A stretch of DNA of 64,000 nucleotides from Clostridiales bacterium Firm_14 (GTDB taxonomy: Bacteria > Bacillota > Clostridia > Saccharofermentanales > Saccharofermentanaceae). A program made the position numbers and the translations under genes. The stretch lies in NCBI GenBank assembly GCA_001604135.1, contig LVAT01000009.1:62001-126000 (forward strand), read 5' to 3'. The number at the start of each line of letters is the position of its first letter. Positions within the stretch are counted from its first letter, which is position 1. Of this stretch, positions 1 to 64,000 are shown one piece after another. The notes under the pieces were generated by a model, which was not told where the DNA came from, did no database searches, and was given only the letters and a program-made list of their open reading frames with translations.

Positions 1-1339
1 TATCCCTCAGAGAGTCGTGGATCCTTTAAGCTGCATGTCCGTCTCAGCGCCTGACAAGCTCTGTCTGGGCGCATTCCTGCATTTCGAGAAATACGATCAT
101 CCGGCAGTAAGAGATTACTATAACGCGATGGTACTTAACATCGTAAAGGGCCTGGGCATCCAGATGCACAGAGTTAACAATACCGAGAACTTAAAGCTCC
201 TTCATAGCTCGGTCCATCTGACCCACCTCTTCATCGCCGAAGGCGAATACCAGGACAACGTCGATCTCATCGAAGAGCTTGCCAAGGAAATGGTAGTTGC
301 CGTTGTCGCAAATGAAGACATCGTTCTTCCCAAGAACTCGCGCGTCAAAGTGCTCGAAAAGCCTTTCTACTGCTTCCCTGTCGTATCCATCCTGAATTCC
401 ACGGTCGACAGCAAGGAAGAGCGCGTCAAGAAGCTCCGCTGCGAGGGCGTAAGAGCGCTCGTTGTCGACGATGAGTCAATGAATCTCGTAGTAGCAAAGA
501 GCATTTTCTCCAGATACGGAATGAAGGTATCCACCGTTACTTCCGGTCAGGAATCGATCGATATCTGCCGTGAGAAAGTTTTCGACATCATATTCATGGA
601 TCACATGATGAGCGGTATGGACGGTGTCGAAGCCATGAAGAGGATCAGGACCGATGTCTCAGGCCTCAACGGCTCGATCCCTGTCGTTGCCCTCACCGCA
701 AATGCGATGAGCTCCGCAAAGCAGATGTTCCTGGCAGAAGGCTTCGACGGCTTCGTAAGCAAGCCTATCGAGATCGAAGAACTAGAACGTGTCTTAAAGC
801 AGGTCCTTCCCAAGTCGGCCATCTCATTCGTAGACGCTGAAGGCATTGCGGAAGAGATCCCCGATGAACCCGAAGAACCTGCAAAGCCCGCTCCCGTTAA
901 AGAGAAGGACTTCATCACGGAGCTTAGAAAGTTCGGCATCGACACCGATGCCGGCCTCAAATACTGCGTTGGTGACAAGGACTTCTATAAGTCCCTGCTC
1001 GTCCAGTACTCGACTGAATCCGGCGACAAGATCGCTTCAATGAAGAAATATTACAAGATCAGGGACTGGCACAACTACGAGATACTCGTTCATGCGCTGA
1101 AGAGCACTTCGAAGATGATCGGCGTGATCGATCTGTCAGAGAAGGCCAAGGCCCTCGAAAAGGCAGCAAAGGAAAACGAAGGCGACTACATCCTGCAAAA
1201 CCACGACGCGATGATCAGGGATTACGGACGCATCGCGGGCGAGATCAAAAACCAACTTCTGAAAGGCGATGAGGACAAGCCCGAAGATGATGATGTTTTC
1301 GAATTCGAACCTGAGAGTGACGGAGGTGACAAGGTATGA
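1..1339 (+). CDS. Hybrid histidine kinase C-terminus: pseudo-receiver, receiver, HPt (5' partial)
   Basis: This is the C-terminal part of a hybrid phosphorelay protein; the frame is open to the left edge, so the kinase core is probably outside the window. Numbering from a GTG at 17, residues about 15-130 look like a receiver fold without the phospho-Asp. Residues about 145-265 are a full receiver: acidic pair D151-D152, phospho-acceptor D195 (in FMDHMM) and the KP motif near 249-250. After a Glu/Pro-rich linker, residues about 295-415 form an HPt domain with the motif HALKST, phospho-His H359. The product should receive phosphate and pass it on. It overlaps the next gene by 4 nt (ATGA), so the two are translationally coupled. 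That neighbour has a kinase and a receiver but no HPt, so this protein may supply the missing relay step. The domain calls are firm; the partner is inferred. Confidence 0.85.
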   Translation, partial: IPQRVVDPLSCMSVSAPDKLCLGAFLHFEKYDHPAVRDYYNAMVLNIVKGLGIQMHRVNNTENLKLLHSSVHLTHLFIAEGEYQDNVDLIEELAKEMVVAVVANEDIVLPKNSRVKVLEKPFYCFPVVSILNSTVDSKEERVKKLRCEGVRALVVDDESMNLVVAKSIFSRYGMKVSTVTSGQESIDICREKVFDIIFMDHMMSGMDGVEAMKRIRTDVSGLNGSIPVVALTANAMSSAKQMFLAEGFDGFVSKPIEIEELERVLKQVLPKSAISFVDAEGIAEEIPDEPEEPAKPAPVKEKDFITELRKFGIDTDAGLKYCVGDKDFYKSLLVQYSTESGDKIASMKKYYKIRDWHNYEILVHALKSTSKMIGVIDLSEKAKALEKAAKENEGDYILQNHDAMIRDYGRIAGEIKNQLLKGDEDKPEDDDVFEFEPESDGGDKV

Positions 1340-4062
1340 GAGACATGTTGAGATATCTGTTCAAACCGTCCAGCAACGACCGCGAAGCGATCAGATCCGC
1401 TTATTATGAATCGGTCGGACCTACCCGCGTCACGATGCTGATAACGCTTGTTGCCGCCATTACCTTCCTTGTAATGACATTTGTATATCCGGCCTATTTC
1501 GGAGGCACGACGGTCATTTATCACCAGATATGCTATGTCTGGGTAATCGCGATAGCCGTTGCATGGCTTATCGGCGCGGATTATGCGATGAAGGATTATT
1601 CGTCCAGATACCGCACGATATTTGTTCTTAACCACTTCATGGGAATTACCCTTTATGCCTGGGTAATCGCTCTCATGATCGTCAACTTCATGGCGCGGAA
1701 TACAGTAGACACCACGCTCTTCATGACGGTAGCGCTGGTAGTTCCTCTCTGCGTTTATTTCAACCCGCTGGCATATTTCACGGTTGCCCTCTTATCCAAT
1801 ATCGGGGTAATCTCATTTCTCTACTATGCGGTATCCACCGGTTCGATCGAACCTAACCAGATGGCAAACTTCCTGATCTTTGCCGTTTTCCAGCTTGTAA
1901 TGGGAGTCATCATGTCCTATACGAAGTTCAGGCTTAACGAGCAGCTCGTAACGGCTGAAAAACAGCGTAAAGAGATCTACATGCTCAATAAGTCGCAGAA
2001 CAGTTTCTTCTCGAACATGAGCCATGAGATCAGAACACCGATCAACACGATCATCGGCTTAAACGAGATGATCCTCCGTGAGGACGTAAGCGACGAAGTA
2101 ATCGAAGATGCGGTCAACATCAAGGCTGCAGGCAAGCTCCTTCTTAACCTCATCAACGACATTCTCGACATGAGCAAATTCCAGTCAGGCTCCATGCAGC
2201 TCCTGATCGAACCTTATCACACGGGCGACATGCTCTCAGACATCGTCGGCATGCTCTGGATCAGGGCAAAGGATAAGAAGCTCGACTTTAACGTCGACGT
2301 ATCCCCTGATATTCCTGCAGAGCTCATCGGCGATGAAGTGAGGATCAAGCAGGTCCTTATCAACATCATCAACAACGCGATCAAGTACACCAAGGAAGGC
2401 TCTGTCTCCCTCACCGTCCAGTGCGAGCGGAAGGACGACAAGACCTGCAACATGATCTACATGGTCTCTGATACCGGTATCGGCATCAAGTCTGAGGATA
2501 TCCCTTATCTCTTCTCCGCATTTAAGCGAGTAGACGAGACCACGACAAAGCATATCGAAGGAACGGGCCTCGGCCTTTCCATCGTTAAGCAGCTTGTAGA
2601 CATCATGGGCGGTAAGATCACCGTAAACAGCGTCTATAAGAAGGGCTCCACCTTCATGATCGAGATCCCTCAGAGGATCGAGCGTGAAGATTCCGTAGGC
2701 AACTACGACTTTGCCAAGACGGGAAGCACCGGCAGAAAGAAGGAATACCTTCCCAAGTTCGAAGCTCCTGAAGCACGCATCCTTGTAGTTGACGACAATG
2801 AAGCAAACCTCATGGTCGTAAGCAAGCTCTTAAGAGATACAAAGATCAGGATCGATACTGCAACCAGCGGTGCCGACGCCCTCAGAAAGACCCTTAACAT
2901 CAAATACAACGTTATCTTCATGGACCACCTCATGCCTGAGATGGACGGCGTCGAATGCAGAAGACGCATCAAGGACCAGACCGGCGGACGCTGCCGCGAG
3001 ACGCCCATCATCATCCTCACCGCCAACGCCGATGAAGAGAACAGAGCACTTTATGCCCGCGAGAATTTCGACGGCTATCTCGCAAAGCCCGTAAGCGGCG
3101 ACGCTCTGGAGAATGAGGTCTATAACCACCTCCCGAAGGAGATCGTCCACATCACCGGCAACAGAAGCGAGATCGCCGAAGAATCCATCTCCTGGATGAG
3201 CGGCACCAAGAAGCGTAAGAGCATCGTAATCACTTCCGAGAGTGTCGCCGACCTCACGCCCGAACTTATAGAGAAATACGGCATCGCGATCATTCCTCAC
3301 AAGGTAAGGACCGAAGAAGGCCTTTTCAAGGACGGCAAGGAGATCGAGACCCAGGGCGTCCTCAAATACATGGAAGATCCCGATCATGTGGTCCTCCCTC
3401 AGGGTCCTACCGTAAGAGAAGCCGAAGAGTTCTTCGCCCTGCAGCTTGCCAATGCCAATAATGTCATCCACATCTCGATCTCTTCAAAGATCGAGCACAG
3501 CGGATACGGACCTGCTCTCGAAGCATCCAAGTCTTTCGATAACGTATTCGTAATCGACTCGGCCCACCTCTCGAGCGGCCAGGGCCTTATGGCCGTCGTC
3601 GCCGCGAAGATGGTCGAATCAGGCCTTAGTGCCGAGCAGATCGTAAAGGAACTCGAAGTCTACAAGAAGAAGATCCACACGAGCTTCATCGTTGATAACC
3701 TTGATTTCCTGTCGCGTGCAGGCCAGGTCGGCAACGGTACGGCAAATATCGTTAAGTCCCTCATGGGACGCCCCGTCTTAAAGCTCCGCAAGGGTAAGAT
3801 GGGCGTCGGCATGACCTATTTCGGCGCCAGGGAGAATGCATGGAAAGCATACATCAACTCCGTTCTCTCCAACCCTGCCGGCATAGACACGAGCATCCTC
3901 TTCGTAACCTATGTAGGCCTCACCAAGCGTGACACCGACTGGATCCGCGAACAGGTCGAAAAGCACGTCCAGTTCGACGAGATCTGCTTCAAGCAGGCCT
4001 CCCCTGCCGTATCCGTCAACTGCGGTCCCGGCACGTTCGGTCTGCTGTACATGGAGAAGTGA
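1336..4062 (+). CDS. Membrane hybrid histidine kinase-receiver fused to a DegV/FakB-like fatty-acid-binding domain
   Basis: A 908-residue, four-part protein. Residues about 30-195 hold five or six membrane helices with no obvious extracellular domain. Residues about 220-450 are the kinase core: H230 in SHEIRTP, the N box near N346-N347, and glycine boxes DTGIGI (379 on) and GTGLGL (409 on). Residues about 480-600 are a receiver with D486-D487, phospho-acceptor D530 and K584. Residues about 628-908 match the DegV (EDD) family: ITSESVADL, ISISSKIEHSG, VFVIDSAHLSSGQG and a LDFLSRAGQVG segment all lie in family order. Stand-alone DegV proteins (FakB) carry a bound fatty acid to the FakA kinase; here the domain is the output or sensory end of a signalling kinase. 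It overlaps the upstream HPt gene by 4 nt. Lipid-dependent control of the relay is inferred. Confidence 0.88.
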   Translation: MRDMLRYLFKPSSNDREAIRSAYYESVGPTRVTMLITLVAAITFLVMTFVYPAYFGGTTVIYHQICYVWVIAIAVAWLIGADYAMKDYSSRYRTIFVLNHFMGITLYAWVIALMIVNFMARNTVDTTLFMTVALVVPLCVYFNPLAYFTVALLSNIGVISFLYYAVSTGSIEPNQMANFLIFAVFQLVMGVIMSYTKFRLNEQLVTAEKQRKEIYMLNKSQNSFFSNMSHEIRTPINTIIGLNEMILREDVSDEVIEDAVNIKAAGKLLLNLINDILDMSKFQSGSMQLLIEPYHTGDMLSDIVGMLWIRAKDKKLDFNVDVSPDIPAELIGDEVRIKQVLINIINNAIKYTKEGSVSLTVQCERKDDKTCNMIYMVSDTGIGIKSEDIPYLFSAFKRVDETTTKHIEGTGLGLSIVKQLVDIMGGKITVNSVYKKGSTFMIEIPQRIEREDSVGNYDFAKTGSTGRKKEYLPKFEAPEARILVVDDNEANLMVVSKLLRDTKIRIDTATSGADALRKTLNIKYNVIFMDHLMPEMDGVECRRRIKDQTGGRCRETPIIILTANADEENRALYARENFDGYLAKPVSGDALENEVYNHLPKEIVHITGNRSEIAEESISWMSGTKKRKSIVITSESVADLTPELIEKYGIAIIPHKVRTEEGLFKDGKEIETQGVLKYMEDPDHVVLPQGPTVREAEEFFALQLANANNVIHISISSKIEHSGYGPALEASKSFDNVFVIDSAHLSSGQGLMAVVAAKMVESGLSAEQIVKELEVYKKKIHTSFIVDNLDFLSRAGQVGNGTANIVKSLMGRPVLKLRKGKMGVGMTYFGARENAWKAYINSVLSNPAGIDTSILFVTYVGLTKRDTDWIREQVEKHVQFDEICFKQASPAVSVNCGPGTFGLLYMEK

Positions 4063-4116
4063 TCATTTTCGCAAACTGATTCATACAAGTGCGGGACAGA
4101 CCTGCAAACCATCTAA

Positions 4117-4147
4117 TCGTACGTTTTTCGCCCTTAAAAACGTACGA
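4117..4147. repeat. Perfect 12-bp inverted repeat (hairpin)
   Basis: TCGTACGTTTTT (4117-4128) and AAAAACGTACGA (4136-4147) are exact reverse complements around a 7-nt loop. It lies in the convergent gap after the DegV-kinase gene. It could be a terminator whose U tract is inside the stem, or a protein-binding palindrome. Nothing else was recognised in this 199-nt gap except the terminator at 4209-4236. Confidence 0.5.
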
Positions 4148-4208
4148 AAACAAGGCTTGCAAATTGCAGCCGGGATAAAGTGCTTCCAGGCTCCCCTCCG
4201 TGCACAAA

Positions 4209-4236
4209 AAAGGGCGCCTCACTCTGAGGCGGCCCT
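4209..4236 (-). terminator. Rho-independent terminator of the rubrerythrin fusion gene
   Basis: A GC-rich stem (GGGCGCCTCA pairing with TGAGGCGGCCC around CTC, with small mismatches) is followed on the minus strand by a run of six T. It lies just downstream of the stop of the minus-strand gene that ends at 4262. Confidence 0.75.
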
Positions 4237-4261
4237 TATCATCTGAAGTTGATCAAAGATA

Positions 4262-4801
4262 TCAGTAATTCTCTGCGTTTACTTCGAAATAGCTCTGAGG
4301 ATGAGCGCATACAGGGCACATTTCAGGTGCCTTTGTGCCGACTACGATGTGACCGCAGTTTCTGCACTCCCAGACCTTAACTTCGCTCTTTGCGAAGACT
4401 TCCTGAGCCTCAACGTTCTTAAGCAGTGCTCTGTATCTTTCTTCGTGATGCTTCTCGATGGCGCCTACCATTCTGAACTTAGCTGCGAGTGCCGGGAAGC
4501 CCTCTGCCTCAGCGGTCTTAGCGAAATCTTCGTACATGTCTGTCCATTCGTAGTTCTCGCCGTCAGCAGCTGCTGCAAGGTTCTCAGCTGTTGTGCCGAT
4601 GCCCTCGAGCTCCTTGAACCACATCTTTGCGTGCTCTTTCTCGTTGTCAGCTGTCTTTAAGAAGAGTGCTGCGATCTGCTCGTAGCCTTCCTTCTTAGCC
4701 TTGGATGCGAAATAGGTATACTTGTTTCTAGCCTGTGATTCGCCTGCGAAAGCAGCCTGCAGATTCTTCTCTGTCTGTGTACCTGCGTACTTGTTTGCCA
4801 T
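4262..4801 (-). CDS. rbr: Internal in-frame start: free rubrerythrin
   Basis: Within the fusion, the Met beginning [12 protein letters not shown] at 4801 is preceded by AGGAGGA, 6-7 nt upstream, which is a near-ideal ribosome site. Initiation here yields a 179-residue protein of normal rubrerythrin length and domain order (ferritin-like di-iron domain, then C-terminal rubredoxin). The sequence before it is short and linker-like. Two readings fit: a fusion arising by loss of a stop between adjacent genes while the second start was kept, or deliberate production of both a tethered and a free enzyme. Which products exist cannot be told from sequence. Confidence 0.6.
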
Positions 4802-5500
4802 TTTTGATTCCTCCTGTTTATTGGTTATTGTTATTTCTTTTGTCTCTTCTTTTACGGGAGCTGCGGGAGCAGCGGGAGCGCCGTTATCCAAGGGGATAAA
4901 GTAGCTCGCGTCATGCTTGCACCACGGGCATATGAAGTCCGCAGGGAGAGTATCGCCCTCGTAGATATATCCGCAAACAGTGCAGATAAAGCCCTTCTTG
5001 GGAGCCTCGTCGGCTTTGGGTGCACCCGGCTTCTGCTTGATATTCTTCTGGTAGAACGCATATGTGACTGAAGGATCGTCAGATAAGACTTCGCCGTCAG
5101 TAACATCTGCCAGGAATAAAGTGTGGGTGCCGAGATCAGTCTCGCTTACGACCTTTGCGGAAAGATAAGCATTCGTCTCTTTTGCAATGTATGCAATGCC
5201 GTTTGCCGCACGTAAGAATTCGATCGATTCGAACTTGTCGATATCCTTGCCGCTCTGGAATCCGAAGTGCTTGTAAGTATCGAACTTGGAACCCTCAGTT
5301 AAGATCGACACATTGAACTCGCCGGTCTTACGGATCATGTCATGCGTATAGTTCAGTTTGTTAACTGCGACGCAGATCCTGTTCGGTTCTGTTGTGACCT
5401 GGATCACGGTGTTGACGATGCAGCCGTTATCTTTAGAGCCGTCTTTGGCAGTCAGGACAAAGAGACCGTATGACAGGTTGTACATGGCTTTACTGTTCAT
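4262..5500 (-). CDS. Flavin reductase-rubredoxin-rubrerythrin fusion (Hrb-Rbr type)
   Basis: A 412-residue oxygen-defence fusion. The N-terminal ~165 residues resemble the FMN-binding split-barrel flavin reductase of Moorella high-molecular-weight rubredoxin (Hrb). A rubredoxin domain follows ([10 protein letters not shown] and CPWC iron ligands), then an Ala/Pro/Glu linker. The last 179 residues are a complete rubrerythrin: a four-helix di-iron domain with EKEH and EKHHEERY ligand motifs, ending in a second rubredoxin (CRNCG, CPVC). Such parts pass electrons from NAD(P)H through flavin and rubredoxin to reduce peroxide or oxygen. I chose the ATG at 5500, which has AAGGGG about 8 nt upstream; an ATG at 5569 lacks this support. 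An internal start gives free rubrerythrin (see 4262-4801). The gene appears monocistronic, with its own terminator. Confidence 0.88.
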
Positions 5501-5629
5501 GCTTTTCCCCTTTCTCTTTTTGTAGCGCCTCTTGCCAAAAAGGCATAGTCTTATTATAGGGGATAACACACCGTTTTTGTGTGATTTATTAATGAATTTT
5601 TGACACTTTTCGGTGGTGGCGCGAAAACC

Positions 5630-8600
5630 TTATTCAGTCCTCAAAGCCGTTACAGGATCCTGTCTTGAAGCGGTCTTCGAAGGGATGAGGCCTCCGATCA
5701 GAGTAAGCACGACGCTCAGGAGCACAAGTACGATAGCTGCTGCCCAAGGCATGGCCGCACTGACGTCAGTAGATTCGGCGAGCTTGTGGATCAGCGAGTT
5801 GATCGGAATGAGCAGGAACAATGATATTCCTACACCGAACAGACCTGCCAGGAAGCCCGTGATCATGGTCTCTGCGTTGAATACGTCTGCAACATTGCGC
5901 TTTGATGCGCCCATGGCACGGAGGATACCGATCTCCTTGCGGCGTTCAAGAACGCTGATATATGTGATGACGCCGATCATGATGGATGATACGACGAGGG
6001 ATATTGCAACGAATGCGATGAGGACGTAAGAGATCGTGTTGATGATCTTCGTTACGGACTTCATAAGGGCGCCTACGATGTCGGTATAATTGATGCTCTT
6101 GTCATCTTCGCCCCTGTCTTCGACCATCTTGTTATAGTCCTTGATGATCGTCGTGATCTTGTCCTTGGATTCGAAGTCCTTAGGATAGATCGTGATGGAC
6201 CTGAGGTCTTCCTTGTCGCAGTATCCGAATGCGGAGAGGTTGCCTTCTGCCGAAGCCGTCTTGCCGCCCATGAGCTCGCTCATGAAGGACTGCATCTCGT
6301 CCTCATCCATATTGAACTGGAATGCCTTTGCAAAAGCATCCTGGTCCACGGACAATGCGCTTCCGAAGTCAGAGAAAGTGTCCTGCAAAGCCTTGGTCAT
6401 GTTGGATGCAAGGCGCTCTACTACCATGCCGATGGCCTTTTCGATGCCCTTGGCAAGCTGGCCGGCCATCTGGGAAGTAAGACCGTTGACATTCTTGGTC
6501 AGAGCCTTGGTGATCTCATCGACATTTACGGATGATGTGACCACTTCGGTAATGAGCTTTCTTGCCCTGTCAGAACCCATGTATTCCTTGAGTGAACCTT
6601 CAAGCGCTTTGGGGTCAGGGAGATTGTTCTCTGTAGCATATTTGCTGTAGGCATCAAGGAGCGCTTCTGCAACGCCCTGTGCCTGCTTGGGAGTGATCTT
6701 GACCTTGTCGGTGATCTCTTTGGAGATCATGGCAGACTGCTCGTTAACGATCGTCTTTCCTTCAGTGCTCTGGAGATATTCGCGGTAATATTCCGGATAG
6801 CGGCTCTGATCCGAGAGATCCATTCCGTTCGCCAGAGCATATTCCGCAAAGCCGTCGGTAATAGCGGAAAGCGCTTTGTCTACGACTGCCTGGTCTAAGT
6901 CAGCGATGCCACTGTCGTTGATTATCTTTATAAGCTGCTGTCTTAATACGGCGCTTCCTTCAGAAGATGCAATGTAAGCTGCGATCGCATCGGGGAGCTT
7001 CGCATAATCGGTCGAAGGATCTGCAGAAGCATAATCCATATAATCCGTGAAGACGCTGCCCATGCCCTTTATCAGAGCCTCTGTATTGATCTTGAGCTCA
7101 ACGCCCTTGAGGAGATCTTTAAGCTGCTTCTCAGAAAGGTTCGGCATTGCGCTGCCCAATGCACCTGCAAAATCGAGGCCGCTCATGTCACCGAATGCAT
7201 CCTTATCGAACTTAAGCTTGTCCTCGTCGAACTTGAATGCATCTCTTATTGCATCTTCATCGATCTCGAAAAGGTTATCCATCTTGAAATCGGATTCTTC
7301 CTCATCGAATCTCTCTCCGGTGAGGACGTTGACTTCGCGGTCAGCAAGCTGAGCCTTGACGATGGCTGCGGTCTCGGCTTCATCTCTTAATTCTTCAACG
7401 AGATCCTTACCGTAATAGATACCGGAACCGAGCATCATGATGTCCTGGTCAGCCTTGGGCTGGACGATGCCGACGACCTTAAGATCCTGGCTGTTCTTCA
7501 GGAGATCACGCATATAATCTTTGCTGTTCCTCATGTCGGTATAGACCTTCTGCTTCTCATCGTACTTATAGAACTTATAAGCAGGCGTGACCTTGAATGT
7601 CTTGTTCATGAAGTCATCGTAATGCCATGTGAAGTATTCCTGGTCGGCAACGACTTCGATACCGTTGGAGAAATCTCTTACCATCTTGTCAAGTTCTTTG
7701 GGGTCTCTTAAACCGAATGCGTAGATGATATAGTCGGAAACTGCGCCGTTCGGTGTGAGGACTAAGACAGCCTCATTTGAATTCTGGGGCCATCTGCCGG
7801 TCTTGATGTCATACTGGTTGACGTAGAGCTCCTCGTTCTCAGGGATCTCAAAGAAGATATTCATGCTGTAAGCCGAAGTTAATACCGATGAGGAAGACAG
7901 GCCCATCGAAGAGAAATCGTTATTGGGGTTAACCTGTCTGAACTCGCCGTCCTTCTCAAAGCGGAAGATCTGGGGCTCAATGCCGTATGAGTATTCAACG
8001 CCGTTTGTGAGATCGTAGATCTCCGGCTTCTCGGTGTCAAAATATGCTTTGAGGGAGATAAGGTCATTTGTCCTTACCGTTGAAAGGATCCTGCTTACCG
8101 AAGGAACCTCTGTGACTTCGCCTTCCTGGGCAGGCTCCCAGGTGTCTGTCGATACCATCATCATAGACATGAAGGATACCGAAGACCTCTCGATCGACAG
8201 AGGATACTGTGACAGTGTCTGCGCCTCTATCCTGTCGATATAGGTGTTGATGCCGTTAGAAAGCGATAGGATCAGCGCAATGCCGATGATTCCGATGGAG
8301 CCGGCAAAAGCAACGAGGATCGTTCTCGTCTTCTTGGTCCAGAGGTTATTGAAGCTCAGTGCGAGCGCCGTGAGGAAGCTCATCGAAGCCTTGCCGAGAT
8401 TCTTGTGGACGGGAACTAATGCATCTGCCTTCTCTTCAGGATTAAAAGGATCGCTGTCATCAATGATCTTTCCGTCCTTGAGCTTAACTATTCTTGTAGC
8501 GTATTCTTCGGCAAGCTCGGGATTGTGCGTAACCATTACTACAAGGCGGTCTTTTGCGACCTCCTTAAGAAGATCCATTACCTGGATGCTGGTCTCAGTA

Positions 8601-9118
8601 TCAAGCGCGCCGGTAGGCTCGTCTGCGAGAAGAATGTCAGGATCGTTAACAAGAGCTCTTGCGATCGCGACTCTCTGCATCTGGCCGCCGGACATCTGAT
8701 TGGGCTTCTTGTGGGCCTGCTCGCGGAGACCGACCTTCGCCAATGCATCGAGAGCTCTCTGTCTGCGCTCTTTTCCGGAGATGCCGGAGATCGTGAGAGC
8801 GAGCTCTACATTCGAGAGAACGGTCTGGTGCGGGATCAGGTTATAGCTCTGGAATACGAAACCGATCGTGTGGTTTCTGTATGAATCCCAGTCCCTGTCC
8901 TTATAACGCTTAGTGGAAACGCCGTTGATGATGAGGTCGCCGTTATCGTAGCGGTCCAGGCCTCCGATAATATTCAAAAGCGTCGTTTTTCCTGAGCCTG
9001 AAGGTCCTAAAATAGCCACGAATTCATTGTCCCTGAGGTTCAGGGACACGCCGTCCAAAGCCTTCTGAATGAGACTGCCTGTTTTGTACTCTTTATGTAT
9101 ATCCCTTATCTGTAACAT
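5630..9118 (-). CDS. MacB/FtsX-type ABC transporter, ATPase and permease in one polypeptide
   Basis: A 1162-residue protein. Residues 1-235 are an ABC ATPase of the LolD/MacB class: Walker A GPSGSGKT (38-45), signature MSGGQMQR (143-150), Walker B ILLADEP, and H-loop VTHN. One membrane helix follows near 250-285, then about 740 extracytoplasmic residues rich in Asp, Lys and helical segments, then three C-terminal helices (about 1030-1140) with the FtsX signature EIGILRAMGA between them. This is the MacB topology with an unusually large outer domain, and the family usually acts mechanically rather than as a pore. The likely substrate is an extracellular peptide, lipoprotein or drug, but it is not identifiable. 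No membrane-fusion partner lies next to it. No clear Shine-Dalgarno precedes the ATG, so the start is the least certain part. Confidence 0.85.
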   Translation of the reverse strand: MLQIRDIHKEYKTGSLIQKALDGVSLNLRDNEFVAILGPSGSGKTTLLNIIGGLDRYDNGDLIINGVSTKRYKDRDWDSYRNHTIGFVFQSYNLIPHQTVLSNVELALTISGISGKERRQRALDALAKVGLREQAHKKPNQMSGGQMQRVAIARALVNDPDILLADEPTGALDTETSIQVMDLLKEVAKDRLVVMVTHNPELAEEYATRIVKLKDGKIIDDSDPFNPEEKADALVPVHKNLGKASMSFLTALALSFNNLWTKKTRTILVAFAGSIGIIGIALILSLSNGINTYIDRIEAQTLSQYPLSIERSSVSFMSMMMVSTDTWEPAQEGEVTEVPSVSRILSTVRTNDLISLKAYFDTEKPEIYDLTNGVEYSYGIEPQIFRFEKDGEFRQVNPNNDFSSMGLSSSSVLTSAYSMNIFFEIPENEELYVNQYDIKTGRWPQNSNEAVLVLTPNGAVSDYIIYAFGLRDPKELDKMVRDFSNGIEVVADQEYFTWHYDDFMNKTFKVTPAYKFYKYDEKQKVYTDMRNSKDYMRDLLKNSQDLKVVGIVQPKADQDIMMLGSGIYYGKDLVEELRDEAETAAIVKAQLADREVNVLTGERFDEEESDFKMDNLFEIDEDAIRDAFKFDEDKLKFDKDAFGDMSGLDFAGALGSAMPNLSEKQLKDLLKGVELKINTEALIKGMGSVFTDYMDYASADPSTDYAKLPDAIAAYIASSEGSAVLRQQLIKIINDSGIADLDQAVVDKALSAITDGFAEYALANGMDLSDQSRYPEYYREYLQSTEGKTIVNEQSAMISKEITDKVKITPKQAQGVAEALLDAYSKYATENNLPDPKALEGSLKEYMGSDRARKLITEVVTSSVNVDEITKALTKNVNGLTSQMAGQLAKGIEKAIGMVVERLASNMTKALQDTFSDFGSALSVDQDAFAKAFQFNMDEDEMQSFMSELMGGKTASAEGNLSAFGYCDKEDLRSITIYPKDFESKDKITTIIKDYNKMVEDRGEDDKSINYTDIVGALMKSVTKIINTISYVLIAFVAISLVVSSIMIGVITYISVLERRKEIGILRAMGASKRNVADVFNAETMITGFLAGLFGVGISLFLLIPINSLIHKLAESTDVSAAMPWAAAIVLVLLSVVLTLIGGLIPSKTASRQDPVTALRTE

Positions 9119-9280
9119 GTCGAAATTCTATCACGCGCATAATGAACATTCTTTACAATATCTGTGAATTATGCGGAAATTCCTAGTAAATTCATCAGAT
9201 TTTGCAACCTGTATCCACGCAGCGCGAAAAACCCCTTATTCCTTTATTTTCGTGTTGCCTTATTTGTTAACAAAACGCCC

Positions 9281-10741
9281 TTATTGAGGGAGTTTTGAGT
9301 ATAACCACTGTACCTTTTCCGGGAATCCTTCCTTGTTCATCTTGGAGAACTGCTGGAACTGGATCCTCTTGATGCCCTTGAGGAACGGCTTGATCGCGCC
9401 TGCAAGTCCGTTGCAGTTTGCCTCGAAAGAATTGTCCGGACAATCCATGATGCAGAGATATGACTTATCGTTACGGTTGTTCTGAGGCGTTACGACCAGG
9501 ATCAATACCTTTGCGATGTCAGAATGAGCTCCGCAGTACTTCTTTACCGTATTCTCGATAGCTAAGAACTCAGGTGTGTCAGTAGGATTGTTTATGAACA
9601 CCGGCTGGACACCCGGAATGTTCGGGCCGCCGTTAGCGATGAAGTTGTCCAGAGCCCTGTTGCCTGAGCCGCCCAATGCAAGTGAAGCATTGTCTCCTGC
9701 ACCAGCACCGAATCTCTCCTTAAATACCGTGGAATCCACCATCTTGTCGACGAGTTCCTTGGGGATCGAGATCGTAACGGGGCCGCCCGGATTTACGATG
9801 AAGCCGTGGTGGTGCGTATCTCTGGAGACTGCTGCGACCTGTGCGAAGCTCAATGAGATGCGCTGGTCAGGTCCGCCCTGCTTGGAGAAGCTGTTTTTCA
9901 TTGCCTTTATGCAAAGTCTGTTGTCCGTGAATACCGGCAGGAATGACATGTCGGGATGCTGCTTGGGGCTGACTCCGATAAAGTTTACCGAGCTCTTGCC
10001 GTTTCTGGCGGGAGAGATCTTCGCGGGAGTAACGAATTCTGATGTCATGAGGCAGTCCATTACCATCGAGAAGTACATCGGCTCGTCGCCGTACTTTCCG
10101 TATTCGCAGAGCATTGCGATCGTTCTGGGGTTGCCTGATGCCACCATTCCCTTGCATGCGGGATCCTTGGTATCATCAATGCCTGCTGCGTCAGACAGGA
10201 CTGCAAATCTCTTTACGGGCTTGGATGCATCCTCGTCAGGATCTGCAGGAAGCGGGATATCGCCTCTCGTGATCTCGATCTCGGCTCTGTCATCAGTAAG
10301 CTCGTCAACATATTCTCTTCTGTCGTTTCTGATCTTCTCGATCTTTACGGAATACTTGCAGCCGATATCCTGATAGAGGAAAACCTCTGTATTGTTCTTG
10401 ATCGTGCCTCTGACGTTACCTTTAATGATTACGTTGCCTTTCGTTGCAGGTTCCGCATCGAAAGGGATCTCGTCACAGAGCATGAAGAATGTCATGCCCT
10501 TTGGTGTGCAGTCGCCCTTGATGATCCTGTCGGCTGCTTCCTTGGCCTGCATCTCGATCTGAAGGAACTTCTGATCAGCTTCCCTCTGGGCCTGCTGTCT
10601 TTCTTCAGCCCTCTCGATCTTCTCCTGCTTGTCCTCCTCGCGTGCCGCAAGGATTATCTTCATCTCGTCAGAGAGTGTGCTATTTGTTTTATTCTCAACC
10701 GGTTCGTTGTTCTGCTCTTTTTTCTTTCCGAAAAGTCCCAT
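9281..10741 (-). CDS. SseB-domain protein with an EF-Tu domain II-like segment
   Basis: A soluble 486-residue protein. An N-terminal charged coiled coil (about 25-75) is followed at about 85-175 by a beta segment resembling the EF-Tu domain 2 superfamily (GNVIIKGNVRGTI). Two SseB-family domains follow: the N-terminal type (MSFLPVFTDNRL, then GFIVNPGGPVTI) at about 265-340 and the C-terminal type (VQPVFINNPTD onward) at about 375-485. SseB was first linked to serine sensitivity in enterobacteria, and its biochemical role is unclear. It is transcribed divergently from the zinc-ribbon gene at 10862. GGGAG lies 13 nt before the ATG. The domain calls are moderately sure; function is unknown. Confidence 0.65.
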   Translation of the reverse strand: MGLFGKKKEQNNEPVENKTNSTLSDEMKIILAAREEDKQEKIERAEERQQAQREADQKFLQIEMQAKEAADRIIKGDCTPKGMTFFMLCDEIPFDAEPATKGNVIIKGNVRGTIKNNTEVFLYQDIGCKYSVKIEKIRNDRREYVDELTDDRAEIEITRGDIPLPADPDEDASKPVKRFAVLSDAAGIDDTKDPACKGMVASGNPRTIAMLCEYGKYGDEPMYFSMVMDCLMTSEFVTPAKISPARNGKSSVNFIGVSPKQHPDMSFLPVFTDNRLCIKAMKNSFSKQGGPDQRISLSFAQVAAVSRDTHHHGFIVNPGGPVTISIPKELVDKMVDSTVFKERFGAGAGDNASLALGGSGNRALDNFIANGGPNIPGVQPVFINNPTDTPEFLAIENTVKKYCGAHSDIAKVLILVVTPQNNRNDKSYLCIMDCPDNSFEANCNGLAGAIKPFLKGIKRIQFQQFSKMNKEGFPEKVQWLYSKLPQ

Positions 10742-10822
10742 GATCAGCGAAAGCTCCCTTATATTAATTTAACTATGGAATTATACCACATCCCGATATA
10801 CCGTCGGGGATTTGCTTCATGC

Positions 10823-10828
10823 TATAAT
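10823..10828 (+). promoter_or_regulatory. Probable -10 element for the zinc-ribbon gene
   Basis: TATAAT preceded by TGC sits 34 nt before the ATG at 10862. No good -35 hexamer is visible, as in extended -10 promoters. Confidence 0.45.
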
Positions 10829-10861
10829 GTAAAAGATTTTTATTTTAAGGGGGACCCGGCT

Positions 10862-11551
10862 ATGGCTTATTGTTCTAAATGTGGTGCTGAACTTAGCAGC
10901 GGAGATGTTTTTTGCCGTCAATGCGGTTTCAGGAACGAGATTGCAGGCGATGGCGCATCAGAAGCACAGGATGCGGCCGTGGCTCCCGTAATGACCAAGG
11001 AAGAAAGCATCGCTTTTGCCGAGAAGCTCGGCGAACAGTATAAGAGCTATGAGAAGATCATGAAGGAGATCGAGGACAATAAAGCCCAGCTCTCAAGGCC
11101 TGAACCCGGAATGGTAAAGCAGCACTCTGCTTTCAAGTTCTTCTGGCCGTACCTTATCTATGCTGCTGTCTCCTTAAATGTCTGCTATATTATTGCCAAT
11201 TTCTTAAGCAGATCCACAGGTCTCGCTTTGTTCTTCCTTTTGTTGGCGCTTGTCCTGCCTGTTGTGTTCCTCATTGTAGGCGGCACATCATCAAGACGCC
11301 GGAGAGATGAACTTAATCAGTTGGCCGTATCAGCTGCAAATAACAGAAGAAAGCATCTTGACGAGCTTAAGGGCGAGACCGCCGCACTCGAGAGAAAGGC
11401 AGCCAAGAAAGCCTCTGAGCTTAAGGAATATCAGTCCATTATTCCTCTTGCTTACAGAAACAGCGCCAGCATGGCAAAGGCAGTCCTCCTTCTGAAGTCA
11501 AACAAGGCGGAGACCTTTACCGATGCCGTAGACTTGTTGAGAAAGGTATAA
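10862..11551 (+). CDS. Zinc-ribbon membrane protein with coiled coils
   Basis: A 229-residue protein of unknown function. It starts with a zinc ribbon, CSKCGAEL then CRQCGF (two CxxC pairs), followed by a coiled-coil segment, two adjacent membrane helices (about 95-145) and a second Lys/Glu-rich coiled coil. I start at the ATG at 10862 because AAGGGGG precedes it by 7-8 nt and the zinc ribbon begins at once; an earlier ATG at 10775 would place coding sequence over the TATAAT at 10823. The TerB-like gene follows 9 nt downstream, so they form an operon. Similar zinc-ribbon membrane proteins recur at 28404 and 29437. Confidence 0.7.
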   Translation: MAYCSKCGAELSSGDVFCRQCGFRNEIAGDGASEAQDAAVAPVMTKEESIAFAEKLGEQYKSYEKIMKEIEDNKAQLSRPEPGMVKQHSAFKFFWPYLIYAAVSLNVCYIIANFLSRSTGLALFFLLLALVLPVVFLIVGGTSSRRRRDELNQLAVSAANNRRKHLDELKGETAALERKAAKKASELKEYQSIIPLAYRNSASMAKAVLLLKSNKAETFTDAVDLLRKV

Positions 11552-11560
11552 GTCCCTCAG

Positions 11561-12193
11561 ATGGAATATGACAGACAGGAAATCCTAGATAAAGCCGCGA
11601 TCGCATACGATCATGCAGAAGCGACCATAAGGGCGATGGACGACGTTTTCCAGAACGTCACAGGCAGCGATTACAGCGCTGAGCTTACGCTCGCCCAGTT
11701 CGACATGATCTTACAGGGCGTACTCTTAAGCGTTGCAATGGCAGACGGCGTTTTCGAGCCCGTCGAACAGGATTTCATAAGGCAGTTTGCTATGCACGGC
11801 GACCTGCTGGAATACATCAGAAACGATTCAAACGGCGAAGTTGACCTTACCTGGGACGCGATCGCCGGCCTTCCGGAAGACGTAACCGCCGGGCTCCTTC
11901 AGGTTCTGCCCCGCGTGCTGGACGACCAGTGCGAGAGCTTCATCTATCCCCTGGCAGCCGTTGATTTCACATACAGCAAGTTCGGAAACGTCATGACAAC
12001 TCCGGGCGATTTCCTTAAGTCCATCGAAGCCGACATGATCAAGATCGCAGGGCTTCTCGCGTTTGTCGATTCAGACGGCACGGACGACGAGATAAATGCC
12101 GCAGTATCAATGATCTACGAACTCGAAGGCAAGCATTGGAGAGATCTGTTATCGGGAAGGGCTCTGGGCCCCGGCCAGGAGATCAACCCCTGA
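11561..12193 (+). CDS. TerB-like helical protein
   Basis: A soluble, acidic, mostly helical protein of 210 residues. The segment SVAMADGVFEPVEQDFIRQF (about 57-76) and a later FVDSDGTDDEINAA resemble the metal-binding acidic motifs of TerB-like (DjlA/TerB) domains, where Asp and Glu follow a helix. TerB proteins belong to stress and tellurite-response complexes. It lies 9 nt after the zinc-ribbon gene and relies on a weak GAGAAAGG within that gene's end. Its last 11 nt overlap, tail to tail, the end of the opposing glycosyltransferase gene. Family placement is tentative. Confidence 0.5.
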   Translation: MEYDRQEILDKAAIAYDHAEATIRAMDDVFQNVTGSDYSAELTLAQFDMILQGVLLSVAMADGVFEPVEQDFIRQFAMHGDLLEYIRNDSNGEVDLTWDAIAGLPEDVTAGLLQVLPRVLDDQCESFIYPLAAVDFTYSKFGNVMTTPGDFLKSIEADMIKIAGLLAFVDSDGTDDEINAAVSMIYELEGKHWRDLLSGRALGPGQEINP

Positions 12194-13982
12194 TCAGCGT
12201 CTGCCAGACGAAAGCGTACTGGGTAAACGGACCGTAGAACAAAACCGCCGTTAAAGCAAATAATACAAATAAAATCTTGAGGCAGACAGAAAGGCTCTTT
12301 ATACCTGCTCCTGCCTCTTTTTCTTCGGCATTTTTCATTGCCCTGCCGCACCAGAAAGCAACCGGAATAAGAAGCGGCGCGATATATCGGAATGACGCAG
12401 AGCAGGTGACAGGGTATTTGAAGCAGAAGATGATCTCCGGGATCACAAATGCAGCTGCAAGCAGCCACATCGCAATTCCTTCGGTGTTATCGAGGAGCTT
12501 TCTTCCGGAATCCTTATAGCTTCTTACTGCGCCCTTTACCGCCGCGAAAAGCACCACGGGTATCAGTATGACCGCTAAGGCCACCATTATCCTGGCGATA
12601 TTTATCATGTAAGGGCTCTCATACTGGCGCTCATCGAAAAGCCCGGTCTTGATTATCGCGAGGAAGATATTAAAATCATTGCCTGCCGCGCCCTCCATTA
12701 TGAACGGGTTCTTCATAAGCTCCGCCGACGGCAGCAGGAGCCGCTGCAGCGGAGAATACATCCAAACGTCCATATTTGCCGATGAATCTATCGCATATAC
12801 ATATGTCACCGGCACTCCGTAGCCTATGAGGTTCTTTAACGGGAACCACAGTCCCAAAGGGAATACCACGGCTGCAAATGCCAGAAACTGCCTGATGAGA
12901 TCTTTAGTCTTAAGGGCAGGCTTCTTGGCACCCTTCTCACTCTTTGCCTTGCCCGTTTTTATGAACTTCGCGAGGAAAATCCACGCGACCGGGAATGCGA
13001 CAAATCCCATCGAGAGCTTTGTCATCATGGCACAGCCGATACAAAGCGCGGTATAAAGGATCTTCTTAAGTTCAGGCTTGTCATACCACTCAAGCGCGAA
13101 ATATACTGCACCGACAAGCAGCATTAGCGCCAGGGCTTCGTTGTTTACCTGGATTGCAAGGTAGATCAGGTGCGGATTAAGGCTTATGAACAGCATCGAA
13201 AATGCCGGCGCCTTTCCGCCGATCTTAAGGCGCTCCAAGATCTTTTTCGCGAATAAGACAAAATAAGAAGTCCAGAGCATCGGAAGCATCTTCAATCCGT
13301 CAATGTCGCCCGCGAACTTGAGCGGCAAAACGTTATGGAGCCTTAAGAACAAAGCGCTCAGGATGTAATGAAGCGGCGGGTGGTAGAACTCACCGTAATA
13401 TCTGACATCCACATCGGGGATCGTAAAATTGTCATAGATATAAAGGATGTAAGAGTCGTGGAAGCCTGCCTGTCTTCCTGAGAAATTCGACACATCGTGC
13501 TGATAGAAATTGAGCGGCGTGAAGAGCACCATCACCGCCCTCATGACAAATCCTGCCGCGAGCACTGCTGCTATAAGATCGGCAGCCTTAAGCTTCTTCC
13601 CTATAGCGAGTACGGCCACCGAGACGATAATGGTTCCTAAGCCCGCCCAGAGCAGGACTCCCTCCATTATCGTGACGCACGGCATTGTCTTCCTGCCGCA
13701 GGCGTCAAAAGAAAGCTTGAATATCAGGTAATAGATGCCGAATGCAGGAACTGCGGATATAAGCGAGAGGAATCTCTTCTTCGTGCCGGTTAATGCCGAA
13801 GCAACGTAAAATGCGCAGCACGCCGTAAGTATCGCCATCAGCAGCGACAGGTGCGCTTCTCTCATATTGATGGCATCCATGCCGGAAATAAGATAAAGGA
13901 TCAGGACCGCCACAGTGCAGACGCCGAAGCCCTGCGCCGCCTCCCTGTAATCCATCTTTCCTGCCTGTTCCAGTCTTACCAT
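12183..13982 (-). CDS. Multi-pass membrane glycosyltransferase (GT39/ArnT-like), copy 1
   Basis: A 599-residue polytopic protein with roughly 12 predicted membrane helices. It has the GT-C fold pattern of the PMT/ArnT group: an early extracytoplasmic loop with conserved Asp/Glu and a signature YYGEFYHPPLHYIL (about 205-218), followed by alternating helices. GT-C enzymes use polyprenyl-phosphate sugars to modify proteins, lipids or cell-wall polymers outside the membrane. The adjacent gene is a paralogue with the matching segment QFYHPPFHYFVSA. The listed ATG overlaps the upstream stop by 7 nt. A better ribosome site (CAGGAAAG) precedes an in-frame ATG at 13955, so the true start may be nine codons later. 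Confidence 0.75.
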   Translation of the reverse strand: MVRLEQAGKMDYREAAQGFGVCTVAVLILYLISGMDAINMREAHLSLLMAILTACCAFYVASALTGTKKRFLSLISAVPAFGIYYLIFKLSFDACGRKTMPCVTIMEGVLLWAGLGTIIVSVAVLAIGKKLKAADLIAAVLAAGFVMRAVMVLFTPLNFYQHDVSNFSGRQAGFHDSYILYIYDNFTIPDVDVRYYGEFYHPPLHYILSALFLRLHNVLPLKFAGDIDGLKMLPMLWTSYFVLFAKKILERLKIGGKAPAFSMLFISLNPHLIYLAIQVNNEALALMLLVGAVYFALEWYDKPELKKILYTALCIGCAMMTKLSMGFVAFPVAWIFLAKFIKTGKAKSEKGAKKPALKTKDLIRQFLAFAAVVFPLGLWFPLKNLIGYGVPVTYVYAIDSSANMDVWMYSPLQRLLLPSAELMKNPFIMEGAAGNDFNIFLAIIKTGLFDERQYESPYMINIARIMVALAVILIPVVLFAAVKGAVRSYKDSGRKLLDNTEGIAMWLLAAAFVIPEIIFCFKYPVTCSASFRYIAPLLIPVAFWCGRAMKNAEEKEAGAGIKSLSVCLKILFVLFALTAVLFYGPFTQYAFVWQTLIRG

Positions 13983-15544
13983 GTCACATCAACGACGACG
14001 ACTTCGCCCTTAACATAAGTCCATAAGATCGTATAAAAAATGACCGCAAATGCCATGAATGCCACGGCAACGGCCCTGGTTATCTTCGTCACGAGATCTT
14101 TGTTCTCGCCCTTAAGCTTGATGTCGGCGATCTTCGTGTAGAAAAGCACGCCGCAAAGTATCAGCGGCGTCGAATACCTGAAATTCATCGAGCAGATGTG
14201 CGGGTACTTAAGTGAGAACGTGATTATCGATCCGATCTGCGTTACGGCCAGGATGACCATGGCAAGATCTGTCCGGAGATCAGCGCTCTTCTTAGCCTTG
14301 ACGATCGTGATAACAAAGCCTGCCAAAGCTCCCAGGATCAATATCAGGAGCGCTATAAGCAGCGCATATCCTGCCATGCTCATCGTAAAATCGTCCCTGT
14401 AGTTTTCCTCGCCGAACAGCAGGGTCTTAACCTCAGTAATGAAGATGTTGTAATCCTGCTCGCCGTCCGAACCGAGCTTGATGTAATAGTCCTCAATGGG
14501 GAACCCGTAAAAGCCGAAGAGCCTTTGCACCGGCGTATATCTGCTGATGTCCTGGTAACGGTTATCAGACCTTAAGACATACGTGAGCGGGACCTTAAAG
14601 AGAATGAAATTCCTGATCTGGAACCATAAGCCCAAAGGCACGCTGATAAGGCCGAACACCGCGAGGTTTGCAAGCGTCTTGCCGCCCTCTTTCTTTGCCT
14701 TCAGATCCTTAATCAGCTTAACGATGAACAGGAACCCCAGAGGGAATGCGATAAGGCCGGTCGAGAGCTTTGTCATCATGGCAAGACCCGTCGCTACAGC
14801 CGAGATGATCATGTTTTTCCAGGCGCCTTCCTTATACCACTTAAGTCCGAAATAAAACGCCGTAAAGAACAGCAGTATGGAGAGGATATCGTTGTTAACA
14901 GAGCCTGCGAGGATCGTAAACGTCGGGAATGCCGAGACGATCGCTGCCGCTATCGTGCTGCCCTCATTGCTGACACCCAGGAGCTTCAAGTTCTTATAGA
15001 TCATTATCACCGCGAACTGCGACCAGAGCAGTGACAACGCCTGAAGCGCCTCATAATTGTGGGTTCCCTTCGGCAGGAAAAGCTCATACGCCTTAAGGAA
15101 TACCGCACTCACGAAATAGTGGAACGGCGGGTGATAGAACTGCCCCATCTGCCTGATATCGCCGTTCGGAAGCGCAAAATTATCTCTTACATAAAGGATA
15201 TAACCCGAGTGGAAGAAGTTATACGTTCCCTCTTCAAACACCGCAACGTCATTCTGCCTCGACAGGATATCCGAATAGAGCACGTAGCCGAGCTTTAAGA
15301 TAAAACCTATAGCGAAGATCAGTACGATCAGGGCCTCCCGGCTCAACTGCTTTTTGTTCTTAAGGAAGATTCCGTATCCGGCGGCAAAGACATAGCCCAC
15401 CGCCATGATCGCGCATGCCGCGGGCTTGCTGCCAAGCTGCATGCCTGTGGCGATCAGCGCCACCAAGACAAGAAGTGCCGTAATAACAAACGGATGCTTA
15501 TAGACTACCCCGGTGATCCTGTCCTGTTTAAGACTAGTCGGCAT
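13976..15544 (-). CDS. Multi-pass membrane glycosyltransferase (GT39/ArnT-like), copy 2
   Basis: A 522-residue polytopic protein, paralogous to the next gene. Shared landmarks are YILYVRDNFALP, GQFYHPPFHYFVSAVF and the MMTKLSTG segment in the middle. About 11-12 membrane helices are predicted. The GT-C class suggests sugar transfer from a polyprenyl-phosphate donor on the outer face; donor and acceptor are not identifiable. It overlaps the SH3-like gene upstream by 11 nt and the second glycosyltransferase downstream by 7 nt, so three genes form one tightly coupled operon. The two copies have diverged enough that they probably have different acceptors or act as a heteromer (inference). Confidence 0.75.
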   Translation of the reverse strand: MPTSLKQDRITGVVYKHPFVITALLVLVALIATGMQLGSKPAACAIMAVGYVFAAGYGIFLKNKKQLSREALIVLIFAIGFILKLGYVLYSDILSRQNDVAVFEEGTYNFFHSGYILYVRDNFALPNGDIRQMGQFYHPPFHYFVSAVFLKAYELFLPKGTHNYEALQALSLLWSQFAVIMIYKNLKLLGVSNEGSTIAAAIVSAFPTFTILAGSVNNDILSILLFFTAFYFGLKWYKEGAWKNMIISAVATGLAMMTKLSTGLIAFPLGFLFIVKLIKDLKAKKEGGKTLANLAVFGLISVPLGLWFQIRNFILFKVPLTYVLRSDNRYQDISRYTPVQRLFGFYGFPIEDYYIKLGSDGEQDYNIFITEVKTLLFGEENYRDDFTMSMAGYALLIALLILILGALAGFVITIVKAKKSADLRTDLAMVILAVTQIGSIITFSLKYPHICSMNFRYSTPLILCGVLFYTKIADIKLKGENKDLVTKITRAVAVAFMAFAVIFYTILWTYVKGEVVVVDVTW

Positions 15545-16343
15545 AAGCGTCTTTAGGCGTTAAATAGCTGAGGACATAATATTCGGCATTCATGTAATCG
15601 ATCTTGTACCAGTCACCGCCCACAGCAACGACCTTCACAACCTCGCCTTCCTTGAGGTTGACCTTGTTACCGCTGCTCTGAACGTCCGGCAGACTGAAAG
15701 CGACCGTATTCATCGTGGCCACATAATCTTCACCGTCTCCCTTAACCGGCGCGAAAAACCTGATGCCCTGTGAATCCTCAGGCGCAACATATTCCGGCGC
15801 GTCATCGGGCACATCCGTCTTCACGATATCGGAACTCTTCACATAATACCTCGTTCCGCCGAAGACGATTGCCGCCCATCCGTCTCTCGAAAAGCCTAAA
15901 ACGCGGAAAGCAACCGTATCAACAAGAGCCGGCCTGTCATCGTCCGTCTCCTTGGGTTCCACATAGAGCTTCAGGCTGCCTTCCTTGGATTTATAGAAAT
16001 CATCGCCCTCCCGGGTCGTGATGAAAACTTCAATGTCATCATGCTCATTGAGCGTCGCCTGCGCATCATCGCTGTCAGAAGCAGAAGGATTCGATACGTC
16101 GCCGGTCTGATCCGACTCGGAATCCTTTATCTCTACCTCGATCAGCACCGTGCCTGCAGTCATATCAAGCGTGGCCACGGTATTATCCGCAGCAGCCGCG
16201 CCATTCAAATACGTTGTGATCCTGAAAGCCGCAAAAGCGACAATACATAAAACCACGACAACAAGTCCTGCTATCAGGAATTCGTATCTGGTCTTAATAT
16301 CGGGTCCGTTCCCGTTGTTAATTTCATCTCTATTCTCGGTCAT
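15534..16343 (-). CDS. Single-pass membrane protein with bacterial SH3-like domains
   Basis: A 269-residue type II membrane protein: a short cytoplasmic tail, one helix at about 21-43, an acidic Ser/Asp linker, then two SH3b-like beta modules. The last module carries a typical NLKEGEVVKVVAVGGDWYKI run, and the first has VAFRVLGFSRDGWAAI. SH3b domains usually bind cell-wall peptides or glycans. As first gene of the operon with two GT-C glycosyltransferases (11-nt overlap), it may recruit the enzymes to, or recognise, the wall polymer they modify (inference). A consensus promoter lies about 80 nt upstream. Confidence 0.65.
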   Translation of the reverse strand: MTENRDEINNGNGPDIKTRYEFLIAGLVVVVLCIVAFAAFRITTYLNGAAAADNTVATLDMTAGTVLIEVEIKDSESDQTGDVSNPSASDSDDAQATLNEHDDIEVFITTREGDDFYKSKEGSLKLYVEPKETDDDRPALVDTVAFRVLGFSRDGWAAIVFGGTRYYVKSSDIVKTDVPDDAPEYVAPEDSQGIRFFAPVKGDGEDYVATMNTVAFSLPDVQSSGNKVNLKEGEVVKVVAVGGDWYKIDYMNAEYYVLSYLTPKDAYAD

Positions 16344-16420
16344 AACAACCCGCCTATCAGGGCCTCCCTCCAGGCCTTTTCACGTGCCTGCCCTTCCGAA
16401 GAAAACCCTCAGCTCTATTT

Positions 16421-16449
16421 ATAATAATATTACAAACACTTGTTGGCAA
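16421..16449 (-). promoter_or_regulatory. Sigma-A type promoter for the SH3-glycosyltransferase operon
   Basis: Read on the minus strand: -35 TTGCCA (16449-16444), a 17-nt spacer, and -10 TATTAT (16426-16421). Each hexamer matches consensus at 5 of 6 positions. Transcription would begin near 16413 with a leader of about 70 nt. Confidence 0.65.
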
Positions 16450-17005
16450 GTTAATTACTTGTGGCAATGCGTCCCGGGGAGCATTTTCAGCCGCCGGACC
16501 CTGTTCCCAAAACATATAATCCGTTGTCGGTTTTTTCAGTGCTTTTTGGAGCTTTCTTGCAGGTTCCTTGCAAGGTTTTGTCAGAAAATCGCCCGCTTTG
16601 TCGCCTTTTCAGCGGTATCCTGTCGGTTTTTCAGTGTAGATAACGGAACTTTTGCCGGCAGCGGTCAGGAGAGGCTCTTGGCGGCCCAGTTTGATCCGGA
16701 CCTGCAAAAGTTCTGAAAACTCCATTCAAAAACCTGCACCAAAACCGGCAAAAAGGTGCAAAACCTGCAAATTGTCATCATTTCTGTTTGACAACCGGCA
16801 AGCCGGCCTTCAAAACCCTGCAAAAAACCTACAAAGAAATATACTCTCGGAGCATTACTTCCGGGGTCCATTTGGGTGGGACAACAGAGCTGCTGAAGCA
16901 TGCGGCCGGAAGCAAGGGATGCGTTGCCGCCGCATGCGCCGGCGGGGGGCAACGAGGAGCAACGCAGACCGTAATGTGTTATACTTTTTTTACATTTGGA
17001 TCAAT
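16450..17005. other. Non-coding intergenic region with short repeats
   Basis: About 550 nt without a convincing gene. Frames open here lack ribosome sites and the codon usage of neighbouring genes. It contains a near-identical pair GTCGGTTTTTTCAGTG (16526-16541) and GTCGGTTTTTCAGTG (16622-16636), 96 nt apart, and between about 16700 and 16850 repeated variants of ACCTGCAAA. TTATACTTT near 16979-16987 may be the -10 of the gene at 17020. No known RNA family was recognised. Confidence 0.5.
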
Positions 17006-17019
17006 GGAGGGGTTTTTCC

Positions 17020-18501
17020 ATGGAAAAGAATAAAAAAGCGCTAATCATCGGCGGTTCTGTCGGAGCAGCTGCTCTCCTTGCTTTAATTATTGTTTCCGTA
17101 GCACTTGCAAGCACACCGAAGGCTCTGGTCATCAGAGGCATCGCGAACACGCTCTCTGATGCGCAGAGGATCGAGGCTGTGTCTGTGGCTGATGATGTTG
17201 TTAACGGCGGTTCGATCGCTGTGTCGGCAAATCTCGACGAGTTTGCGAAGGATGACATTAGGGTTGAGGCAAAGCTTTATAACGATGCCAAGAGACTTAA
17301 GGGTGCTTTCGAGCTGACGGCTTCAGAGGATAAGGACAAGGTCCTCCAGGCAAAAGTCGCGTACAACCAGGATAAGGTTGCTTTCAGTGCTCCTCAGATC
17401 GTTGAAGGCACTTATGGAATTAACCTTAAGAAGCTCGGCAAGAACCTGCCGGGTTCGATCTTCGATCCTGATGAAGAGACGGATTTCTCGCTTGATGATG
17501 ACCAGTTCGAGTATTTCCTCAACATGAAGGATACCGTTAAGGGCGACAAGACGCTTACGCGCGATATCGAAGCGATGAGCAATAAGTACAGAAAGTTCTT
17601 CATTGAGAAGCTCATCAAGCATTCCGAAGTCAAGAAGTCCGGCAAGACTATCACTGTCGGCGGCGATAAGATCCCATGCACGGTAGTTACTGCGTCGATC
17701 GACGAGGACGGCATCGCTGAGCTCACTCAGGATCTGGTCGATTATGCAAATAATGACAAGGATCTCGAGAAGCTCGTCCGCCGCGTTGCTGCTAACGGCG
17801 CTTACAGAGACGATCCGGATGAATATGTAGATAAGTTTTTCGACGCGCTGGATGATATTGAGGATTCCATCGACAAGATCGAGGATTCTGACCTCGACCT
17901 CCAGATTGACTTCTATATCACGAGATCAGGCAGACGACTTGCGCAACTCGACCTTGATTTTGAGTACGATAAGCATGAGTTGGAAGCTTCCCTCGTTCTC
18001 GGCAAGAATGTTGCCAAGGCAAAGGAGATCAGCTTCGAGTACGAAGAGAAGCCCACGGGCAAGGCTTATTCCATCGAATATACGGTTAAGGAAGACAGCA
18101 ACAAGCTTTTCGACGCTGAGCTAGAGATCACGGAGACACGCGTCAGAAGATCGAAGACAACCGAGAAGAAGAGCGAGTTCAGGATCAAGTGGGACAAGAA
18201 GTCCGGCGATCTCGATCTCAAGGCTAATGCATATAACGATCAGTATAGCCTGAAGGGCAACCTTAAGCAGAAGGGCGACAGGTTCATCTTCGTTCTCAAT
18301 AAGATCTCAAATGACGGCGAGGCTGTTCCTAAGATCAAGGACCTCGAGCTGACGGTCACGATCGACAGGCATGACCCGACACCGAACGTTCCGGGCAGAT
18401 TTACCGAGATCACGAAGATGGATGAAGACGATTTCGAGGAATTCATAAAGGACTTCGAAGAGAACGCCAAGGAACTCTGGGACGATTATTTCGGCAAATA
18501 A
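17020..18501 (+). CDS. Membrane-anchored charged extracytoplasmic protein, unknown function
   Basis: A 493-residue protein with one N-terminal helix (about 9-31, LIIGGSVGAAALLALIIVSVALA) and a long, strongly charged extracytoplasmic part. Two to three repeats of a beta-rich pattern are visible (alternating segments such as LDLQIDFYITRSGRRLAQLDL and SYSIEYTVKEDSNKLFDAEL style strands), suggesting a lipoprotein-like or lipid-binding beta barrel, but I do not recognise a family. The start at 17020 is chosen because GGAGGGG lies about 7 nt upstream; an ATG at 17004 falls within that ribosome site. It is followed by a strong terminator, so it is probably monocistronic. Confidence 0.7.
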   Translation: MEKNKKALIIGGSVGAAALLALIIVSVALASTPKALVIRGIANTLSDAQRIEAVSVADDVVNGGSIAVSANLDEFAKDDIRVEAKLYNDAKRLKGAFELTASEDKDKVLQAKVAYNQDKVAFSAPQIVEGTYGINLKKLGKNLPGSIFDPDEETDFSLDDDQFEYFLNMKDTVKGDKTLTRDIEAMSNKYRKFFIEKLIKHSEVKKSGKTITVGGDKIPCTVVTASIDEDGIAELTQDLVDYANNDKDLEKLVRRVAANGAYRDDPDEYVDKFFDALDDIEDSIDKIEDSDLDLQIDFYITRSGRRLAQLDLDFEYDKHELEASLVLGKNVAKAKEISFEYEEKPTGKAYSIEYTVKEDSNKLFDAELEITETRVRRSKTTEKKSEFRIKWDKKSGDLDLKANAYNDQYSLKGNLKQKGDRFIFVLNKISNDGEAVPKIKDLELTVTIDRHDPTPNVPGRFTEITKMDEDDFEEFIKDFEENAKELWDDYFGK

Positions 18502-18550
18502 ATCCGGGATTTAAGCACAAAACATTCAAAAAATAAATTTTTAATTAACT

Positions 18551-18586
18551 AAAGCCCCTACCTTTAAAACGGCGGGGCTTTGTTTT
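18551..18586 (+). terminator. Terminator after the charged membrane-protein gene
   Basis: AAAGCCCC (18551-18558) and GGGGCTTT (18574-18581) form an 8-bp stem, followed by GTTTT. It separates the 17020 gene from the transhydrogenase operon. Confidence 0.75.
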
Positions 18587-18648
18587 ATACTTTGAAAGTT
18601 AGAGTGTTTTTCGAGCTCGAACAATCCAAGTCATTAAGAGGTATGCAA

Positions 18649-19776
18649 ATGAAGAAAGTTCTGGTATGCAAGGAAAGTCTGCCTGCCGAGACACGCGTTG
18701 CCGTTATCCCCGATGACATCAAGAAGCTCACCGGTATGGGCTTCGAGTTCACGGTCGTAAGCGGCGCAGGTCTTAAGAGCGGCTTTAAAGATGCGGATTA
18801 CGAACAAGCCGGCGCCAAGATCATCGCTGATGAGAAAGATGGTCTGAAGGACGCTGAGATTGTTGTCAGGATCCTCAAGCCCGATTCTGCTGACGGAATG
18901 AACCCTGATACGGTTCACATCAGCTTCTTAGATCCTTTCAATGAGAAGGAACTTCTCAATGGTTTTGCCAAGAACAACATTCAGGCAGTATCCCTCGAGA
19001 TGATCCCCAGAACGACCCTCGCTCAGAAGATGGACGTTCAGTCTTCACAGACATCACTCGCAGGCTACGTTGCAGTCCTTAACGCTGCAGCACGTATGCC
19101 CAAGATCCTCCCGATGATGGTTACGCCTGCAGGAACTATCAATCCTGCAAGAGTATTCGTTATCGGCGTTGGCGTTGCAGGTCTCCAGGCTATCGCTACT
19201 GCGAAAAGACTCGGCGCACGTGTTGACGCTTTCGATACAAGACCGGTAGTTGAAGAGCAGGTTAAGTCCCTTGGCGCCAACTTCGTCAAGATTGACTTGG
19301 GCGAGATGGGCCAGACAGCCCAGGGCTATGCCAAGGAGCTCACTCCCGAGCAGATCGCCAAGCAGCAGGAAGCTCAGGCTAAGGTCTGCGAAAAGGCTAA
19401 TATCGTTATCACGACCGCTAAGGTCTTCGGCCGCAAGGCACCTGTCCTCATCAAGAAGGACGTAATCGACAGAATGCAGCCCGGCGCCATCATCGTTGAT
19501 ATGGCTGTTTCCACAGGCGGTAACGTCGAGGGCTCAGATCCCACTAAGGAAGTCGTCACGGATAATGGCGTAGTCATCCTCCCCGGTGACGAACTCCAGC
19601 GTCAGGTACCTTGGGACGCTTCCAAGATGCTCTCAGGCAATATCTCCGCATTCCTTACACACTTCTACAACAAGGAGACAAAGGAATTCGAAGTTAAGTT
19701 GTCCGATGAGATCATGAAGGGATGCCTCCTCACACAGGGCGGCGCCATCATCCACGAAAGATTTAAGGAGGCTTAA
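18649..19776 (+). CDS. pntAA: NAD(P) transhydrogenase alpha subunit, part 1
   Basis: The NAD(H)-binding domain I of proton-translocating transhydrogenase (375 residues, normal for the split form). It has the AlaDH/PNT N-terminal fold (VLVCKESLPAETRVAV), a Rossmann motif FVIGVGVAGLQAIATAKRLG near 170-190, and the mobile-loop region around GYAKELTPEQIAKQ. Together with PntAB and PntB it transfers hydride between NADH and NADP+ while moving protons across the membrane. AAGAGG 7 nt upstream supports the ATG at 18649 over an in-frame ATG two codons earlier. It is first in a three-gene operon and follows a terminator. Confidence 0.95.
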   Translation: MKKVLVCKESLPAETRVAVIPDDIKKLTGMGFEFTVVSGAGLKSGFKDADYEQAGAKIIADEKDGLKDAEIVVRILKPDSADGMNPDTVHISFLDPFNEKELLNGFAKNNIQAVSLEMIPRTTLAQKMDVQSSQTSLAGYVAVLNAAARMPKILPMMVTPAGTINPARVFVIGVGVAGLQAIATAKRLGARVDAFDTRPVVEEQVKSLGANFVKIDLGEMGQTAQGYAKELTPEQIAKQQEAQAKVCEKANIVITTAKVFGRKAPVLIKKDVIDRMQPGAIIVDMAVSTGGNVEGSDPTKEVVTDNGVVILPGDELQRQVPWDASKMLSGNISAFLTHFYNKETKEFEVKLSDEIMKGCLLTQGGAIIHERFKEA

Positions 19777-19779
19777 TAT

Positions 19780-20094
19780 ATGGAGATTACCACTGATGTA
19801 ATTATGCTCTTGATCTTCGTATTCATCATCGCCGCTTACTTAGGCGTCGAGCTTATCTCGAAGGTCCCTTCACAGCTTCATACCCCTCTCATGAGCGGTA
19901 CGAACGCTATCTCCGGTATCACCATCGTTGGTGCCATCGCTGCCTGCGCCATCAATGCTTCAGGCAATCACGTTTTCGGAATCATTCTCGGAACAGTCGC
20001 TATATTCTTCGCTACGGTTAACGTTATCGGCGGATATTTCGTAACCGACAGAATGCTCGCGATGTTCAAGAAGAAGGAGGCACCTAAGAAATGA
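19780..20094 (+). CDS. pntAB: NAD(P) transhydrogenase alpha subunit, part 2
   Basis: A 104-residue membrane protein with three to four helices: the membrane part of the alpha subunit, encoded separately as in many non-enterobacterial transhydrogenases. The segment ELISKVPSQLHTPLMSGTNA is typical of the family. The ribosome site GGAGG lies at the end of pntAA, three nucleotides separate the genes, and the stop overlaps the pntB start (ATGA). Length and gene order are normal. Confidence 0.93.
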   Translation: MEITTDVIMLLIFVFIIAAYLGVELISKVPSQLHTPLMSGTNAISGITIVGAIAACAINASGNHVFGIILGTVAIFFATVNVIGGYFVTDRMLAMFKKKEAPKK

Positions 20095-21482
20095 GCGATT
20101 ATATTTGTATAGTCCTTTACATGATCTCTTGTGTCCTCTTCATTATGGGCATCAAGAAACTCGGAAAAGCTGATACCGCACGTAAGGGTAACCTCTACTC
20201 CTCAGTCGGTATGCTCATCGCAGTTGTATCCGTCCTTATCTCACAGGACGTTATCGATGGCGGATGGCTGTCATACCTCCTCATCGTTCTCGCTATCGCA
20301 GGCGGAAGCGTTGTAGGCTTCATCTGGGCTAAGAAGGTCGAGATGACCGGCATGCCCCAGCTCGTTGCCCTCTTCAACGGCTTCGGCGGTCTCTCATCAA
20401 TGCTCGTAGCTGTCTCCCAGTACACGGCAGGTGTTACTGAGGACTGGTTTACGGCTCTCACATTAGGCCTCACGATTCTCATCGGTGCAGTTGCTTTCAC
20501 AGGTTCACTCATCGCTTGGGGCAAGCTCGCCGGCCTTAAGATGTTCAAGAAGAATATTTCGATCCCCGGCAAGAACTTCATCAACGCAGGAATCCTGGTT
20601 ATTGCTGCTGTCGGAATCCTTTTCCTTTGCATCTCACCTGACGGAGGCCTTGGCCTTGCAGGTGTCATCATCACAACAGTTGCTTCCTTGATCTTAGGCG
20701 TTACGCTCGTTATCACGATCGGCGGCGGCGATATGCCTGTTATCATCTCTTTCCTTAACGCACTCTCAGGTCTTGCTGCTGCATTCGCTGGCTTCCCTAT
20801 CGGCAACACGGTACTCATCGTATCCGGCTGCTTGGTTGGTGCTTCCGGCGTCATCCTTACACTCATCATGTGCAAGGCTATGAACAAGACATTCGCTTCC
20901 CTCCTCTTCAAGACAACAAAGAAGAAGGCTTCTTCAGCTACCGGCGAACACAAGGAACCCAAGTCCATGTCTGTTGAGGACGCATTCCTTATCCTCGAAG
21001 CTGCAAAGAGCGTTGTATTCATCCCCGGTTACGGCATGGCTGTCGCTCAGGCTCAGCACGCTGTTAAGGAGCTCTGCGACGTTTTGGAAGAGAACGGCTG
21101 CGAAGTCAACTTTGCCATCCACCCCGTTGCAGGACGTATGCCGGGTCACATGAACGTACTCCTCGCTGAGGCTAACGTTCCTTACGAGCAGCTCAAGACA
21201 GCTGACGAAATGAACCCTCAGATGCCTAACACAGACATCGCTATCGTCATCGGCGCTAACGACGTTGTTAACCCTGCAGCTATCAACGATGAGTCATCAC
21301 CTCTCTACGGTATGCCTATCGTTAATGCTTACGAGGCACGCACGGTATTCGTCCTCAAGCGTGGTCAGGGTACAGGCTTCTCCGGCATCGAGAACCCGCT
21401 CTTCACGATGGATAACACCGTCATGATCTACGGCGATGCTAAGCAGACAGTTTCCCAGCTCGTTGTCGAGTTCGAGAACTAA
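20091..21482 (+). CDS. pntB: NAD(P) transhydrogenase beta subunit
   Basis: A 463-residue protein with about nine membrane helices (residues 1-265; includes the conserved LVALFNGFGGLSSMLVA segment) and a cytoplasmic NADP(H)-binding domain III (about 285-463). The latter has GYGMAVAQAQHAVKEL, IHPVAGRMPGHMNVLLAEA and DIAIVIGANDVVNPAA. With PntAA/PntAB it completes the proton-coupled transhydrogenase. All nucleotide-site motifs appear intact, so the enzyme should be active. It is followed by a terminator that ends the operon. Confidence 0.95.
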   Translation: MSDYICIVLYMISCVLFIMGIKKLGKADTARKGNLYSSVGMLIAVVSVLISQDVIDGGWLSYLLIVLAIAGGSVVGFIWAKKVEMTGMPQLVALFNGFGGLSSMLVAVSQYTAGVTEDWFTALTLGLTILIGAVAFTGSLIAWGKLAGLKMFKKNISIPGKNFINAGILVIAAVGILFLCISPDGGLGLAGVIITTVASLILGVTLVITIGGGDMPVIISFLNALSGLAAAFAGFPIGNTVLIVSGCLVGASGVILTLIMCKAMNKTFASLLFKTTKKKASSATGEHKEPKSMSVEDAFLILEAAKSVVFIPGYGMAVAQAQHAVKELCDVLEENGCEVNFAIHPVAGRMPGHMNVLLAEANVPYEQLKTADEMNPQMPNTDIAIVIGANDVVNPAAINDESSPLYGMPIVNAYEARTVFVLKRGQGTGFSGIENPLFTMDNTVMIYGDAKQTVSQLVVEFEN

Positions 21483-21511
21483 AGATTTACAACAGATCAA
21501 AAACTAGAAAG

Positions 21512-21547
21512 GAGCCGCCTCAACAGGGGCGGCTCTTTAATCTTTTT
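21512..21547 (+). terminator. Terminator of the pnt operon
   Basis: GAGCCGCC (21512-21519) and GGCGGCTC (21528-21535) form a perfect 8-bp stem, followed by TTTAATCTTTTTT. It overlaps the end of the convergent PAP2-like gene. Confidence 0.85.
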
Positions 21548-22208
21548 TCACCGGCTTTATGACAAAGCAGATAACGATCAGAACGGGAATAAAGATAACG
21601 AATGCAGAGATGACATCTATTATCGAATGCTGCTTGATGAACATCGTCGAGAGAACGATAAGAACGCAGAGGACGTCGCTTGCGATGAGAAGGAGCTTCT
21701 TATCCTTGAATGCGAAATGAATGCCTGCAGCAACTGCCAGAGCATCGTAAACATGGAGGCTCGGCAATACGTCCGTGGGGGTGTCGATGGAATGAAGATA
21801 TAAGATACAGTCCATGAATATGTTTTCGCGTTCGGGAAGCTGCGCTCTGAGCTCCAATGCATTGGGATATGCGAGCGAGATGATGATGAACAAAGTCATG
21901 CCCGTCATGAGCATGAATGAAGTCTTGCGGGAGATCCTGCGGCTTCTGATGGCGATGGCGATCATGCCGGCGCAAAGGTAAGGAAGCCAGAGTGCATAAG
22001 GGATGATGAAGACTTCGATAACGGGGATCATGTCATCGATTGCCGTGTGGATGATGTGGAAATTACCGCCGTGATCAAGGCCTTCCACCCAGAAGAAGGT
22101 GGGCATATAGACGACCATGTATATGGCCATCGGGAGCAGGGTCACGACGACATAAAGGATCTTCTTTATAAGGATCTTATTCTCAGCAGTTTCCAAAACC
22201 ATTTCCAT
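21537..22208 (-). CDS. PAP2-superfamily membrane phosphatase-like protein
   Basis: About 223 residues with five to six membrane helices. It retains the PAP2/inositolphosphotransferase signature: DVLPSLHVYDALAV (PSxH) and, one helix later, KQHSIIDVISA (H with D downstream). These give the catalytic His pair of lipid phosphatases and phosphotransferases acting on the outer membrane face. The substrate could be a polyprenyl or phosphatidic lipid and is not identifiable. The longest frame starts at 22262, but TATAAT sits immediately before it, so I place the start at an ATG at 22208 (22202 is also possible). No strong ribosome site is seen at any of these. Confidence 0.65.
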   Translation of the reverse strand: MEMVLETAENKILIKKILYVVVTLLPMAIYMVVYMPTFFWVEGLDHGGNFHIIHTAIDDMIPVIEVFIIPYALWLPYLCAGMIAIAIRSRRISRKTSFMLMTGMTLFIIISLAYPNALELRAQLPERENIFMDCILYLHSIDTPTDVLPSLHVYDALAVAAGIHFAFKDKKLLLIASDVLCVLIVLSTMFIKQHSIIDVISAFVIFIPVLIVICFVIKPVKKD

Positions 22209-22262
22209 CCAAAGTGATATGCGGAGCGCTACGGTATGGGATAACCCGTAAACACTCCGCAT

Positions 22263-22268
22263 ATTATA
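22263..22268 (-). promoter_or_regulatory. Probable -10 element for the PAP2-like gene
   Basis: TATAAT on the minus strand, directly before ATGCGG. Its position argues against starting translation at 22262. The -35 region is poor. Confidence 0.4.
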
Positions 22269-22348
22269 ACCCGTGGAAGGCTGATTAAAAGACTGATTTT
22301 TACTACATTTTTAAGTGCAGCAGCGCTGATCTTACTATGACACCTGCC

Positions 22349-23656
22349 TCAAACCTGATTGACCGTTCCGATGAAGACCGGAGTCATTGTTTTTACGTCT
22401 ACGATCGCATAAACGTACGGTCTGTCGCAGAATATCTCTTTGCTTACAGATTCAATGGTCTCGCCCTTGGTACGCACTGTTACTGCCGTTGCGGCAGAAG
22501 CCTTTGTGCCGATATTGTCGACTTCGATATGAGTCTTGTGGATTACCCTTGAAACATACAGGTCGCCGGGTTTGCCCGAAATGCCGGAGAGGTCAGCTTT
22601 TCCCTCTTCGAAGATATCGGTTACGCCGAGATTCATAAGCGTATCGTTTGCCAGGAAGCTGAAATCAGACTTGAACTCAGGCATTTTTGTGACGGTCAGT
22701 CCGCTTTGTACGCCGTCTTCTACAAGCGCTTTGTAATCTTCATATGTGAAGTTCTTTGCGAACTCGTTGGCACTGATGCTCTCATCTTTGGGAAGGATCG
22801 CAAGGAAAGCATACTGTCCGCCCGTATACATCTTCTTGAAGGCTGTCGCCTTATCGCTCTCGTAATAGACGTTAAATTTGTCGTTAAGGAAGACAACCTC
22901 CTGCGTGCTGCCGTCTGATCTGCGGAATTCACCGTCACGGATCTGGGAGTTGTCATATCTGTCTTCCCACTTCGCATCGAATGAGATTGCATTTACGAGC
23001 ACCATTACCGTACGGGGCTTTAATTCATCAATGATCTCGGGGATCATGTGGTTGGTCTTCTTGTCGACCCAGGAATTTATCTCAGAAGGCGTCTTCTCGT
23101 TAAAATCCGTGACCGTGTACTCAGCAAGGAATGTCTCGCGTATATACTTCACGTAATCCATATTGACGTTGTCGCCCAGCAGCGCACCGTTATTCCAGAC
23201 AGCATTCGCACAGGAGAAATCAATATCCTTGGCATTGTTGATCTTGTCCATCATCGAAGCTGCATAAGCCTGCTGTGTAAGAGGTCCCTGCCCCTTCGCG
23301 AAAAGGTTCGTCAGCTGGTCCAATGTCTCGCCCTTTGCTCCTGCAGCAACCATATCGAGCGCCATCATGATCGATGCCGGCGAGATCATCACGTTGCCGT
23401 CGCCGCCGTTGTCCTTAAGCGTCTGGCTGAAGAGCTCGAAGCAGTATCTGTTGTACTCGGAATCCATCAGCGCCTGATCATATCCGGTCTTGCCGACCTC
23501 ATCAAAAGCGATCTCTGCCTTTATCTGGGGATCACCTACAAGACTGTGCCCGGAAGGCGCAGGAGCAGTATTATTTGATGAGCAGCCTCCGAGAAGCAGC
23601 GTTGCAGCCATTATTCCCGTCATAACCTTAATGTCTTTTTTGGAACAGAATTTCAT
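22349..23656 (-). CDS. Lipoprotein serpin 1 (predicted P1 Lys)
   Basis: A 435-residue serine-protease inhibitor. A signal peptide ends in LLLGGC, so the mature protein is lipid-anchored outside the cell. The serpin core (about 60-435) has NVMISPASIMMALDMVAAGAKGET, MVLVNAISFDAKWEDRY and the C-terminal DRPYVYAIVD. The reactive-loop hinge reads GTKASAATAV, with the small residues needed for loop insertion, so it should be inhibitory. Counting from the hinge Gly as P15 places Lys at P1, suggesting a trypsin-like target. GGAGG precedes the ATG at 23656. It follows its paralogue by 37 nt and is co-transcribed. The P1 register is inferred. Confidence 0.88.
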   Translation of the reverse strand: MKFCSKKDIKVMTGIMAATLLLGGCSSNNTAPAPSGHSLVGDPQIKAEIAFDEVGKTGYDQALMDSEYNRYCFELFSQTLKDNGGDGNVMISPASIMMALDMVAAGAKGETLDQLTNLFAKGQGPLTQQAYAASMMDKINNAKDIDFSCANAVWNNGALLGDNVNMDYVKYIRETFLAEYTVTDFNEKTPSEINSWVDKKTNHMIPEIIDELKPRTVMVLVNAISFDAKWEDRYDNSQIRDGEFRRSDGSTQEVVFLNDKFNVYYESDKATAFKKMYTGGQYAFLAILPKDESISANEFAKNFTYEDYKALVEDGVQSGLTVTKMPEFKSDFSFLANDTLMNLGVTDIFEEGKADLSGISGKPGDLYVSRVIHKTHIEVDNIGTKASAATAVTVRTKGETIESVSKEIFCDRPYVYAIVDVKTMTPVFIGTVNQV

Positions 23657-23693
23657 TTTCAAATCCTCCGTCAATGTTTTCGAGATCAGGGGA

Positions 23694-24989
23694 TCAAACC
23701 TCGTTGACCGTACCCATGAAGATCGGAGCCATTGTATTTACGTCTACGATAGCATAAACAAAAGGCCTGTCACAGTTTACGACCTTATATTCAGGCTCCT
23801 GCATTGCCATTGCATTCTCAACCGTCAGTACCGTTACAGCGGCAGCCTTAGTTCCGTGTCTGTCAACTTCGATGTGAGTCTTGTGAATGGCCTTCGATAC
23901 GACTAAGTCACCCTGTTTGCCTGCGATGCCGGAGAGGTCAGCCTTGTTGACGTCAAATACATCGCTGACGCCCAATGCCTTAAGGGGTTCGTTGATCATT
24001 ATCTCAAAATCGGACTTGAACTCAGGCATTCTGGAATGAACGTCGTATTCCGTTGTAACGCTCTTTATGAACTTCTCATAATCTTCGGCAGTAAAGTTCT
24101 TCGCAAACTCGTTGGCATTGATGCTCTCATCCGAAGGAAGGATCGCGAGGAATGCATACTCGCCGCCCTTATAAGTCTTCATGAAACCAGTTGCCTTCTC
24201 GGTCTCGAAATATCTTCCTGTCGTATCGCTTAAGAATGCCGCATTCAGCTCCTTGCCGTCAGCCATGGTAAATACGCCGTCATTGATCTGGCTGTCTTCG
24301 TATTCATCTTCCCACTTGCCGATAAAGGAGATGGCATTAACAAGGACCATGACTGTCTTAGGATCAAGCGACTGTACGGCTTTCCCGATCATCTTGTCAG
24401 TATGTTCGTAGATCCAGCTGTTGATCTCATCAGGTGTCTTATCGTCAAAGACAGTGAGCTTATATTCTGCAAGGAATGTTTCCTTAACGTAGTCAACATA
24501 CTCGACATTGACTTTGTTTCCCAGCATAGTCTCGTTATTCCAGATGGCGTTTGCGCATGTGAAATGAACGTCCCTGCTGTTGTTGATCTTATCCATGAGA
24601 GACGCCGCATAAGCCTGCTGTGTAAGAGGTCCCTGTCCTTTTGCGAAAAGGTCCGTCAGCTGCTGTAATGAATCTCCCTTTGCGCCTGCTGCAACCATGT
24701 CGAGCGCCATCATGATCGATGCCGGTGAGATCATTACGTTGCCTTCTCCGCCGTATTCCCTTACCGTCTCGCTGAAAATGTTGCAGCAATAATTCCTGTA
24801 AAGGGCATTCAGCTCATCTTCATCATATTTTGTATCAGTGACCTTGCTCAAGTTGATCTCGGTCTTTATGTTCGGATCATTTTCGAGCGGCTTCTCCTTA
24901 GCCTTGCCGATCGAACATCCTCCGAGAAGCATGGAAGCTGCCAACGCTCCGGTGATGAATTTAATGTCTTTATTTGAGCAGATCTTCAT
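23694..24989 (-). CDS. Lipoprotein serpin 2 (predicted P1 Ala)
   Basis: A 431-residue paralogue of the downstream serpin. It has a lipoprotein signal (MLLGGC), the serpin core GNVMISPASIMMALDMVAAGAKGD and DRPFVYAIVD at the C-terminus. The hinge is GTKAAAVTVL, slightly bulkier than in its neighbour. Counting Gly as P15 gives Ala at P1, predicting an elastase-like rather than trypsin-like target. The two proteins share long stretches (GQGPLTQQAYAAS) but differ sharply in the reactive loop. AGGAGGA is 8 nt upstream. First gene of the two-gene operon, it lies behind an ECF-type promoter (25029-25062) that is almost identical to the one before the ECF sigma gene. Confidence 0.88.
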   Translation of the reverse strand: MKICSNKDIKFITGALAASMLLGGCSIGKAKEKPLENDPNIKTEINLSKVTDTKYDEDELNALYRNYCCNIFSETVREYGGEGNVMISPASIMMALDMVAAGAKGDSLQQLTDLFAKGQGPLTQQAYAASLMDKINNSRDVHFTCANAIWNNETMLGNKVNVEYVDYVKETFLAEYKLTVFDDKTPDEINSWIYEHTDKMIGKAVQSLDPKTVMVLVNAISFIGKWEDEYEDSQINDGVFTMADGKELNAAFLSDTTGRYFETEKATGFMKTYKGGEYAFLAILPSDESINANEFAKNFTAEDYEKFIKSVTTEYDVHSRMPEFKSDFEIMINEPLKALGVSDVFDVNKADLSGIAGKQGDLVVSKAIHKTHIEVDRHGTKAAAVTVLTVENAMAMQEPEYKVVNCDRPFVYAIVDVNTMAPIFMGTVNEV

Positions 24990-25028
24990 GTTGTATTCCT
25001 CCTAATTATCCGTTTGATTTGCTTTATG

Positions 25029-25062
25029 CCCTGTAAACAGATAAACGCCCGGAAATGTTGCA
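25029..25062 (-). promoter_or_regulatory. ECF-type promoter of the serpin operon
   Basis: On the minus strand: TGCAACATTTCC (25062-25051), 8 nt, then ATCTGTTTACAGGG (25042-25029), about 40 nt before the serpin ATG. The same two blocks with identical spacing precede the ECF sigma gene at 32199-32232. The AAC-containing -35 block and long defined spacing are typical of ECF promoters. Confidence 0.75.
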
Positions 25063-25103
25063 CCTTGCAGCCTAATTAATTCTGCACAACCAAAGATGCC
25101 GCA

Positions 25104-25129
25104 ATCTGTCCTCTGACAGATGCTATAAT
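25104..25129 (+). promoter_or_regulatory. -10 element with an overlapping operator-like palindrome, TlpA operon
   Basis: ATCTGTC-CTCT-GACAGAT (25104-25121) is a perfect 7-bp inverted repeat ending 2 nt before TATAAT (25124-25129). Its position in the spacer of the promoter would suit repressor binding. The start codon is at 25164. Confidence 0.55.
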
Positions 25130-25163
25130 ATCCACGCACTAATACACATTTATGGAGATTATT

Positions 25164-25751
25164 ATGAAAAAGATCCTCTCAATATTACTTTGCGCGGTCA
25201 TGGCTTTATCGGCCGCGTCATGCGGTTCATCCGCCCCTTCGATAGAAACCAAGTCCGGCAAAGACAAGGATAAGACTGAAGAAACCACTGAAGAATTTAC
25301 CGCCCCGTCTGCAACAGACGGAGACTTCACTCCGGAGTTCACTTTCTCTACCACAGACAGAGACGGAAACACCTGGGACGAGAGCGCTTTTGCTTCCAAT
25401 AAGATCACCATGATCAACTTCTGGGAACCCTGGTGCGGCCCTTGCTGCGAAGAGATCCCTGCCCTGGAGCGCCTCTACGAGACCTACAAAGATCAGGGCT
25501 TCCAGATCCTCGGCGTATATTCCGAGACAACGATGGAAAACGAAGTCGACGGCATCAAGGATGACGGCAAGGTCAGCTACCCCTTCCTTCACTACGATTC
25601 TGTTTTCGACCAGTTTCAGACAGGCTACGTGCCCACAACGATCTTCGTTGACAGCTACGGCCATGTCATTACTATAGATGGTGAGAGAGCCGTCATCGGT
25701 TCAAGATCATACGAAGACTGGGAAAAGATAATCAAGCCGCTTTTGGGATAA
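25164..25751 (+). CDS. TlpA/ResA-like thioredoxin lipoprotein
   Basis: A 195-residue extracytoplasmic thiol-disulfide protein. A signal peptide ends at SAASC (C20), probably lipid-modified. After a Thr/Glu-rich linker, a thioredoxin fold (about 55-195) carries the active site WCGPC (C91, C94) in NFWEPWCGPCCEEIPAL, and the cis-Pro region VPTTIFVD. TlpA/ResA proteins reduce disulfides in exported proteins. TGGAGAT lies before the ATG. The CD1871A-type microgene begins 1 nt after the stop and the 4Fe-4S membrane gene follows. The likely role is transfer of electrons across the membrane to outside thiols, with the polyferredoxin as source (inference). Confidence 0.85.
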   Translation: MKKILSILLCAVMALSAASCGSSAPSIETKSGKDKDKTEETTEEFTAPSATDGDFTPEFTFSTTDRDGNTWDESAFASNKITMINFWEPWCGPCCEEIPALERLYETYKDQGFQILGVYSETTMENEVDGIKDDGKVSYPFLHYDSVFDQFQTGYVPTTIFVDSYGHVITIDGERAVIGSRSYEDWEKIIKPLLG

Positions 25752-25752
25752 C

Positions 25753-25890
25753 ATGCGCAAACGCATCATAACATTTTCGCTTATCGGTATCGGCGTGATC
25801 CTCATCATCGTGGGGATCGCTCTTAAGCAGCCCGATTCCGTTTTCGCGAAAGCGGCAAGGATCTGCATGGAGTGTGTCGGCATTGGCTAA
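25753..25890 (+). CDS. CD1871A-type microprotein with membrane helix and CxxC
   Basis: A 45-residue protein. It has a basic N-terminus (MRKRI), one membrane helix (about 6-24) and a short tail with CMEC before VGIG at the end. Size, helix and C-terminal CxxC match the small CD1871A family of Clostridia, which sits beside 4Fe-4S membrane proteins as here. It starts 1 nt after the TlpA-like stop and overlaps the start of the next gene by 8 nt, so all three are coupled. A thiol or metal relay role is likely but unproven. Confidence 0.75.
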   Translation: MRKRIITFSLIGIGVILIIVGIALKQPDSVFAKAARICMECVGIG

Positions 25891-26722
25891 GAAATGGGTA
25901 AGACATTCCATCCAGGCAGTTGCGACCCTGGTCCAGAACGCAAACTTCAAAGGCTTCTTCGAAGGCAGGATCTACCAGGGCCCCGCCAAATCTATCTGCG
26001 TTCCCGGCCTCAACTGCTATTCCTGCCCCGGCGCCATCGGCGCCTGCCCCGTCGGCTCTTTGCAGACCTACTTAAGCGGCCTCAAATTCAAGGTGCCCTA
26101 CTACGTGGTCGGCATCCTGATCTTCGTCGGCGCCCTTATCGGCCGCGCAGTCTGCGGCTTCCTGTGCCCGTTCGGCTTTTTGCAGGACCTCCTCTACAAG
26201 ATCCCGTTCTTCAAGAAAAACGAATTCAAGCTCGACAAATATCTTCGCTGCTTCAAGTATGTGGTGCTTGCGGCTTTTGTAGTGCTCCTGCCCTTCTGCT
26301 TCAAGCAGACACCCTTCTTCTGCAAATATATCTGCCCGTCAGGAACCGTCGCAGGCATCTGGCTTGCCGCAGCTGACAAACAGGTCGCAGGCCAGCTCGG
26401 CCCTTTGTTCTCATTAAAGCTAGTAATCCTCGGCCTGATACTTGTCGCCAGCCTCATCATCTACAGGCCATTCTGCAAATACATCTGCCCGCTTGGAGCG
26501 CTCTACGGTTTTTTTAACAAGATCGCTCTCTACCGCATGCATCTGGACACCTCCAAGTGCGTCGGCTGCAGCGCCTGCGCCAAGGCATGCAAAATGAATA
26601 TCAACCCGTCAGTTACGCCCAACAGCTGCGAGTGCATCCGCTGCGGAGACTGCGTAAATGTATGCCCGCACAAGGCGCTGAAGATGGGCGTCAGAGCGAA
26701 TGGTTCTGATAAGAAAGCTTGA
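25883..26722 (+). CDS. 4Fe-4S polyferredoxin-like membrane protein (NapH/CcoG type)
   Basis: A 279-residue membrane protein with about five helices and many Cys motifs. It has an N-terminal CYSCPGAIGACPVG, three CxxxCP motifs after helices (CGFLCPFG, CKYICPSG, CKYICPLG), and a C-terminal double 4Fe-4S ferredoxin domain (CVGCSACAKACKM and CIRCGDCVNVCPH). This NapH-like pattern fits membrane electron transfer. I prefer a TTG start at 25883: GGAG ends 10 nt upstream, and MAKKWVR is a plausible N-terminus; a GTG at 25874 is too close to that site. The gene overlaps the microgene stop. Context suggests it feeds electrons to the TlpA-like thioredoxin. Confidence 0.85.
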   Translation: MAKKWVRHSIQAVATLVQNANFKGFFEGRIYQGPAKSICVPGLNCYSCPGAIGACPVGSLQTYLSGLKFKVPYYVVGILIFVGALIGRAVCGFLCPFGFLQDLLYKIPFFKKNEFKLDKYLRCFKYVVLAAFVVLLPFCFKQTPFFCKYICPSGTVAGIWLAAADKQVAGQLGPLFSLKLVILGLILVASLIIYRPFCKYICPLGALYGFFNKIALYRMHLDTSKCVGCSACAKACKMNINPSVTPNSCECIRCGDCVNVCPHKALKMGVRANGSDKKA

Positions 26723-26773
26723 GATCAGGCTTTTCGAGCTCAAAATGTAAACACAACAGTCAGCCGGGTTCAT

Positions 26774-26888
26774 GTTGCAAAATTGTTGCAACTTTGAATG
26801 CCTATATTTGCAACAAAAATAGCAATTTGGGCTCTGTTGCAAGAAATGTTGTAGATTCCCGGGGAGATTATTGCAACATTATTGCAAC
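26774..26888. repeat. Cluster of six TTGCAAC/GTTGCAA motifs
   Basis: In 115 nt of convergent intergenic DNA the heptamer GTTGCAA or its complement TTGCAAC occurs at 26774, 26785, 26808, 26836, 26871 and 26882, in both orientations. The core TTGCAA is itself palindromic. No gene is present. It may be a protein-binding array or a structured RNA; it does not match the spacing of the ECF promoter. Confidence 0.55.
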
Positions 26889-26925
26889 ACCACTTCACAG
26901 CGGTGAATTCCTCTTATTCAAAGTT

Positions 26926-26952
26926 AAAAAGGCTGCCCGTAGCCGGACAGCC
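26926..26952 (-). terminator. Terminator of the SPFH gene
   Basis: On the minus strand GGCTGTCCG pairs with CGGGCAGCC (one wobble) around a short loop and is followed by TTTTT. Confidence 0.75.
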
Positions 26953-26978
26953 TCTTAAAAACACATTCAATTAACAGA

Positions 26979-28385
26979 TCAGAACGGTCTTGCCGTGCCG
27001 CAGTCAGGGCAGAATCTTGAAGTGATCCCGGCCTTGCCGCAGTTAGGGCAGTTCCAGGGTGCATCAGCAGCAGGTGCTGCGGGAGCAGGAGCAGCTTCAA
27101 CCGGTGCCTGAGCGGGAGCAGCGGGTGCAGCCGGAGCAACAGGTGCCGCAGGTGCGCCGCCGGCAACAGGTGCTACCGGTGCGGGAGCGACGGGAACTGA
27201 GCCGGGTGCGGGTGCTGTAGCGCCGGAAACGCCGCCTGCGACTACGTTACCAAAGCCTTCGCCGACCTTCTGGGACTCGCCCATGATAGGTGCCATGGCG
27301 TCTCTTGTCATGTTGATGACGCCGCCCATTGCGCCCAAAGTGACACCGAGGGAAGCAACATCGCCGATACCGCCGCCTGCGCCGCCACCGTTGCCGGTGA
27401 TGCCGTTCTGCATTGCTTCGAGGCCGACCTGACGTGCTGTCTCGTCTCTGTATGTGTAGCCCTTCATCTGCATCTCCTGTGCCTCTGCCTGAGCCTGCAT
27501 TCTGTATGCGTCTGCTTCAGCCTGAGCCTTGATGCGGAGAGCGTCCGCTTCACCCTGTGCGCTTACAGCCTTGAGCTGTGCTTCTGTCTGGGCTTCGACG
27601 ATCTTTCTCTGCTGTGCAGCTTCTGCCTCAGCCTTTCTGACTTCCTCTTCACGAACCTTCAATGTCTTGTCGGCGAACTGCTGCTTGAGACGTACGAAGT
27701 TCGGATCGTTGTCAGGTGTAACGATGGATGTTACGTAGAACTCGGGCATTGTGAGACCGTATTCATCCAGAGTATCGTTGATATCGAGCATGAGCTTTGA
27801 AGAAAGAACATCAAGATATGCGTCGATCTCGAGGATGTTGAGATTCTCTTCCTTGATGATACGGGCAAGATTAGCCTTGACCTTGTTGATGATCAGAGCC
27901 TTGAACATGCCTGTGCCATAGGACTTGCCTTCGCCTGTAACGTCACTCTGAAGGAGACCGTCAGTGGTACCGACGAGCTTTAAGATCAGCTTGGCCGAAT
28001 CAGTAACTCTCATGTTAAAGTTGCCGGATGCGCCGATCTCTACGTGGAGTCCGGATGCGGGATCGAAAAGTCTTACCTTGCTGTCTGTACCCCACCTGAT
28101 ACCCATCTGGGTAACCATGTTGATGAAGTAGACTTCGCAGTGGAAAACGTTGATGCCGCCTGTTCCAAGCTTCATGTAGTCACGAACCTTGGGGATGTTG
28201 TTCGTAACAAGCGTGTGTCTGCCTGCCTTGAACTGATCGAAGATCTTACCGTCGCGGAAGAATAAAGCTTCCTGGGTCTCATGGACGATCAGCTGTGAGC
28301 CGATCGTAAAATCTTCTTTCTCGTGCTTGTGTGCGAGGACTTCATTACTGCCTTCGTACTTGATTACACTAATAGCTTCAACCAT
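26979..28385 (-). CDS. SPFH/YdjI-like protein with C-terminal zinc ribbon
   Basis: A 468-residue protein. Residues about 1-235 resemble the virion-core/YdjI type of SPFH domain (IVHETQEALFFRDGKIFDQF, RWGTDSKVRLFDP). A long Ala/Glu/Gln coiled coil (about 235-315) is followed by a Gly-rich patch, an Ala/Pro linker of some 60 residues and a zinc ribbon (CPNCG, CPDCG). In Bacillus, YdjI works with the membrane proteins YdjG/YdjH in envelope stress. Here the upstream neighbour is likewise a zinc-ribbon membrane protein (18 nt away). GGGAG precedes the ATG. A role as a membrane-organising scaffold is inferred. Confidence 0.78.
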   Translation of the reverse strand: MVEAISVIKYEGSNEVLAHKHEKEDFTIGSQLIVHETQEALFFRDGKIFDQFKAGRHTLVTNNIPKVRDYMKLGTGGINVFHCEVYFINMVTQMGIRWGTDSKVRLFDPASGLHVEIGASGNFNMRVTDSAKLILKLVGTTDGLLQSDVTGEGKSYGTGMFKALIINKVKANLARIIKEENLNILEIDAYLDVLSSKLMLDINDTLDEYGLTMPEFYVTSIVTPDNDPNFVRLKQQFADKTLKVREEEVRKAEAEAAQQRKIVEAQTEAQLKAVSAQGEADALRIKAQAEADAYRMQAQAEAQEMQMKGYTYRDETARQVGLEAMQNGITGNGGGAGGGIGDVASLGVTLGAMGGVINMTRDAMAPIMGESQKVGEGFGNVVAGGVSGATAPAPGSVPVAPAPVAPVAGGAPAAPVAPAAPAAPAQAPVEAAPAPAAPAADAPWNCPNCGKAGITSRFCPDCGTARPF

Positions 28386-28403
28386 TTCTGCAATCTCCCT
28401 TTC

Positions 28404-29228
28404 TTAATTCTTTTTATTCGCAAATATTGATAATTGTTCTGTTGTGAGCGCGAAAAGAATGAACATCGCGATCGGCGCGCCTATTGCGGCTACTATAGAG
28501 ATCCATGTCGGCACGTGGAATGCATATTCCAGTATAGAAAATACGATGATCGGACCTGCCGCAAGGAACGACAGTATCTTGATTATGATCTCTATCACGC
28601 CGCCTCTGTAGAGGACATATCCCAATCCCGCTGAACCTGCGAGGAACAACAGGATGCAAATAGCCCACGGCCAGTGGCAGACTTCGCGGAAGAATAATCC
28701 TACGGCTGCCGGAAGCGGCAAGCTGAATACAACGTCCCATGGGATATCCTTTTTGCGCTTTTTCTCGATCTCTTCTTTGCAGATCTCGATCATGGCTTCA
28801 GAATCCCTGAAGCCTTTTGCTCTCGATAACGTCGAAAGAGCGCTGTCGTAAGAACCCTTATCGAAATATCCCTTGCCCTTGGCATAGATCGCAAGAAGGT
28901 CAGCCTTCTTCTGTCCCTCTTCGCAGATCCTGACGAGGTCGGAAGAGATCGGATCGTTGAACTTCGCGCACTCGATAACGGACGTCTTGTAGAGAAGCTT
29001 CGCTTCGTTCGCGGAAGCAGCCTTGTTATCGCTCTCGACAATGTCGTTTGCTTTGGTGATATTCGCGATTATCCTCTGGTACTTTGCATAGTCGGGATAA
29101 AGATCTGAGATGGACCACTTGTTCCCGCAGTTTGCGCAATAGGAAGTACCGACGAGATAGTCATTGACTATATCACCGCCGCAGATCGTACACTTTAAAG
29201 AAACCGGAGTAATGTTTACGTCTGGCAT
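28404..29228 (-). CDS. Zinc-ribbon, TPR-like membrane protein (partner of the SPFH protein)
   Basis: A 274-residue protein. It has an N-terminal zinc ribbon (CTICGGDI then CANCGNKW), a helical segment with a TPR-like repeat (AKGKGYFDKGSYDSALSTLS, about 115-150), then three to four membrane helices (about 165-262). The layout resembles the zinc-ribbon membrane proteins found with YdjI-type SPFH proteins. It is 18 nt upstream of the SPFH gene on the same strand, so they are an operon and probably a complex: this protein would anchor the scaffold. No catalytic motif is visible. Family assignment is by context. Confidence 0.65.
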   Translation of the reverse strand: MPDVNITPVSLKCTICGGDIVNDYLVGTSYCANCGNKWSISDLYPDYAKYQRIIANITKANDIVESDNKAASANEAKLLYKTSVIECAKFNDPISSDLVRICEEGQKKADLLAIYAKGKGYFDKGSYDSALSTLSRAKGFRDSEAMIEICKEEIEKKRKKDIPWDVVFSLPLPAAVGLFFREVCHWPWAICILLFLAGSAGLGYVLYRGGVIEIIIKILSFLAAGPIIVFSILEYAFHVPTWISIVAAIGAPIAMFILFALTTEQLSIFANKKN

Positions 29229-29383
29229 TCTCTATCCCTACCCTTATTCAAGCGTGCGTGTTCCATGCCCACGCCTGAAAATAATTATATCAAAATTCTT
29301 TTCGCACTGCGATATATGGGACCGCAAAATACTGACTGCATTTAAAGATTGAATCCCGGTTTTACACCAAAATGAAAATAAAA

Positions 29384-29411
29384 CGGCGGAAAGCCGTGAA
29401 GCCTTCCGCCG
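29384..29411 (-). terminator. Terminator of the zinc-ribbon Yip1-like gene
   Basis: GCGGCGGAAGG-type stem pairing with CTTTCCGCCG (minus strand), followed by TTTTATTTT. Confidence 0.75.
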
Positions 29412-29436
29412 CGTAAAACTATCTGATTCTTAAGAC

Positions 29437-30381
29437 TTAGAAGAAGCCTGCCACGTATCCGACTGCGGCTACGCAGATGACGAATGCGAAAGCGAACTTG
29501 TTGCCCTTGATCTTTGTCTCTGCGCTCATTCCGTTGTAGAGCATAACGAGATAGAAAGCATAAGCTGCAACTGAGAAGATCCTGCCGAATCCTACATAAG
29601 GGATCAAGCCGAAGATCTCGCCGAGAACTTCGCTGACGAGGTATGCGGGAGCAACTGCCAATGAAGCAACAGCAAGAAGTCTGGTGAATGACTGCTTCTG
29701 CTTCAGGATCAGGCCTGCAAGAGAAAAGGCGCCTGCCATGCCGAATGTGCGTACGGCATAGTAAATAAACGGGAATGTGCAGTACTTAATGATCTGCCAT
29801 GCGATCCTGCCGCCGCTGTAAAGTTCTCTGAATGTTCTGCTGCTGAGTTCATTCTTGTATTTTGCGAGACGGATCAGATATTCAGGTACCGAAATGCAGG
29901 AGCTGATAACGCTGATAACTACAACTACGATCGCAGCGAGGAGAAGAGCATCTCCGATCCTCTCGTATGTGGGAGCGATCTCAGCGATACCGTCAGTGGG
30001 ATGAAGAGTAGCCTTGAAGATATTCTTAAAGTGCTGACCGAAAGTAACGCCTGTTGCAGGTTCCTTGGGCTTAGCCTCAGGTGCAGGCTGAGCTGCGGGT
30101 GCTACAGGTGCTGCTTCAGGAGCAGCGGGAGCTTCGGGTGCTGCAGGAGCAGCCTCAGCTACGGGTGCTGCAGGTGCTTCAGGTGCCGGTGCTGCTGTTG
30201 CAGGAGCAGGCTCGGCGGGAGCTGCCGGAGCAGGTTCAGCGGGTGCTGCTGCAGGTGTTGCTACGGGTGCAGCTTCAGGTGCAGGAGCAGCGGGGGCTGC
30301 AGCTGCTGCGAGTGACATACCACATCCACCGCAAAAAGCTACGCCATCGGGATTCTCTTTTCCACAATTAGGACAAAACAT
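29437..30381 (-). CDS. Zinc-ribbon protein with Ala/Pro linker and Yip1-like membrane domain
   Basis: A 314-residue protein: a zinc ribbon at the N-terminus (CPNCGKEN, CGGCG), a linker of about 80 residues made almost only of Ala, Pro and Glu (about 24-105), then five membrane helices (about 140-314) that resemble the Yip1/YIF1 superfamily. The function of bacterial Yip1-like proteins is unknown. GGAAAGGA precedes the ATG. It has its own terminator and so is probably transcribed separately from the SPFH pair, though it shares the zinc-ribbon and Ala/Pro design. The repetitive DNA of the linker (about 30070-30310) is prone to slippage. Confidence 0.65.
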   Translation of the reverse strand: MFCPNCGKENPDGVAFCGGCGMSLAAAAAPAAPAPEAAPVATPAAAPAEPAPAAPAEPAPATAAPAPEAPAAPVAEAAPAAPEAPAAPEAAPVAPAAQPAPEAKPKEPATGVTFGQHFKNIFKATLHPTDGIAEIAPTYERIGDALLLAAIVVVVISVISSCISVPEYLIRLAKYKNELSSRTFRELYSGGRIAWQIIKYCTFPFIYYAVRTFGMAGAFSLAGLILKQKQSFTRLLAVASLAVAPAYLVSEVLGEIFGLIPYVGFGRIFSVAAYAFYLVMLYNGMSAETKIKGNKFAFAFVICVAAVGYVAGFF

Positions 30382-30497
30382 TTTCGTATCCTTTCCTCGG
30401 GCATAAACCCGATCTGCTTGATATGTTCATTGTAACATACGTGTTCTGATATAAAGTCAAAAAATTAGGCCTTTAAATATGCTTTTTTGCCAAAAGA

Positions 30498-30525
30498 AAA
30501 GGGACTTTAGCGATGCAGTCCCTTT
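30498..30525 (-). terminator. Terminator of the sigma/anti-sigma operon
   Basis: AAAGGGACT (30498-30506) and AGTCCCTTT (30517-30525) form a perfect 9-bp stem; on the minus strand TTTTCTTTT follows. Confidence 0.8.
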
Positions 30526-30549
30526 AATGATCTTTAATTGTTTTGAGAC

Positions 30550-31515
30550 TTATAGCACGTCGATCAGTCCGTAGATAACTTCGGGAGCGACGATATCTGA
30601 GAATACGACGAGGTATTTATAGCCGTTCTTCTTGAAGACTGCCGCGTTGATCTTGTCCGTAGTCTCATTCTTGCCGAGCTTGGGGACATTGGCGAAAGGC
30701 ACATAATAGAGCTCAACGCTTATTCCGCCCGGTGTCGTGCCTGCCACTGCAACGCTCTTGTTGGACGGGAAGACCTTCTTCATAACATCAGTATCTTCGT
30801 ATGTGGTAACGATTATTACCTTCTCGCCGTCCTCACCGAAGAATACTTCCTTAATGCTGCCGTCGGTATAAGTGCCGGAACCCGTGCTCTCGAGATCGAA
30901 AGGCAGCTTCCTGCTGATCTTGTCGATACGCTCGTTGCCGATGCCCTGGCTGTAATCAACATCCTCGTTCTCGCCGGGGAGCTTGGTAACATCGGCTGTT
31001 ATGTTCTTGTTGCCTGTAGCAATGGCATAGTTCTTGTTGTCAGAAGAGAGCGAGAGATCGTTTTTGGATTTGGAATCACCGGATCTTGCATCTTCGTTCT
31101 CCAAAGCAACCGTTGTTGCTTCATAGACATCTTCGCCGAGAGCGTCATTTATTGCATTATCGATCTGAACGGCTTCAGCGTTATGAGCAACCACCGTTTC
31201 GGCGGCAGTTTTGGATCTGCCAAGATAGGTAACAACGAAGAAGATCACACCGAAGACTACGAGAAGTCCTGCGGCGATCGAAGTAATGAGCGCGATCGGG
31301 ATCCTGCGCGCCTTCTTCTTGACAGGCTTTTCGGGCGTATCAGCCTCAAAGTCTGTTTCAGGTATTGTTTCTGATTTTATCTCAGTGAGGTCTGTAACTT
31401 CAGCGCCTCCATCCTGATCTTTGATCGCTTTGGAGACAGCAATCATGATCCTGGACTTCATCTCAGGATCTACAGTTACATTGCTCATGATTTCGTTATA
31501 CTTATTCAAAATCAT
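30550..31515 (-). CDS. Anti-sigma factor-like membrane protein
   Basis: A 321-residue single-pass protein. An N-terminal cytoplasmic region (about 1-70) includes a helical MSNVTVDPEMKSRIMIAVSKA segment, followed by a basic patch, one helix (about 73-96) and a 220-residue extracytoplasmic domain with no recognised family. Position is the main argument: it overlaps the ECF sigma gene by 14 nt, and this layout (cytoplasmic head, one helix, outer sensor) is standard for ECF anti-sigmas. No zinc-binding ZAS motif (HxxxCxxC) is seen, so it belongs to another class. GGAGGC sits 4 nt before the ATG. Confidence 0.75.
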   Translation of the reverse strand: MILNKYNEIMSNVTVDPEMKSRIMIAVSKAIKDQDGGAEVTDLTEIKSETIPETDFEADTPEKPVKKKARRIPIALITSIAAGLLVVFGVIFFVVTYLGRSKTAAETVVAHNAEAVQIDNAINDALGEDVYEATTVALENEDARSGDSKSKNDLSLSSDNKNYAIATGNKNITADVTKLPGENEDVDYSQGIGNERIDKISRKLPFDLESTGSGTYTDGSIKEVFFGEDGEKVIIVTTYEDTDVMKKVFPSNKSVAVAGTTPGGISVELYYVPFANVPKLGKNETTDKINAAVFKKNGYKYLVVFSDIVAPEVIYGLIDVL

Positions 31516-32170
31516 TTGCCTCCTTCAGCATCTCTCTCAGTTTGTCTCTGGCACGCTTAAGATCTGAGCGTACCGTTGCTTCGCGTCGCCCTGTTATATG
31601 AGCGATCTCGGCTGTCGAATATCCTTCCTGATAGAAAAGGTGGATCGCTTCACGCTGATGGACCGGCAGACTCCTTACTGCATCCCAGACGGCTTTGTAT
31701 TCATCGCCCTTATCCAGGTCTTCCTGTACTTCGCCAACGATCTCTTCGTTGAGCTCCATCGTGTCGCGTACACGGTTGTAGTCTATGCGGTTCTTAGCAA
31801 GATTCGATGCAACTCTCATGAGCCATGCTTTTCGATGCGACTCGCTCTCGAAAACAGGTCTCACGGTAACGAACTTGATCATCGTCTCCTGTAAGATATC
31901 CTCCGCGTCCTCAATGTTGTGAAGGTAAGAGAGTGCAAGACGAAGGATCGAATTACCTATCGTGCTTAAGATCTCTTCCGCTTCCTTTTCTATCTCCTCG
32001 TCACTCTTCCTGTTGTTCCCGGTGGCCTCTTTGTCGTAGAGGTCATCTTCGGATGCACTGAGGATCTCGAACTGATCTTCGAGACTGTTCTCATCCGAAT
32101 CCGAAAACGCCAGCAGCAAAATGGCGAGTTTCCGTAAAAGCGGCAGATTGGCTTCGTAAGTAAATTCCAT
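31502..32170 (-). CDS. ECF-type RNA polymerase sigma factor
   Basis: A 222-residue sigma-70 family ECF factor. After an unusual acidic N-terminal extension (about 1-65), region 2 includes RLALSYLHNIEDAEDILQET (about 77-96) and the -10-recognition segment KAWLMRVASNLAKNRI. Region 4 has LPVHQREAIHLFYQEGYSTAEIA and a helix-turn-helix ending in REATVRSDLKRARDKL. AAGGA is 5 nt before the ATG. It is co-transcribed with the anti-sigma gene. Its promoter (32199-32232) is nearly identical to that of the serpin operon, indicating autoregulation and a serpin regulon. Confidence 0.9.
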   Translation of the reverse strand: MEFTYEANLPLLRKLAILLLAFSDSDENSLEDQFEILSASEDDLYDKEATGNNRKSDEEIEKEAEEILSTIGNSILRLALSYLHNIEDAEDILQETMIKFVTVRPVFESESHRKAWLMRVASNLAKNRIDYNRVRDTMELNEEIVGEVQEDLDKGDEYKAVWDAVRSLPVHQREAIHLFYQEGYSTAEIAHITGRREATVRSDLKRARDKLREMLKEANDFE

Positions 32171-32198
32171 TTATTCCTTCGGTTCATCTCCGCTTTCA

Positions 32199-32232
32199 CC
32201 CTGTATACAGATGAAGCGGAGGAAATGTTGCA
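32199..32232 (-). promoter_or_regulatory. ECF-type autoregulatory promoter of the sigma factor gene
   Basis: On the minus strand: TGCAACATTTCC (32232-32221), 8 nt, ATCTGTATACAGGG (32212-32199), about 30 nt before the ATG. The first block is identical to that of the serpin promoter at 25029-25062, the second differs at one base, and the spacing is the same. Confidence 0.78.
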
Positions 32233-32335
32233 GTTAGATTATAACAGTGAAATAAATCAAATCAAATTGCTAATTGACCCCTGCATAATATAAAATATGC
32301 GGGGCGTATACCTTTGGGGAGATCTTCAAAACGGA

Positions 32336-32353
32336 TTCCGTTCCTTAACGGAA
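32336..32353. other. Hairpin in the divergent sigma/EAL intergenic region
   Basis: TTCCGTT-CCTT-AACGGAA is a perfect 7-bp stem-loop followed by AACTTTTTA, within the leader of the gene at 32439. A second imperfect stem (CCCCTGCATA with TATGCGGGG) lies about 50 nt upstream. I did not recognise a c-di-GMP riboswitch. Confidence 0.4.
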
Positions 32354-32438
32354 AACTTTTTATAGGGTTTGGAGAATTAATATTTATTTAAAATGCATGT
32401 AACACAATGCACACTATAAACGTAGCATAATAAGGCAT

Positions 32439-34274
32439 ATGAGAAAGAATAACGGCAGACTGTTTATCCAGAACGATGCGATCTACGTCGCAGTCGTTTT
32501 TGTGAGCGTATTTCTCTTCATAGCTCTCATCGCGCTTCAGATCTTCTCGGGAATCCATGCTACCAGGATCTTTGTCGGCGTCGCACTGATGTTCCTGTCA
32601 TTCTCGATGAATGTTTTCGAAGGCAAGTTCGGATTCTACATCTCATATGCGCTTAACTTCGTCCAGTTCATGATCTACACATATGAGTACGTCATGATGA
32701 AGAACGAATCCGCGCCGATCCTCCTCGCAATGACATTCGTTACCATGGTCATCAACATGATCCTGCAGTACTACGTCATAAAGCTCGCGACCAAGATCAA
32801 GGGCATTGAGGACGCCAAGCGTGACGAGCGCGGCAAGGCGATCCGCAAGGAACTCGAAGACCAGATGTTCTCCCGTACGAGCCTCATCGTCAACTACGAA
32901 GCAATGGGTAATAACCAGGGCTTAAGCGAAGCGATCGGAAGGAACCTCAATTCATCGATCGACCCGCTCACAACGCTCCCCGGCCGCGATGCCATCACGG
33001 AGCGTGCTTATAAGCTCATCAGAGAAGACATCTCCAACATGAAAGAGAGCGACAATCCTGACAAGGTCTGCCGCCCTTTTGCAGTCATCTATCTGGCACT
33101 TGATCATTTCGACGTTATAACAAGATCCATCGGACATAAATCTATGGACCTCTTCATACAGAGCATGGCTCACCGTCTCCGCGAAGCTGCCGATCCTACG
33201 GATATGGTAGCGAGGATCGATGATGCCGACTTCGTCATACTCTTCAGAAGGAGCCTTACTCCCGAAGCAGAGAAAAGGTATGCCGACAAGCTCGTTAAGG
33301 AAGCAGGCAGAGCCTTTGCGGCCGGCCTCGATTCGATGAATGCGTCTATCTTCTACGGCACTGCGCACTACCCTGCGGATTCACGTCACGGCGGCGAGCT
33401 TATCGCCATTGCAGAAGAGCGCATGAGCAAGGCATCCGCTGTTGCCGCAGGCAATCCGGAAGAAGCTGACAGGGAGTCTTTGCCGGGCGAAGATATCTTT
33501 AAGGGCAAGAGCAAGGATGAGATAATCGCTGTTTTCGAGCGCGCCATAGCAGACGGAAGCCTTCACATGGCATACCAGCCCTGCTTTACCGCAGACAGAA
33601 AACTCACGGGGTTTGAGGCCTTCTTAAGATTCGAGAAGAACGGAGTCTCGATCCCGCCCCAGGTATTCCTTGCTGCTTCAGAGAACGCAGGCTACATGCG
33701 CCGCGTCGGCGGTTTCTCGCTGGAGAATTCACTCGGAACTCTCGCTTATATCAACAAGATCGATCCTGATCTCACAATGAATATCAACATCTCGAATTAC
33801 CAGCTGATAGAGCCTGACTTCATCCAGGCGTTCCAGAATATCGTTTCCTACACTGACTGCAACGTTAAGAACCTCATTCTGGACCTTCAGGAAGAGAGCC
33901 TCATCTCGAGCCTTGCAGACATCAGGATGACCATAGAAGAGCTCGCTACGACTGGCGTAAAGATGGCCCTGGATAACTTCGGCAGAGGATATTCATCGTT
34001 CAACGCTATCCCGCTGCTCCCTGTATCGGTCTTAAAGCTCGACGGCAACTTCACATCCAATCTCGCAACCGATCCCACGGTCCGTATCCTTACGCGTTCC
34101 GCGATCACGCTGATGCATGACATCGACATCACCGTTACCGCAACCGGTGTCGGCCAGGAGGACCAGTTCGAGATCCTCGCCGGAAGCGGCTGCGACAGAT
34201 TCCAGGGACTCTTCCTCGGTCAGGCAATAGCACCCGACGATATCGAAGAGTTCATCTCCACCCACTCCAAGTGA
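32439..34274 (+). CDS. Membrane protein with degenerate GGDEF and EAL domains
   Basis: A 611-residue protein: four or so membrane helices (about 12-120), a coiled stretch, a GGDEF fold (about 170-335) and an EAL fold (about 355-605). Both catalytic sites are altered. The GGDEF motif reads DDADF (261-265). In the EAL part the signature is EAF, the usual DDFG is DNFG (D512, N513), the Glu of the GVE motif is missing (GVG), and LELTES has become LDLQEES; Lys533 and the QG motif remain. It probably neither makes nor cleaves c-di-GMP but may bind it or a partner. It is divergent from the ECF sigma gene. Confidence 0.85.
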   Translation: MRKNNGRLFIQNDAIYVAVVFVSVFLFIALIALQIFSGIHATRIFVGVALMFLSFSMNVFEGKFGFYISYALNFVQFMIYTYEYVMMKNESAPILLAMTFVTMVINMILQYYVIKLATKIKGIEDAKRDERGKAIRKELEDQMFSRTSLIVNYEAMGNNQGLSEAIGRNLNSSIDPLTTLPGRDAITERAYKLIREDISNMKESDNPDKVCRPFAVIYLALDHFDVITRSIGHKSMDLFIQSMAHRLREAADPTDMVARIDDADFVILFRRSLTPEAEKRYADKLVKEAGRAFAAGLDSMNASIFYGTAHYPADSRHGGELIAIAEERMSKASAVAAGNPEEADRESLPGEDIFKGKSKDEIIAVFERAIADGSLHMAYQPCFTADRKLTGFEAFLRFEKNGVSIPPQVFLAASENAGYMRRVGGFSLENSLGTLAYINKIDPDLTMNINISNYQLIEPDFIQAFQNIVSYTDCNVKNLILDLQEESLISSLADIRMTIEELATTGVKMALDNFGRGYSSFNAIPLLPVSVLKLDGNFTSNLATDPTVRILTRSAITLMHDIDITVTATGVGQEDQFEILAGSGCDRFQGLFLGQAIAPDDIEEFISTHSK

Positions 34275-34303
34275 CGTTCCTGACCACGTTTCCGCCTCTA
34301 TGC

Positions 34304-34309
34304 TATAAT
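34304..34309 (+). promoter_or_regulatory. Extended -10 element of the ABC-2 operon
   Basis: TGCTATAAT ends at 34309, 31 nt before the ATG at 34341. A weak -35 (CTGACC) lies about 18 nt upstream. Confidence 0.5.
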
Positions 34310-34340
34310 CACTCTATCTGATAAGGAGTGCTAGGGATAT

Positions 34341-34979
34341 ATGGCTGATTCAATCGTAACTATCGAGAAAGTCTCGCTCAAATACAAGAAGACTGTCCTG
34401 ACCGACGTCACCATCACAGCGCAGAAGGGCGATGTAATAGGCCTCTTAGGTCTTAACGGTTCAGGCAAATCGACGCTTCTTTCTGCCATCGCCGGCCTTA
34501 GAAGGACCCATTCCGGCACCATTAAGGTCGAAGGCAAGGCGGGATTTGTAACCCAGGAAAACGCCCTGATCGACGAGCTCACAGCCATGGATAACCTCAA
34601 GATGTGGACACCCCTGAGCAAGGCCGAGATCATGACGGCGTTAACGGACACCGAGCTCTCCATCCTCAAAGTAAACGATTTTATAGACCTTAAGGTAAAG
34701 CGCATGTCAGGCGGCATGAAAAAGCGTCTCGCTATCGCTTCGGTGCTTCTCAGCAAGCCCGACATCCTGCTCCTCGACGAGCCACTCGCAGCGCTCGACA
34801 TTCCTGCCAAGAACGACATCATCAAGTTCATAGATTCATTCAGAGCCAAGGGCGGAACGGTCTTTATCGCGAGCCACAGCGAAGAAATGTTTAAGCATTG
34901 CTCGAAGATCTACCTCCTCAAGGACGGCGTATCAACGCTCCTTCCTGCCGGTATCTCTCCCGCGGAGGCCCTTGGATGA
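34341..34979 (+). CDS. ABC transporter ATP-binding protein (ABC-2 exporter)
   Basis: A 212-residue ABC ATPase. It has Walker A GLNGSGKS (37-44), Q-loop in FVTQEN, signature MSGGMKKR (122-129), Walker B ILLLDEP (142-148) and H-loop ASHSEE. The short length and closeness to the CcmA/NatA group suit type-2 exporters. The stop overlaps the start of the first permease gene (ATGA), and a second permease follows, so this is an ATPase plus two-permease exporter. The substrate is unknown: peptide, polyketide or sodium are all possible for this family. Confidence 0.9.
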   Translation: MADSIVTIEKVSLKYKKTVLTDVTITAQKGDVIGLLGLNGSGKSTLLSAIAGLRRTHSGTIKVEGKAGFVTQENALIDELTAMDNLKMWTPLSKAEIMTALTDTELSILKVNDFIDLKVKRMSGGMKKRLAIASVLLSKPDILLLDEPLAALDIPAKNDIIKFIDSFRAKGGTVFIASHSEEMFKHCSKIYLLKDGVSTLLPAGISPAEALG

Positions 34980-36064
34980 TCAAGGCATACTGCAAAAGAG
35001 TATTGCTTTTCCTTCCCTATGTACTGTGCTATTTCTTAGCACTCAGCATAGCGATGCTCGCGCTGGTCATGTATGCATCGGAGTTCCTTTTCGAGAACAA
35101 CACGGACAGCATCGTATCGGTCGCATGCTATGTGCCTGACGACGAAGCCTATACACAGCTCGGCATCGCGCTCGTCCAGAAGATGGACAGCGTAAAGCAC
35201 ACGATAGACATCAATCAGGTAAGCTCCGAGAAGAAGGTTCTCAGCCTGGTGGAAGACGGCGACGCGATCGCCGGCATCATCGTTCCCGAAGGCTTCATCG
35301 AGACGATGGGAACGCCTGACGCAAAGCACGTTTCCGTAATCTACAGAGACGCAGATACCTTTGAGGAACACATAGTAAATGACCTGCTGTATGCGATGAG
35401 CGACCTCCTGGGAACCGCGCAGGCATCGATTGTCACGTCCATAGAATACGCTAAGGAAATGGGGATCGACGATTCCGAGATCTATAATATCAGGAGTGAA
35501 GTCCAGTCAAACAACTTCAGTTATGTAATGGACCGCAAATCCCTGTTCCACAAGATCGACGTGAACGACATCGTCGCCAAATATGAGATCAGGGAACGCC
35601 TTACCGCATCCTACACTCTCTACATTCTCCTGATGTCGGTATTCGTCATCTCGTTCTTCTACAAGGGCAATAACGACATCTTCAGGGCACGTGCAAAACT
35701 CTCCGGCATAAAGACATGGAAGATCTTCCTGATCGAATCCGGATGCGCTGCCGTCATGATCTATCTGCTCTACATCGTGATGTTCATCTGCCTCTGCTTT
35801 ATCTTCGATACCATGAAGCTCCTCTCGCTCATCACGGTAATCCCCACTATCCTGATAATCGCGCTTATCGGCACGGCGCTCTGCTATATCGTAAAGAGAC
35901 CTGCCACAGTATCCTATATAACCTTCGGCGCCGGCACCCTGATGATGTACCTGGCAGGAGGCCTGATCCCTATAGACTTCATGTCGCGTTTCTTCCAGAA
36001 CGCGGCGGTCTATAACCCGTTCTACTATCTGATCCGGTTCTTTATGAGGTCGATGTTCTTATGA
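34976..36064 (+). CDS. ABC-2 type permease, subunit 1
   Basis: A 362-residue membrane protein. One N-terminal helix (about 8-35) is followed by an extracytoplasmic domain of about 190 residues and five or six C-terminal helices, the layout of the YhgE/NatB-like ABC-2 family. The start at 34976 overlaps the ATPase stop and has GGAGG 8 nt upstream; a longer frame running back into the ATPase gene is not supported. The next gene has the same architecture, so the two likely form a heterodimer. Confidence 0.8.
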   Translation: MIKAYCKRVLLFLPYVLCYFLALSIAMLALVMYASEFLFENNTDSIVSVACYVPDDEAYTQLGIALVQKMDSVKHTIDINQVSSEKKVLSLVEDGDAIAGIIVPEGFIETMGTPDAKHVSVIYRDADTFEEHIVNDLLYAMSDLLGTAQASIVTSIEYAKEMGIDDSEIYNIRSEVQSNNFSYVMDRKSLFHKIDVNDIVAKYEIRERLTASYTLYILLMSVFVISFFYKGNNDIFRARAKLSGIKTWKIFLIESGCAAVMIYLLYIVMFICLCFIFDTMKLLSLITVIPTILIIALIGTALCYIVKRPATVSYITFGAGTLMMYLAGGLIPIDFMSRFFQNAAVYNPFYYLIRFFMRSMFL

Positions 36065-37098
36065 GATTATTCTTAAACAGATTATCAGTCCTCGCAAAGC
36101 GAAGCCTCATAAACCCCGCGATGTACGTCATGAGCGCAGTCATTATCTTAATGGCGCTCCTCGTCATATTCGTGCCTGAGAAAGAGACCAGCATCTACAT
36201 TCCCGTAGCTGTCCTCAACGAAGACTCTTCGGAAGATACAGAAGAGATCGTAGACAGTCTCTGCTCCATGAATTCGATCTTCCATTTCTACGAAGTCGAT
36301 GACGAAGACGATATCTACAAAGACCTGACTTCCGGCAAGGCAAATACCGCCTATATCTTCCCCGAAGGCTTCTCCGAGCACCTCACGGGATCAGGCTCGC
36401 GCTACGACATCAAGCAGATATCGACGCCCGCATCGAGCTTCATCTTCTTATCAAGAGAAGAAGTATTCCGTAACTTCTACAGTTACAGCGCCCGTCAGAT
36501 AATCAAGGAAACCTTCGCAGCACACGGCCATGACATCGACGCTCATGATCCCGAACTCAAGAGACTGTTCGGCAAATACATGGATGACCAATCCCTCTTC
36601 GCGCTCGAAAATATCGAAGGCAAGATCTACGACGCCATCACCCGCACCGAGAAGGTCCCGATCCCGCTCTACAAGTTCGCCGGATTCTTCATCTTCACGG
36701 CAGCGCTCCTCGGCACTCTCGCATTCTTAAACGACCAGGACAACAGGATCTACCTGCGCTTCGGCCTCATCGAACGCATCTACTTGGGCCTCATCCAGGT
36801 AGCGGTATTCACCTTCCCTGCCATGATCGTATCCATCGTATGCTTCCTCGTATCACGCGCGGAATTCAGTCCCCTGCACGTGATCGGCTATACGGTGCTC
36901 GTAACGCTCCTGTCCTTTGTGCTCGGCACGGTAATGACGCTCCTGCCCTTCCGCGCGGCACGCTCGAAGATCTTCTCATCGATCCTGCCGGTCTACCTGA
37001 TCCTTTCATTCTTATTCTCCGGAATCCTTATGGACCTTACCAACTTCGGCACGGCATTAAGAGCGTTGTCGAGACTGTTCCCGCCGTCGATGTTCTAA
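36061..37098 (+). CDS. ABC-2 type permease, subunit 2
   Basis: A 345-residue membrane protein with one N-terminal helix, a large outer domain (about 45-200) and five to six C-terminal helices. It overlaps the first permease by 4 nt (ATGA). It is related to that protein in architecture and in short motifs (EDGD/DEDD-AxAxIxPEGF near the outer domain start: 'IAGIIVPEGFIE' there, 'NTAYIFPEGFSE' here). Together with the ATPase it forms a complete exporter. A bidirectional terminator follows. Confidence 0.8.
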   Translation: MRLFLNRLSVLAKRSLINPAMYVMSAVIILMALLVIFVPEKETSIYIPVAVLNEDSSEDTEEIVDSLCSMNSIFHFYEVDDEDDIYKDLTSGKANTAYIFPEGFSEHLTGSGSRYDIKQISTPASSFIFLSREEVFRNFYSYSARQIIKETFAAHGHDIDAHDPELKRLFGKYMDDQSLFALENIEGKIYDAITRTEKVPIPLYKFAGFFIFTAALLGTLAFLNDQDNRIYLRFGLIERIYLGLIQVAVFTFPAMIVSIVCFLVSRAEFSPLHVIGYTVLVTLLSFVLGTVMTLLPFRAARSKIFSSILPVYLILSFLFSGILMDLTNFGTALRALSRLFPPSMF

Positions 37099-37157
37099 GG
37101 AAGGATTTGGCAACTGCTCAGGCTCCGTGTTTTCGGGCAATCAAAAAAGGCATAAAA

Positions 37158-37184
37158 AAGGACCGCTTCAGAAGCGGCCCTTTA
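37158..37184. terminator. Bidirectional terminator
   Basis: CCGCTTC (37163-37169) and GAAGCGG (37171-37177), extended by G/C pairs, with CCCTTTATT on the plus side and CCTTTTTT on the minus side. It serves the ABC-2 operon and the convergent lipoprotein gene. Confidence 0.8.
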
Positions 37185-37204
37185 TTAATTCAATTCAGTT
37201 TCGA

Positions 37205-38089
37205 TCAGAAATTGAAAGAACCGGAATTCTTGAGCTTTGATACGTATGTATCAGCTGCGTCTTCGATCATCTTTTCAACGAGCTTCTCGTTCATAGGAAC
37301 GGAGATGGGGTTGGAAGAAGCGCCGAAAGACTTAGCGAAGCTGTTAAGCGTTGTGGGCTTTGAGTTAAGAGCACCGCCAAAGAGGATGAATACGTTCTTG
37401 CCGTTAACCTCAACAGTAACAGCAACATCACCCTTGAGGCTTTCGAGAATCTCTTCAAAATCGATATCCTTAGCGTCGCCGTAGAGATCTAATAAGTCAG
37501 TGATGTCATCGTTGTCGAGAATGATCTTAGCGAGCTTTGCGATATCAACGTGGAATCTGAAGTAGCCCTCTTTCTTGGAGGAATAGAATTCCTTGTTTGT
37601 AAGATCCGTTGAACTTACGTCAACCTGGTCGAGAAGATCTTCGATAGCTTCCATAACGTCTTCAGCATAACCTGCATCCTTAAGTGTCATCTGGAAAGCA
37701 ACTGCGCCGTCGACCTCAAGATCAGCGATGTCTTCAGGATCGGAAACTACATCCTTGGCATCTTCAAGACCTGTGCACTTAGCTGCAAATGCGAAAGACT
37801 CAACGTCATCAACGTCGATTACGTCGTCAAGCTTGATCTCTGCAAGGAAATCCTCGAGCTGATCAGGGTTATCCTCAAGAAAATCCTCATCTGCGACTGC
37901 ATAGATGCCGTCTTCGAGGTCATCCATATCCGGAGAATCGCCGTCAAGCTCAAATTCTTCGAGCTTAAGCTTCTCACAAATACTGGTAAACTTGTCTGTA
38001 CCGATCATGGTTGTCTTGCTGCATGCAGCAAAAACGCCTGAGATCATGGCTACTGCCAGCACTAATGCCATAGCCTTAACTTTCTTCAT
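37205..38089 (-). CDS. Acidic lipoprotein, paralogous to the N-terminus of the next gene
   Basis: A 294-residue lipoprotein of unknown function. The signal peptide ends at VFAAC. The mature part is very acidic with the pattern DKFTSICEKLKLEEFEL, FAAKCTGLEDAKDV, KEFYSSKKEGYFRFHVDIAKLAK and VEVNGKNVFILFGGAL. Each of these has a counterpart, in order, in the first ~290 residues of the gene at 38152, so both carry the same family domain. I start at 38089, giving a 9-nt gap from AGGAGG; an ATG two codons earlier is too close. A consensus TATAAT lies at 38120-38125. It has a shared terminator at 37158. Confidence 0.75.
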   Translation of the reverse strand: MKKVKAMALVLAVAMISGVFAACSKTTMIGTDKFTSICEKLKLEEFELDGDSPDMDDLEDGIYAVADEDFLEDNPDQLEDFLAEIKLDDVIDVDDVESFAFAAKCTGLEDAKDVVSDPEDIADLEVDGAVAFQMTLKDAGYAEDVMEAIEDLLDQVDVSSTDLTNKEFYSSKKEGYFRFHVDIAKLAKIILDNDDITDLLDLYGDAKDIDFEEILESLKGDVAVTVEVNGKNVFILFGGALNSKPTTLNSFAKSFGASSNPISVPMNEKLVEKMIEDAADTYVSKLKNSGSFNF

Positions 38090-38119
38090 AGTCATTACCC
38101 TCCTTTTGGGAATACACGC

Positions 38120-38125
38120 ATTATA
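38120..38125 (-). promoter_or_regulatory. -10 element of the acidic lipoprotein gene
   Basis: TATAAT on the minus strand, about 31 nt before the ATG at 38089; GTCAAA lies 17 nt upstream as a weak -35. This shows the gene has its own promoter after the fusion gene. Confidence 0.5.
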
Positions 38126-38151
38126 CTACAAATCATTTTATTTTGACTTAT

Positions 38152-40098
38152 TTATAAACCTAACTGTTCTTGGGTGTAATATCCGGAGTCGATAAGTATC
38201 GTCTTGTAATTGTCGAACGTAACGAAGATCGGATCGCAGGCATATGTGGGAACAACTTTCTTTCCGTTGTTATATGTCTGCGTATCGTTAACTTCCACAT
38301 CCTGACCGCTCAGGATCTGGGAGGCCATTTTTACTGCCTGGGATGCCAGAATGCGGGTATCCTTGAACACGGACATAGCCTGTTTGCCTGCAATTATGAG
38401 CTTTACATTCGAAAGGTCGCAGTCCTGGCCCGTTACGACCGGATACGTAGCACCCTTGTAGAACTTATCAAGCGCATTTACGACGCCCAGTGCCGTGGAG
38501 TCATTCGAACAGAGCCATGCATTGATCTGGGTTCCGCCCTGATAGTAAGCTGCGATAATATTCTCGGCTCTTGTCTGGGCTTCGCTCGTTTTCCAGGCAT
38601 CAGTAACCACGTCACTGAAATCTTTCTGTCCTGAAACGGTCCTGAGCTTGCCCGAATCGAAATAAGGCGCAAGCACATCCATCGCTCCCTGATAGAAGAA
38701 TGCAGAGGCAATGTCAGACGGATCGCCCGCGGTGATCTCAATGTTAAAAGGTCCCTTGGCATTATTAAGATCCAACGCGTTTACGATATACTCCGCCTGA
38801 ATCTGGCCGACCTTGTAGTTATCGAAAGTAACGTAATAATCTACCGTATCAGTCTCAAATAAGATGCGGTCATAAGCGATAATGGGAATGTCCTTGGATT
38901 CGGCCTTTTCGAGCACATCTTTCAGGGAAGAAGCTTCAATGGCCGCGATAATAAGCACCTGGCAGCCCGAATTGATCATGTTCGTGATCTGCGCGACCTG
39001 AGTGGCGGTGTCGTTTCCGGCATACTGAAGATCGACCGTGTAGCCGAGCGTTTCGAATTCTTCCTTCATTTTGCTGCCGTCTTCATACCATCTCATCAGG
39101 TCCTTGGTAGGCAGCGAGATACCGACCTTGCCTAAGCCGCTGATGCCTGTGTTGGGCGTTTTGCCCGGATCACCGTTCGGATCGCCGTTCGGATCACCGT
39201 TCGGGTCGCCTCCCGAAATTCCTCCGATGACGTTCGTAATAGTCCTCTTCGCATCACGAGCCATCGAAAGATATTTGACGTAGGAAACGATCAGCTCTGT
39301 CATGTCTTCTGCAACTTCTTCATTCATCGGCAGCTTCATGGGATCGGATGCAAGGCCGAATGCCTTTGCAAAGTCCTTATAGACCTTGCTCTCGGTATTG
39401 ACCGAGCCGCCTGCAAGGATAAAGACGTTGGAGCCCTTGATCTCGATGGAGAGGGCGATGTCGCCGTTAAGACTCTCCAGAATGTCCTCAATGTCCTCAC
39501 CATAGCCGTCTTTCAGCGCATCCAGAAGATCATCGTCATCAAGGATCATCTGGCCGAGTTTGGCAAGATCAAAGTGGAGCCTGCAGTAGCCTTCATCCTT
39601 GGAAACATAGTATTCCTTGGGCGTAAGCTTCTTCGTCCTGATCTTGACTTTCTTAAGCAGTGACTCGACGCCATCCATGAAGTCCTCGACCTTGTCCTTC
39701 TGGCCGAAATTCATCTGGAAAGCAAAAGCACCATCAAGCTCGGCATCTTCGGGATCCTCCAGATCCTTAAGGTCTTCATAGCCTGAGCACTTGGAGGCAA
39801 AAGAGATCGACACGATGTCACCGGAGTCGAAAACTTTCGAGAGCTTTGCAAGCTTGAGAAACTTGTCGATGATCTTCGACTTGTCTGCAATGAGGTCTTC
39901 GTCGCCTGAGAAATAAAAACCGTCTTCGACGTTCTCCTCGATCTCGTCCATCTCATCGATCTCAAGTTCCGTAAGCTTAAGCTTTTCGCACGCTTTGACG
40001 AACTTGTCCTTGGTCATGCCCGTGGTCTTGCTGCATCCCGTAAGGACGCCGAGCAGCATTACAACCGCAAGCAGGACTGAAACGATTTTTCTATTCAT
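38152..40098 (-). CDS. Chimeric lipoprotein: acidic domain fused to a sugar-binding protein
   Basis: A 648-residue lipoprotein. The signal peptide ends at LTGC. Residues about 20-290 are homologous to the lipoprotein at 37205. A linker with four GDPN-type repeats (about 300-315) joins a periplasmic-binding-protein domain of the ribose/xylose/ChvE group (about 325-648): VGISLPTKDLMRWYEDGSKM, IIAAIEASSLKDVLEKA, IPIIAYDRIL and NAWLCSNDSTALGVVNAL. Such proteins bind sugars for ABC uptake or chemosensing, but no permease or ATPase for sugars is nearby. The acidic domain may tether or regulate it. The ATG at 40098 is preceded by AAGGGG at a slightly long distance. Confidence 0.85.
   Translation of the reverse strand: MNRKIVSVLLAVVMLLGVLTGCSKTTGMTKDKFVKACEKLKLTELEIDEMDEIEENVEDGFYFSGDEDLIADKSKIIDKFLKLAKLSKVFDSGDIVSISFASKCSGYEDLKDLEDPEDAELDGAFAFQMNFGQKDKVEDFMDGVESLLKKVKIRTKKLTPKEYYVSKDEGYCRLHFDLAKLGQMILDDDDLLDALKDGYGEDIEDILESLNGDIALSIEIKGSNVFILAGGSVNTESKVYKDFAKAFGLASDPMKLPMNEEVAEDMTELIVSYVKYLSMARDAKRTITNVIGGISGGDPNGDPNGDPNGDPGKTPNTGISGLGKVGISLPTKDLMRWYEDGSKMKEEFETLGYTVDLQYAGNDTATQVAQITNMINSGCQVLIIAAIEASSLKDVLEKAESKDIPIIAYDRILFETDTVDYYVTFDNYKVGQIQAEYIVNALDLNNAKGPFNIEITAGDPSDIASAFFYQGAMDVLAPYFDSGKLRTVSGQKDFSDVVTDAWKTSEAQTRAENIIAAYYQGGTQINAWLCSNDSTALGVVNALDKFYKGATYPVVTGQDCDLSNVKLIIAGKQAMSVFKDTRILASQAVKMASQILSGQDVEVNDTQTYNNGKKVVPTYACDPIFVTFDNYKTILIDSGYYTQEQLGL
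39168..39213. repeat. 12-nt tandem repeat encoding the GDPN linker
   Basis: About four copies of a 12-nt unit (GGATCGCCGTTC and variants) in the coding sequence give Gly-Asp-Pro-Asn repeats in the linker. Copy number may vary by slippage. Confidence 0.7.
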
Positions 40099-40211
40099 AA
40101 ATCCATACCCCTTCCTTCCGTAATACCCGAATTCTATCACAGATTATTTATCTTTGACTTGTTTCGCACGTGTGAGTATTATTATTTTTAGTGCAGAGGG
40201 GGTGTTAACAC

Positions 40212-41756
40212 ATGCGCGAAAAGTGGTCATCAAGATCAGCATTTATTCTGGCAGCGATCGGTTCTGCCGTAGGTTTGGGAAATGCCTGGAGATTCCCGGG
40301 ATTAGCCGCTAAGTACGGCGGCGGCGCTTTCCTTTTTGTTTATCTCATCGCAATGCTCGTCATCGGCATTCCGCTCCTCATGATGGAGATCTCGGTCGCG
40401 AGATATACCCGTCAGGGCGCGCCCGGTTCAATGCGTGCGTTAAACAAGAAGACTGAAGGCATCGGCTGGCTCGCAGTATCCAACGGCATCGGCATCTCGA
40501 TCTACTACGCCGCAGTTTTCGCATGGGTCATCCTCATGTTCGTCATGAGCTTCAAGTTCATGGGCATGACGGGCAACACTGAAGCAGCCAGCAAACTCTG
40601 GAGCAAGACGATCCTTACCTCCGGCACGACTACCGACTTTGACACGATCTCATGGCCCGTTGTCGGCTGCCTCATCGCAGCATGGGCTCTCTGCTATCTC
40701 TGCATAAGGAACGGCACGACAACAGTAGGAAAAGTAGTTAAATACACAGTATCCCTTCCCGTCATCTGCCTCCTCATCATGGCAATCCGCGGTATCATCA
40801 TGCCCGGCGCCATGGAAGGCCTCTCAAAGCTCTTCATCCCTGACTGGACAGCGCTCGCTGACTCCAATCTCTGGGTAGATGCCATCGGCCAGGTCTTCTA
40901 TTCACTCTCAACATCAATGGCGATCATGTTCGCTTACGGCTCATTCCTCGACAAGGAATCCAACATCGTAATCGACACGATCATCATCTCCTTCTCCGAC
41001 ATGTTCATCAGCATCCTCGCAGGCGTCGTTATGTTCACGACAATGGCAGGCGTCGGCATGCTCGACAGCATGTCCGCTTCAGGTATCGCAACGGCATTCA
41101 TCATCTATCCTCAGGCAATCGTTCAGATCTCGGGAAGCCCCGTCTTCAACATGATCTTCGCGTACATCTTCTACTTCTGCCTGATCACGCTCGCGATCGA
41201 CTCACTCTTCTCCATCATCGAAGGCATTTCGACTGCCGTATCCGATAAGTTCAAGCTCAACAAAAAGAAGACAACGCTCATCATCTGCATCGTTGAGGGC
41301 GTCATCAGCCTCATCTACGTAACAGGCGCAGGCCTCGCGGTCCTCGACATCGTAGACTACTTCATCAACAGCTACGCTCTCATCATCACAGGTATCCTCG
41401 AGATGATCGCCGCAGGCTGGTTCTTCAAGACAAGCAAGATCCTGGACGAGCTCAACCGCAACACCGGCAAGTTCAAGATGCCCTTCTGGTGGTTCATCCC
41501 CTCCATTAAGTTCATCTCACCTATTGTTCTTGCAGGACTCTTCATCTGGAATATCTACACCCTCTTCACCGGTGAGAACCACGGCATCTACGGCGCCAAG
41601 GACAATTATGCGCTTTGGGCAAACATCGTCTTCGGATGGGGCATCCTCGTCCTGATCCTCTGCTCCGGCCTGATCGTAAAGCTTATTGTCAAGTTCAAGT
41701 CCAAGCACGGCTACGAGGAAGACTCCAGAACATGGGAAGACTTTGAGGAGTCATGA
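40212..41756 (+). CDS. Sodium-dependent transporter, NSS/SNF family
   Basis: A 514-residue membrane protein with 12 predicted helices. The first helix carries the family signature AAIGSAVGLGNAWRFPG, with the unwound segment and sodium/substrate ligands seen in LeuT-type transporters, followed by YGGGAFLFVYL and GIPLLMMEI. Bacterial members take up amino acids, often aromatic, with sodium. The substrate cannot be told from sequence. It is monocistronic: a GAGGGGGTG ribosome site lies upstream and a strong terminator downstream. Confidence 0.92.
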   Translation: MREKWSSRSAFILAAIGSAVGLGNAWRFPGLAAKYGGGAFLFVYLIAMLVIGIPLLMMEISVARYTRQGAPGSMRALNKKTEGIGWLAVSNGIGISIYYAAVFAWVILMFVMSFKFMGMTGNTEAASKLWSKTILTSGTTTDFDTISWPVVGCLIAAWALCYLCIRNGTTTVGKVVKYTVSLPVICLLIMAIRGIIMPGAMEGLSKLFIPDWTALADSNLWVDAIGQVFYSLSTSMAIMFAYGSFLDKESNIVIDTIIISFSDMFISILAGVVMFTTMAGVGMLDSMSASGIATAFIIYPQAIVQISGSPVFNMIFAYIFYFCLITLAIDSLFSIIEGISTAVSDKFKLNKKKTTLIICIVEGVISLIYVTGAGLAVLDIVDYFINSYALIITGILEMIAAGWFFKTSKILDELNRNTGKFKMPFWWFIPSIKFISPIVLAGLFIWNIYTLFTGENHGIYGAKDNYALWANIVFGWGILVLILCSGLIVKLIVKFKSKHGYEEDSRTWEDFEES

Positions 41757-41784
41757 TCGGTTAATTCACTGCTGTTAAGGTAAG

Positions 41785-41811
41785 GCGCCTCCGCTGCGGA
41801 GGCGCTTTTTT
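41785..41811 (+). terminator. Terminator of the sodium symporter gene
   Basis: GCGCCTCCG-CTG-CGGAGGCGC, a perfect 9-bp stem, followed by six T. Confidence 0.9.
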
Positions 41812-42192
41812 GTGGGGGTGGGGTGTGGGATCGTTGCAACGGGCGTCCCGGCGGGCGATTTTCGCGCAGGGGTCATTGCCCGATACCACTTTCAGACGTG
41901 CGTATCACTCATAGACGAAATTAGGGACGGAAAAGCCTAAAACCGTCTCATGCACACGCATTCAATAATGGTGTTCAGACGCGGATCATAAAACTGGATA
42001 ACCATAAAACCTGCCGTTTGATTTAAGGTATGTTACGGCAAAACTCAACGGCATCGTATACGGAAATCTGATCAGCAGCAATGAATGGATCTCCAATATA
42101 AGTCTGTGACTATTTTCGCGAAAAAAGTCTCACACGCTCCCGCCGCACCACGCCCCACTCCTCAATATACTTTGATTTTCAAATCTTCTTGG
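41812..42192. other. Intergenic region with no clear gene
   Basis: About 380 nt. No frame has a ribosome site with good codon use. It includes a 23-nt stretch at 42033-42055 that matches 43763-43785 (inside the HD-GYP gene) with one mismatch, perhaps a remnant of a related gene. Imperfect stems occur around 41930-41960. Confidence 0.45.
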
Positions 42193-42198
42193 TATAAT
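42193..42198 (+). promoter_or_regulatory. Probable -10 element upstream of the CmpB-like genes
   Basis: TATAAT preceded by TTGG. It is the only consensus -10 ahead of the CmpB-like pair. An ATG overlapping it (42197) is therefore unlikely to be a start. Confidence 0.45.
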
Positions 42199-42203
42199 GA
42201 ACA

Positions 42204-42357
42204 CCATAGAAGCGATCAACGGACCGAGCGCGCGAGAAACTCCAACTACGAGAAGATCCACTACGTTTACAGGCCGAAGGACGGGGATGCGGAAGCTGAT
42301 TCCAAAAACGCCGCCTCAAACGGCAAGAAAAATTCCAACACCACGGTCAATTATTAA
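42204..42357 (+). other. Possible small ORF or gene-tail remnant without a start codon
   Basis: The frame ending at 42357 uses codons typical of this genome (AAC, AAG, ATC, TAC, GAC) for about 45 residues, ending YEKIHYVYRPKDGDAEADS and a Lys/Asn-rich tail. Its stop overlaps the AAGGAG site of the next gene. No ATG, GTG or TTG with a ribosome site occurs between the -10 at 42193 and this stretch. It may be a truncated gene end or chance. Confidence 0.25.
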
Positions 42358-42367
42358 GGAGCCCGCT

Positions 42368-42892
42368 TTGAGCAAGACGCCAGCCAAAAGACTTATTCCG
42401 TTACTCCTGCTGACATTTACGATGGCAGGCATTACCGGCTTCCTCTATGAGACGGCCTGCGTCATACTCTACGAAGGCGGATTTTATAAGCGCGGCACAA
42501 CGTTCGGACCGTGGATCCCGATCTACGGCTTCGGCGCGCTCATGATCTACGCACTGACCGTGAAGGTCAGAAAGAAGCCGTTGCTGGTCTTTCTGATCGC
42601 CGCGATCTCGTGCGGACTGTTCGAACTTGTCAGCGGCTTCGTGATCGACAAGTACTTTCACATGAGGCTCTGGGATTACACGGGTACCGTCTTAAGCTGG
42701 GGCAATCTTAACGGCTATATCTGTGTCAGATCGGTCGTCACCTGGGGCATCTTCGGCATGATCCTGATGCACGTCCTCCTGCCTCTTGAAGAAAAGTTCC
42801 AAAAGAGTTTCCCGAAGGCGTTTAACATTGTTACATTCGCTCTATTCGGGCTGTTTGCTCTCGACATAGTGCTAAGTCTTACGATAAAATAA
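42368..42892 (+). CDS. CmpB/DUF1113-like membrane protein, copy 1
   Basis: A 174-residue protein with four to five helices. It belongs to the family often labelled putative ABC-transporter type IV (DUF1113, CmpB-like), recognised by GFLYETACVILYEGGFYKRG, TTFGPWIPIYGFGALMI and RLWDYTGTVLSWGNLNGYIC. I place the start at a TTG at 42368 because AAGGAG is 6 nt upstream and the encoded N-terminus (basic, then a helix) fits the next paralogue; longer frames reach back over the promoter. Its function is unknown. It pairs with a second copy 43 nt downstream. Confidence 0.75.
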   Translation: MSKTPAKRLIPLLLLTFTMAGITGFLYETACVILYEGGFYKRGTTFGPWIPIYGFGALMIYALTVKVRKKPLLVFLIAAISCGLFELVSGFVIDKYFHMRLWDYTGTVLSWGNLNGYICVRSVVTWGIFGMILMHVLLPLEEKFQKSFPKAFNIVTFALFGLFALDIVLSLTIK

Positions 42893-42935
42893 GCCGCCTG
42901 AAGATGACATAAAACGACCCATAAGGAGACGCCAG

Positions 42936-43475
42936 ATGAACAAAGAATACCTCAAAGCCAGGTTCCCGCTGCTGATGCTTGTGTTTACTTTCGGCGGCCT
43001 CTTCGGCTTCATCTATGAGGAGATCTTCTACCGCTTCGATCTGGGCGAGTGGGTCAAGCGCGGCACGACTTTCGGTCCGTGGATCCCGATCTACGGCTTC
43101 GGCGGCCTCATCATTCTGGGCCTCACGTTCAAGTTCAGGAGAAAGCCCCTCTGGGTCTTCCTTTTCGCAACGATCGCATCGGGCGTGCTCGAGCTCGTGA
43201 CCGGCTGGGTGTGCCTTACTTTCTTCAACGTAAGACTCTGGGACTACAACGAGGAGATCTTAAACTGGGGCAACATCAACGGCTTCGTCTGCGCGAGGTC
43301 GGTCCTCTTCTTCGGCATCTCGGGCGTGTTTTTGCAGTTTGTGGTGGTGCCGCTTTTCGAAAAGCTCGAAAAGAAGATGCCCAGAAAACCGTGGCTCATC
43401 CTGTGCTACTTGCCGGCAGCCATATTCGCGCTCGATATTATCGTCAGCCTGATATGCAAGGCGCTGGTGCGATAA
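42936..43475 (+). CDS. CmpB/DUF1113-like membrane protein, copy 2
   Basis: A 179-residue paralogue of the preceding gene, with the same landmarks: GFIYEEIFYRFDLGEWVKRG, TTFGPWIPIYGFGGLII and RLWDYNEEILNWGNINGFVC. Five membrane helices are predicted. The gene starts with ATG after AAGGAG. The tandem arrangement suggests a heterodimer or recent duplication. The label as ABC permease is historical; no ATPase gene is adjacent. Confidence 0.8.
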   Translation: MNKEYLKARFPLLMLVFTFGGLFGFIYEEIFYRFDLGEWVKRGTTFGPWIPIYGFGGLIILGLTFKFRRKPLWVFLFATIASGVLELVTGWVCLTFFNVRLWDYNEEILNWGNINGFVCARSVLFFGISGVFLQFVVVPLFEKLEKKMPRKPWLILCYLPAAIFALDIIVSLICKALVR

Positions 43476-43550
43476 ATTCGTTCACAAGAAAAGTTCATTC
43501 ACCAAACGATAATTTTTACATAAAATTAATAGAACTTAGCAAATGGATTT

Positions 43551-43567
43551 GATACTATCCGAGTATC
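43551..43567 (+). other. Small hairpin in the leader of the HD-GYP gene
   Basis: GATACT-ATCCG-AGTATC, a perfect 6-bp stem-loop 54 nt before the ATG at 43621. Too short to classify. Confidence 0.3.
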
Positions 43568-43620
43568 GGCAGGTATTGTGTGCCAGGACGTTTTTGCGTT
43601 GATGAACAAGGAGTTACATC

Positions 43621-45789
43621 ATGGCGGCAAACAGCAAATCCAAAATTGATTCAAAGTCCGGATCAGGAGCTGTTTTAAGCCTGGCATCTCAAAAGGAGCA
43701 CGACGATATCAAGGTATTGGGGCTCGTCATTTTCTGCCTGCTTCTGAATATCGTCTTCAGTCTTACGGCAAAACTCACCGGCATCCCGTTCTATTTCGAC
43801 TGTATCGGCACAATTCTGGCGGCCATGCTCGGCGGCTTCATGCCGAGCGTCCTGGTCGGCTTCCTGACAAATGTCTTAAGCACGTTCCTCTATAAGTGGA
43901 TCTTCGGAGAAGATACGAGCAACCTCTATTACTGCATCATCAGCGTCCTGATCGCGCTGGTTGCCACGATCTTCGCGCAGAAGAACTTTTTCAAGAAGAT
44001 CCGCATCAAGATGGTGCTCCCTCTCATCTGCTTCGTCATCCTGGGCGGCGGCCTGGGCTCAGTTATCACTTGGGGCCTTTACGGAAACACAATGGGCGAA
44101 GAGCTCGCTTCGTCCCTCGCCGGCAGGATCTACTCAAACGGCGTGAATAGCGCATTCCTGGCACAGCTCTATGCCGGCCTCATAATGGACGTTCCGGATA
44201 AGCTCATAAGCACGGCCCTCGCGTTCGCGATCTATAAGGCATACCCCAAGAAGTTCAAGCCGACGAAGGACCGCATCGACGTGGCGGCACTTGCGAAGAA
44301 GGGCATTTCCTTAAGCGGAAAGATAATCATCGCGGTAACACTGATCTTCGGCGTTGTAGCTGCAGTCGTTACCGGCGTCAGCCTTAATCAGTTCCGCCTC
44401 ACCATGGTCGAATCTGAAGGCCAGTATGCCATTGATACCGCGAAGTTTGCTGCGACGCTCGTCGACGGCAACATGATCGACGAATACATCGAACGCAGGG
44501 ATGCCGCTGAGGGTTATTACAGGATCAACAGGTATTTCAACCTCATCCTGAACAGCTCCGACAGGATCAAGTATCTCTACGTTTACCAGATCAAGGAAGA
44601 CGGCTGCCACGTTGTTTTCGACGTGTCGACACCTGATACGCCGGCTTCTGAGACAGGCACGGTCATCCCGTTCGATGATAGCTTCAACGATCACATCGAC
44701 GATCTCCTGGCTGGCAAAGAGATCGATCCGATAATTACTGACGATACTTACGGCTGGCTCCTGTCCGCCTATGTTCCGATCCACGACGACCACGGCAAGT
44801 GCACCGCTTATGCCTGTGTCGACGTCGCGATGCCTAATGTCGCAGAGCTCGAAAGGACCTTCACCTTCAAGATGACGACTATCCTCATGGGCTTTTTCAT
44901 CGCCATACTTACGCTTAGCGTCTACTTCGCAAAGCGCTTTATCGTAAGACCTGTTAACAGCCTTGCCAAGCTCGCAGGAGAGTTCGCCTACACCAACGAC
45001 GAAGCCCGCAAAGAGACTCTGGACAGCATCAGGTTCCTCGAGATCAAGACAGGCGATGAGATCGAGCATCTCTATGACGCGATGGCGAAAACGACCCGCG
45101 ACACCGTAGATTTCATCAACGAATCGCAGAAAAAACAGGAAGCCATCTCCACCTTCCAGAGCGGCATGATCAACGTCATGGCAGACCTCGTCGAGAGCCG
45201 CGACAAGTCTACCGGCACCCACATCAAGAACACTTCTGCCTACGTCGAGATCATCTGCGATGAACTGATCAAGGAAGGCCTCTATCCTGATATCGTCAAC
45301 GAAGAATACAAGAACAACGTCGTCGCTTCCGCGCCAATGCACGACATCGGCAAGATCAAGATCTCCGACACGATCCTCAATAAGCCCGGCAAGTTCACGG
45401 ACGAGGAATATAAGATCATGAAGACCCACGCCGAAGAAGGCGCCAAGATAATCAGCACCGTCAAGAAGACCGTCGAGAGCGACGCCCTGAAGGAAGATTA
45501 TCTGGGCGAAGCCGAGAACATGGCCCACTACCATCACGAGAAGTGGAACGGTGAAGGTTACCCGTGCGGTCTCAAGGGCGAGGAGATCCCCCTGTCAGCC
45601 AGGATCATGGCTGTCGCAGACGTTTTCGACGCCCTGGTCGCAGAGCGCGTCTATAAGCCCGGCATGTCCTTCGAGAGTGCCATTTCCATCATCAAGGAAA
45701 GCTCCGGCCGGCACTTCGATCCCGTCATCGTGCAGGCCTTCCTCAATGCTGAAGACAAGATCCGCGCCGTCACTGAGCAGCTCCACTGA
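43621..45789 (+). CDS. Membrane HD-GYP c-di-GMP phosphodiesterase with S-component-like and Cache domains
   Basis: A 722-residue sensor enzyme. Residues about 30-210 form five to six helices resembling ECF-transporter S components (LTAKLTGIPFYFDCIGTILAAMLGGF). A further helix (about 233-253), an outer Cache-like sensor (about 258-412) and a helix (415-438) followed by a HAMP-like segment lead to the HD-GYP domain (about 515-715): H574-D575 in HDIGK, HYHHEKWNGEGYP and ARIMAVADVFDAL. All metal and GYP residues are present, so it should hydrolyse c-di-GMP (established for the family). The start follows AAGGAG. The dual sensory input is unusual. It is monocistronic. Confidence 0.9.
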   Translation: MAANSKSKIDSKSGSGAVLSLASQKEHDDIKVLGLVIFCLLLNIVFSLTAKLTGIPFYFDCIGTILAAMLGGFMPSVLVGFLTNVLSTFLYKWIFGEDTSNLYYCIISVLIALVATIFAQKNFFKKIRIKMVLPLICFVILGGGLGSVITWGLYGNTMGEELASSLAGRIYSNGVNSAFLAQLYAGLIMDVPDKLISTALAFAIYKAYPKKFKPTKDRIDVAALAKKGISLSGKIIIAVTLIFGVVAAVVTGVSLNQFRLTMVESEGQYAIDTAKFAATLVDGNMIDEYIERRDAAEGYYRINRYFNLILNSSDRIKYLYVYQIKEDGCHVVFDVSTPDTPASETGTVIPFDDSFNDHIDDLLAGKEIDPIITDDTYGWLLSAYVPIHDDHGKCTAYACVDVAMPNVAELERTFTFKMTTILMGFFIAILTLSVYFAKRFIVRPVNSLAKLAGEFAYTNDEARKETLDSIRFLEIKTGDEIEHLYDAMAKTTRDTVDFINESQKKQEAISTFQSGMINVMADLVESRDKSTGTHIKNTSAYVEIICDELIKEGLYPDIVNEEYKNNVVASAPMHDIGKIKISDTILNKPGKFTDEEYKIMKTHAEEGAKIISTVKKTVESDALKEDYLGEAENMAHYHHEKWNGEGYPCGLKGEEIPLSARIMAVADVFDALVAERVYKPGMSFESAISIIKESSGRHFDPVIVQAFLNAEDKIRAVTEQLH

Positions 45790-45844
45790 GTCATTCGTTC
45801 CTCCCTCCTCTCCCGCACGCATTCTCAACAAGCTTCTTCAAGGC

Positions 45845-45850
45845 TATAAT
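45845..45850 (+). promoter_or_regulatory. -10 element of the esterase gene
   Basis: TATAAT preceded by GGC, 40 nt before the ATG at 45890. The -35 is weak. Confidence 0.45.
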
Positions 45851-45889
45851 TGATTATGTTTTCGAACTCGAAAAGGGGGACTTCACATT

Positions 45890-46858
45890 ATGGAAAAGAT
45901 CAGCATCTGGCAAAAAGGCGAATATACATACCCGCTGGCATTTGATTTTGAGCCCAACTTAAGGGCATATCTCATCGATGACGATGCCACACATCCCTGC
46001 ATGCTGGTCCTCCCCGGCGGCGGCTATGCCGTTACAGTCCCGCCCGAAGGCGAACTCGTCGCAAAGCGCTTCAACGAGCTCGGCTACAACTGCTTCGTCA
46101 TGACCTACACGACCAACCAGCTCTGCCGCGTACCCGTCATGGATCAAGCGATGCGAGACCTCGCAAGAGCGATCAGATTCGTAAGAATGAATGCCTCCGA
46201 ATACAACATCGACCCCGCAAAGGTATACATCTGCGGCTTCTCCGCTGCAGGTCACGTTTGCGCATCCGTATGCGATTACTGGGATGAGATCGACGATTCA
46301 AATCCTGAATACGCCGGCATCTCCTGCCGCCCTGATGCAGCAATACTTTCCTACCCTGTAATCACTTCAGGAGAATATGCTCATCAGGATTCTTTCCGCT
46401 TTTTGCTGGGCGGCGACATCTACGACCGCAACGATGAAGAAGCAAAGTATCTGCTCGATAAATACTCACTCGAGAAGCACGTGAAATCCACCAATCCACC
46501 CTGTTTCATCTGGCAGACGGAAACTGATGATCTCGTGCCCGTCGAGAACAGCTATCTTTACGCTGAAGCATGCAAAAATGCAGGCGTCAGATATGAGCAC
46601 ATCACCTTCCCGCAAGGCCCTCACGGCTTATCGATCCCTACTGAAGAATGGGCAAAAGGAATGCACGGCGAACCTTACACAGCCGAGCAGAGCTTCGCGC
46701 TCGTAAAGGCAATAAAAGAGGGCCGCATCGAATTCGACGGCGACCCTGAAAGCCTGCTTGATTTCTTAAAGCCCTGGCCTTACGACCCTAATGGACCCAA
46801 GTTCCCGGAAGTATGCGTGTGGCCGGAGATGGCGGATAAGTTTATTAAGGCGCTGTAA
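45890..46858 (+). CDS. Alpha/beta hydrolase, acetyl-xylan esterase/BD-FAE-like
   Basis: A 322-residue cytoplasmic hydrolase with no signal peptide. The oxyanion-hole motif PGGGYA (about 42-47) and the nucleophile motif CGFSAAGH (G-x-S-x-G type) match the hormone-sensitive-lipase/BD-FAE group of carbohydrate deacetylases. The acid is probably in TETDDLVPV and the His in PQGPHGLS. Family members remove acetyl or feruloyl groups from sugars. AAAGGGGG precedes the start. The neighbours do not name a substrate. Confidence 0.8.
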   Translation: MEKISIWQKGEYTYPLAFDFEPNLRAYLIDDDATHPCMLVLPGGGYAVTVPPEGELVAKRFNELGYNCFVMTYTTNQLCRVPVMDQAMRDLARAIRFVRMNASEYNIDPAKVYICGFSAAGHVCASVCDYWDEIDDSNPEYAGISCRPDAAILSYPVITSGEYAHQDSFRFLLGGDIYDRNDEEAKYLLDKYSLEKHVKSTNPPCFIWQTETDDLVPVENSYLYAEACKNAGVRYEHITFPQGPHGLSIPTEEWAKGMHGEPYTAEQSFALVKAIKEGRIEFDGDPESLLDFLKPWPYDPNGPKFPEVCVWPEMADKFIKAL

Positions 46859-46864
46859 GGGATT

Positions 46865-47575
46865 TTACATGTGCAAGGTTAATTGAAACGCGATCCAATT
46901 TACCAGTACCATAAGAATATCAAAACAGAAGGCAACTATTATCAGCACCTTCACCGCCTTTTCTTTGCGTACAAGAAGCTTGATGAGCCAAACGGCTGCC
47001 ACCATTACAAAAGCACAGATCGTGCCGATTATACTGCCTTTGATCAAAGTCTGGTTTACTCTCTGATAGTACCTTTCATACGTTTGCTTAAACTCTGAAA
47101 CTATCTTCTGTGAATCATTGATCTTATTGATGTTTATTACAGGTGTTGCGACTTGAATAGTTTTTCCCTGTTCTTTTTCTTCGTCTAAGACATTTATTGA
47201 TGCATTGTAGATCTCAACATTTGCATCAGTATCTGCTCCGTCTTCCATCTCATATCCCAAAATGACATTAAGCCTGCCTGAATCAGTAGGAAAGCTTGCC
47301 TGGATATGCTTATATTGATGTTTTACTATATACCAATCGAGTATCTCGTAAATCTCACCGGCAGTTCCTGTTTCAAGGGTAACAGGCCCGCCGTATTGAT
47401 CGACTATATCCTGATCATCAAACACGACTGTTTCTTTCAGTGTGATTCTTGTTTTATATCCTTCCGTTATCCCTTTAGTTTTCCGGTATGCCTTATTAAG
47501 CCCATAGGCAGCTACCAAGAGAAACATCAGAATCGTTGTTGTTAAAAGCCATTTATTATGTGGTTTCACTTTCAT
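46865..47575 (-). CDS. Small membrane protein, unknown, AT-rich
   Basis: A 236-residue protein. One N-terminal helix (about 9-27), a soluble beta-rich middle (about 40-175) and two C-terminal helices (about 180-201 and 211-232) are visible. I recognise no family. Its DNA is markedly more AT-rich than its neighbours. AGGAAG precedes the ATG. It overlaps the upstream 117-residue gene by 20 nt, and both run against the flanking genes, so the pair looks like an inserted unit. Confidence 0.6.
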   Translation of the reverse strand: MKVKPHNKWLLTTTILMFLLVAAYGLNKAYRKTKGITEGYKTRITLKETVVFDDQDIVDQYGGPVTLETGTAGEIYEILDWYIVKHQYKHIQASFPTDSGRLNVILGYEMEDGADTDANVEIYNASINVLDEEKEQGKTIQVATPVININKINDSQKIVSEFKQTYERYYQRVNQTLIKGSIIGTICAFVMVAAVWLIKLLVRKEKAVKVLIIVAFCFDILMVLVNWIAFQLTLHM

Positions 47576-47909
47576 ACAAGCTTCCTAATTCTTTGTCTAG
47601 TGCTTCAACCTCAGGGGAATGTCCCAATGGTCTGGCATGTTCATAATCAACGTGAGAATTGTTAAAAACTTCAATGAAGAAAATTCTGACAACAGTCCCT
47701 ACTTCATAAGCCGCATAACCAGGCAGGTCGTATATTCTATGTCTCTGTTCGACCTGATAAACAATTCCTGCAAAACCGCAATACAAAACAGAACCGCCGT
47801 CTTTGATATCAAATCTTCGCGGAAACAAAAGAAATACAAGTAGAACGACCACAAGAATTATGGTCACGATTCTTTTCTTTCTAGGTTTGCTTTTATATTT
47901 TGGGGACAT
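47556..47909 (-). CDS. Small single-pass membrane protein, unknown, AT-rich
   Basis: A 117-residue protein with a basic N-terminus (KYKSKPRKKR), one helix (about 14-30) and an outer domain with a short beta pattern (DGGSVLYCGFAGIVYQVEQRHR). No family was recognised. It overlaps the next gene by 20 nt. The start is weak: no clear ribosome site. Confidence 0.55.
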   Translation of the reverse strand: MSPKYKSKPRKKRIVTIILVVVLLVFLLFPRRFDIKDGGSVLYCGFAGIVYQVEQRHRIYDLPGYAAYEVGTVVRIFFIEVFNNSHVDYEHARPLGHSPEVEALDKELGSLYESETT

Positions 47910-47983
47910 TTTTTATGTCTTTGCTCCCGCAATTTATGAAAACCTACTACCCTGCCCTACATAACTAACTATACACGCTGCGA

Positions 47984-47989
47984 TATAAT
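47984..47989 (+). promoter_or_regulatory. -10 element of the methyltransferase/acetyltransferase operon
   Basis: TATAAT about 36 nt before the ATG at 48025; no good -35. Confidence 0.45.
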
Positions 47990-48024
47990 GTATAAATAGT
48001 TTTCAAGCTAATTGGAGTAGGAAT

Positions 48025-48813
48025 ATGGATATCAAAGACAACAGAATAGATGCCGGCAAGGCTTTTGACTGGGGCAAGACTTCGGAGTTCTATGCAAAAT
48101 ACAGAGACATCTATCCGGATCAGTTCTATCAGAAGGTAGCTGACAGAGGCCTTTGCGTAAAGGGCCAGAAGGTGTTGGATCTCGGTACAGGAACGGGCGT
48201 TTTGCCGCGCAACATGTATAAGTTCGGAGCAGAATGGACAGGAACGGACATCTCTCCTGAGCAGATCGAACAGGCGAAAAAACTCTCTGAAGAAGCCGGC
48301 ATGAACATTGATTATCAGGCTGTTTCAGCCGAGAAGCTCGACTTTCCGGATGAGTCTTTTGACGTGATCACAGCGTGCCAGTGCTTCTGGTATTTCGATC
48401 ACGAGAAGGTCGCACCTGAATTTAGCCGCATCCTCAAAAAGGACGGAAAGCTCGTGATCCTTTTCATGGCATGGCTGCCGTATGAGGATAAGATCGCGGG
48501 AATGAGTGAGGATCTGGTCAGAAAATACAGCCCCACCTGGTCAGGCGGCGGCGAGACAGTGCACCCGATCTTCATTCCTGAAGTAATGTACGATTATTTC
48601 GATATGGATTATCACGAAGAGTACAAGCTGAAGGTGCCTTTCACGAAGGAATCCTGGCACGGCCGCATGATCGCATGCAGAGGCGTCGGCGCTTCATTAT
48701 CGCCTGACGAACTCGCGAAATGGGATGCCGAGCACCGCGAACTATTGAAGAACGTACCCGATGAATTTGATGTATTACACTACGCTGCCACGGCAGTTTT
48801 AAAGAGGAAATAA
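48025..48813 (+). CDS. Class I SAM-dependent methyltransferase
   Basis: A 262-residue enzyme of the UbiE/Methyltransf_11 type. Motif I is VLDLGTGTGVLPRNM (about 52-66), the acidic residue after strand 2 is in GTDISPEQI, and motif II is FDVITACQCFWYFD. The C-terminal part lacks a recognised substrate domain. GGAGTAGGA precedes the ATG. It heads an operon: the next gene starts 1 nt after its stop and three more follow with overlaps. The substrate is unknown. Confidence 0.85.
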   Translation: MDIKDNRIDAGKAFDWGKTSEFYAKYRDIYPDQFYQKVADRGLCVKGQKVLDLGTGTGVLPRNMYKFGAEWTGTDISPEQIEQAKKLSEEAGMNIDYQAVSAEKLDFPDESFDVITACQCFWYFDHEKVAPEFSRILKKDGKLVILFMAWLPYEDKIAGMSEDLVRKYSPTWSGGGETVHPIFIPEVMYDYFDMDYHEEYKLKVPFTKESWHGRMIACRGVGASLSPDELAKWDAEHRELLKNVPDEFDVLHYAATAVLKRK

Positions 48814-48814
48814 A

Positions 48815-49270
48815 ATGGTTGAGATTAGAATTGCTACAAAAGACGATATCGAGCTCCTCATGAGCAGCAGACTTGAGATGCTGAAGGTCGTAAATAACCT
48901 TCCTTCAGATTATGAATACACGGAAGAGATCGTAAGAGAGAGCCGCGATTATTTTCTTAACGGCGATCACATTACAGTGCTCGCGATAGATGACGGTAAA
49001 GTTATCGGCTGCGCGTCAATGAGCTTCATGTGGATAATGCCGACCTTTTCGCATCCTACGGGAAAGCGCGCACACTTAATGAACGTCTACACAAGATCTG
49101 AATACCGCCGCCAGGGCATCGCTCGCAAGATGGTAAACATGCTGATCGATGAGACCTGGAAAAGAGGCGCGACTGAGATCAGCCTCGACGCGACCACAAT
49201 GGGCAGGCCCCTTTACGAGAGCCTCGGATTTACTAACTCAACTGAGGGCATGGTTCTGACAAAGATATGA
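48815..49270 (+). CDS. GNAT-family N-acetyltransferase, 1
   Basis: A 151-residue acetyltransferase. The fold is complete: VIGCASMSF strand, YTRSEYRRQGIARKMVNML (acetyl-CoA-binding R/Q-x-x-G-x-A motif) and a C-terminal YESLGF. It starts 1 nt after the methyltransferase stop and its stop overlaps the next GNAT start (ATGA). The substrate is unknown. Confidence 0.85.
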   Translation: MVEIRIATKDDIELLMSSRLEMLKVVNNLPSDYEYTEEIVRESRDYFLNGDHITVLAIDDGKVIGCASMSFMWIMPTFSHPTGKRAHLMNVYTRSEYRRQGIARKMVNMLIDETWKRGATEISLDATTMGRPLYESLGFTNSTEGMVLTKI

Positions 49271-49734
49271 GCGTTACTTTACGACAGGCAAAAAGAGAAG
49301 ATATTGAGACTATCTGGAAGATGCAGGTAGAGGCTTTTCGCGAGCTCCTCGGAAAGTATCAGGACTACGACTTAAGCCCCGGAGCTGAAGGTGTCGATAG
49401 GGTCAATGCAAGGTTCGAACAGCCGTGGACAAAATACTTCTTCATTGAGGCCGAAGGCACTGACGTTGGTGTTATCCGCGTGGTCGATAAGAAGGACGGC
49501 TCAAGAAAGCGCATCTCTCCTTTGTGGATCATGAAAGAGTACAGAGGCAAAGGATATGCGCAAGCTGCGATCCTTGCTGTCGAAGAGCTCTATGGCGCTG
49601 ACTACTGGTGTCTCGACACGATCATGCAGGAGAAGGGCAACTGTTATCTCTACGAGAAGATGGGCTACCATCAGACCGGCAAGATCGAGCATATCAACGA
49701 CCGCATGGACATTGTTTTTTACGAGAAGGACTGA
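49267..49734 (+). CDS. GNAT-family N-acetyltransferase, 2
   Basis: A 155-residue acetyltransferase. Motif A is LWIMKEYRGKGYAQAAILAVEELYG and the C-terminal beta strand includes YEKMGYHQTGK. It overlaps the upstream GNAT by 4 nt and the CAT-like gene begins 3 nt later. The substrate is unknown; its closest resemblance is to RimI-like GNATs of antibiotic or amine acetylation. Confidence 0.85.
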   Translation: MSVTLRQAKREDIETIWKMQVEAFRELLGKYQDYDLSPGAEGVDRVNARFEQPWTKYFFIEAEGTDVGVIRVVDKKDGSRKRISPLWIMKEYRGKGYAQAAILAVEELYGADYWCLDTIMQEKGNCYLYEKMGYHQTGKIEHINDRMDIVFYEKD

Positions 49735-49737
49735 CAT

Positions 49738-50391
49738 ATGAATTACAAAGTTATCGATAGAGAAAAATACTACAGAAATGGCGTTTACCGTCATTTCACT
49801 GAGGACTGCAAGTGCTCTGTCTCAATGACCGCGCGCGTTGACGTAACTGACCTCGTTAAGCATTCGAAGGAGACCGGCACGAAGTTTTATATCAACTTCT
49901 TATATCTCCTCTCGAAGACCCTGAACTCCAGAGACGACTACAGAATGCAGTATCTCTGGCAGTCGGACGAGCTCATCTGCTACGACGTGATCAATCCGAC
50001 GCAGTATGTTTTCCACGAGGATACTGAGACCTGCACGCCCGTTTACACGACATATTATGAGAACTACAACGAGTTCTATAAGAACGCAGTAGCCGATGTT
50101 GAGGCCGCAAAGCAGACGCACGAATATCTGCTCGATGCAGATCACCCGAACTGGTTTGACGCGTCTTATGTATCCTGGCTCTCATACGACTCGCTCAATG
50201 TGGAACTCCCGGACGGTTATCTTTACTTCCTCCCTATTGTAAACTGGGGTAAGTACAGAGAAGAAAACGGCCGACTCATGATGCCGCTCACGGTGCGCCT
50301 CAATCACGCGATCGCTGACGGGTATCTGGTCGCAATTGTTTACCGCTTGCTTGAGAAAGAAATTGCTGAATTCTGCGGAGGCAACACATGA
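49738..50391 (+). CDS. CatA-like (chloramphenicol acetyltransferase fold) enzyme
   Basis: A 217-residue protein of normal CAT length. The active-site block is LNHAIADGYLVA, keeping the HxxxDG motif in which the His is catalytic, though classical CAT has HHAVCDGFH; the substitution of the second His region suggests a different acceptor. The N-terminus (REKYYRN, FTEDCKCSVSMTA) also fits the family. It overlaps the next GNAT gene by 4 nt. Chloramphenicol resistance cannot be assumed: many genomic homologues act on other substrates. Confidence 0.8.
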   Translation: MNYKVIDREKYYRNGVYRHFTEDCKCSVSMTARVDVTDLVKHSKETGTKFYINFLYLLSKTLNSRDDYRMQYLWQSDELICYDVINPTQYVFHEDTETCTPVYTTYYENYNEFYKNAVADVEAAKQTHEYLLDADHPNWFDASYVSWLSYDSLNVELPDGYLYFLPIVNWGKYREENGRLMMPLTVRLNHAIADGYLVAIVYRLLEKEIAEFCGGNT

Positions 50392-50885
50392 TCTTACGTG
50401 CATACACAAGAGAAGATTCACCCATAATCGCGAAATGGCTCCGCACGGAGACTGAGCTCTACCAGTGGTCAGCTGACCGCTACGGTTTCTTCCCTCTCCT
50501 GCCCTACAGCATTGACGATAATTATGCGCCGCAGATGAAGACCGGGCGCTTTATTCCGCTCACGGGAATCGACGAAGACGGCAATGTCGTCGCGCACATC
50601 ATAATCAGATATCCGAAGGAGAACGACGACTCATCAGTACGCCTCGGTTTTGTCATCGTTGACCCTGAGATCCGCGGCAAGGGTTACGGCCGGGAACTTC
50701 TTAAACTTACAATCGATTATGTCCGCAATAACCTCACTGCGGCAAGAGTCGACTTAGGCGTTTTCGCGAACAATCCGAAGGCCGCAAAATGCTATGAATC
50801 CGCAGGATTTAAAGAATACGGCGAACACACGATCACCACGCCCTATGGCGACTGGCGGTGCGTTGACATGGAGTTATATCTGTAA
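50388..50885 (+). CDS. GNAT-family N-acetyltransferase, 3
   Basis: A 165-residue acetyltransferase of the RimJ/RimL-like group: VRLGFVIVDPEIRGKGYGRELLKL (motif A) and a C-terminal FANNPKAAKCYESAGF. It closes the five-gene operon, overlapping the CAT-like gene by 4 nt, and ends 38 nt from the convergent AraC gene. The substrate is unknown. Confidence 0.85.
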   Translation: MILRAYTREDSPIIAKWLRTETELYQWSADRYGFFPLLPYSIDDNYAPQMKTGRFIPLTGIDEDGNVVAHIIIRYPKENDDSSVRLGFVIVDPEIRGKGYGRELLKLTIDYVRNNLTAARVDLGVFANNPKAAKCYESAGFKEYGEHTITTPYGDWRCVDMELYL

Positions 50886-50923
50886 GATCCGGAAAGAATT
50901 ACTGCCCGCACCAAGCGCAGCCC

Positions 50924-51679
50924 TTAATGCGTGCTTCTGTAGAAATCGATACTGCGGTTCCTGATCCTGTATTCCTTGGGCGTCAGGCCGCAGTCTTTTT
51001 TAAGCACATTCGTAAAATAGCTCTGGCTCGGGAACGCAAGCGATGCCGATATCTCGGCAATCGAATACTCTGACGACGCGAGCATCGACTTGGCCGTCTC
51101 GAGCTTCTTGTTCATGATGTATTCGCTCACGGAACAGCCCGTTTCCTTCTTGAATAATCTCGAGAAATAAGGCGCCGACAGATTCGTCACTGATGCCAGG
51201 CCTTCTAAAGTTATGCGCGTGTGCAGATGCTCGTAGATGTAATTGATCGCGGTGCTCACGGCCTTCGAGGAAATAGCGCTCTGATGCAGCGACGACATGA
51301 GCCTCGCGTAGTGAAGGCACATCTCATTGTGGATCCCGGAGATCTCATCCGGCGTCGCGGCCACATCGGCAAGCCTTATGTAGTAGTCACTTAAAGAATA
51401 TGCCTCAGCCTGCGACAGACCGCCCGAAATGCAGTATCGCGCAAGGATCGCCGTCGTGATCGTCATATGGTACTTGAGATTCTGCAAAGGATCGTCAGAC
51501 AGCACGCCGAAGCCTTTCTTGGCATCGAAAGGCTCATTCAAGAGCGTCTTTACCTTGCGCAGATTCCCGGAGCGGATCGTCTCATAGAAATCCATCTCAG
51601 GTGCCAGCGGCGCTCTGAAGAAGCCGTATTCCCTGTGCAGGAACTCCTGGTATGAGATCTTCTTTCTTTTGGCCGGCAT
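50924..51679 (-). CDS. AraC-family transcriptional regulator
   Basis: A 251-residue regulator. The N-terminal ~150 residues are a helical domain of unknown ligand (no AraC cupin). The C-terminal ~100 residues have two helix-turn-helix motifs: ITLEGLASVTNLSAPYFSRL and SIAEISASLAFPSQSYFTNV, ending in GLTPKEYR, the family signature. AAAAGGAG lies before the ATG. It is divergent from the GH16 glucanase gene with a 160-nt gap, so control of that gene is likely. Confidence 0.88.
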   Translation of the reverse strand: MPAKRKKISYQEFLHREYGFFRAPLAPEMDFYETIRSGNLRKVKTLLNEPFDAKKGFGVLSDDPLQNLKYHMTITTAILARYCISGGLSQAEAYSLSDYYIRLADVAATPDEISGIHNEMCLHYARLMSSLHQSAISSKAVSTAINYIYEHLHTRITLEGLASVTNLSAPYFSRLFKKETGCSVSEYIMNKKLETAKSMLASSEYSIAEISASLAFPSQSYFTNVLKKDCGLTPKEYRIRNRSIDFYRSTH

Positions 51680-51839
51680 GTAAGACTCCTTTTATTGATG
51701 TCAAATATGCGTGAGAATCAGTGTTTTCGAGCACCATTATAGCATGAAAACACAAATAAAAGTCATGAAAAAGCAATAACCTGAAGCACAAAGTTGATAT
51801 TTTGAGGGCAGACGGACAATTAAAGACCAGGAGGCAACT

Positions 51840-53189
51840 ATGAAGAGCAAAAGAATCTTAAGTTCTATCCTCGCCCTCTCAATGCTTCTGCCGATGGCTG
51901 CATGCGGTCAGAAGAAGACTGAGACGCCCTCCATCGAAGGCTATAACCTTCTCTGGAGCGACGAGTTCGAAGGCAAAGAACTTGATGAGACTAAGTGGAA
52001 CAGAGAGACTCATGAACCCGGCTGGACCAACAACGAGCTGCAGGAATACACAAATTCCGATGAGAACATCTTTGTTAAGGACGGCAACCTCGTTCTGAAG
52101 GCCATCAAGACCGAGAAGAACGGCAAGCCTTATTACACGTCCGGCAAGGTACAAGGTTGGAACAAGACCCAGTTCCAGTACGGCAAAGTAGTTGTTTCCG
52201 CCAAAGTTCCGGAAGGCCAGGGTCTGTGGCCCGCCATCTGGATGATGCCCAACCAGGAATCCAAGTACGGTCAGTGGCCCAAGTGCGGCGAGATCGACAT
52301 CATGGAATCTTTGGGCAACGACACGACTATCTCTTATTCAACAATTCACTATGGTGAACCTCACGCTGAGCAGCAGGGCACCATTGAGAAAAAGGGCGAA
52401 GAGAGTTTCTCTGCCAAGTTCCACGAATATTCAGTTGAGTGGGAACCCGGCGAGATGCGCTTCTACACTGACGGCGAGCTTGTCCTCACATGCAACGACT
52501 GGTTCACGGCAGTAGAAGGCGGCGATGATAAGCCTTATCCGGCACCTTTCGACCAGCCCTTCTATGTACAGCTGAACCTCGCAGTAGGCGGCAACTGGCC
52601 CGGCAATCCTGATGCAACAACAGATTTCTCGAAGGCTGAATTCCTCATCGATTACGTCCGCGTATATCAGAAGGACGCTTATGATACCAACGTAACAAAG
52701 CCCCCTATGACATTCCGTGAAGCCCTTCCTGACGGCAACTTCATCCGCAACGGAGACTTCTCGGTAGCTGAGAACCTTGAGGACGACATCGACTGGAAGT
52801 TCCTTCTTTTCAACGGCGGCGAAGGCTCCGCTGAGATCAAGGACGGCGAGATGATCATCTACACACAGAACTATGGTACCGAGGAATACTCTGTGCAGCT
52901 CGTTCATCCCGACCTCCCGATGCTGAAGGGGCACAAATACCGTGTCACCTTCGATATCCGTGCCGATGAAGCGCGAAAATGCATTGTCTGCGTTTCCGCG
53001 CCGAACGCCGGCTGGATCCGCTACCTGAAAGACACATCAATAGACCTCACGACCGAATGGAACACCTTCGTTTTCGAGTTCGAGATGAAGGACAAGGATG
53101 ACAACAACGGCCGTCTCGAGTTCAACATGGGTAAGCACAAGGACACCGCGACTATCCATATCAAGAACGTCAGAGTCGAGGAGATCTGA
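51840..53189 (+). CDS. GH16 lipoprotein beta-glucanase with C-terminal CBM4/9-like module
   Basis: A 449-residue secreted lipoprotein (signal ending at MAAC, C22). Residues about 35-275 form a GH16 domain of laminarinase/lichenase type: NLLWSDEFEG at the start, the catalytic motif EIDIME (E151 nucleophile, D153, E156 acid/base) and GLWPAIWMMP. Residues about 295-449 are a jelly-roll carbohydrate-binding module (FIRNGDFSVAENLEDDIDW) of CBM4/9 type. It should cut beta-1,3 or mixed-linkage glucans at the cell surface. AGGAGG is 7 nt before the ATG. It is divergent from the AraC gene and ends at a strong terminator. Confidence 0.92.
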   Translation: MKSKRILSSILALSMLLPMAACGQKKTETPSIEGYNLLWSDEFEGKELDETKWNRETHEPGWTNNELQEYTNSDENIFVKDGNLVLKAIKTEKNGKPYYTSGKVQGWNKTQFQYGKVVVSAKVPEGQGLWPAIWMMPNQESKYGQWPKCGEIDIMESLGNDTTISYSTIHYGEPHAEQQGTIEKKGEESFSAKFHEYSVEWEPGEMRFYTDGELVLTCNDWFTAVEGGDDKPYPAPFDQPFYVQLNLAVGGNWPGNPDATTDFSKAEFLIDYVRVYQKDAYDTNVTKPPMTFREALPDGNFIRNGDFSVAENLEDDIDWKFLLFNGGEGSAEIKDGEMIIYTQNYGTEEYSVQLVHPDLPMLKGHKYRVTFDIRADEARKCIVCVSAPNAGWIRYLKDTSIDLTTEWNTFVFEFEMKDKDDNNGRLEFNMGKHKDTATIHIKNVRVEEI

Positions 53190-53268
53190 TCAAGTCAGTT
53201 AAGCGCCGGCCTTTGTCATTCTAAGCCACTTATGATCAGCCGGAGCTTTTCTTGAATATTTAGCCAAA

Positions 53269-53306
53269 TGGCAGGAGACCCCCATTCTCCTGCCATTTTC
53301 TTTTTT
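53269..53306 (+). terminator. Terminator of the GH16 gene
   Basis: TGGCAGGAGA (53269-53278) and TCTCCTGCCA (53286-53295), a perfect 10-bp stem, followed by TTTTCTTTTTT. Confidence 0.9.
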
Positions 53307-53370
53307 GAAGAGAGCACCGCCGCCCGGCTTGTCAGCGCAGTTCACTGTAATTCATGGGCTTTTTTTAGGG

Positions 53371-53408
53371 CAACAATTATATAAAACGGCGTTTTTATAT
53401 AATTGTTG
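53371..53408. repeat. Perfect 16-bp inverted repeat with a third partial copy nearby
   Basis: CAACAATTATATAAAA (53371-53386) and its exact complement TTTTATATAATTGTTG (53393-53408) enclose 6 nt. CAACAATTA recurs at 53424-53432. A further 9-bp GC stem, CGGCACGGA/TCCGTGCCG (53437-53461), follows. No gene lies here; the region 53190-53490 otherwise holds only the GH16 terminator. Confidence 0.6.
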
Positions 53409-53490
53409 GGGGTCTAAAAAGGCCAACAATTACAGACGGCACGGAAATCCGCTCCGTGCCGCCCTTGATCGATCGATCTGTGAATTAATC

Positions 53491-54492
53491 TCAGTTGCTG
53501 TTCGCCGATGCTGAGCACATCATGATGACCATGATGGCGGTCTCTTCGGCAACGATCATGGCGATCGCGCTGTTTGTTACGACCGCCTGGCTTATCATGG
53601 CATCGGCAGTGTCTGCCTCTGAGCCGTAGACCTCGCCGGCAATGAGCGCAGCGAACATCAGGCGGGTCTTCTTGTCCATGCTGAGGCCTCCGAAGCCCTT
53701 GCTCTGCTTAAGGAAATCAGCGGCTTCGATGATCTCGCTTACGATCACGTCCGTTGATACGCTGACGTTAAGGAGCGTGGCGAGAGCCGGGAATTCGAGG
53801 TATGTGCCGAACTTGGAGCCGTGCTCTTTGAACGCCTTGAAGATCTCAGCGATCTTGTCGCACTTGGCTCTCATGTCGCCTTCGTTAAGCGCCAGGATCT
53901 GCGACAGCGCCTGGATGGAATTGGACTCGGCCTTGAGCTTCAATTCCTTCTTGGTGTAGGTATAGCACTCTTCCATATCGTTTATTATCGAATCGATGTC
54001 GCGGTCGGTCATGGCAAGGAGCGCTGCCAGCGCGAGGTCCTCTGATGATGTAAGGATCGGGTGCTTTTTGCTCATGATCTTCAATATCTCATCGGTCCTG
54101 TCCTTGATTGCTTCGGCATCAGCCTTGCGGCCGCGGTCGACGATTATCATGGCGGTGAGCACCATGTAGGTGTCTTCGAAGATCTTTCCCTTCATCAGGA
54201 CATTGAAAACTTCAATTACATCATCGATATACTGCTCAGGATCTGACGCCATCGCCATTCTTGCGAGTATGACGATCTCCGTCGCATCTCTAAAAGCAGA
54301 GAAAACGCCGGCCTTCTTCTTCAGGATAGCCCTTGCGTCCTTCATCTTCCCGATGTCGGCTGCCTTGCCGCTGCTTGCGAAAAGAAGGCTTGCTACGACC
54401 TGGCTTATTCCCATCTCGAAATAAAACCCCTTGTCGATCGCCTTCTTGTTTGCGGCCAATAATTCTAGTTTGTTCGTAAATTCCGGATTCAT
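53491..54492 (-). CDS. DUF4003-like helical protein
   Basis: A 333-residue soluble, all-helical protein resembling the DUF4003 family: KLELLAANKKAIDKGFYFEMG, KKKAGVFSAFR, SSEDLALAALLAMTDRDID and KDRTDEILKIM in that order. Function is unknown. I start at 54492 where ATGGAG lies about 11 nt upstream; an earlier ATG at 54549 adds 19 residues without a ribosome site. The C-terminal end is Met/Ala-rich and possibly membrane-facing. Confidence 0.75.
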   Translation of the reverse strand: MNPEFTNKLELLAANKKAIDKGFYFEMGISQVVASLLFASSGKAADIGKMKDARAILKKKAGVFSAFRDATEIVILARMAMASDPEQYIDDVIEVFNVLMKGKIFEDTYMVLTAMIIVDRGRKADAEAIKDRTDEILKIMSKKHPILTSSEDLALAALLAMTDRDIDSIINDMEECYTYTKKELKLKAESNSIQALSQILALNEGDMRAKCDKIAEIFKAFKEHGSKFGTYLEFPALATLLNVSVSTDVIVSEIIEAADFLKQSKGFGGLSMDKKTRLMFAALIAGEVYGSEADTADAMISQAVVTNSAIAMIVAEETAIMVIMMCSASANSN

Positions 54493-54559
54493 CTTTATTC
54501 TCCATTCCCCAAATTTCTTGAATATAGATATTTTATCATTTTCTCCCAAGCGGGATGAG

Positions 54560-54631
54560 AAATTCTATTCAGAGCCGCGAGTTCCGCAGGCGAAGCCGAG
54601 GACCTGTCCGAAGCGGCGCTGAATAGAATTT
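54560..54631. repeat. Large stem-loop with 13-bp perfect arms
   Basis: AAATTCTATTCAG (54560-54572) and CTGAATAGAATTT (54619-54631) are exact complements. The 46 nt between are GC-rich and start and end with a further CCGC/GCGG pair. The whole is about 72 nt, lies between divergent genes, and could be a structured RNA, a palindromic mobile element or a two-way regulatory site. Confidence 0.55.
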
Positions 54632-54728
54632 TCCAAATGTACATAAGATTTACACAACCGGGACTTATACTCCAAGTATCCGAAGCGAAACATATGGGAA
54701 ATGGGTCGCAAATAGGAGGATAATAGGA

Positions 54729-56249
54729 ATGAAGAAGACTTACATCAAGATGACGGCGCTTATCTGTTCATTGATCCTGGTCGTAATGGTGCTGGGGATA
54801 GCACTGTTCACACACATTCAGGTAAGCACCGAGAACCAGCGTTGTTTGAACTACATCCTGCTTTCCATGCGTGACCAGATCAAAGAGATTAATCTGTCGT
54901 ACGATAACTTGGACTCATACATGGCAAGCTACAAAGGCTTTCAGTTTTTCGAGAGAACAGCAGACGAGAACATAGGTTACTACGGCAAGTGCACCTGGAC
55001 GTGGAACCAGTTACACTTTACCCGGACGTTGGATTCAACTGATTTCCAGCATGGTTCCGCCATCATCAGTTCAAACGGTTCGCATATTCTGGAGGTCGGT
55101 TTTACGAAGAACAGTGACGCAAACACTGAGGATTTCATTGTCGTCCTCTACCGCAGTACGGTTGGGGCTTCTGCTGATACAACTGAAGAAGTGATCTTTG
55201 AAGACAGTAACCTTCAGGGAGTCACAGGCGTCATGACCCATGTTGATTATGTGCCGTCGGATGAGAATGATATGTACCCGTTAGATGCCGAAGCCAAAGC
55301 AAGGTACGATTATCTGTGCTCAACGCCGGGAGCATCGTTTTATGGCGACCAGCTCGGCTGGTTTACATCTTATCTGGCATATGACACGACGCAAGAACTG
55401 GACAACGGCAAATTCACCATAAGGAACGAAGACGTGTTCGTATTCCATCCGTTTGCAACGGTCGTCCAAAACTACATGTATGTTTATATCCTGTTCTTCA
55501 TCGTGCTCGTCATACTTCAGGCTCTCACGATCTTCATGATGCGCAGGATGTACGTTAACAGGGTGAACTACGAGGCGAGGACCAAGAACCTTACGAGGAG
55601 CTTTGCGCACGAGCTTAAGACGCCTCTCGCGGTCACCAAGTCTTATGTGGAGAACTGGGACATCATCAGCGAGGACGAACGCCCGGCGGTCACCGGGAAG
55701 ATCACTTCCGAAGTCGAACACATGACAAAGATGGTAAATACCCTTCTGGACATCTCGAAAATGGATGCCGGCGATTTTAAGCTCAATCTGGAAGACGTCG
55801 AACTTTTCGACCTCTCCAGAGTATGCTTCAGACACATGGAAGAACTTGCCAAGGAGCGCGGCATCGAGGTCAGCATCAGTGCGGACAAGGAGGACGGTGA
55901 ATACACCGTTCAGGCCGATCTCGACATGATGAGAATGGTCATCTCCAATTTCATGTGCAATGCGATAAAATATGGTAAGAGCAAGGTCGAAGTCCTTCTG
56001 GTTAACGGCAGCAACAATGTTGCATTCAGGATAACCAACGATGGTGAGCCCATCAGCAAGAAGGATCAGAAGAAGATCTGGGATCTGTTCTACAAGAAGG
56101 ACAAATCCGGTTCAGACCGCCTCTCCAGCTCCGGTGTCGGCCTCGCTGTCAACAAGAGCATCCTGGAGATCCACAAGGCAAAGTTCGGCGTGGAGAGCAG
56201 TGCTGCCGGAACGACATTCTGGTTTGAGATGAAAAAGGCAAAAGAATGA
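54729..56249 (+). CDS. Two-component sensor histidine kinase
   Basis: A 506-residue kinase. Two membrane helices (9-28 and about 248-272) enclose a 220-residue outer sensor domain with no recognised family. A short linker (no clear HAMP) leads to HisKA with H294 in SFAHELKTPL, then HATPase_c with ISNFMCNAIKYG (N box) and GVGLAV near the C-terminus. It phosphorylates the response regulator encoded next, whose start overlaps its stop by 4 nt (ATGA). The ATG has AATAGGAG-type sites nearby. The signal is unknown; the gene lies after the palindrome at 54560. Confidence 0.9.
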   Translation: MKKTYIKMTALICSLILVVMVLGIALFTHIQVSTENQRCLNYILLSMRDQIKEINLSYDNLDSYMASYKGFQFFERTADENIGYYGKCTWTWNQLHFTRTLDSTDFQHGSAIISSNGSHILEVGFTKNSDANTEDFIVVLYRSTVGASADTTEEVIFEDSNLQGVTGVMTHVDYVPSDENDMYPLDAEAKARYDYLCSTPGASFYGDQLGWFTSYLAYDTTQELDNGKFTIRNEDVFVFHPFATVVQNYMYVYILFFIVLVILQALTIFMMRRMYVNRVNYEARTKNLTRSFAHELKTPLAVTKSYVENWDIISEDERPAVTGKITSEVEHMTKMVNTLLDISKMDAGDFKLNLEDVELFDLSRVCFRHMEELAKERGIEVSISADKEDGEYTVQADLDMMRMVISNFMCNAIKYGKSKVEVLLVNGSNNVAFRITNDGEPISKKDQKKIWDLFYKKDKSGSDRLSSSGVGLAVNKSILEIHKAKFGVESSAAGTTFWFEMKKAKE

Positions 56250-56932
56250 CAGACTTGAGAAATTCATATAAACTCCTAATAGCGGAAGATGATGTGTCCC
56301 TGAGGCACATCACTTCTGCTTTTTTCGCAAATAACGGTTTTGAAGTAGACCAGGCCTCCGACGGCATAGAAGCCTGCGGTCTTATCAGAGAGAACCGCTA
56401 CGATGCGATAATCCTGGACATCATGATGCCCGGCAAGGACGGCATTGAGGTCTGCAGATTCATAAGGACTTCCTATGACGTTCCGGTCATCTTCCTCACC
56501 GCTTTAGGCACTGAGACCGACATCATCGAAGGCTATTCCGTCGGCGCCGACGAATACGTGACCAAGCCCTTCTCCACGAAGCTCCTCCTCGCGAAGGTAA
56601 ATGCCCTTATAAAGCGCTACAGGGGCCTTCTTGTGAAGGACGGCCGCATCATAATAGACGATCTCGTAATCGAGCCCTTCAAGCGCGTGGTAAGCGTCGG
56701 AGGCAGGCGTCTGGACATATCTCCCAGAGAATATGAGCTCCTGCTGTATTTCGTCGAGAATAAGGAGCAGGTCTTATCCCGCGACCAGATCCTCGATGCC
56801 GTATGGGGCCAGGATTTCATCGGCTACGACAGGGCCGTCGATACCTACGTCAAGAAGCTCCGCCAGACCTTAGGTCCTGCAAGTTCCCACATTGAGACCG
56901 TGATAAAGAGCGGTTACATGTGGAAGAACTAG
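56246..56932 (+). CDS. OmpR-family response regulator
   Basis: A 228-residue regulator. The receiver (about 8-122) has E14-D15-D16, phospho-acceptor D58 in ILDIMMPG and the switch K near 107 (VTKPF). The C-terminal winged helix (about 130-228) contains DISPREYELLLYFVENKEQVLSR and VDTYVKKLRQTL, typical of OmpR/PhoB proteins. It is translationally coupled to the upstream kinase and followed by a terminator. Its targets are unknown; the divergent DUF4003 gene or the downstream transglutaminase gene are candidates. Confidence 0.92.
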   Translation: MTDLRNSYKLLIAEDDVSLRHITSAFFANNGFEVDQASDGIEACGLIRENRYDAIILDIMMPGKDGIEVCRFIRTSYDVPVIFLTALGTETDIIEGYSVGADEYVTKPFSTKLLLAKVNALIKRYRGLLVKDGRIIIDDLVIEPFKRVVSVGGRRLDISPREYELLLYFVENKEQVLSRDQILDAVWGQDFIGYDRAVDTYVKKLRQTLGPASSHIETVIKSGYMWKN

Positions 56933-56960
56933 ATACCCTCACCAATCAAGTTTTTACAAG

Positions 56961-56986
56961 GCTGTCCCGCTTTGGGGGCAGCTTTT
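56961..56986 (+). terminator. Terminator of the two-component operon
   Basis: GCTGTCCC (56961-56968) and GGGGCAGC (56975-56982) form an 8-bp stem with one wobble, followed by TTTTCT. Confidence 0.75.
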
Positions 56987-57223
56987 CTGTCTGCTTTATA
57001 AACATTTAATCGTTCGTTTTCTTACTGTTTACACTGCGCCGGTTATTTCGAAAAACCTCTTCTGTAATCTGTAATTATCGAAATACGCATCACACAAAAG
57101 ACCACAGTTTGTCATAAAACAAACAATAAAATGCGGTATTGTGTAAGAAGTATTAAAATTATTTTGAGAAAATGCCTGTATTACTAAGCCGCTTTTTGGA
57201 GTAAAGGATTTGGAGGCTAAAGC

Positions 57224-59500
57224 ATGAAGAAGTTATTGATCAGACTTACCGGCTTAATGGTAACCGCTGCAATCGTGATGTCCTGCAGCGGAATCGCATT
57301 TGCTGACGAGACCGAAGGCGTAGATAACAGCACCGGTATCACAACAGAAGAACCGGCTGAGATCCCTGACGAAGAAGAACCAGATAAGGCACCTGCCGCA
57401 GATGAATCTCCCGCGCCCGCTGAGGAGGATCCTTCTAAGGAAGACTCTCAGACACCCGCCGAGGTTGCTGACGGAAAGTCTGCGGAAGATCCCGTCAAGG
57501 ATGATAAAGCACCGGCAGAGACCACTATTGAGACCGCGACTATCGACGTTAAGCCGGCTCTTGATAATGAGGCTCTTGCAGAAGGCTATATCAATAAGGT
57601 TTTCGGCACCTCTGCGAAGAAGCGCTCCAGATCCGCCTTTGACTATGAGTCCCTGTTTGAAGAAGAGCAGGCCTTGAACGTTTATAAGCTTATGCTCTAT
57701 CACGTCTCAAATCTTGCTGCCGGCACAGGGGCTCACACTTTGTTAGAGCTGCCTGAGAACACTTTGGTCCTCACTTACAGTGCAAGCGACCTCGGGGTCA
57801 GCAACTTCAACAGTCAACAAAATATTAATACCGCAAAAGCAGCCATGGGCGGTTATGTCGGCAATATAATGAACGTACTGCTCCAGTCAAACCCCTATGA
57901 ACTCTATTGGTACAATACGACAAAGGGTTTAAGCTATTCTTTCAGCACTGTTAACAGTGGAGACACAATAACTTTTAACATTAAGTCTTTTGTTTTCAGT
58001 GTCTCGAAAGAATATCAGCTCAATAATGACGAGTATTCCGTTAACCCTGCTTATGGCGCTAATGCATTGGCAGCCCGCGATAATGCGCTGGATATCGTTG
58101 CCATCTACTCGGAACTGGACGACTATAATAAGCTCAAGGCTTATAAGAACAAGATCTGTGAACTTACTGACTACAATGAAGACGCCATAGTTCCCTCATA
58201 TGACATGAACTATATGAATCCCTGGCAGATGGTCTGGGTCTTCGACGGCGATCCGGATACCAAGGTAGTATGCGAAGGTTATTCGAAAGCATTCCAGTTC
58301 CTCTGCGACAGATCGCATTTCCGGAGCAATGAAGTATACGCTTTATCGGTCACGGGCTTTAATAATGGCGAACGACATATGTGGAATGTCGTCCATATGG
58401 AGGATGGAAATTATTATCTCGTTGACGTAACAAACTGCGATACAGGCTGGAATCTTTTCTTAAGAGGCAAGAACGCCGGCGTGGCAAACGGTTATCATAT
58501 CAATACCAAATACGGCGAGGTTTTCCAATATGTATACGACGGAGATACCATGATGCCTGATCTGGCTCTGCAGAACTATACATATGTTCCGAATCCCGGT
58601 CCTGTAACCGAGCCGGTGATCACCAATCAGCACGCCATGATCCTCGCAGGCAAGCTCGGTCTGAAATTCCTTGTGGATTTCCCCGATAACTATGACGGAT
58701 CAGATTGCTACATCATCTTCATATCTTCTAACGGAAGGACAAGCAGGGTTAACTACAGCGAATCTGAGACCGGTGAAGACTTTGGAAACAAGAGAGCCTT
58801 TATTTTCTACATGAATCCGCTTGAACTGGCAGATACCGTAACGGCTGTTCTGCACTATGGAGAAGATAAGACATGTGTCGATGTATATTCAGTTGTCAGC
58901 TATATCAGCGATATCAAGAACAGTTCTTTGAGCAGCGACTTTAACCTTTTGAACCTGGTATATAAGCTTCAGGCATACGGCTACTATCTGCAGAATTCCG
59001 GCTGGAGTGATGCCAGGACACATGCTGCCATACCCTATCCGTTTACTGACCTGATAGAAGATTCGCTCCCTAAGACCATAATAACTGACGAAAGCCTGAG
59101 TTATACTGTGAACAAGGTCAGCAGCTATAATTACTCGATCAGCGGAAACTCATTGATCGCTGACGTAAGGTTTGCTCTTACCCTTAATTCACAGACTGAA
59201 CTCAGAGTAGCGGTAAAGCCCGCAGCAGGCGTAACGGTTGCATCTGACACGACCGGGTACAGCATTACGAACATCGGCGGAGACGATTATTACGTATTCA
59301 CGATAAAAGACATCGGACCTAAGAGGCTTGGCAATAATCAGGTCATAGTGATCAACACAGATCAGGGCGAGGTCAGGATCAACGTTCCGGTAATGTATTA
59401 TGTAAAGCAGGTGTTGGGAAGCAGTTCTTTCGCGACCGCAGAGAAAAATGCCATGATCGCATATTACAATTACTATGATGCGGCAATGAGATACAAATAA
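57224..59500 (+). CDS. Secreted transglutaminase-like protein
   Basis: A 758-residue exported protein. A signal peptide (about 1-27, ending GIAFA) is followed by an acidic Pro/Glu/Asp-rich stretch (about 30-110), a helical region, and a transglutaminase-like domain (about 295-415) with the full triad: C350 in VVCEGYSKAFQFL, H385 in GERHMWNVV and D401 in YLVDVTNCD. The remaining ~340 residues are beta-rich and resemble surface modules. Such enzymes cleave or cross-link peptides outside the cell. GGAGG is 9 nt before the ATG. A 34-residue microgene follows after 22 nt. No cell-wall sorting signal is seen. Confidence 0.85.
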   Translation: MKKLLIRLTGLMVTAAIVMSCSGIAFADETEGVDNSTGITTEEPAEIPDEEEPDKAPAADESPAPAEEDPSKEDSQTPAEVADGKSAEDPVKDDKAPAETTIETATIDVKPALDNEALAEGYINKVFGTSAKKRSRSAFDYESLFEEEQALNVYKLMLYHVSNLAAGTGAHTLLELPENTLVLTYSASDLGVSNFNSQQNINTAKAAMGGYVGNIMNVLLQSNPYELYWYNTTKGLSYSFSTVNSGDTITFNIKSFVFSVSKEYQLNNDEYSVNPAYGANALAARDNALDIVAIYSELDDYNKLKAYKNKICELTDYNEDAIVPSYDMNYMNPWQMVWVFDGDPDTKVVCEGYSKAFQFLCDRSHFRSNEVYALSVTGFNNGERHMWNVVHMEDGNYYLVDVTNCDTGWNLFLRGKNAGVANGYHINTKYGEVFQYVYDGDTMMPDLALQNYTYVPNPGPVTEPVITNQHAMILAGKLGLKFLVDFPDNYDGSDCYIIFISSNGRTSRVNYSESETGEDFGNKRAFIFYMNPLELADTVTAVLHYGEDKTCVDVYSVVSYISDIKNSSLSSDFNLLNLVYKLQAYGYYLQNSGWSDARTHAAIPYPFTDLIEDSLPKTIITDESLSYTVNKVSSYNYSISGNSLIADVRFALTLNSQTELRVAVKPAAGVTVASDTTGYSITNIGGDDYYVFTIKDIGPKRLGNNQVIVINTDQGEVRINVPVMYYVKQVLGSSSFATAEKNAMIAYYNYYDAAMRYK

Positions 59501-59522
59501 AAAAATGCTGGAGGATAAAGTA

Positions 59523-59627
59523 ATGGAAAGATACGATGAACTGGATCTTGAGATCATTGAATTTAAGTCAGCGGACATTATTATCTGCAGCGATGAAGGC
59601 AGTATTAATACTCCTTGGGTCGGATGA
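59523..59627 (+). CDS. Microgene: 34-residue acidic peptide
   Basis: ATG at 59523 follows a strong GGAGGATAAAG, and the peptide reads MERYDELDLEIIEF then KSADIIICSDEGS, ending in PWVG. The layout (acidic leader, LEIIEF, DII, then small residues) resembles short conserved peptides often found at the ends of surface-protein genes in Clostridia. It is co-transcribed with the transglutaminase-like gene and precedes the terminator at 59659. It could be a peptide precursor, a modified peptide or a regulator; nothing here decides. Confidence 0.65.
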   Translation: MERYDELDLEIIEFKSADIIICSDEGSINTPWVG

Positions 59628-59658
59628 TCTCAAACAGATAAGTTATCAACAGCTGAAA

Positions 59659-59692
59659 AGGGGCCTCCTCATATCTTTGAGGAAGCCCCTTT
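59659..59692 (+). terminator. Terminator of the transglutaminase operon
   Basis: GGGGCCTCCTCA pairs with TGAGGAAGCCCC (one mismatch) around TATCTT, followed by TTT. Confidence 0.75.
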
Positions 59693-59725
59693 CCGCTTGG
59701 AGAAAGTATTTTGGTATTGATCTTA

Positions 59726-60691
59726 TCAATCAATGCCCGAGATTGTTATGATATGGATCTCAGGGACGTGATCTGTTAAAGCGGAGCAGTCCTGCATCCA
59801 TATCTGACCGGAACCGAAGCAAAGACCATGACTGTTTCCGAACATGTCTTTGCAGGTCTCGGCCTCCATATCCTTACGGTCTTCGGCACATACCTTTTTG
59901 CCCTTGACCGCTTTGTCATAAGCTGCTTCGTCCTCAGCAACGACGCCGCCGACGTTAACGGGATACTTTATATATTTCTTAAGTCCTTCCCAGTCTTCGG
60001 CAAGATAAAGCTTGCGGACCTCAGAAGCGGTCTTCTCGACGGATTCCTTATCCATATTAGTGAAAACCCTATAGAAGTCCTTGTCGCCTTTATCTGTGTC
60101 TTTATCCGCAGCTGTGTTCTTATCTTCGGCGGGCGCATTAGCGCTGTTTGCTGAGTCCTTGTCGAGCTGGAAGATCTTGCCGTTAGCAATGTCTTCCTTC
60201 TTGTCGGTCCATGTTACGGAATCGCCCGAAATGCTGAACAGGAAAGTGCCTGTTCCGTCGGAATATACGGTCTCCTCCGTGTCGATCACGTCGACATCCT
60301 TGTAGACAACGTTCTTCTTAACGCAGTCGGTATATTCGATGCAGTAGCTGGCGCTGTCGTATGAGCCCGTCATGGTCCATTCTTCAGCCGAATTGTAGCT
60401 TCCGGACCACCCTGCCTTGATATTTACTTTGTCTCCCTCGCCCTTCTCGAAAGAAATATAGCATCTGTCACTATAGTATTTGCCGTTGAAATTGAAGGGC
60501 TCACCCGGCTGGCTTATGCTCACATCAGGTATGAGATTGTCTTCAGATACAGGCAGTTCGCTCTCCTTTGCATCGGTCTTGTCCTCAACGTCTGAAGCGC
60601 CGTTAGCACCGGTCTGAACACTTGCTGCACACGCGGTCATGGAGAGCAGTGTGCATGCTGATAAAACTGCGCAGATCATCTTATTTTTCAT
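59726..60691 (-). CDS. Lipoprotein, unknown function
   Basis: A 321-residue lipoprotein (signal ending at SMTAC). The mature region has an acidic linker, a beta-rich domain (about 60-175; GKYYSDRCYISFEKGEGDKV) and a C-terminal helical/beta domain (about 210-321) after a second acidic linker. The C-terminal part resembles a small NTF2-like or anti-sigma-type domain only in layout, and I assign no family. It is convergent with the transglutaminase operon. The ATG has GGAATGG-type sites upstream but no strong ribosome site. Confidence 0.65.
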   Translation of the reverse strand: MKNKMICAVLSACTLLSMTACAASVQTGANGASDVEDKTDAKESELPVSEDNLIPDVSISQPGEPFNFNGKYYSDRCYISFEKGEGDKVNIKAGWSGSYNSAEEWTMTGSYDSASYCIEYTDCVKKNVVYKDVDVIDTEETVYSDGTGTFLFSISGDSVTWTDKKEDIANGKIFQLDKDSANSANAPAEDKNTAADKDTDKGDKDFYRVFTNMDKESVEKTASEVRKLYLAEDWEGLKKYIKYPVNVGGVVAEDEAAYDKAVKGKKVCAEDRKDMEAETCKDMFGNSHGLCFGSGQIWMQDCSALTDHVPEIHIITISGID

Positions 60692-60855
60692 TAGTTCACC
60701 ATTCCTTCCGTCCTTTCAGGACATTACTTTGGCAGCAATTATTATCCCCGCTGCAAGGTTTGTATTGTACCCCGTAAGGTTTTCGAGATTGGGCTAAAAC
60801 CGTGGCAAAAAAAGGTGAAAATGAAGGCGTAACGGAAAAGACATTTAAGAGATGA

Positions 60856-60861
60856 TATAAT
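60856..60861 (+). promoter_or_regulatory. -10 element of the small membrane-protein genes
   Basis: TATAAT about 83 nt before the ATG at 60944; the -35 is weak. The gap 60692-60943 holds nothing else recognised. Confidence 0.4.
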
Positions 60862-60943
60862 CAAATCGTGTTTATCTTTTATGGTTCAAATGTATTCTGC
60901 AGCGGCAGGTTGTAGAATAGTAATTTGTAAGGGGGAAGTAACC

Positions 60944-61252
60944 ATGAAGAAGCCTGCATACTTTATCATCCAGTTCCTTTGGGCATTCGTTCTTGCGGCG
61001 ATCATCTGGTTCGGTTTTATGAATACCGTTTCCGTTGACGGCAACAACCGCACGGCTGCGATTATCTTTATCGGAGGTGCCGTTTTATATCTGGTCCTTA
61101 CGGCCGCATATATCGTATTGGGATGGAAGAAGGTTGAAGGCTATCGTATCGGCATGACGATCGTCTCCGTTGCTATCAACATAGTAACGGTTGTCATAGG
61201 TTTCTTTGTTGCTACCGGGTTGTCTTATGTGCTCTTCCACGCCGGAGGCTGA
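60944..61252 (+). CDS. Small membrane protein, three helices
   Basis: A 102-residue protein with three hydrophobic helices (about 6-26, 37-59, 71-95). No family was recognised. GGGGGAAG lies about 6 nt before the ATG; an earlier in-frame ATG at 60881 lacks a site. It is followed 45 nt later by another small membrane protein, probably co-transcribed. Confidence 0.6.
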   Translation: MKKPAYFIIQFLWAFVLAAIIWFGFMNTVSVDGNNRTAAIIFIGGAVLYLVLTAAYIVLGWKKVEGYRIGMTIVSVAINIVTVVIGFFVATGLSYVLFHAGG

Positions 61253-61297
61253 TGTGCCCGCTCCTTACTGATCAAATTTTGGGATAGGTTGTTTCAG

Positions 61298-61651
61298 ATG
61301 TTTTTAGATTTCGATAAGATCAAAAAAGAAAACAGAACGCACATTATCTGCGGCCTTGCCACAGGCGTTTCCACAATGTGCTTTATCGGCAATCCGGTAG
61401 TCTGTGTTCTGTGGTTTCTGTCAATAGCTCAGAGGATCCCGAGCTACATTTCATTGACATACTTCCTGATCATCTTATGCGCTGTGGGCGCCGTAGGAAG
61501 CCTTGCCGCATCGATCGTTGCGAAGGTGCTTGATAAGGAGAGCCGCTGGGCTATCGCAAACATCATTTACATCAGCATCGTAACCGTCATAGGCAGCCTT
61601 CTGACCGCAGGATTCATCGCGCTCATCAACGAAGCCGCATCAAGTATCTGA
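61298..61651 (+). CDS. Small membrane protein, three helices, second
   Basis: A 117-residue protein with three predicted helices (about 13-38, 50-72, 85-108). No family was recognised. The ATG at 61298 has GGGATAGG about 9 nt upstream; a TTG at 61289 is also possible. It ends 3 nt before the end of the convergent gluzincin-like gene at 61655. Confidence 0.55.
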   Translation: MFLDFDKIKKENRTHIICGLATGVSTMCFIGNPVVCVLWFLSIAQRIPSYISLTYFLIILCAVGAVGSLAASIVAKVLDKESRWAIANIIYISIVTVIGSLLTAGFIALINEAASSI

Positions 61652-61654
61652 CGG

Positions 61655-63022
61655 TCATGTATCGGCTATGGGATCAGGTGACCAGCGTTCATAGATCTTG
61701 ATGTCTTTTATCTTGAAGTTCTCGAAATCATAATCAACGACAACGGCCTTATAATCCACCATGTCGCCTTCGGTAGGTCCCGCAGTGACGCTGAGCTTCA
61801 TCTCGCCGTCAAGATAGATCGGCGCGGGCATTCCGATAAATCCCCACTGCACATCATAGTTGGCAACAACATTCGTGAGATATCCCCATACCTCCAGCAC
61901 TTCCGCCTGGGAGACTCCTTCGAGCTTGGTATAGAACTTGCTGTAATCTGACGGGATCTTATTAAGGTCGCTGTCATTCATGGAACCCAATATGAGGCAG
62001 AATACCTTGTCCTTCTCGTAATCAGGTCCCTTCTTGTTTATGTAGAGCCTTATCAGCACTTCTCTGGGATCTATCAGGGTCTTCGGTTCGCTTAAAGCGT
62101 CAGGCGTATTTCTCATCGCCTTTAAGACCTTAATTATCTCTTCATTTGTAAAACCGTTTTCCTTAAGAAGCTCAGCGAACTGATAGTCCGTATCGACGTC
62201 GAAAAACATGTCGTCGATCTTCCGGATTCCGAAGATATACTTCATGGCGACAAGGAATCTGACTCTCGGAAGATAGGAATTAGGCGCGTATGTAAAATAC
62301 TCGGATGTATACATCTCGGCGCCGCCTTCGATAAAATACGAATAGAGATAATCCGTCATCTTTCCTCGCTCGGAATCGCTGAGATCTCCGTATTTTTTAT
62401 ACGTGCCGTCATTTAAGAGGCACAGGTACGCGTCTACGGCGTCTCCGGAGATATTCAGGTCGATAAAATGCATGAGCTCATGGTAGAAGACAGAAGCATA
62501 AGCTTCCTTGCCCATCCTTTTTTCGATATCAGGATCTAACTCGATCCTGTTCTGAAGCTGCACATACTGGCCGTCGATTCCGTCAGTGTGCTTCTCGATT
62601 ATCGTAAGCTCCCTGATCTTGGTAAAGAAGAATTCCTCATTCTCGCTCTTTAAATGGTCTGCTACGATCGGGAAAAGGTGATAGATATATTCGCTTTTTC
62701 CCTTGAAATCCTGATTGGAACTGACCGCATCCGCGAATCTTATGAAGAGCGCGTATTCTCCCCTGAGATCTTCCTCTGTAAGGCCTGCCTTATCAGCGAT
62801 CTCCATCGCATCGTCCTTAGGATCCGGCGTAGGCGTTGCAGTGGGCGTGGGCGATGCTTCCGTAGGCGTGCCGGGCTTTACCTCAGCGCCTGCCTGGCTG
62901 TGCGATGTCCTGGGCGAGCGCGTCTGAAAGCATCCGCCGAGTGAGAACGACGCAAACAATACCGCCGCAAGAACGGCACATTTTACTTTAGTAAGATCTC
63001 TCCTAAGCCCCATGAAATTCAT
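61655..63022 (-). CDS. Lipoprotein with a gluzincin-type metallopeptidase motif
   Basis: A 455-residue lipoprotein. The signal peptide ends at SLGGC (C31) and a Thr/Pro-rich linker (about 50-68) follows. The core has HELMH (H181, E182, H185) and, about 50 residues later, EGGAEMYTSEYF (E232 or E236 as third ligand), the order of the gluzincin class. The HExxH zinc motif and the downstream Glu are seen directly; peptidase activity is inferred. The rest has no recognised family. It is 8 nt downstream of the partial gene at 63030, so they share an operon. The start may be the ATG at 63022 or 63013. Confidence 0.75.
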   Translation of the reverse strand: MNFMGLRRDLTKVKCAVLAAVLFASFSLGGCFQTRSPRTSHSQAGAEVKPGTPTEASPTPTATPTPDPKDDAMEIADKAGLTEEDLRGEYALFIRFADAVSSNQDFKGKSEYIYHLFPIVADHLKSENEEFFFTKIRELTIIEKHTDGIDGQYVQLQNRIELDPDIEKRMGKEAYASVFYHELMHFIDLNISGDAVDAYLCLLNDGTYKKYGDLSDSERGKMTDYLYSYFIEGGAEMYTSEYFTYAPNSYLPRVRFLVAMKYIFGIRKIDDMFFDVDTDYQFAELLKENGFTNEEIIKVLKAMRNTPDALSEPKTLIDPREVLIRLYINKKGPDYEKDKVFCLILGSMNDSDLNKIPSDYSKFYTKLEGVSQAEVLEVWGYLTNVVANYDVQWGFIGMPAPIYLDGEMKLSVTAGPTEGDMVDYKAVVVDYDFENFKIKDIKIYERWSPDPIADT

Positions 63023-63029
63023 CCCTGAT

Positions 63030-64000
63030 TTATGCTGTATAGAAAGCTATCCAGAAGTAATCATCCGTTCCGTCGATATAGCTTCCGGATTCGATATGCA
63101 TTGATCGCTCGAGTTTGCAGACTTGGATCTTCGCATTTCCGTTGCTATCGTCAGTGAGCGTCTTCCCGTATAATGAACTGAGCTTATCAGCAAACGTTTG
63201 CTGATAAGAAGCAAGCTTATTTGCGTCATCCTTGTTATTGATGAAGTGTACCTGGTAAACAATACCCGTGTCGTCGTCGACTTTGATCTCAACCTCATTG
63301 AATTCGACGCCGTCAACCGTGATCTTGCATTCGTAAATATATGTCGTGAAAGAACTCGAACTCGTCAGCTTTTTAGTGCTTACAGGATCGCCGATAGTTG
63401 TTGCGAATGTGGTCTCGATTAATAATTCTGTTGAATTCCGGTTGCAGCCGATATAGACGATCCCTGTAACGAACATATACTCGGCGGTATACGTTCCATC
63501 GCTGATGCCGCCTGATACAGGATCCGTAGGCTTTGGCGTTATGTTTCCGGTGTTCTCAACGCCCAATACCAGCTGGTCGTTGCCGTCAACGCCCTGGCAT
63601 CCCTCGCCCCAGAACATGCTGATGATGAAATCACCGTCTTTCCAGCCCGTGATCCCGCTCTTATTGAAATCGACCCATGTCTCGGTATATCCGTCGATCG
63701 GCTGGCCGTATTTTGTTGTGATGACGATTGTAAACATCTTGTTCACACTCTCAGAATCGAGCTCTTCGTTCTGTGTGAAAACGCCCTCGACTCTCATGGA
63801 ATAGTCAACGCTGAAAACTCTGCCGCCCTTCATGTGAAGGCTGATGCTCTTAAATACAATGTCTTCGCAAACGATATCCTTGTCCAGATATCTCATATAA
63901 CGGTGCACAGGTCCGCCGCTGTCAGTTTCATCTGAATCAAATGTCGTATAATCATTGATTTCCAACAGTATTGCGAGATTTATTGCTGCATACTCAGGCG
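63030..64000 (-). CDS. Extracytoplasmic beta-rich protein, unknown (5' partial)
   Basis: The frame is open from the right edge, so the N-terminus lies outside the window (at least 322 residues remain). The sequence is rich in Thr, Ser and Asp and in alternating hydrophobic residues, with pairs of possible beta modules: about 1-120 and about 150-311 (IYECKITVDGVEFNEVEIKVDD). A linker PKPTDPVSGGISDGT separates them. This suggests a surface or lipoprotein. It lies 7 nt before the metallopeptidase-like lipoprotein gene and is likely co-transcribed. No family was recognised. Confidence 0.6.
   Translation of the reverse strand, partial: PEYAAINLAILLEINDYTTFDSDETDSGGPVHRYMRYLDKDIVCEDIVFKSISLHMKGGRVFSVDYSMRVEGVFTQNEELDSESVNKMFTIVITTKYGQPIDGYTETWVDFNKSGITGWKDGDFIISMFWGEGCQGVDGNDQLVLGVENTGNITPKPTDPVSGGISDGTYTAEYMFVTGIVYIGCNRNSTELLIETTFATTIGDPVSTKKLTSSSSFTTYIYECKITVDGVEFNEVEIKVDDDTGIVYQVHFINNKDDANKLASYQQTFADKLSSLYGKTLTDDSNGNAKIQVCKLERSMHIESGSYIDGTDDYFWIAFYTA

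Follow-up and report, generated by a model that had tools for sequence, protein, structure and literature searches.

Serpin gene pair and lipoprotein signals

The window (the whole stretch of 64,000 nucleotides analysed) carried two neighbouring serpin genes on the reverse strand, named A and B in gene order, with a PAP2-like gene adjoining B. The tandem serpin pair placed at 22349-24989 by the first-pass annotation was confirmed with its coordinates, except that the start of B was moved to the ATG at 23656.

23694 to 24989, reverse strand: serpin A, first gene, 431 aa, predicted lipoprotein (PF00079, 262.8 bits); GGAGG 5' of the ATG, by eye
24915 to 24989, reverse strand: signal peptide of A with lipobox Cys25 (MKICSNKDIKFITGALAASMLLGGC), read from the sequence; Gly24 and Cys25 invariant in 37 of 37 aligned sequences
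23781 to 23855, reverse strand: reactive-loop stretch P15 to P10' of A (residues 379 to 403), counted from the hinge Gly
23811 to 23813, reverse strand: codon of P1 Ala393 of A, with the hinge Gly as P15
23657 to 23693, reverse strand: intergenic gap between A and B, 37 nt
22349 to 23656, reverse strand: serpin B, second gene, 435 aa, predicted lipoprotein (PF00079, 270.9 bits)
23582 to 23656, reverse strand: signal peptide of B with lipobox Cys25 (MKFCSKKDIKVMTGIMAATLLLGGC), read from the sequence; Gly24 and Cys25 invariant in the same 37
22436 to 22510, reverse strand: reactive-loop stretch P15 to P10' of B (residues 383 to 407), counted from the hinge Gly
22466 to 22468, reverse strand: codon of P1 Lys397 of B, with the hinge Gly as P15
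21537 to 22262, reverse strand: PAP2-like membrane protein (weak match) adjoining B downstream; PF01569, E 0.00066, below the cut-off

Opened by TTG, the frame of serpin B reached up to 23674 and encoded 441 aa. Translation likely starts at codon 7 of this frame, an ATG at 23656 that gives 435 aa, has GGAGG just 5' of it (ribosome-binding site at about 23664-23669, by eye) and yields a signal peptide resembling that of A. No terminator-like site was found in the 37-nt gap, while a terminator-like stem was located at 21512-21535, after the PAP2-like gene. By tblastn, the same PAP2-like gene was directly downstream of the last serpin in the window and in all 17 other close tandem loci. Serpins A and B would most likely be made from one transcript, which may also include the PAP2-like gene. 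A profile search of the whole genome gave no third PF00079 match, A and B being the only two.

Both signal peptides terminated in LLGGC, and two Lgt matches and one LspA match were found in the genome by profile search, providing the lipobox and the processing enzymes expected of bacterial lipoproteins. A Gram-positive lipoprotein pattern fitted 37 of 40 rows from the 18 close tandem loci and 94 of 143 in the whole set, while a looser pattern fitted 110 of 144 frames. The proposal that both serpins are lipid-anchored on the cell surface is likely from these signals, anchoring itself being predicted. The Lgt matches were at G000:C8:170357-171109 and G000:C12:84943-85698.

Serpin fold, hinge and reactive loops

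The PF00079 profile (370 positions, cut-off 27 bits) was covered from 3 to 369 in B and from 4 to 369 in A. Tengpin was the best match of both proteins in a PDB sequence search (228 bits for B, 216 bits for A) and ranked first for both in Foldseek searches with the predicted models (E 1.5e-39 for A). AlphaFold2 models, obtained with an input of 37 related sequences, reached a pTM of 0.82 (B) and 0.84 (A); apart from the first 33-35 residues and the outer loop, pLDDT did not drop below 50. In VIA, run with the B model only, tengpin again ranked first, with Z scores of 47.1 and 45.7 (2vh4_A: Z 47.1 over 369 residues, rmsd 2.6), and the alignments began at B residues 31, 52 and 55 against tengpin residues 43, 48 and 51. 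As modelled, A and B have the serpin fold. Both models drew the hinge as an inserted, latent-like strand, which is uninformative on the active state.

The hinge read GTKAAAVT in A and GTKASAAT in B, with the P15 Gly, the P14 Thr/Ser and the small residues from P12 to P9 that characterize inhibitory serpins. The published consensus from P17 to P9 is ExGTEAAAA (PMC8233489). Its P17 Glu was replaced by Arg in A and Asn in B, so that filing the two as inhibitory rests on the remaining hinge; across the set, P17 was Arg in 76, Glu in 24 and Ala in 19 of 143 rows, one of them misplaced. This row (the fourth gene of L122) was misplaced by the first hinge pattern, which affects the P17 and lipoprotein counts only; the other loop counts rest on a stricter pattern. 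The hinge G[TA]xA[AS]A fitted all 143 frames that reach the hinge (out of 144 frames, the window's two included), the pattern itself fixing P15, P12 and P10. Beyond these positions, P8 was Thr in 142 of 143 and P9 was Ala or Val in 139 of 143, while P3 to P2' varied. Past P4 the loops were hypervariable, with 134 distinct 12-mers (P6 to P6') counted among the 143. A constant spring with a variable bait has the look of inhibitory serpins, and by predicted fold and hinge A and B fit the inhibitory type. Two cysteines, C149 and C410 of B (C145 and C406 of A), were invariant across 37 aligned serpins.

The loops read GTKAAAVTVLTVENA/MAMQEPEYK in A and GTKASAATAVTVRTK/GETIESVSK in B, the slash before the residues on the right marking the predicted P1/P1' bond. 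With the hinge Gly as P15, the count bore out Ala as P1 of A and Lys as P1 of B, as first annotated. The two proteins were 59% identical (255 of 435 columns), and the loops differed more than the bodies (25% identity over the 16 codons of P6 to P10', against 60.1% in the body), in agreement with the earlier description of a shared body with a divergent loop.

The exact register of P1 was less firm. Among second genes at the 18 close tandem loci, Lys occupied position +13 in 8, +14 in 5 and neither in 5, so that P1 is known to about one residue. Alignment to solved serpins, proposed earlier as the way to fix P1, gave a loose register check only: the VIA alignments of B with cleaved miropin, a horse elastase inhibitor and a cleaved antichymotrypsin variant stopped at B residues 395-397, which are P3 to P1 by this count. 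First genes at the close loci had Ala, Gly, Asn, Thr and once Lys as P1 (Asn in the nearest relative L104, VETN/AAME); as the Ala of A is not kept in relatives, an elastase-like target rests on one residue. By count over the 143 loops, P1 was Ala in 44, Gly in 23, Lys in 20, Asn in 20, Ser in 11, Thr in 9, Glu in 6 and others in 10, and neighbouring genes differed at P1 (+14) no more than random rows did (35 of 42 differing, chance of identity 0.17). Siropin cuts located by mass spectrometry fell at the bonds that the predicted numbering labels P3-P2 and P6-P5 (PMC5127057), the alpha-1-antitrypsin loop did not restore specificity when placed on another serpin, and transplanted loops transfer specificity only partly (PMC6405850). 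Given the one-residue register, the unkept Ala, the off-site siropin cuts and the partial loop transplants, a Lys-directed B is plausible and A as an elastase inhibitor is a guess. The trypsin-like side of the contrast first drawn between the two loops, and the contrast as such, were thus retained, and the elastase-like side was weakened.

The window's own two loops have no Cys from P3 to P4'. In the loops of relatives (L058 to L157), this stretch had 69 Cys in 1001 letters, a frequency about 10 times that of the bodies (334 in 50381), and Cys occurred within it in 60 of 143 loops.

Spread, age and loop contrast of the pair

Of the 115 genomes of the family, 101 carried a serpin, as did 58 of its 62 good genomes and 159 of the 188 genomes of the order. 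The comparison covered 101 loci, the window and 100 regions chosen among the matches listed (71 from its own genus and 29 from four other genera), a sample in which weaker serpin copies are missing since it was drawn among the matches listed. These loci held 144 serpin frames including the window's two, one being a fragment lacking the hinge. Two or more serpins were present in 35 loci, on the same strand in all 35, and all neighbouring copies were within 500 nt in 30 of them. Named relatives (25 loci) were Saccharofermentans, Ruminococcaceae and other Clostridia assemblies, and one labelled Bacteroidaceae. In the latter (L056:2379-5018), a type I restriction subunit-like frame, by eye, runs into the serpin start, and the contig is probably chimeric.

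Among 24 close genomes, the tandem pair was in one stretch in 18 (window included) and spread over two contigs in G073, while five (G018, G019, G025, G033 and G076) had a single serpin among the matches listed, so the pair can be lost. The 18 close loci had at least 2 serpins and were taken from rows scoring above 540 bits against the window proteins, with L098 and L108 added by name; pair tests leave out G073 and the five single-serpin genomes. Third or fourth array copies at L108:6469-7765 and L098:3378-4079 were split over two frames or short, and would be decaying copies or assembly faults. In G073 (L085 and L113), B from about residue 100 on was 96-100% identical to the window in DNA per 50 bases, against about 70% for A and the start of B and about 87-93% for the flanks, a mosaic that may stem from chimeric assembly or from recombination at this locus.

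In a loop-masked tree of the bodies, most first genes clustered with first genes and most second genes with second genes, with several near the base unresolved; the third genes of L099 and L108 clustered with the second genes of their own locus, and two clean clades are not claimed. Recent local duplication was rejected for the window and L104, whose pairs were forced into one clade (p-AU 1.5e-12, for these two pairs only), which dates the duplication to before these two lineages separated. Gene conversion of the bodies was rejected as the rule: most genes group according to their place in the pair, whatever the genome, and the dS of 1.18 between A and B is close to the 1.35 of window A and its distant ortholog in L085. 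Gene order required 4 changes on the tree, whereas none of 500 shuffles needed fewer than 6.

The loops of first and second genes differed in charge. Over 30 tandem loci (the first two genes of each, the five loci with copies more than 500 nt apart being left out), Lys or Arg at P2/P1 occurred in 17 of the second and 2 of the first genes (Fisher 5e-5), and Asp or Glu at P3/P2 in 25 first genes and 6 second genes (Fisher 2e-6). Discordant loci were 17 second-only against 2 first-only for the basic residues, and 1 second-only against 20 first-only for the acidic ones. The 18 close loci had basic residues at P2/P1 in 1 first and 13 second genes, and acidic ones at P3/P2 in 15 first and 2 second genes. 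Among tandem loci beyond the close clade (12 in number), the acidic side was seen in 10 first against 4 second genes (p 0.04), and the basic side was non-significant (1 against 5 at P3-P1, p 0.15; 1 against 4 at P2-P1, p 0.32). Exceptions were second loops without Lys or Arg at P3-P1 in L099, L108, L114 and L117, and basic first loops in L099 (Lys) and L090 (Arg at P3).

None of these p-values takes kinship into account. The basic state could be fitted to the tree with 5 changes (6 or more in each of 500 shuffles), and the pairs independent for the contrast numbered 4 on the whole tree and 1 on supported branches. Repeated independent evolution of the contrast was unsupported, and since only one pair is independent on supported branches, the contrast is largely one inherited difference that was kept, rather than many parallel gains. 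The pair itself is old and kept in place in most close species, mostly with an acidic bait in the first gene and a basic bait in the second.

Rates of loop change differed among lineages. Between the window and L104, bodies were 84-85% identical and loops 56%, with loop dN 4-5 times body dN, yet below loop dS. Over 10 ortholog pairs (body identity 67-92%), the ratio of loop dN to body dN was 2.3-5.3 in 7 and 0.3-1.3 in the other 3, and loop dN stayed below loop dS in all 10. Three very close pairs displayed a single nonsynonymous loop change and none that was synonymous, numbers too small for a reading. For L082 and L096, the loop was better kept (94%) than the body (86%), so baits seem fast-changing in some lines and held in others. 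Positive selection in the loop was not seen by simple counting, for which 16 codons are too few.

The faster evolution of most loops, along with array copies that look broken, would agree with A and B being substrates or non-inhibitory proteins (binding or sacrificial), with a loop free to vary. This is very unlikely, as P15 to P8 are almost fixed and only the bait varies, the charge class of the loop follows gene position, and conservation of some baits equals or exceeds that of the body, as between L082 and L096.

Proposed function and candidate targets

Two lipid-anchored inhibitory serpins with different baits would act as surface traps for proteases of different cleavage preference, a reading to which we assign a probability of about 0.6. 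Both proteins would be on the outer face of this Saccharofermentans-like Clostridium, each exposing its loop as a bait for an attacking protease; once the loop is cut, the hinge would enter sheet A and the protease would be trapped at the cell surface. The bait of the first gene would be acidic and small around the cut (here VENA/MAMQ) and that of the second basic (here RTK/GETI). Serpin A would catch a protease accepting small residues, and serpin B a Lys-directed one, either trypsin-like or a Lys/Arg-cutting cysteine protease. The proposed trap depends neither on the single-serpin genomes nor on the wider lipoprotein counts. From the initial interpretation it keeps the inhibitory hinge, the lipobox with Lgt and LspA, and the conserved loop contrast; the precision of P1, the elastase specificity and the host as source of the targets are weakened.

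Known serpins share parts of this arrangement. According to its primary paper's title, miropin (Tannerella forsythia) reportedly uses different peptide bonds of its loop. It is one serpin with a broad loop, while the window has two genes with split loops; its structures aligned to the B model with Z scores of 38.9-40.5 (VIA), and a cell-surface location was suggested for this bacterial serpin (PMC4604654). Tengpin (Thermoanaerobacter tengcongensis; PDB 2pee, 2pef and 2vh4), the best sequence and structure match, has the GTKA hinge start and an N-terminal extension preceding the serpin body, as A and B do; this tail stabilises its native state (PMC8233489). In the sources tengpin is a single protein, whereas the window encodes a pair of predicted lipoproteins. 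Tengpin, miropin and the siropins belong to prokaryotic serpin Group T (PMC8233489). Siropins 1 and 2 (Eubacterium siraeum) are, like A and B, paralogues (63% identical without the signal sequence, loops 48%) and are inhibitory; unlike A and B, one is predicted to be intracellular and the other extracellular, and both hit the same elastase-like proteases (PMC5127057). The words tandem, operon and lipoprotein are absent from the main text of that paper. Rodent SERPINA arrays likewise combine tandem duplication and loop divergence, in vertebrates and with positive selection reported in the loop (PMC12646145), which was not seen for the window serpins. Bacterial tandem serpins, and Saccharofermentans or rumen serpins, did not appear among the matches listed in the open literature. 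A and B would join a known kind of serpin, to which they add an old, place-kept, contrasting pair.

Why a minority of bacteria keep serpins is described as an open goal (PMC8233489). The family studied here is serpin-rich (58 of 62 good genomes, at least 2 copies in 35 of 101 loci), with a fixed spring and hypervariable baits, and the pair is a natural experiment with one frame, one place and two baits. Should these baits catch different rumen proteases, bacterial serpins would be tied to surface defence against microbes and protozoa, beyond the host.

The titles of 25 relatives named a gut site in 7 (omasum in 3; rumen, reticulum, jejunum and rectum in 1 each); one mentioned red deer, six bore RUG (presumably rumen uncultured genome), and the remainder gave no site. 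The window is thus probably from a Clostridium of the ruminant gut. As the relatives come from that gut and often from the foregut, proteases of microbes or protozoa are no less likely to be the targets than those of the host, and nothing here points to host proteases. It is possible, at rather low odds, that A inhibits elastase and B trypsin, shielding the cell from digestive or neutrophil proteases of the host. The Ala and Lys placed at P1 by the hinge count, the jejunum and rectum titles, and the inhibition of human neutrophil elastase and proteinase 3 by siropins (PMC5127057) agree with such a role, while the P1 of first genes in close loci is not kept (A, G, N, T, once K), five of the seven titled sites (omasum, rumen or reticulum) are ahead of the pancreas, and the loop alone does not set specificity (PMC6405850). 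The first-pass view of a cell-surface shield against host or rival proteases is retained as a proposal for the shield, and its host part is weakened.

Cysteine peptidases are reported as the major bacterial type in the rumen, where protozoa feed on bacteria and express peptidases highly (PMC6908469), and SERPINB3 is a serpin controlling cysteine proteases (PMC4136820), which keeps non-host targets in front, without proof. We offer as speculation, and consider improbable, that the acidic-small and basic baits form a shield kept against two protease classes, cysteine ones included, of rumen microbes and bacterivorous protozoa, with the Cys excess in the loops of relatives tuning baits to thiol proteases or redox.

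For the surface trap, foreign proteases seem likelier targets than the cell's own. That A and B restrain proteases exported by the cell itself (a trypsin-family HtrA-like one, a large S8-containing surface protein and a papain-family one) would be distinctly unlikely. The genome has one match of each kind (S8; trypsin-family, HtrA-like by eye; C1 papain-family), while HtrA-type proteases are, to our knowledge, not classical serpin targets, and no protease family was found among the eight proteins scanned around the serpins. S8 was detected in 38 of 85 genomes of the genus, in 35 of 74 with a serpin against 3 of 11 without, so no link between serpin and S8 is evident. The only S8 match of the genome (G000:C6:200662-201120, L158) was located inside a 2169-aa open frame with an apparent signal peptide at its start and an apparent NlpC/P60-like stretch, both by eye.
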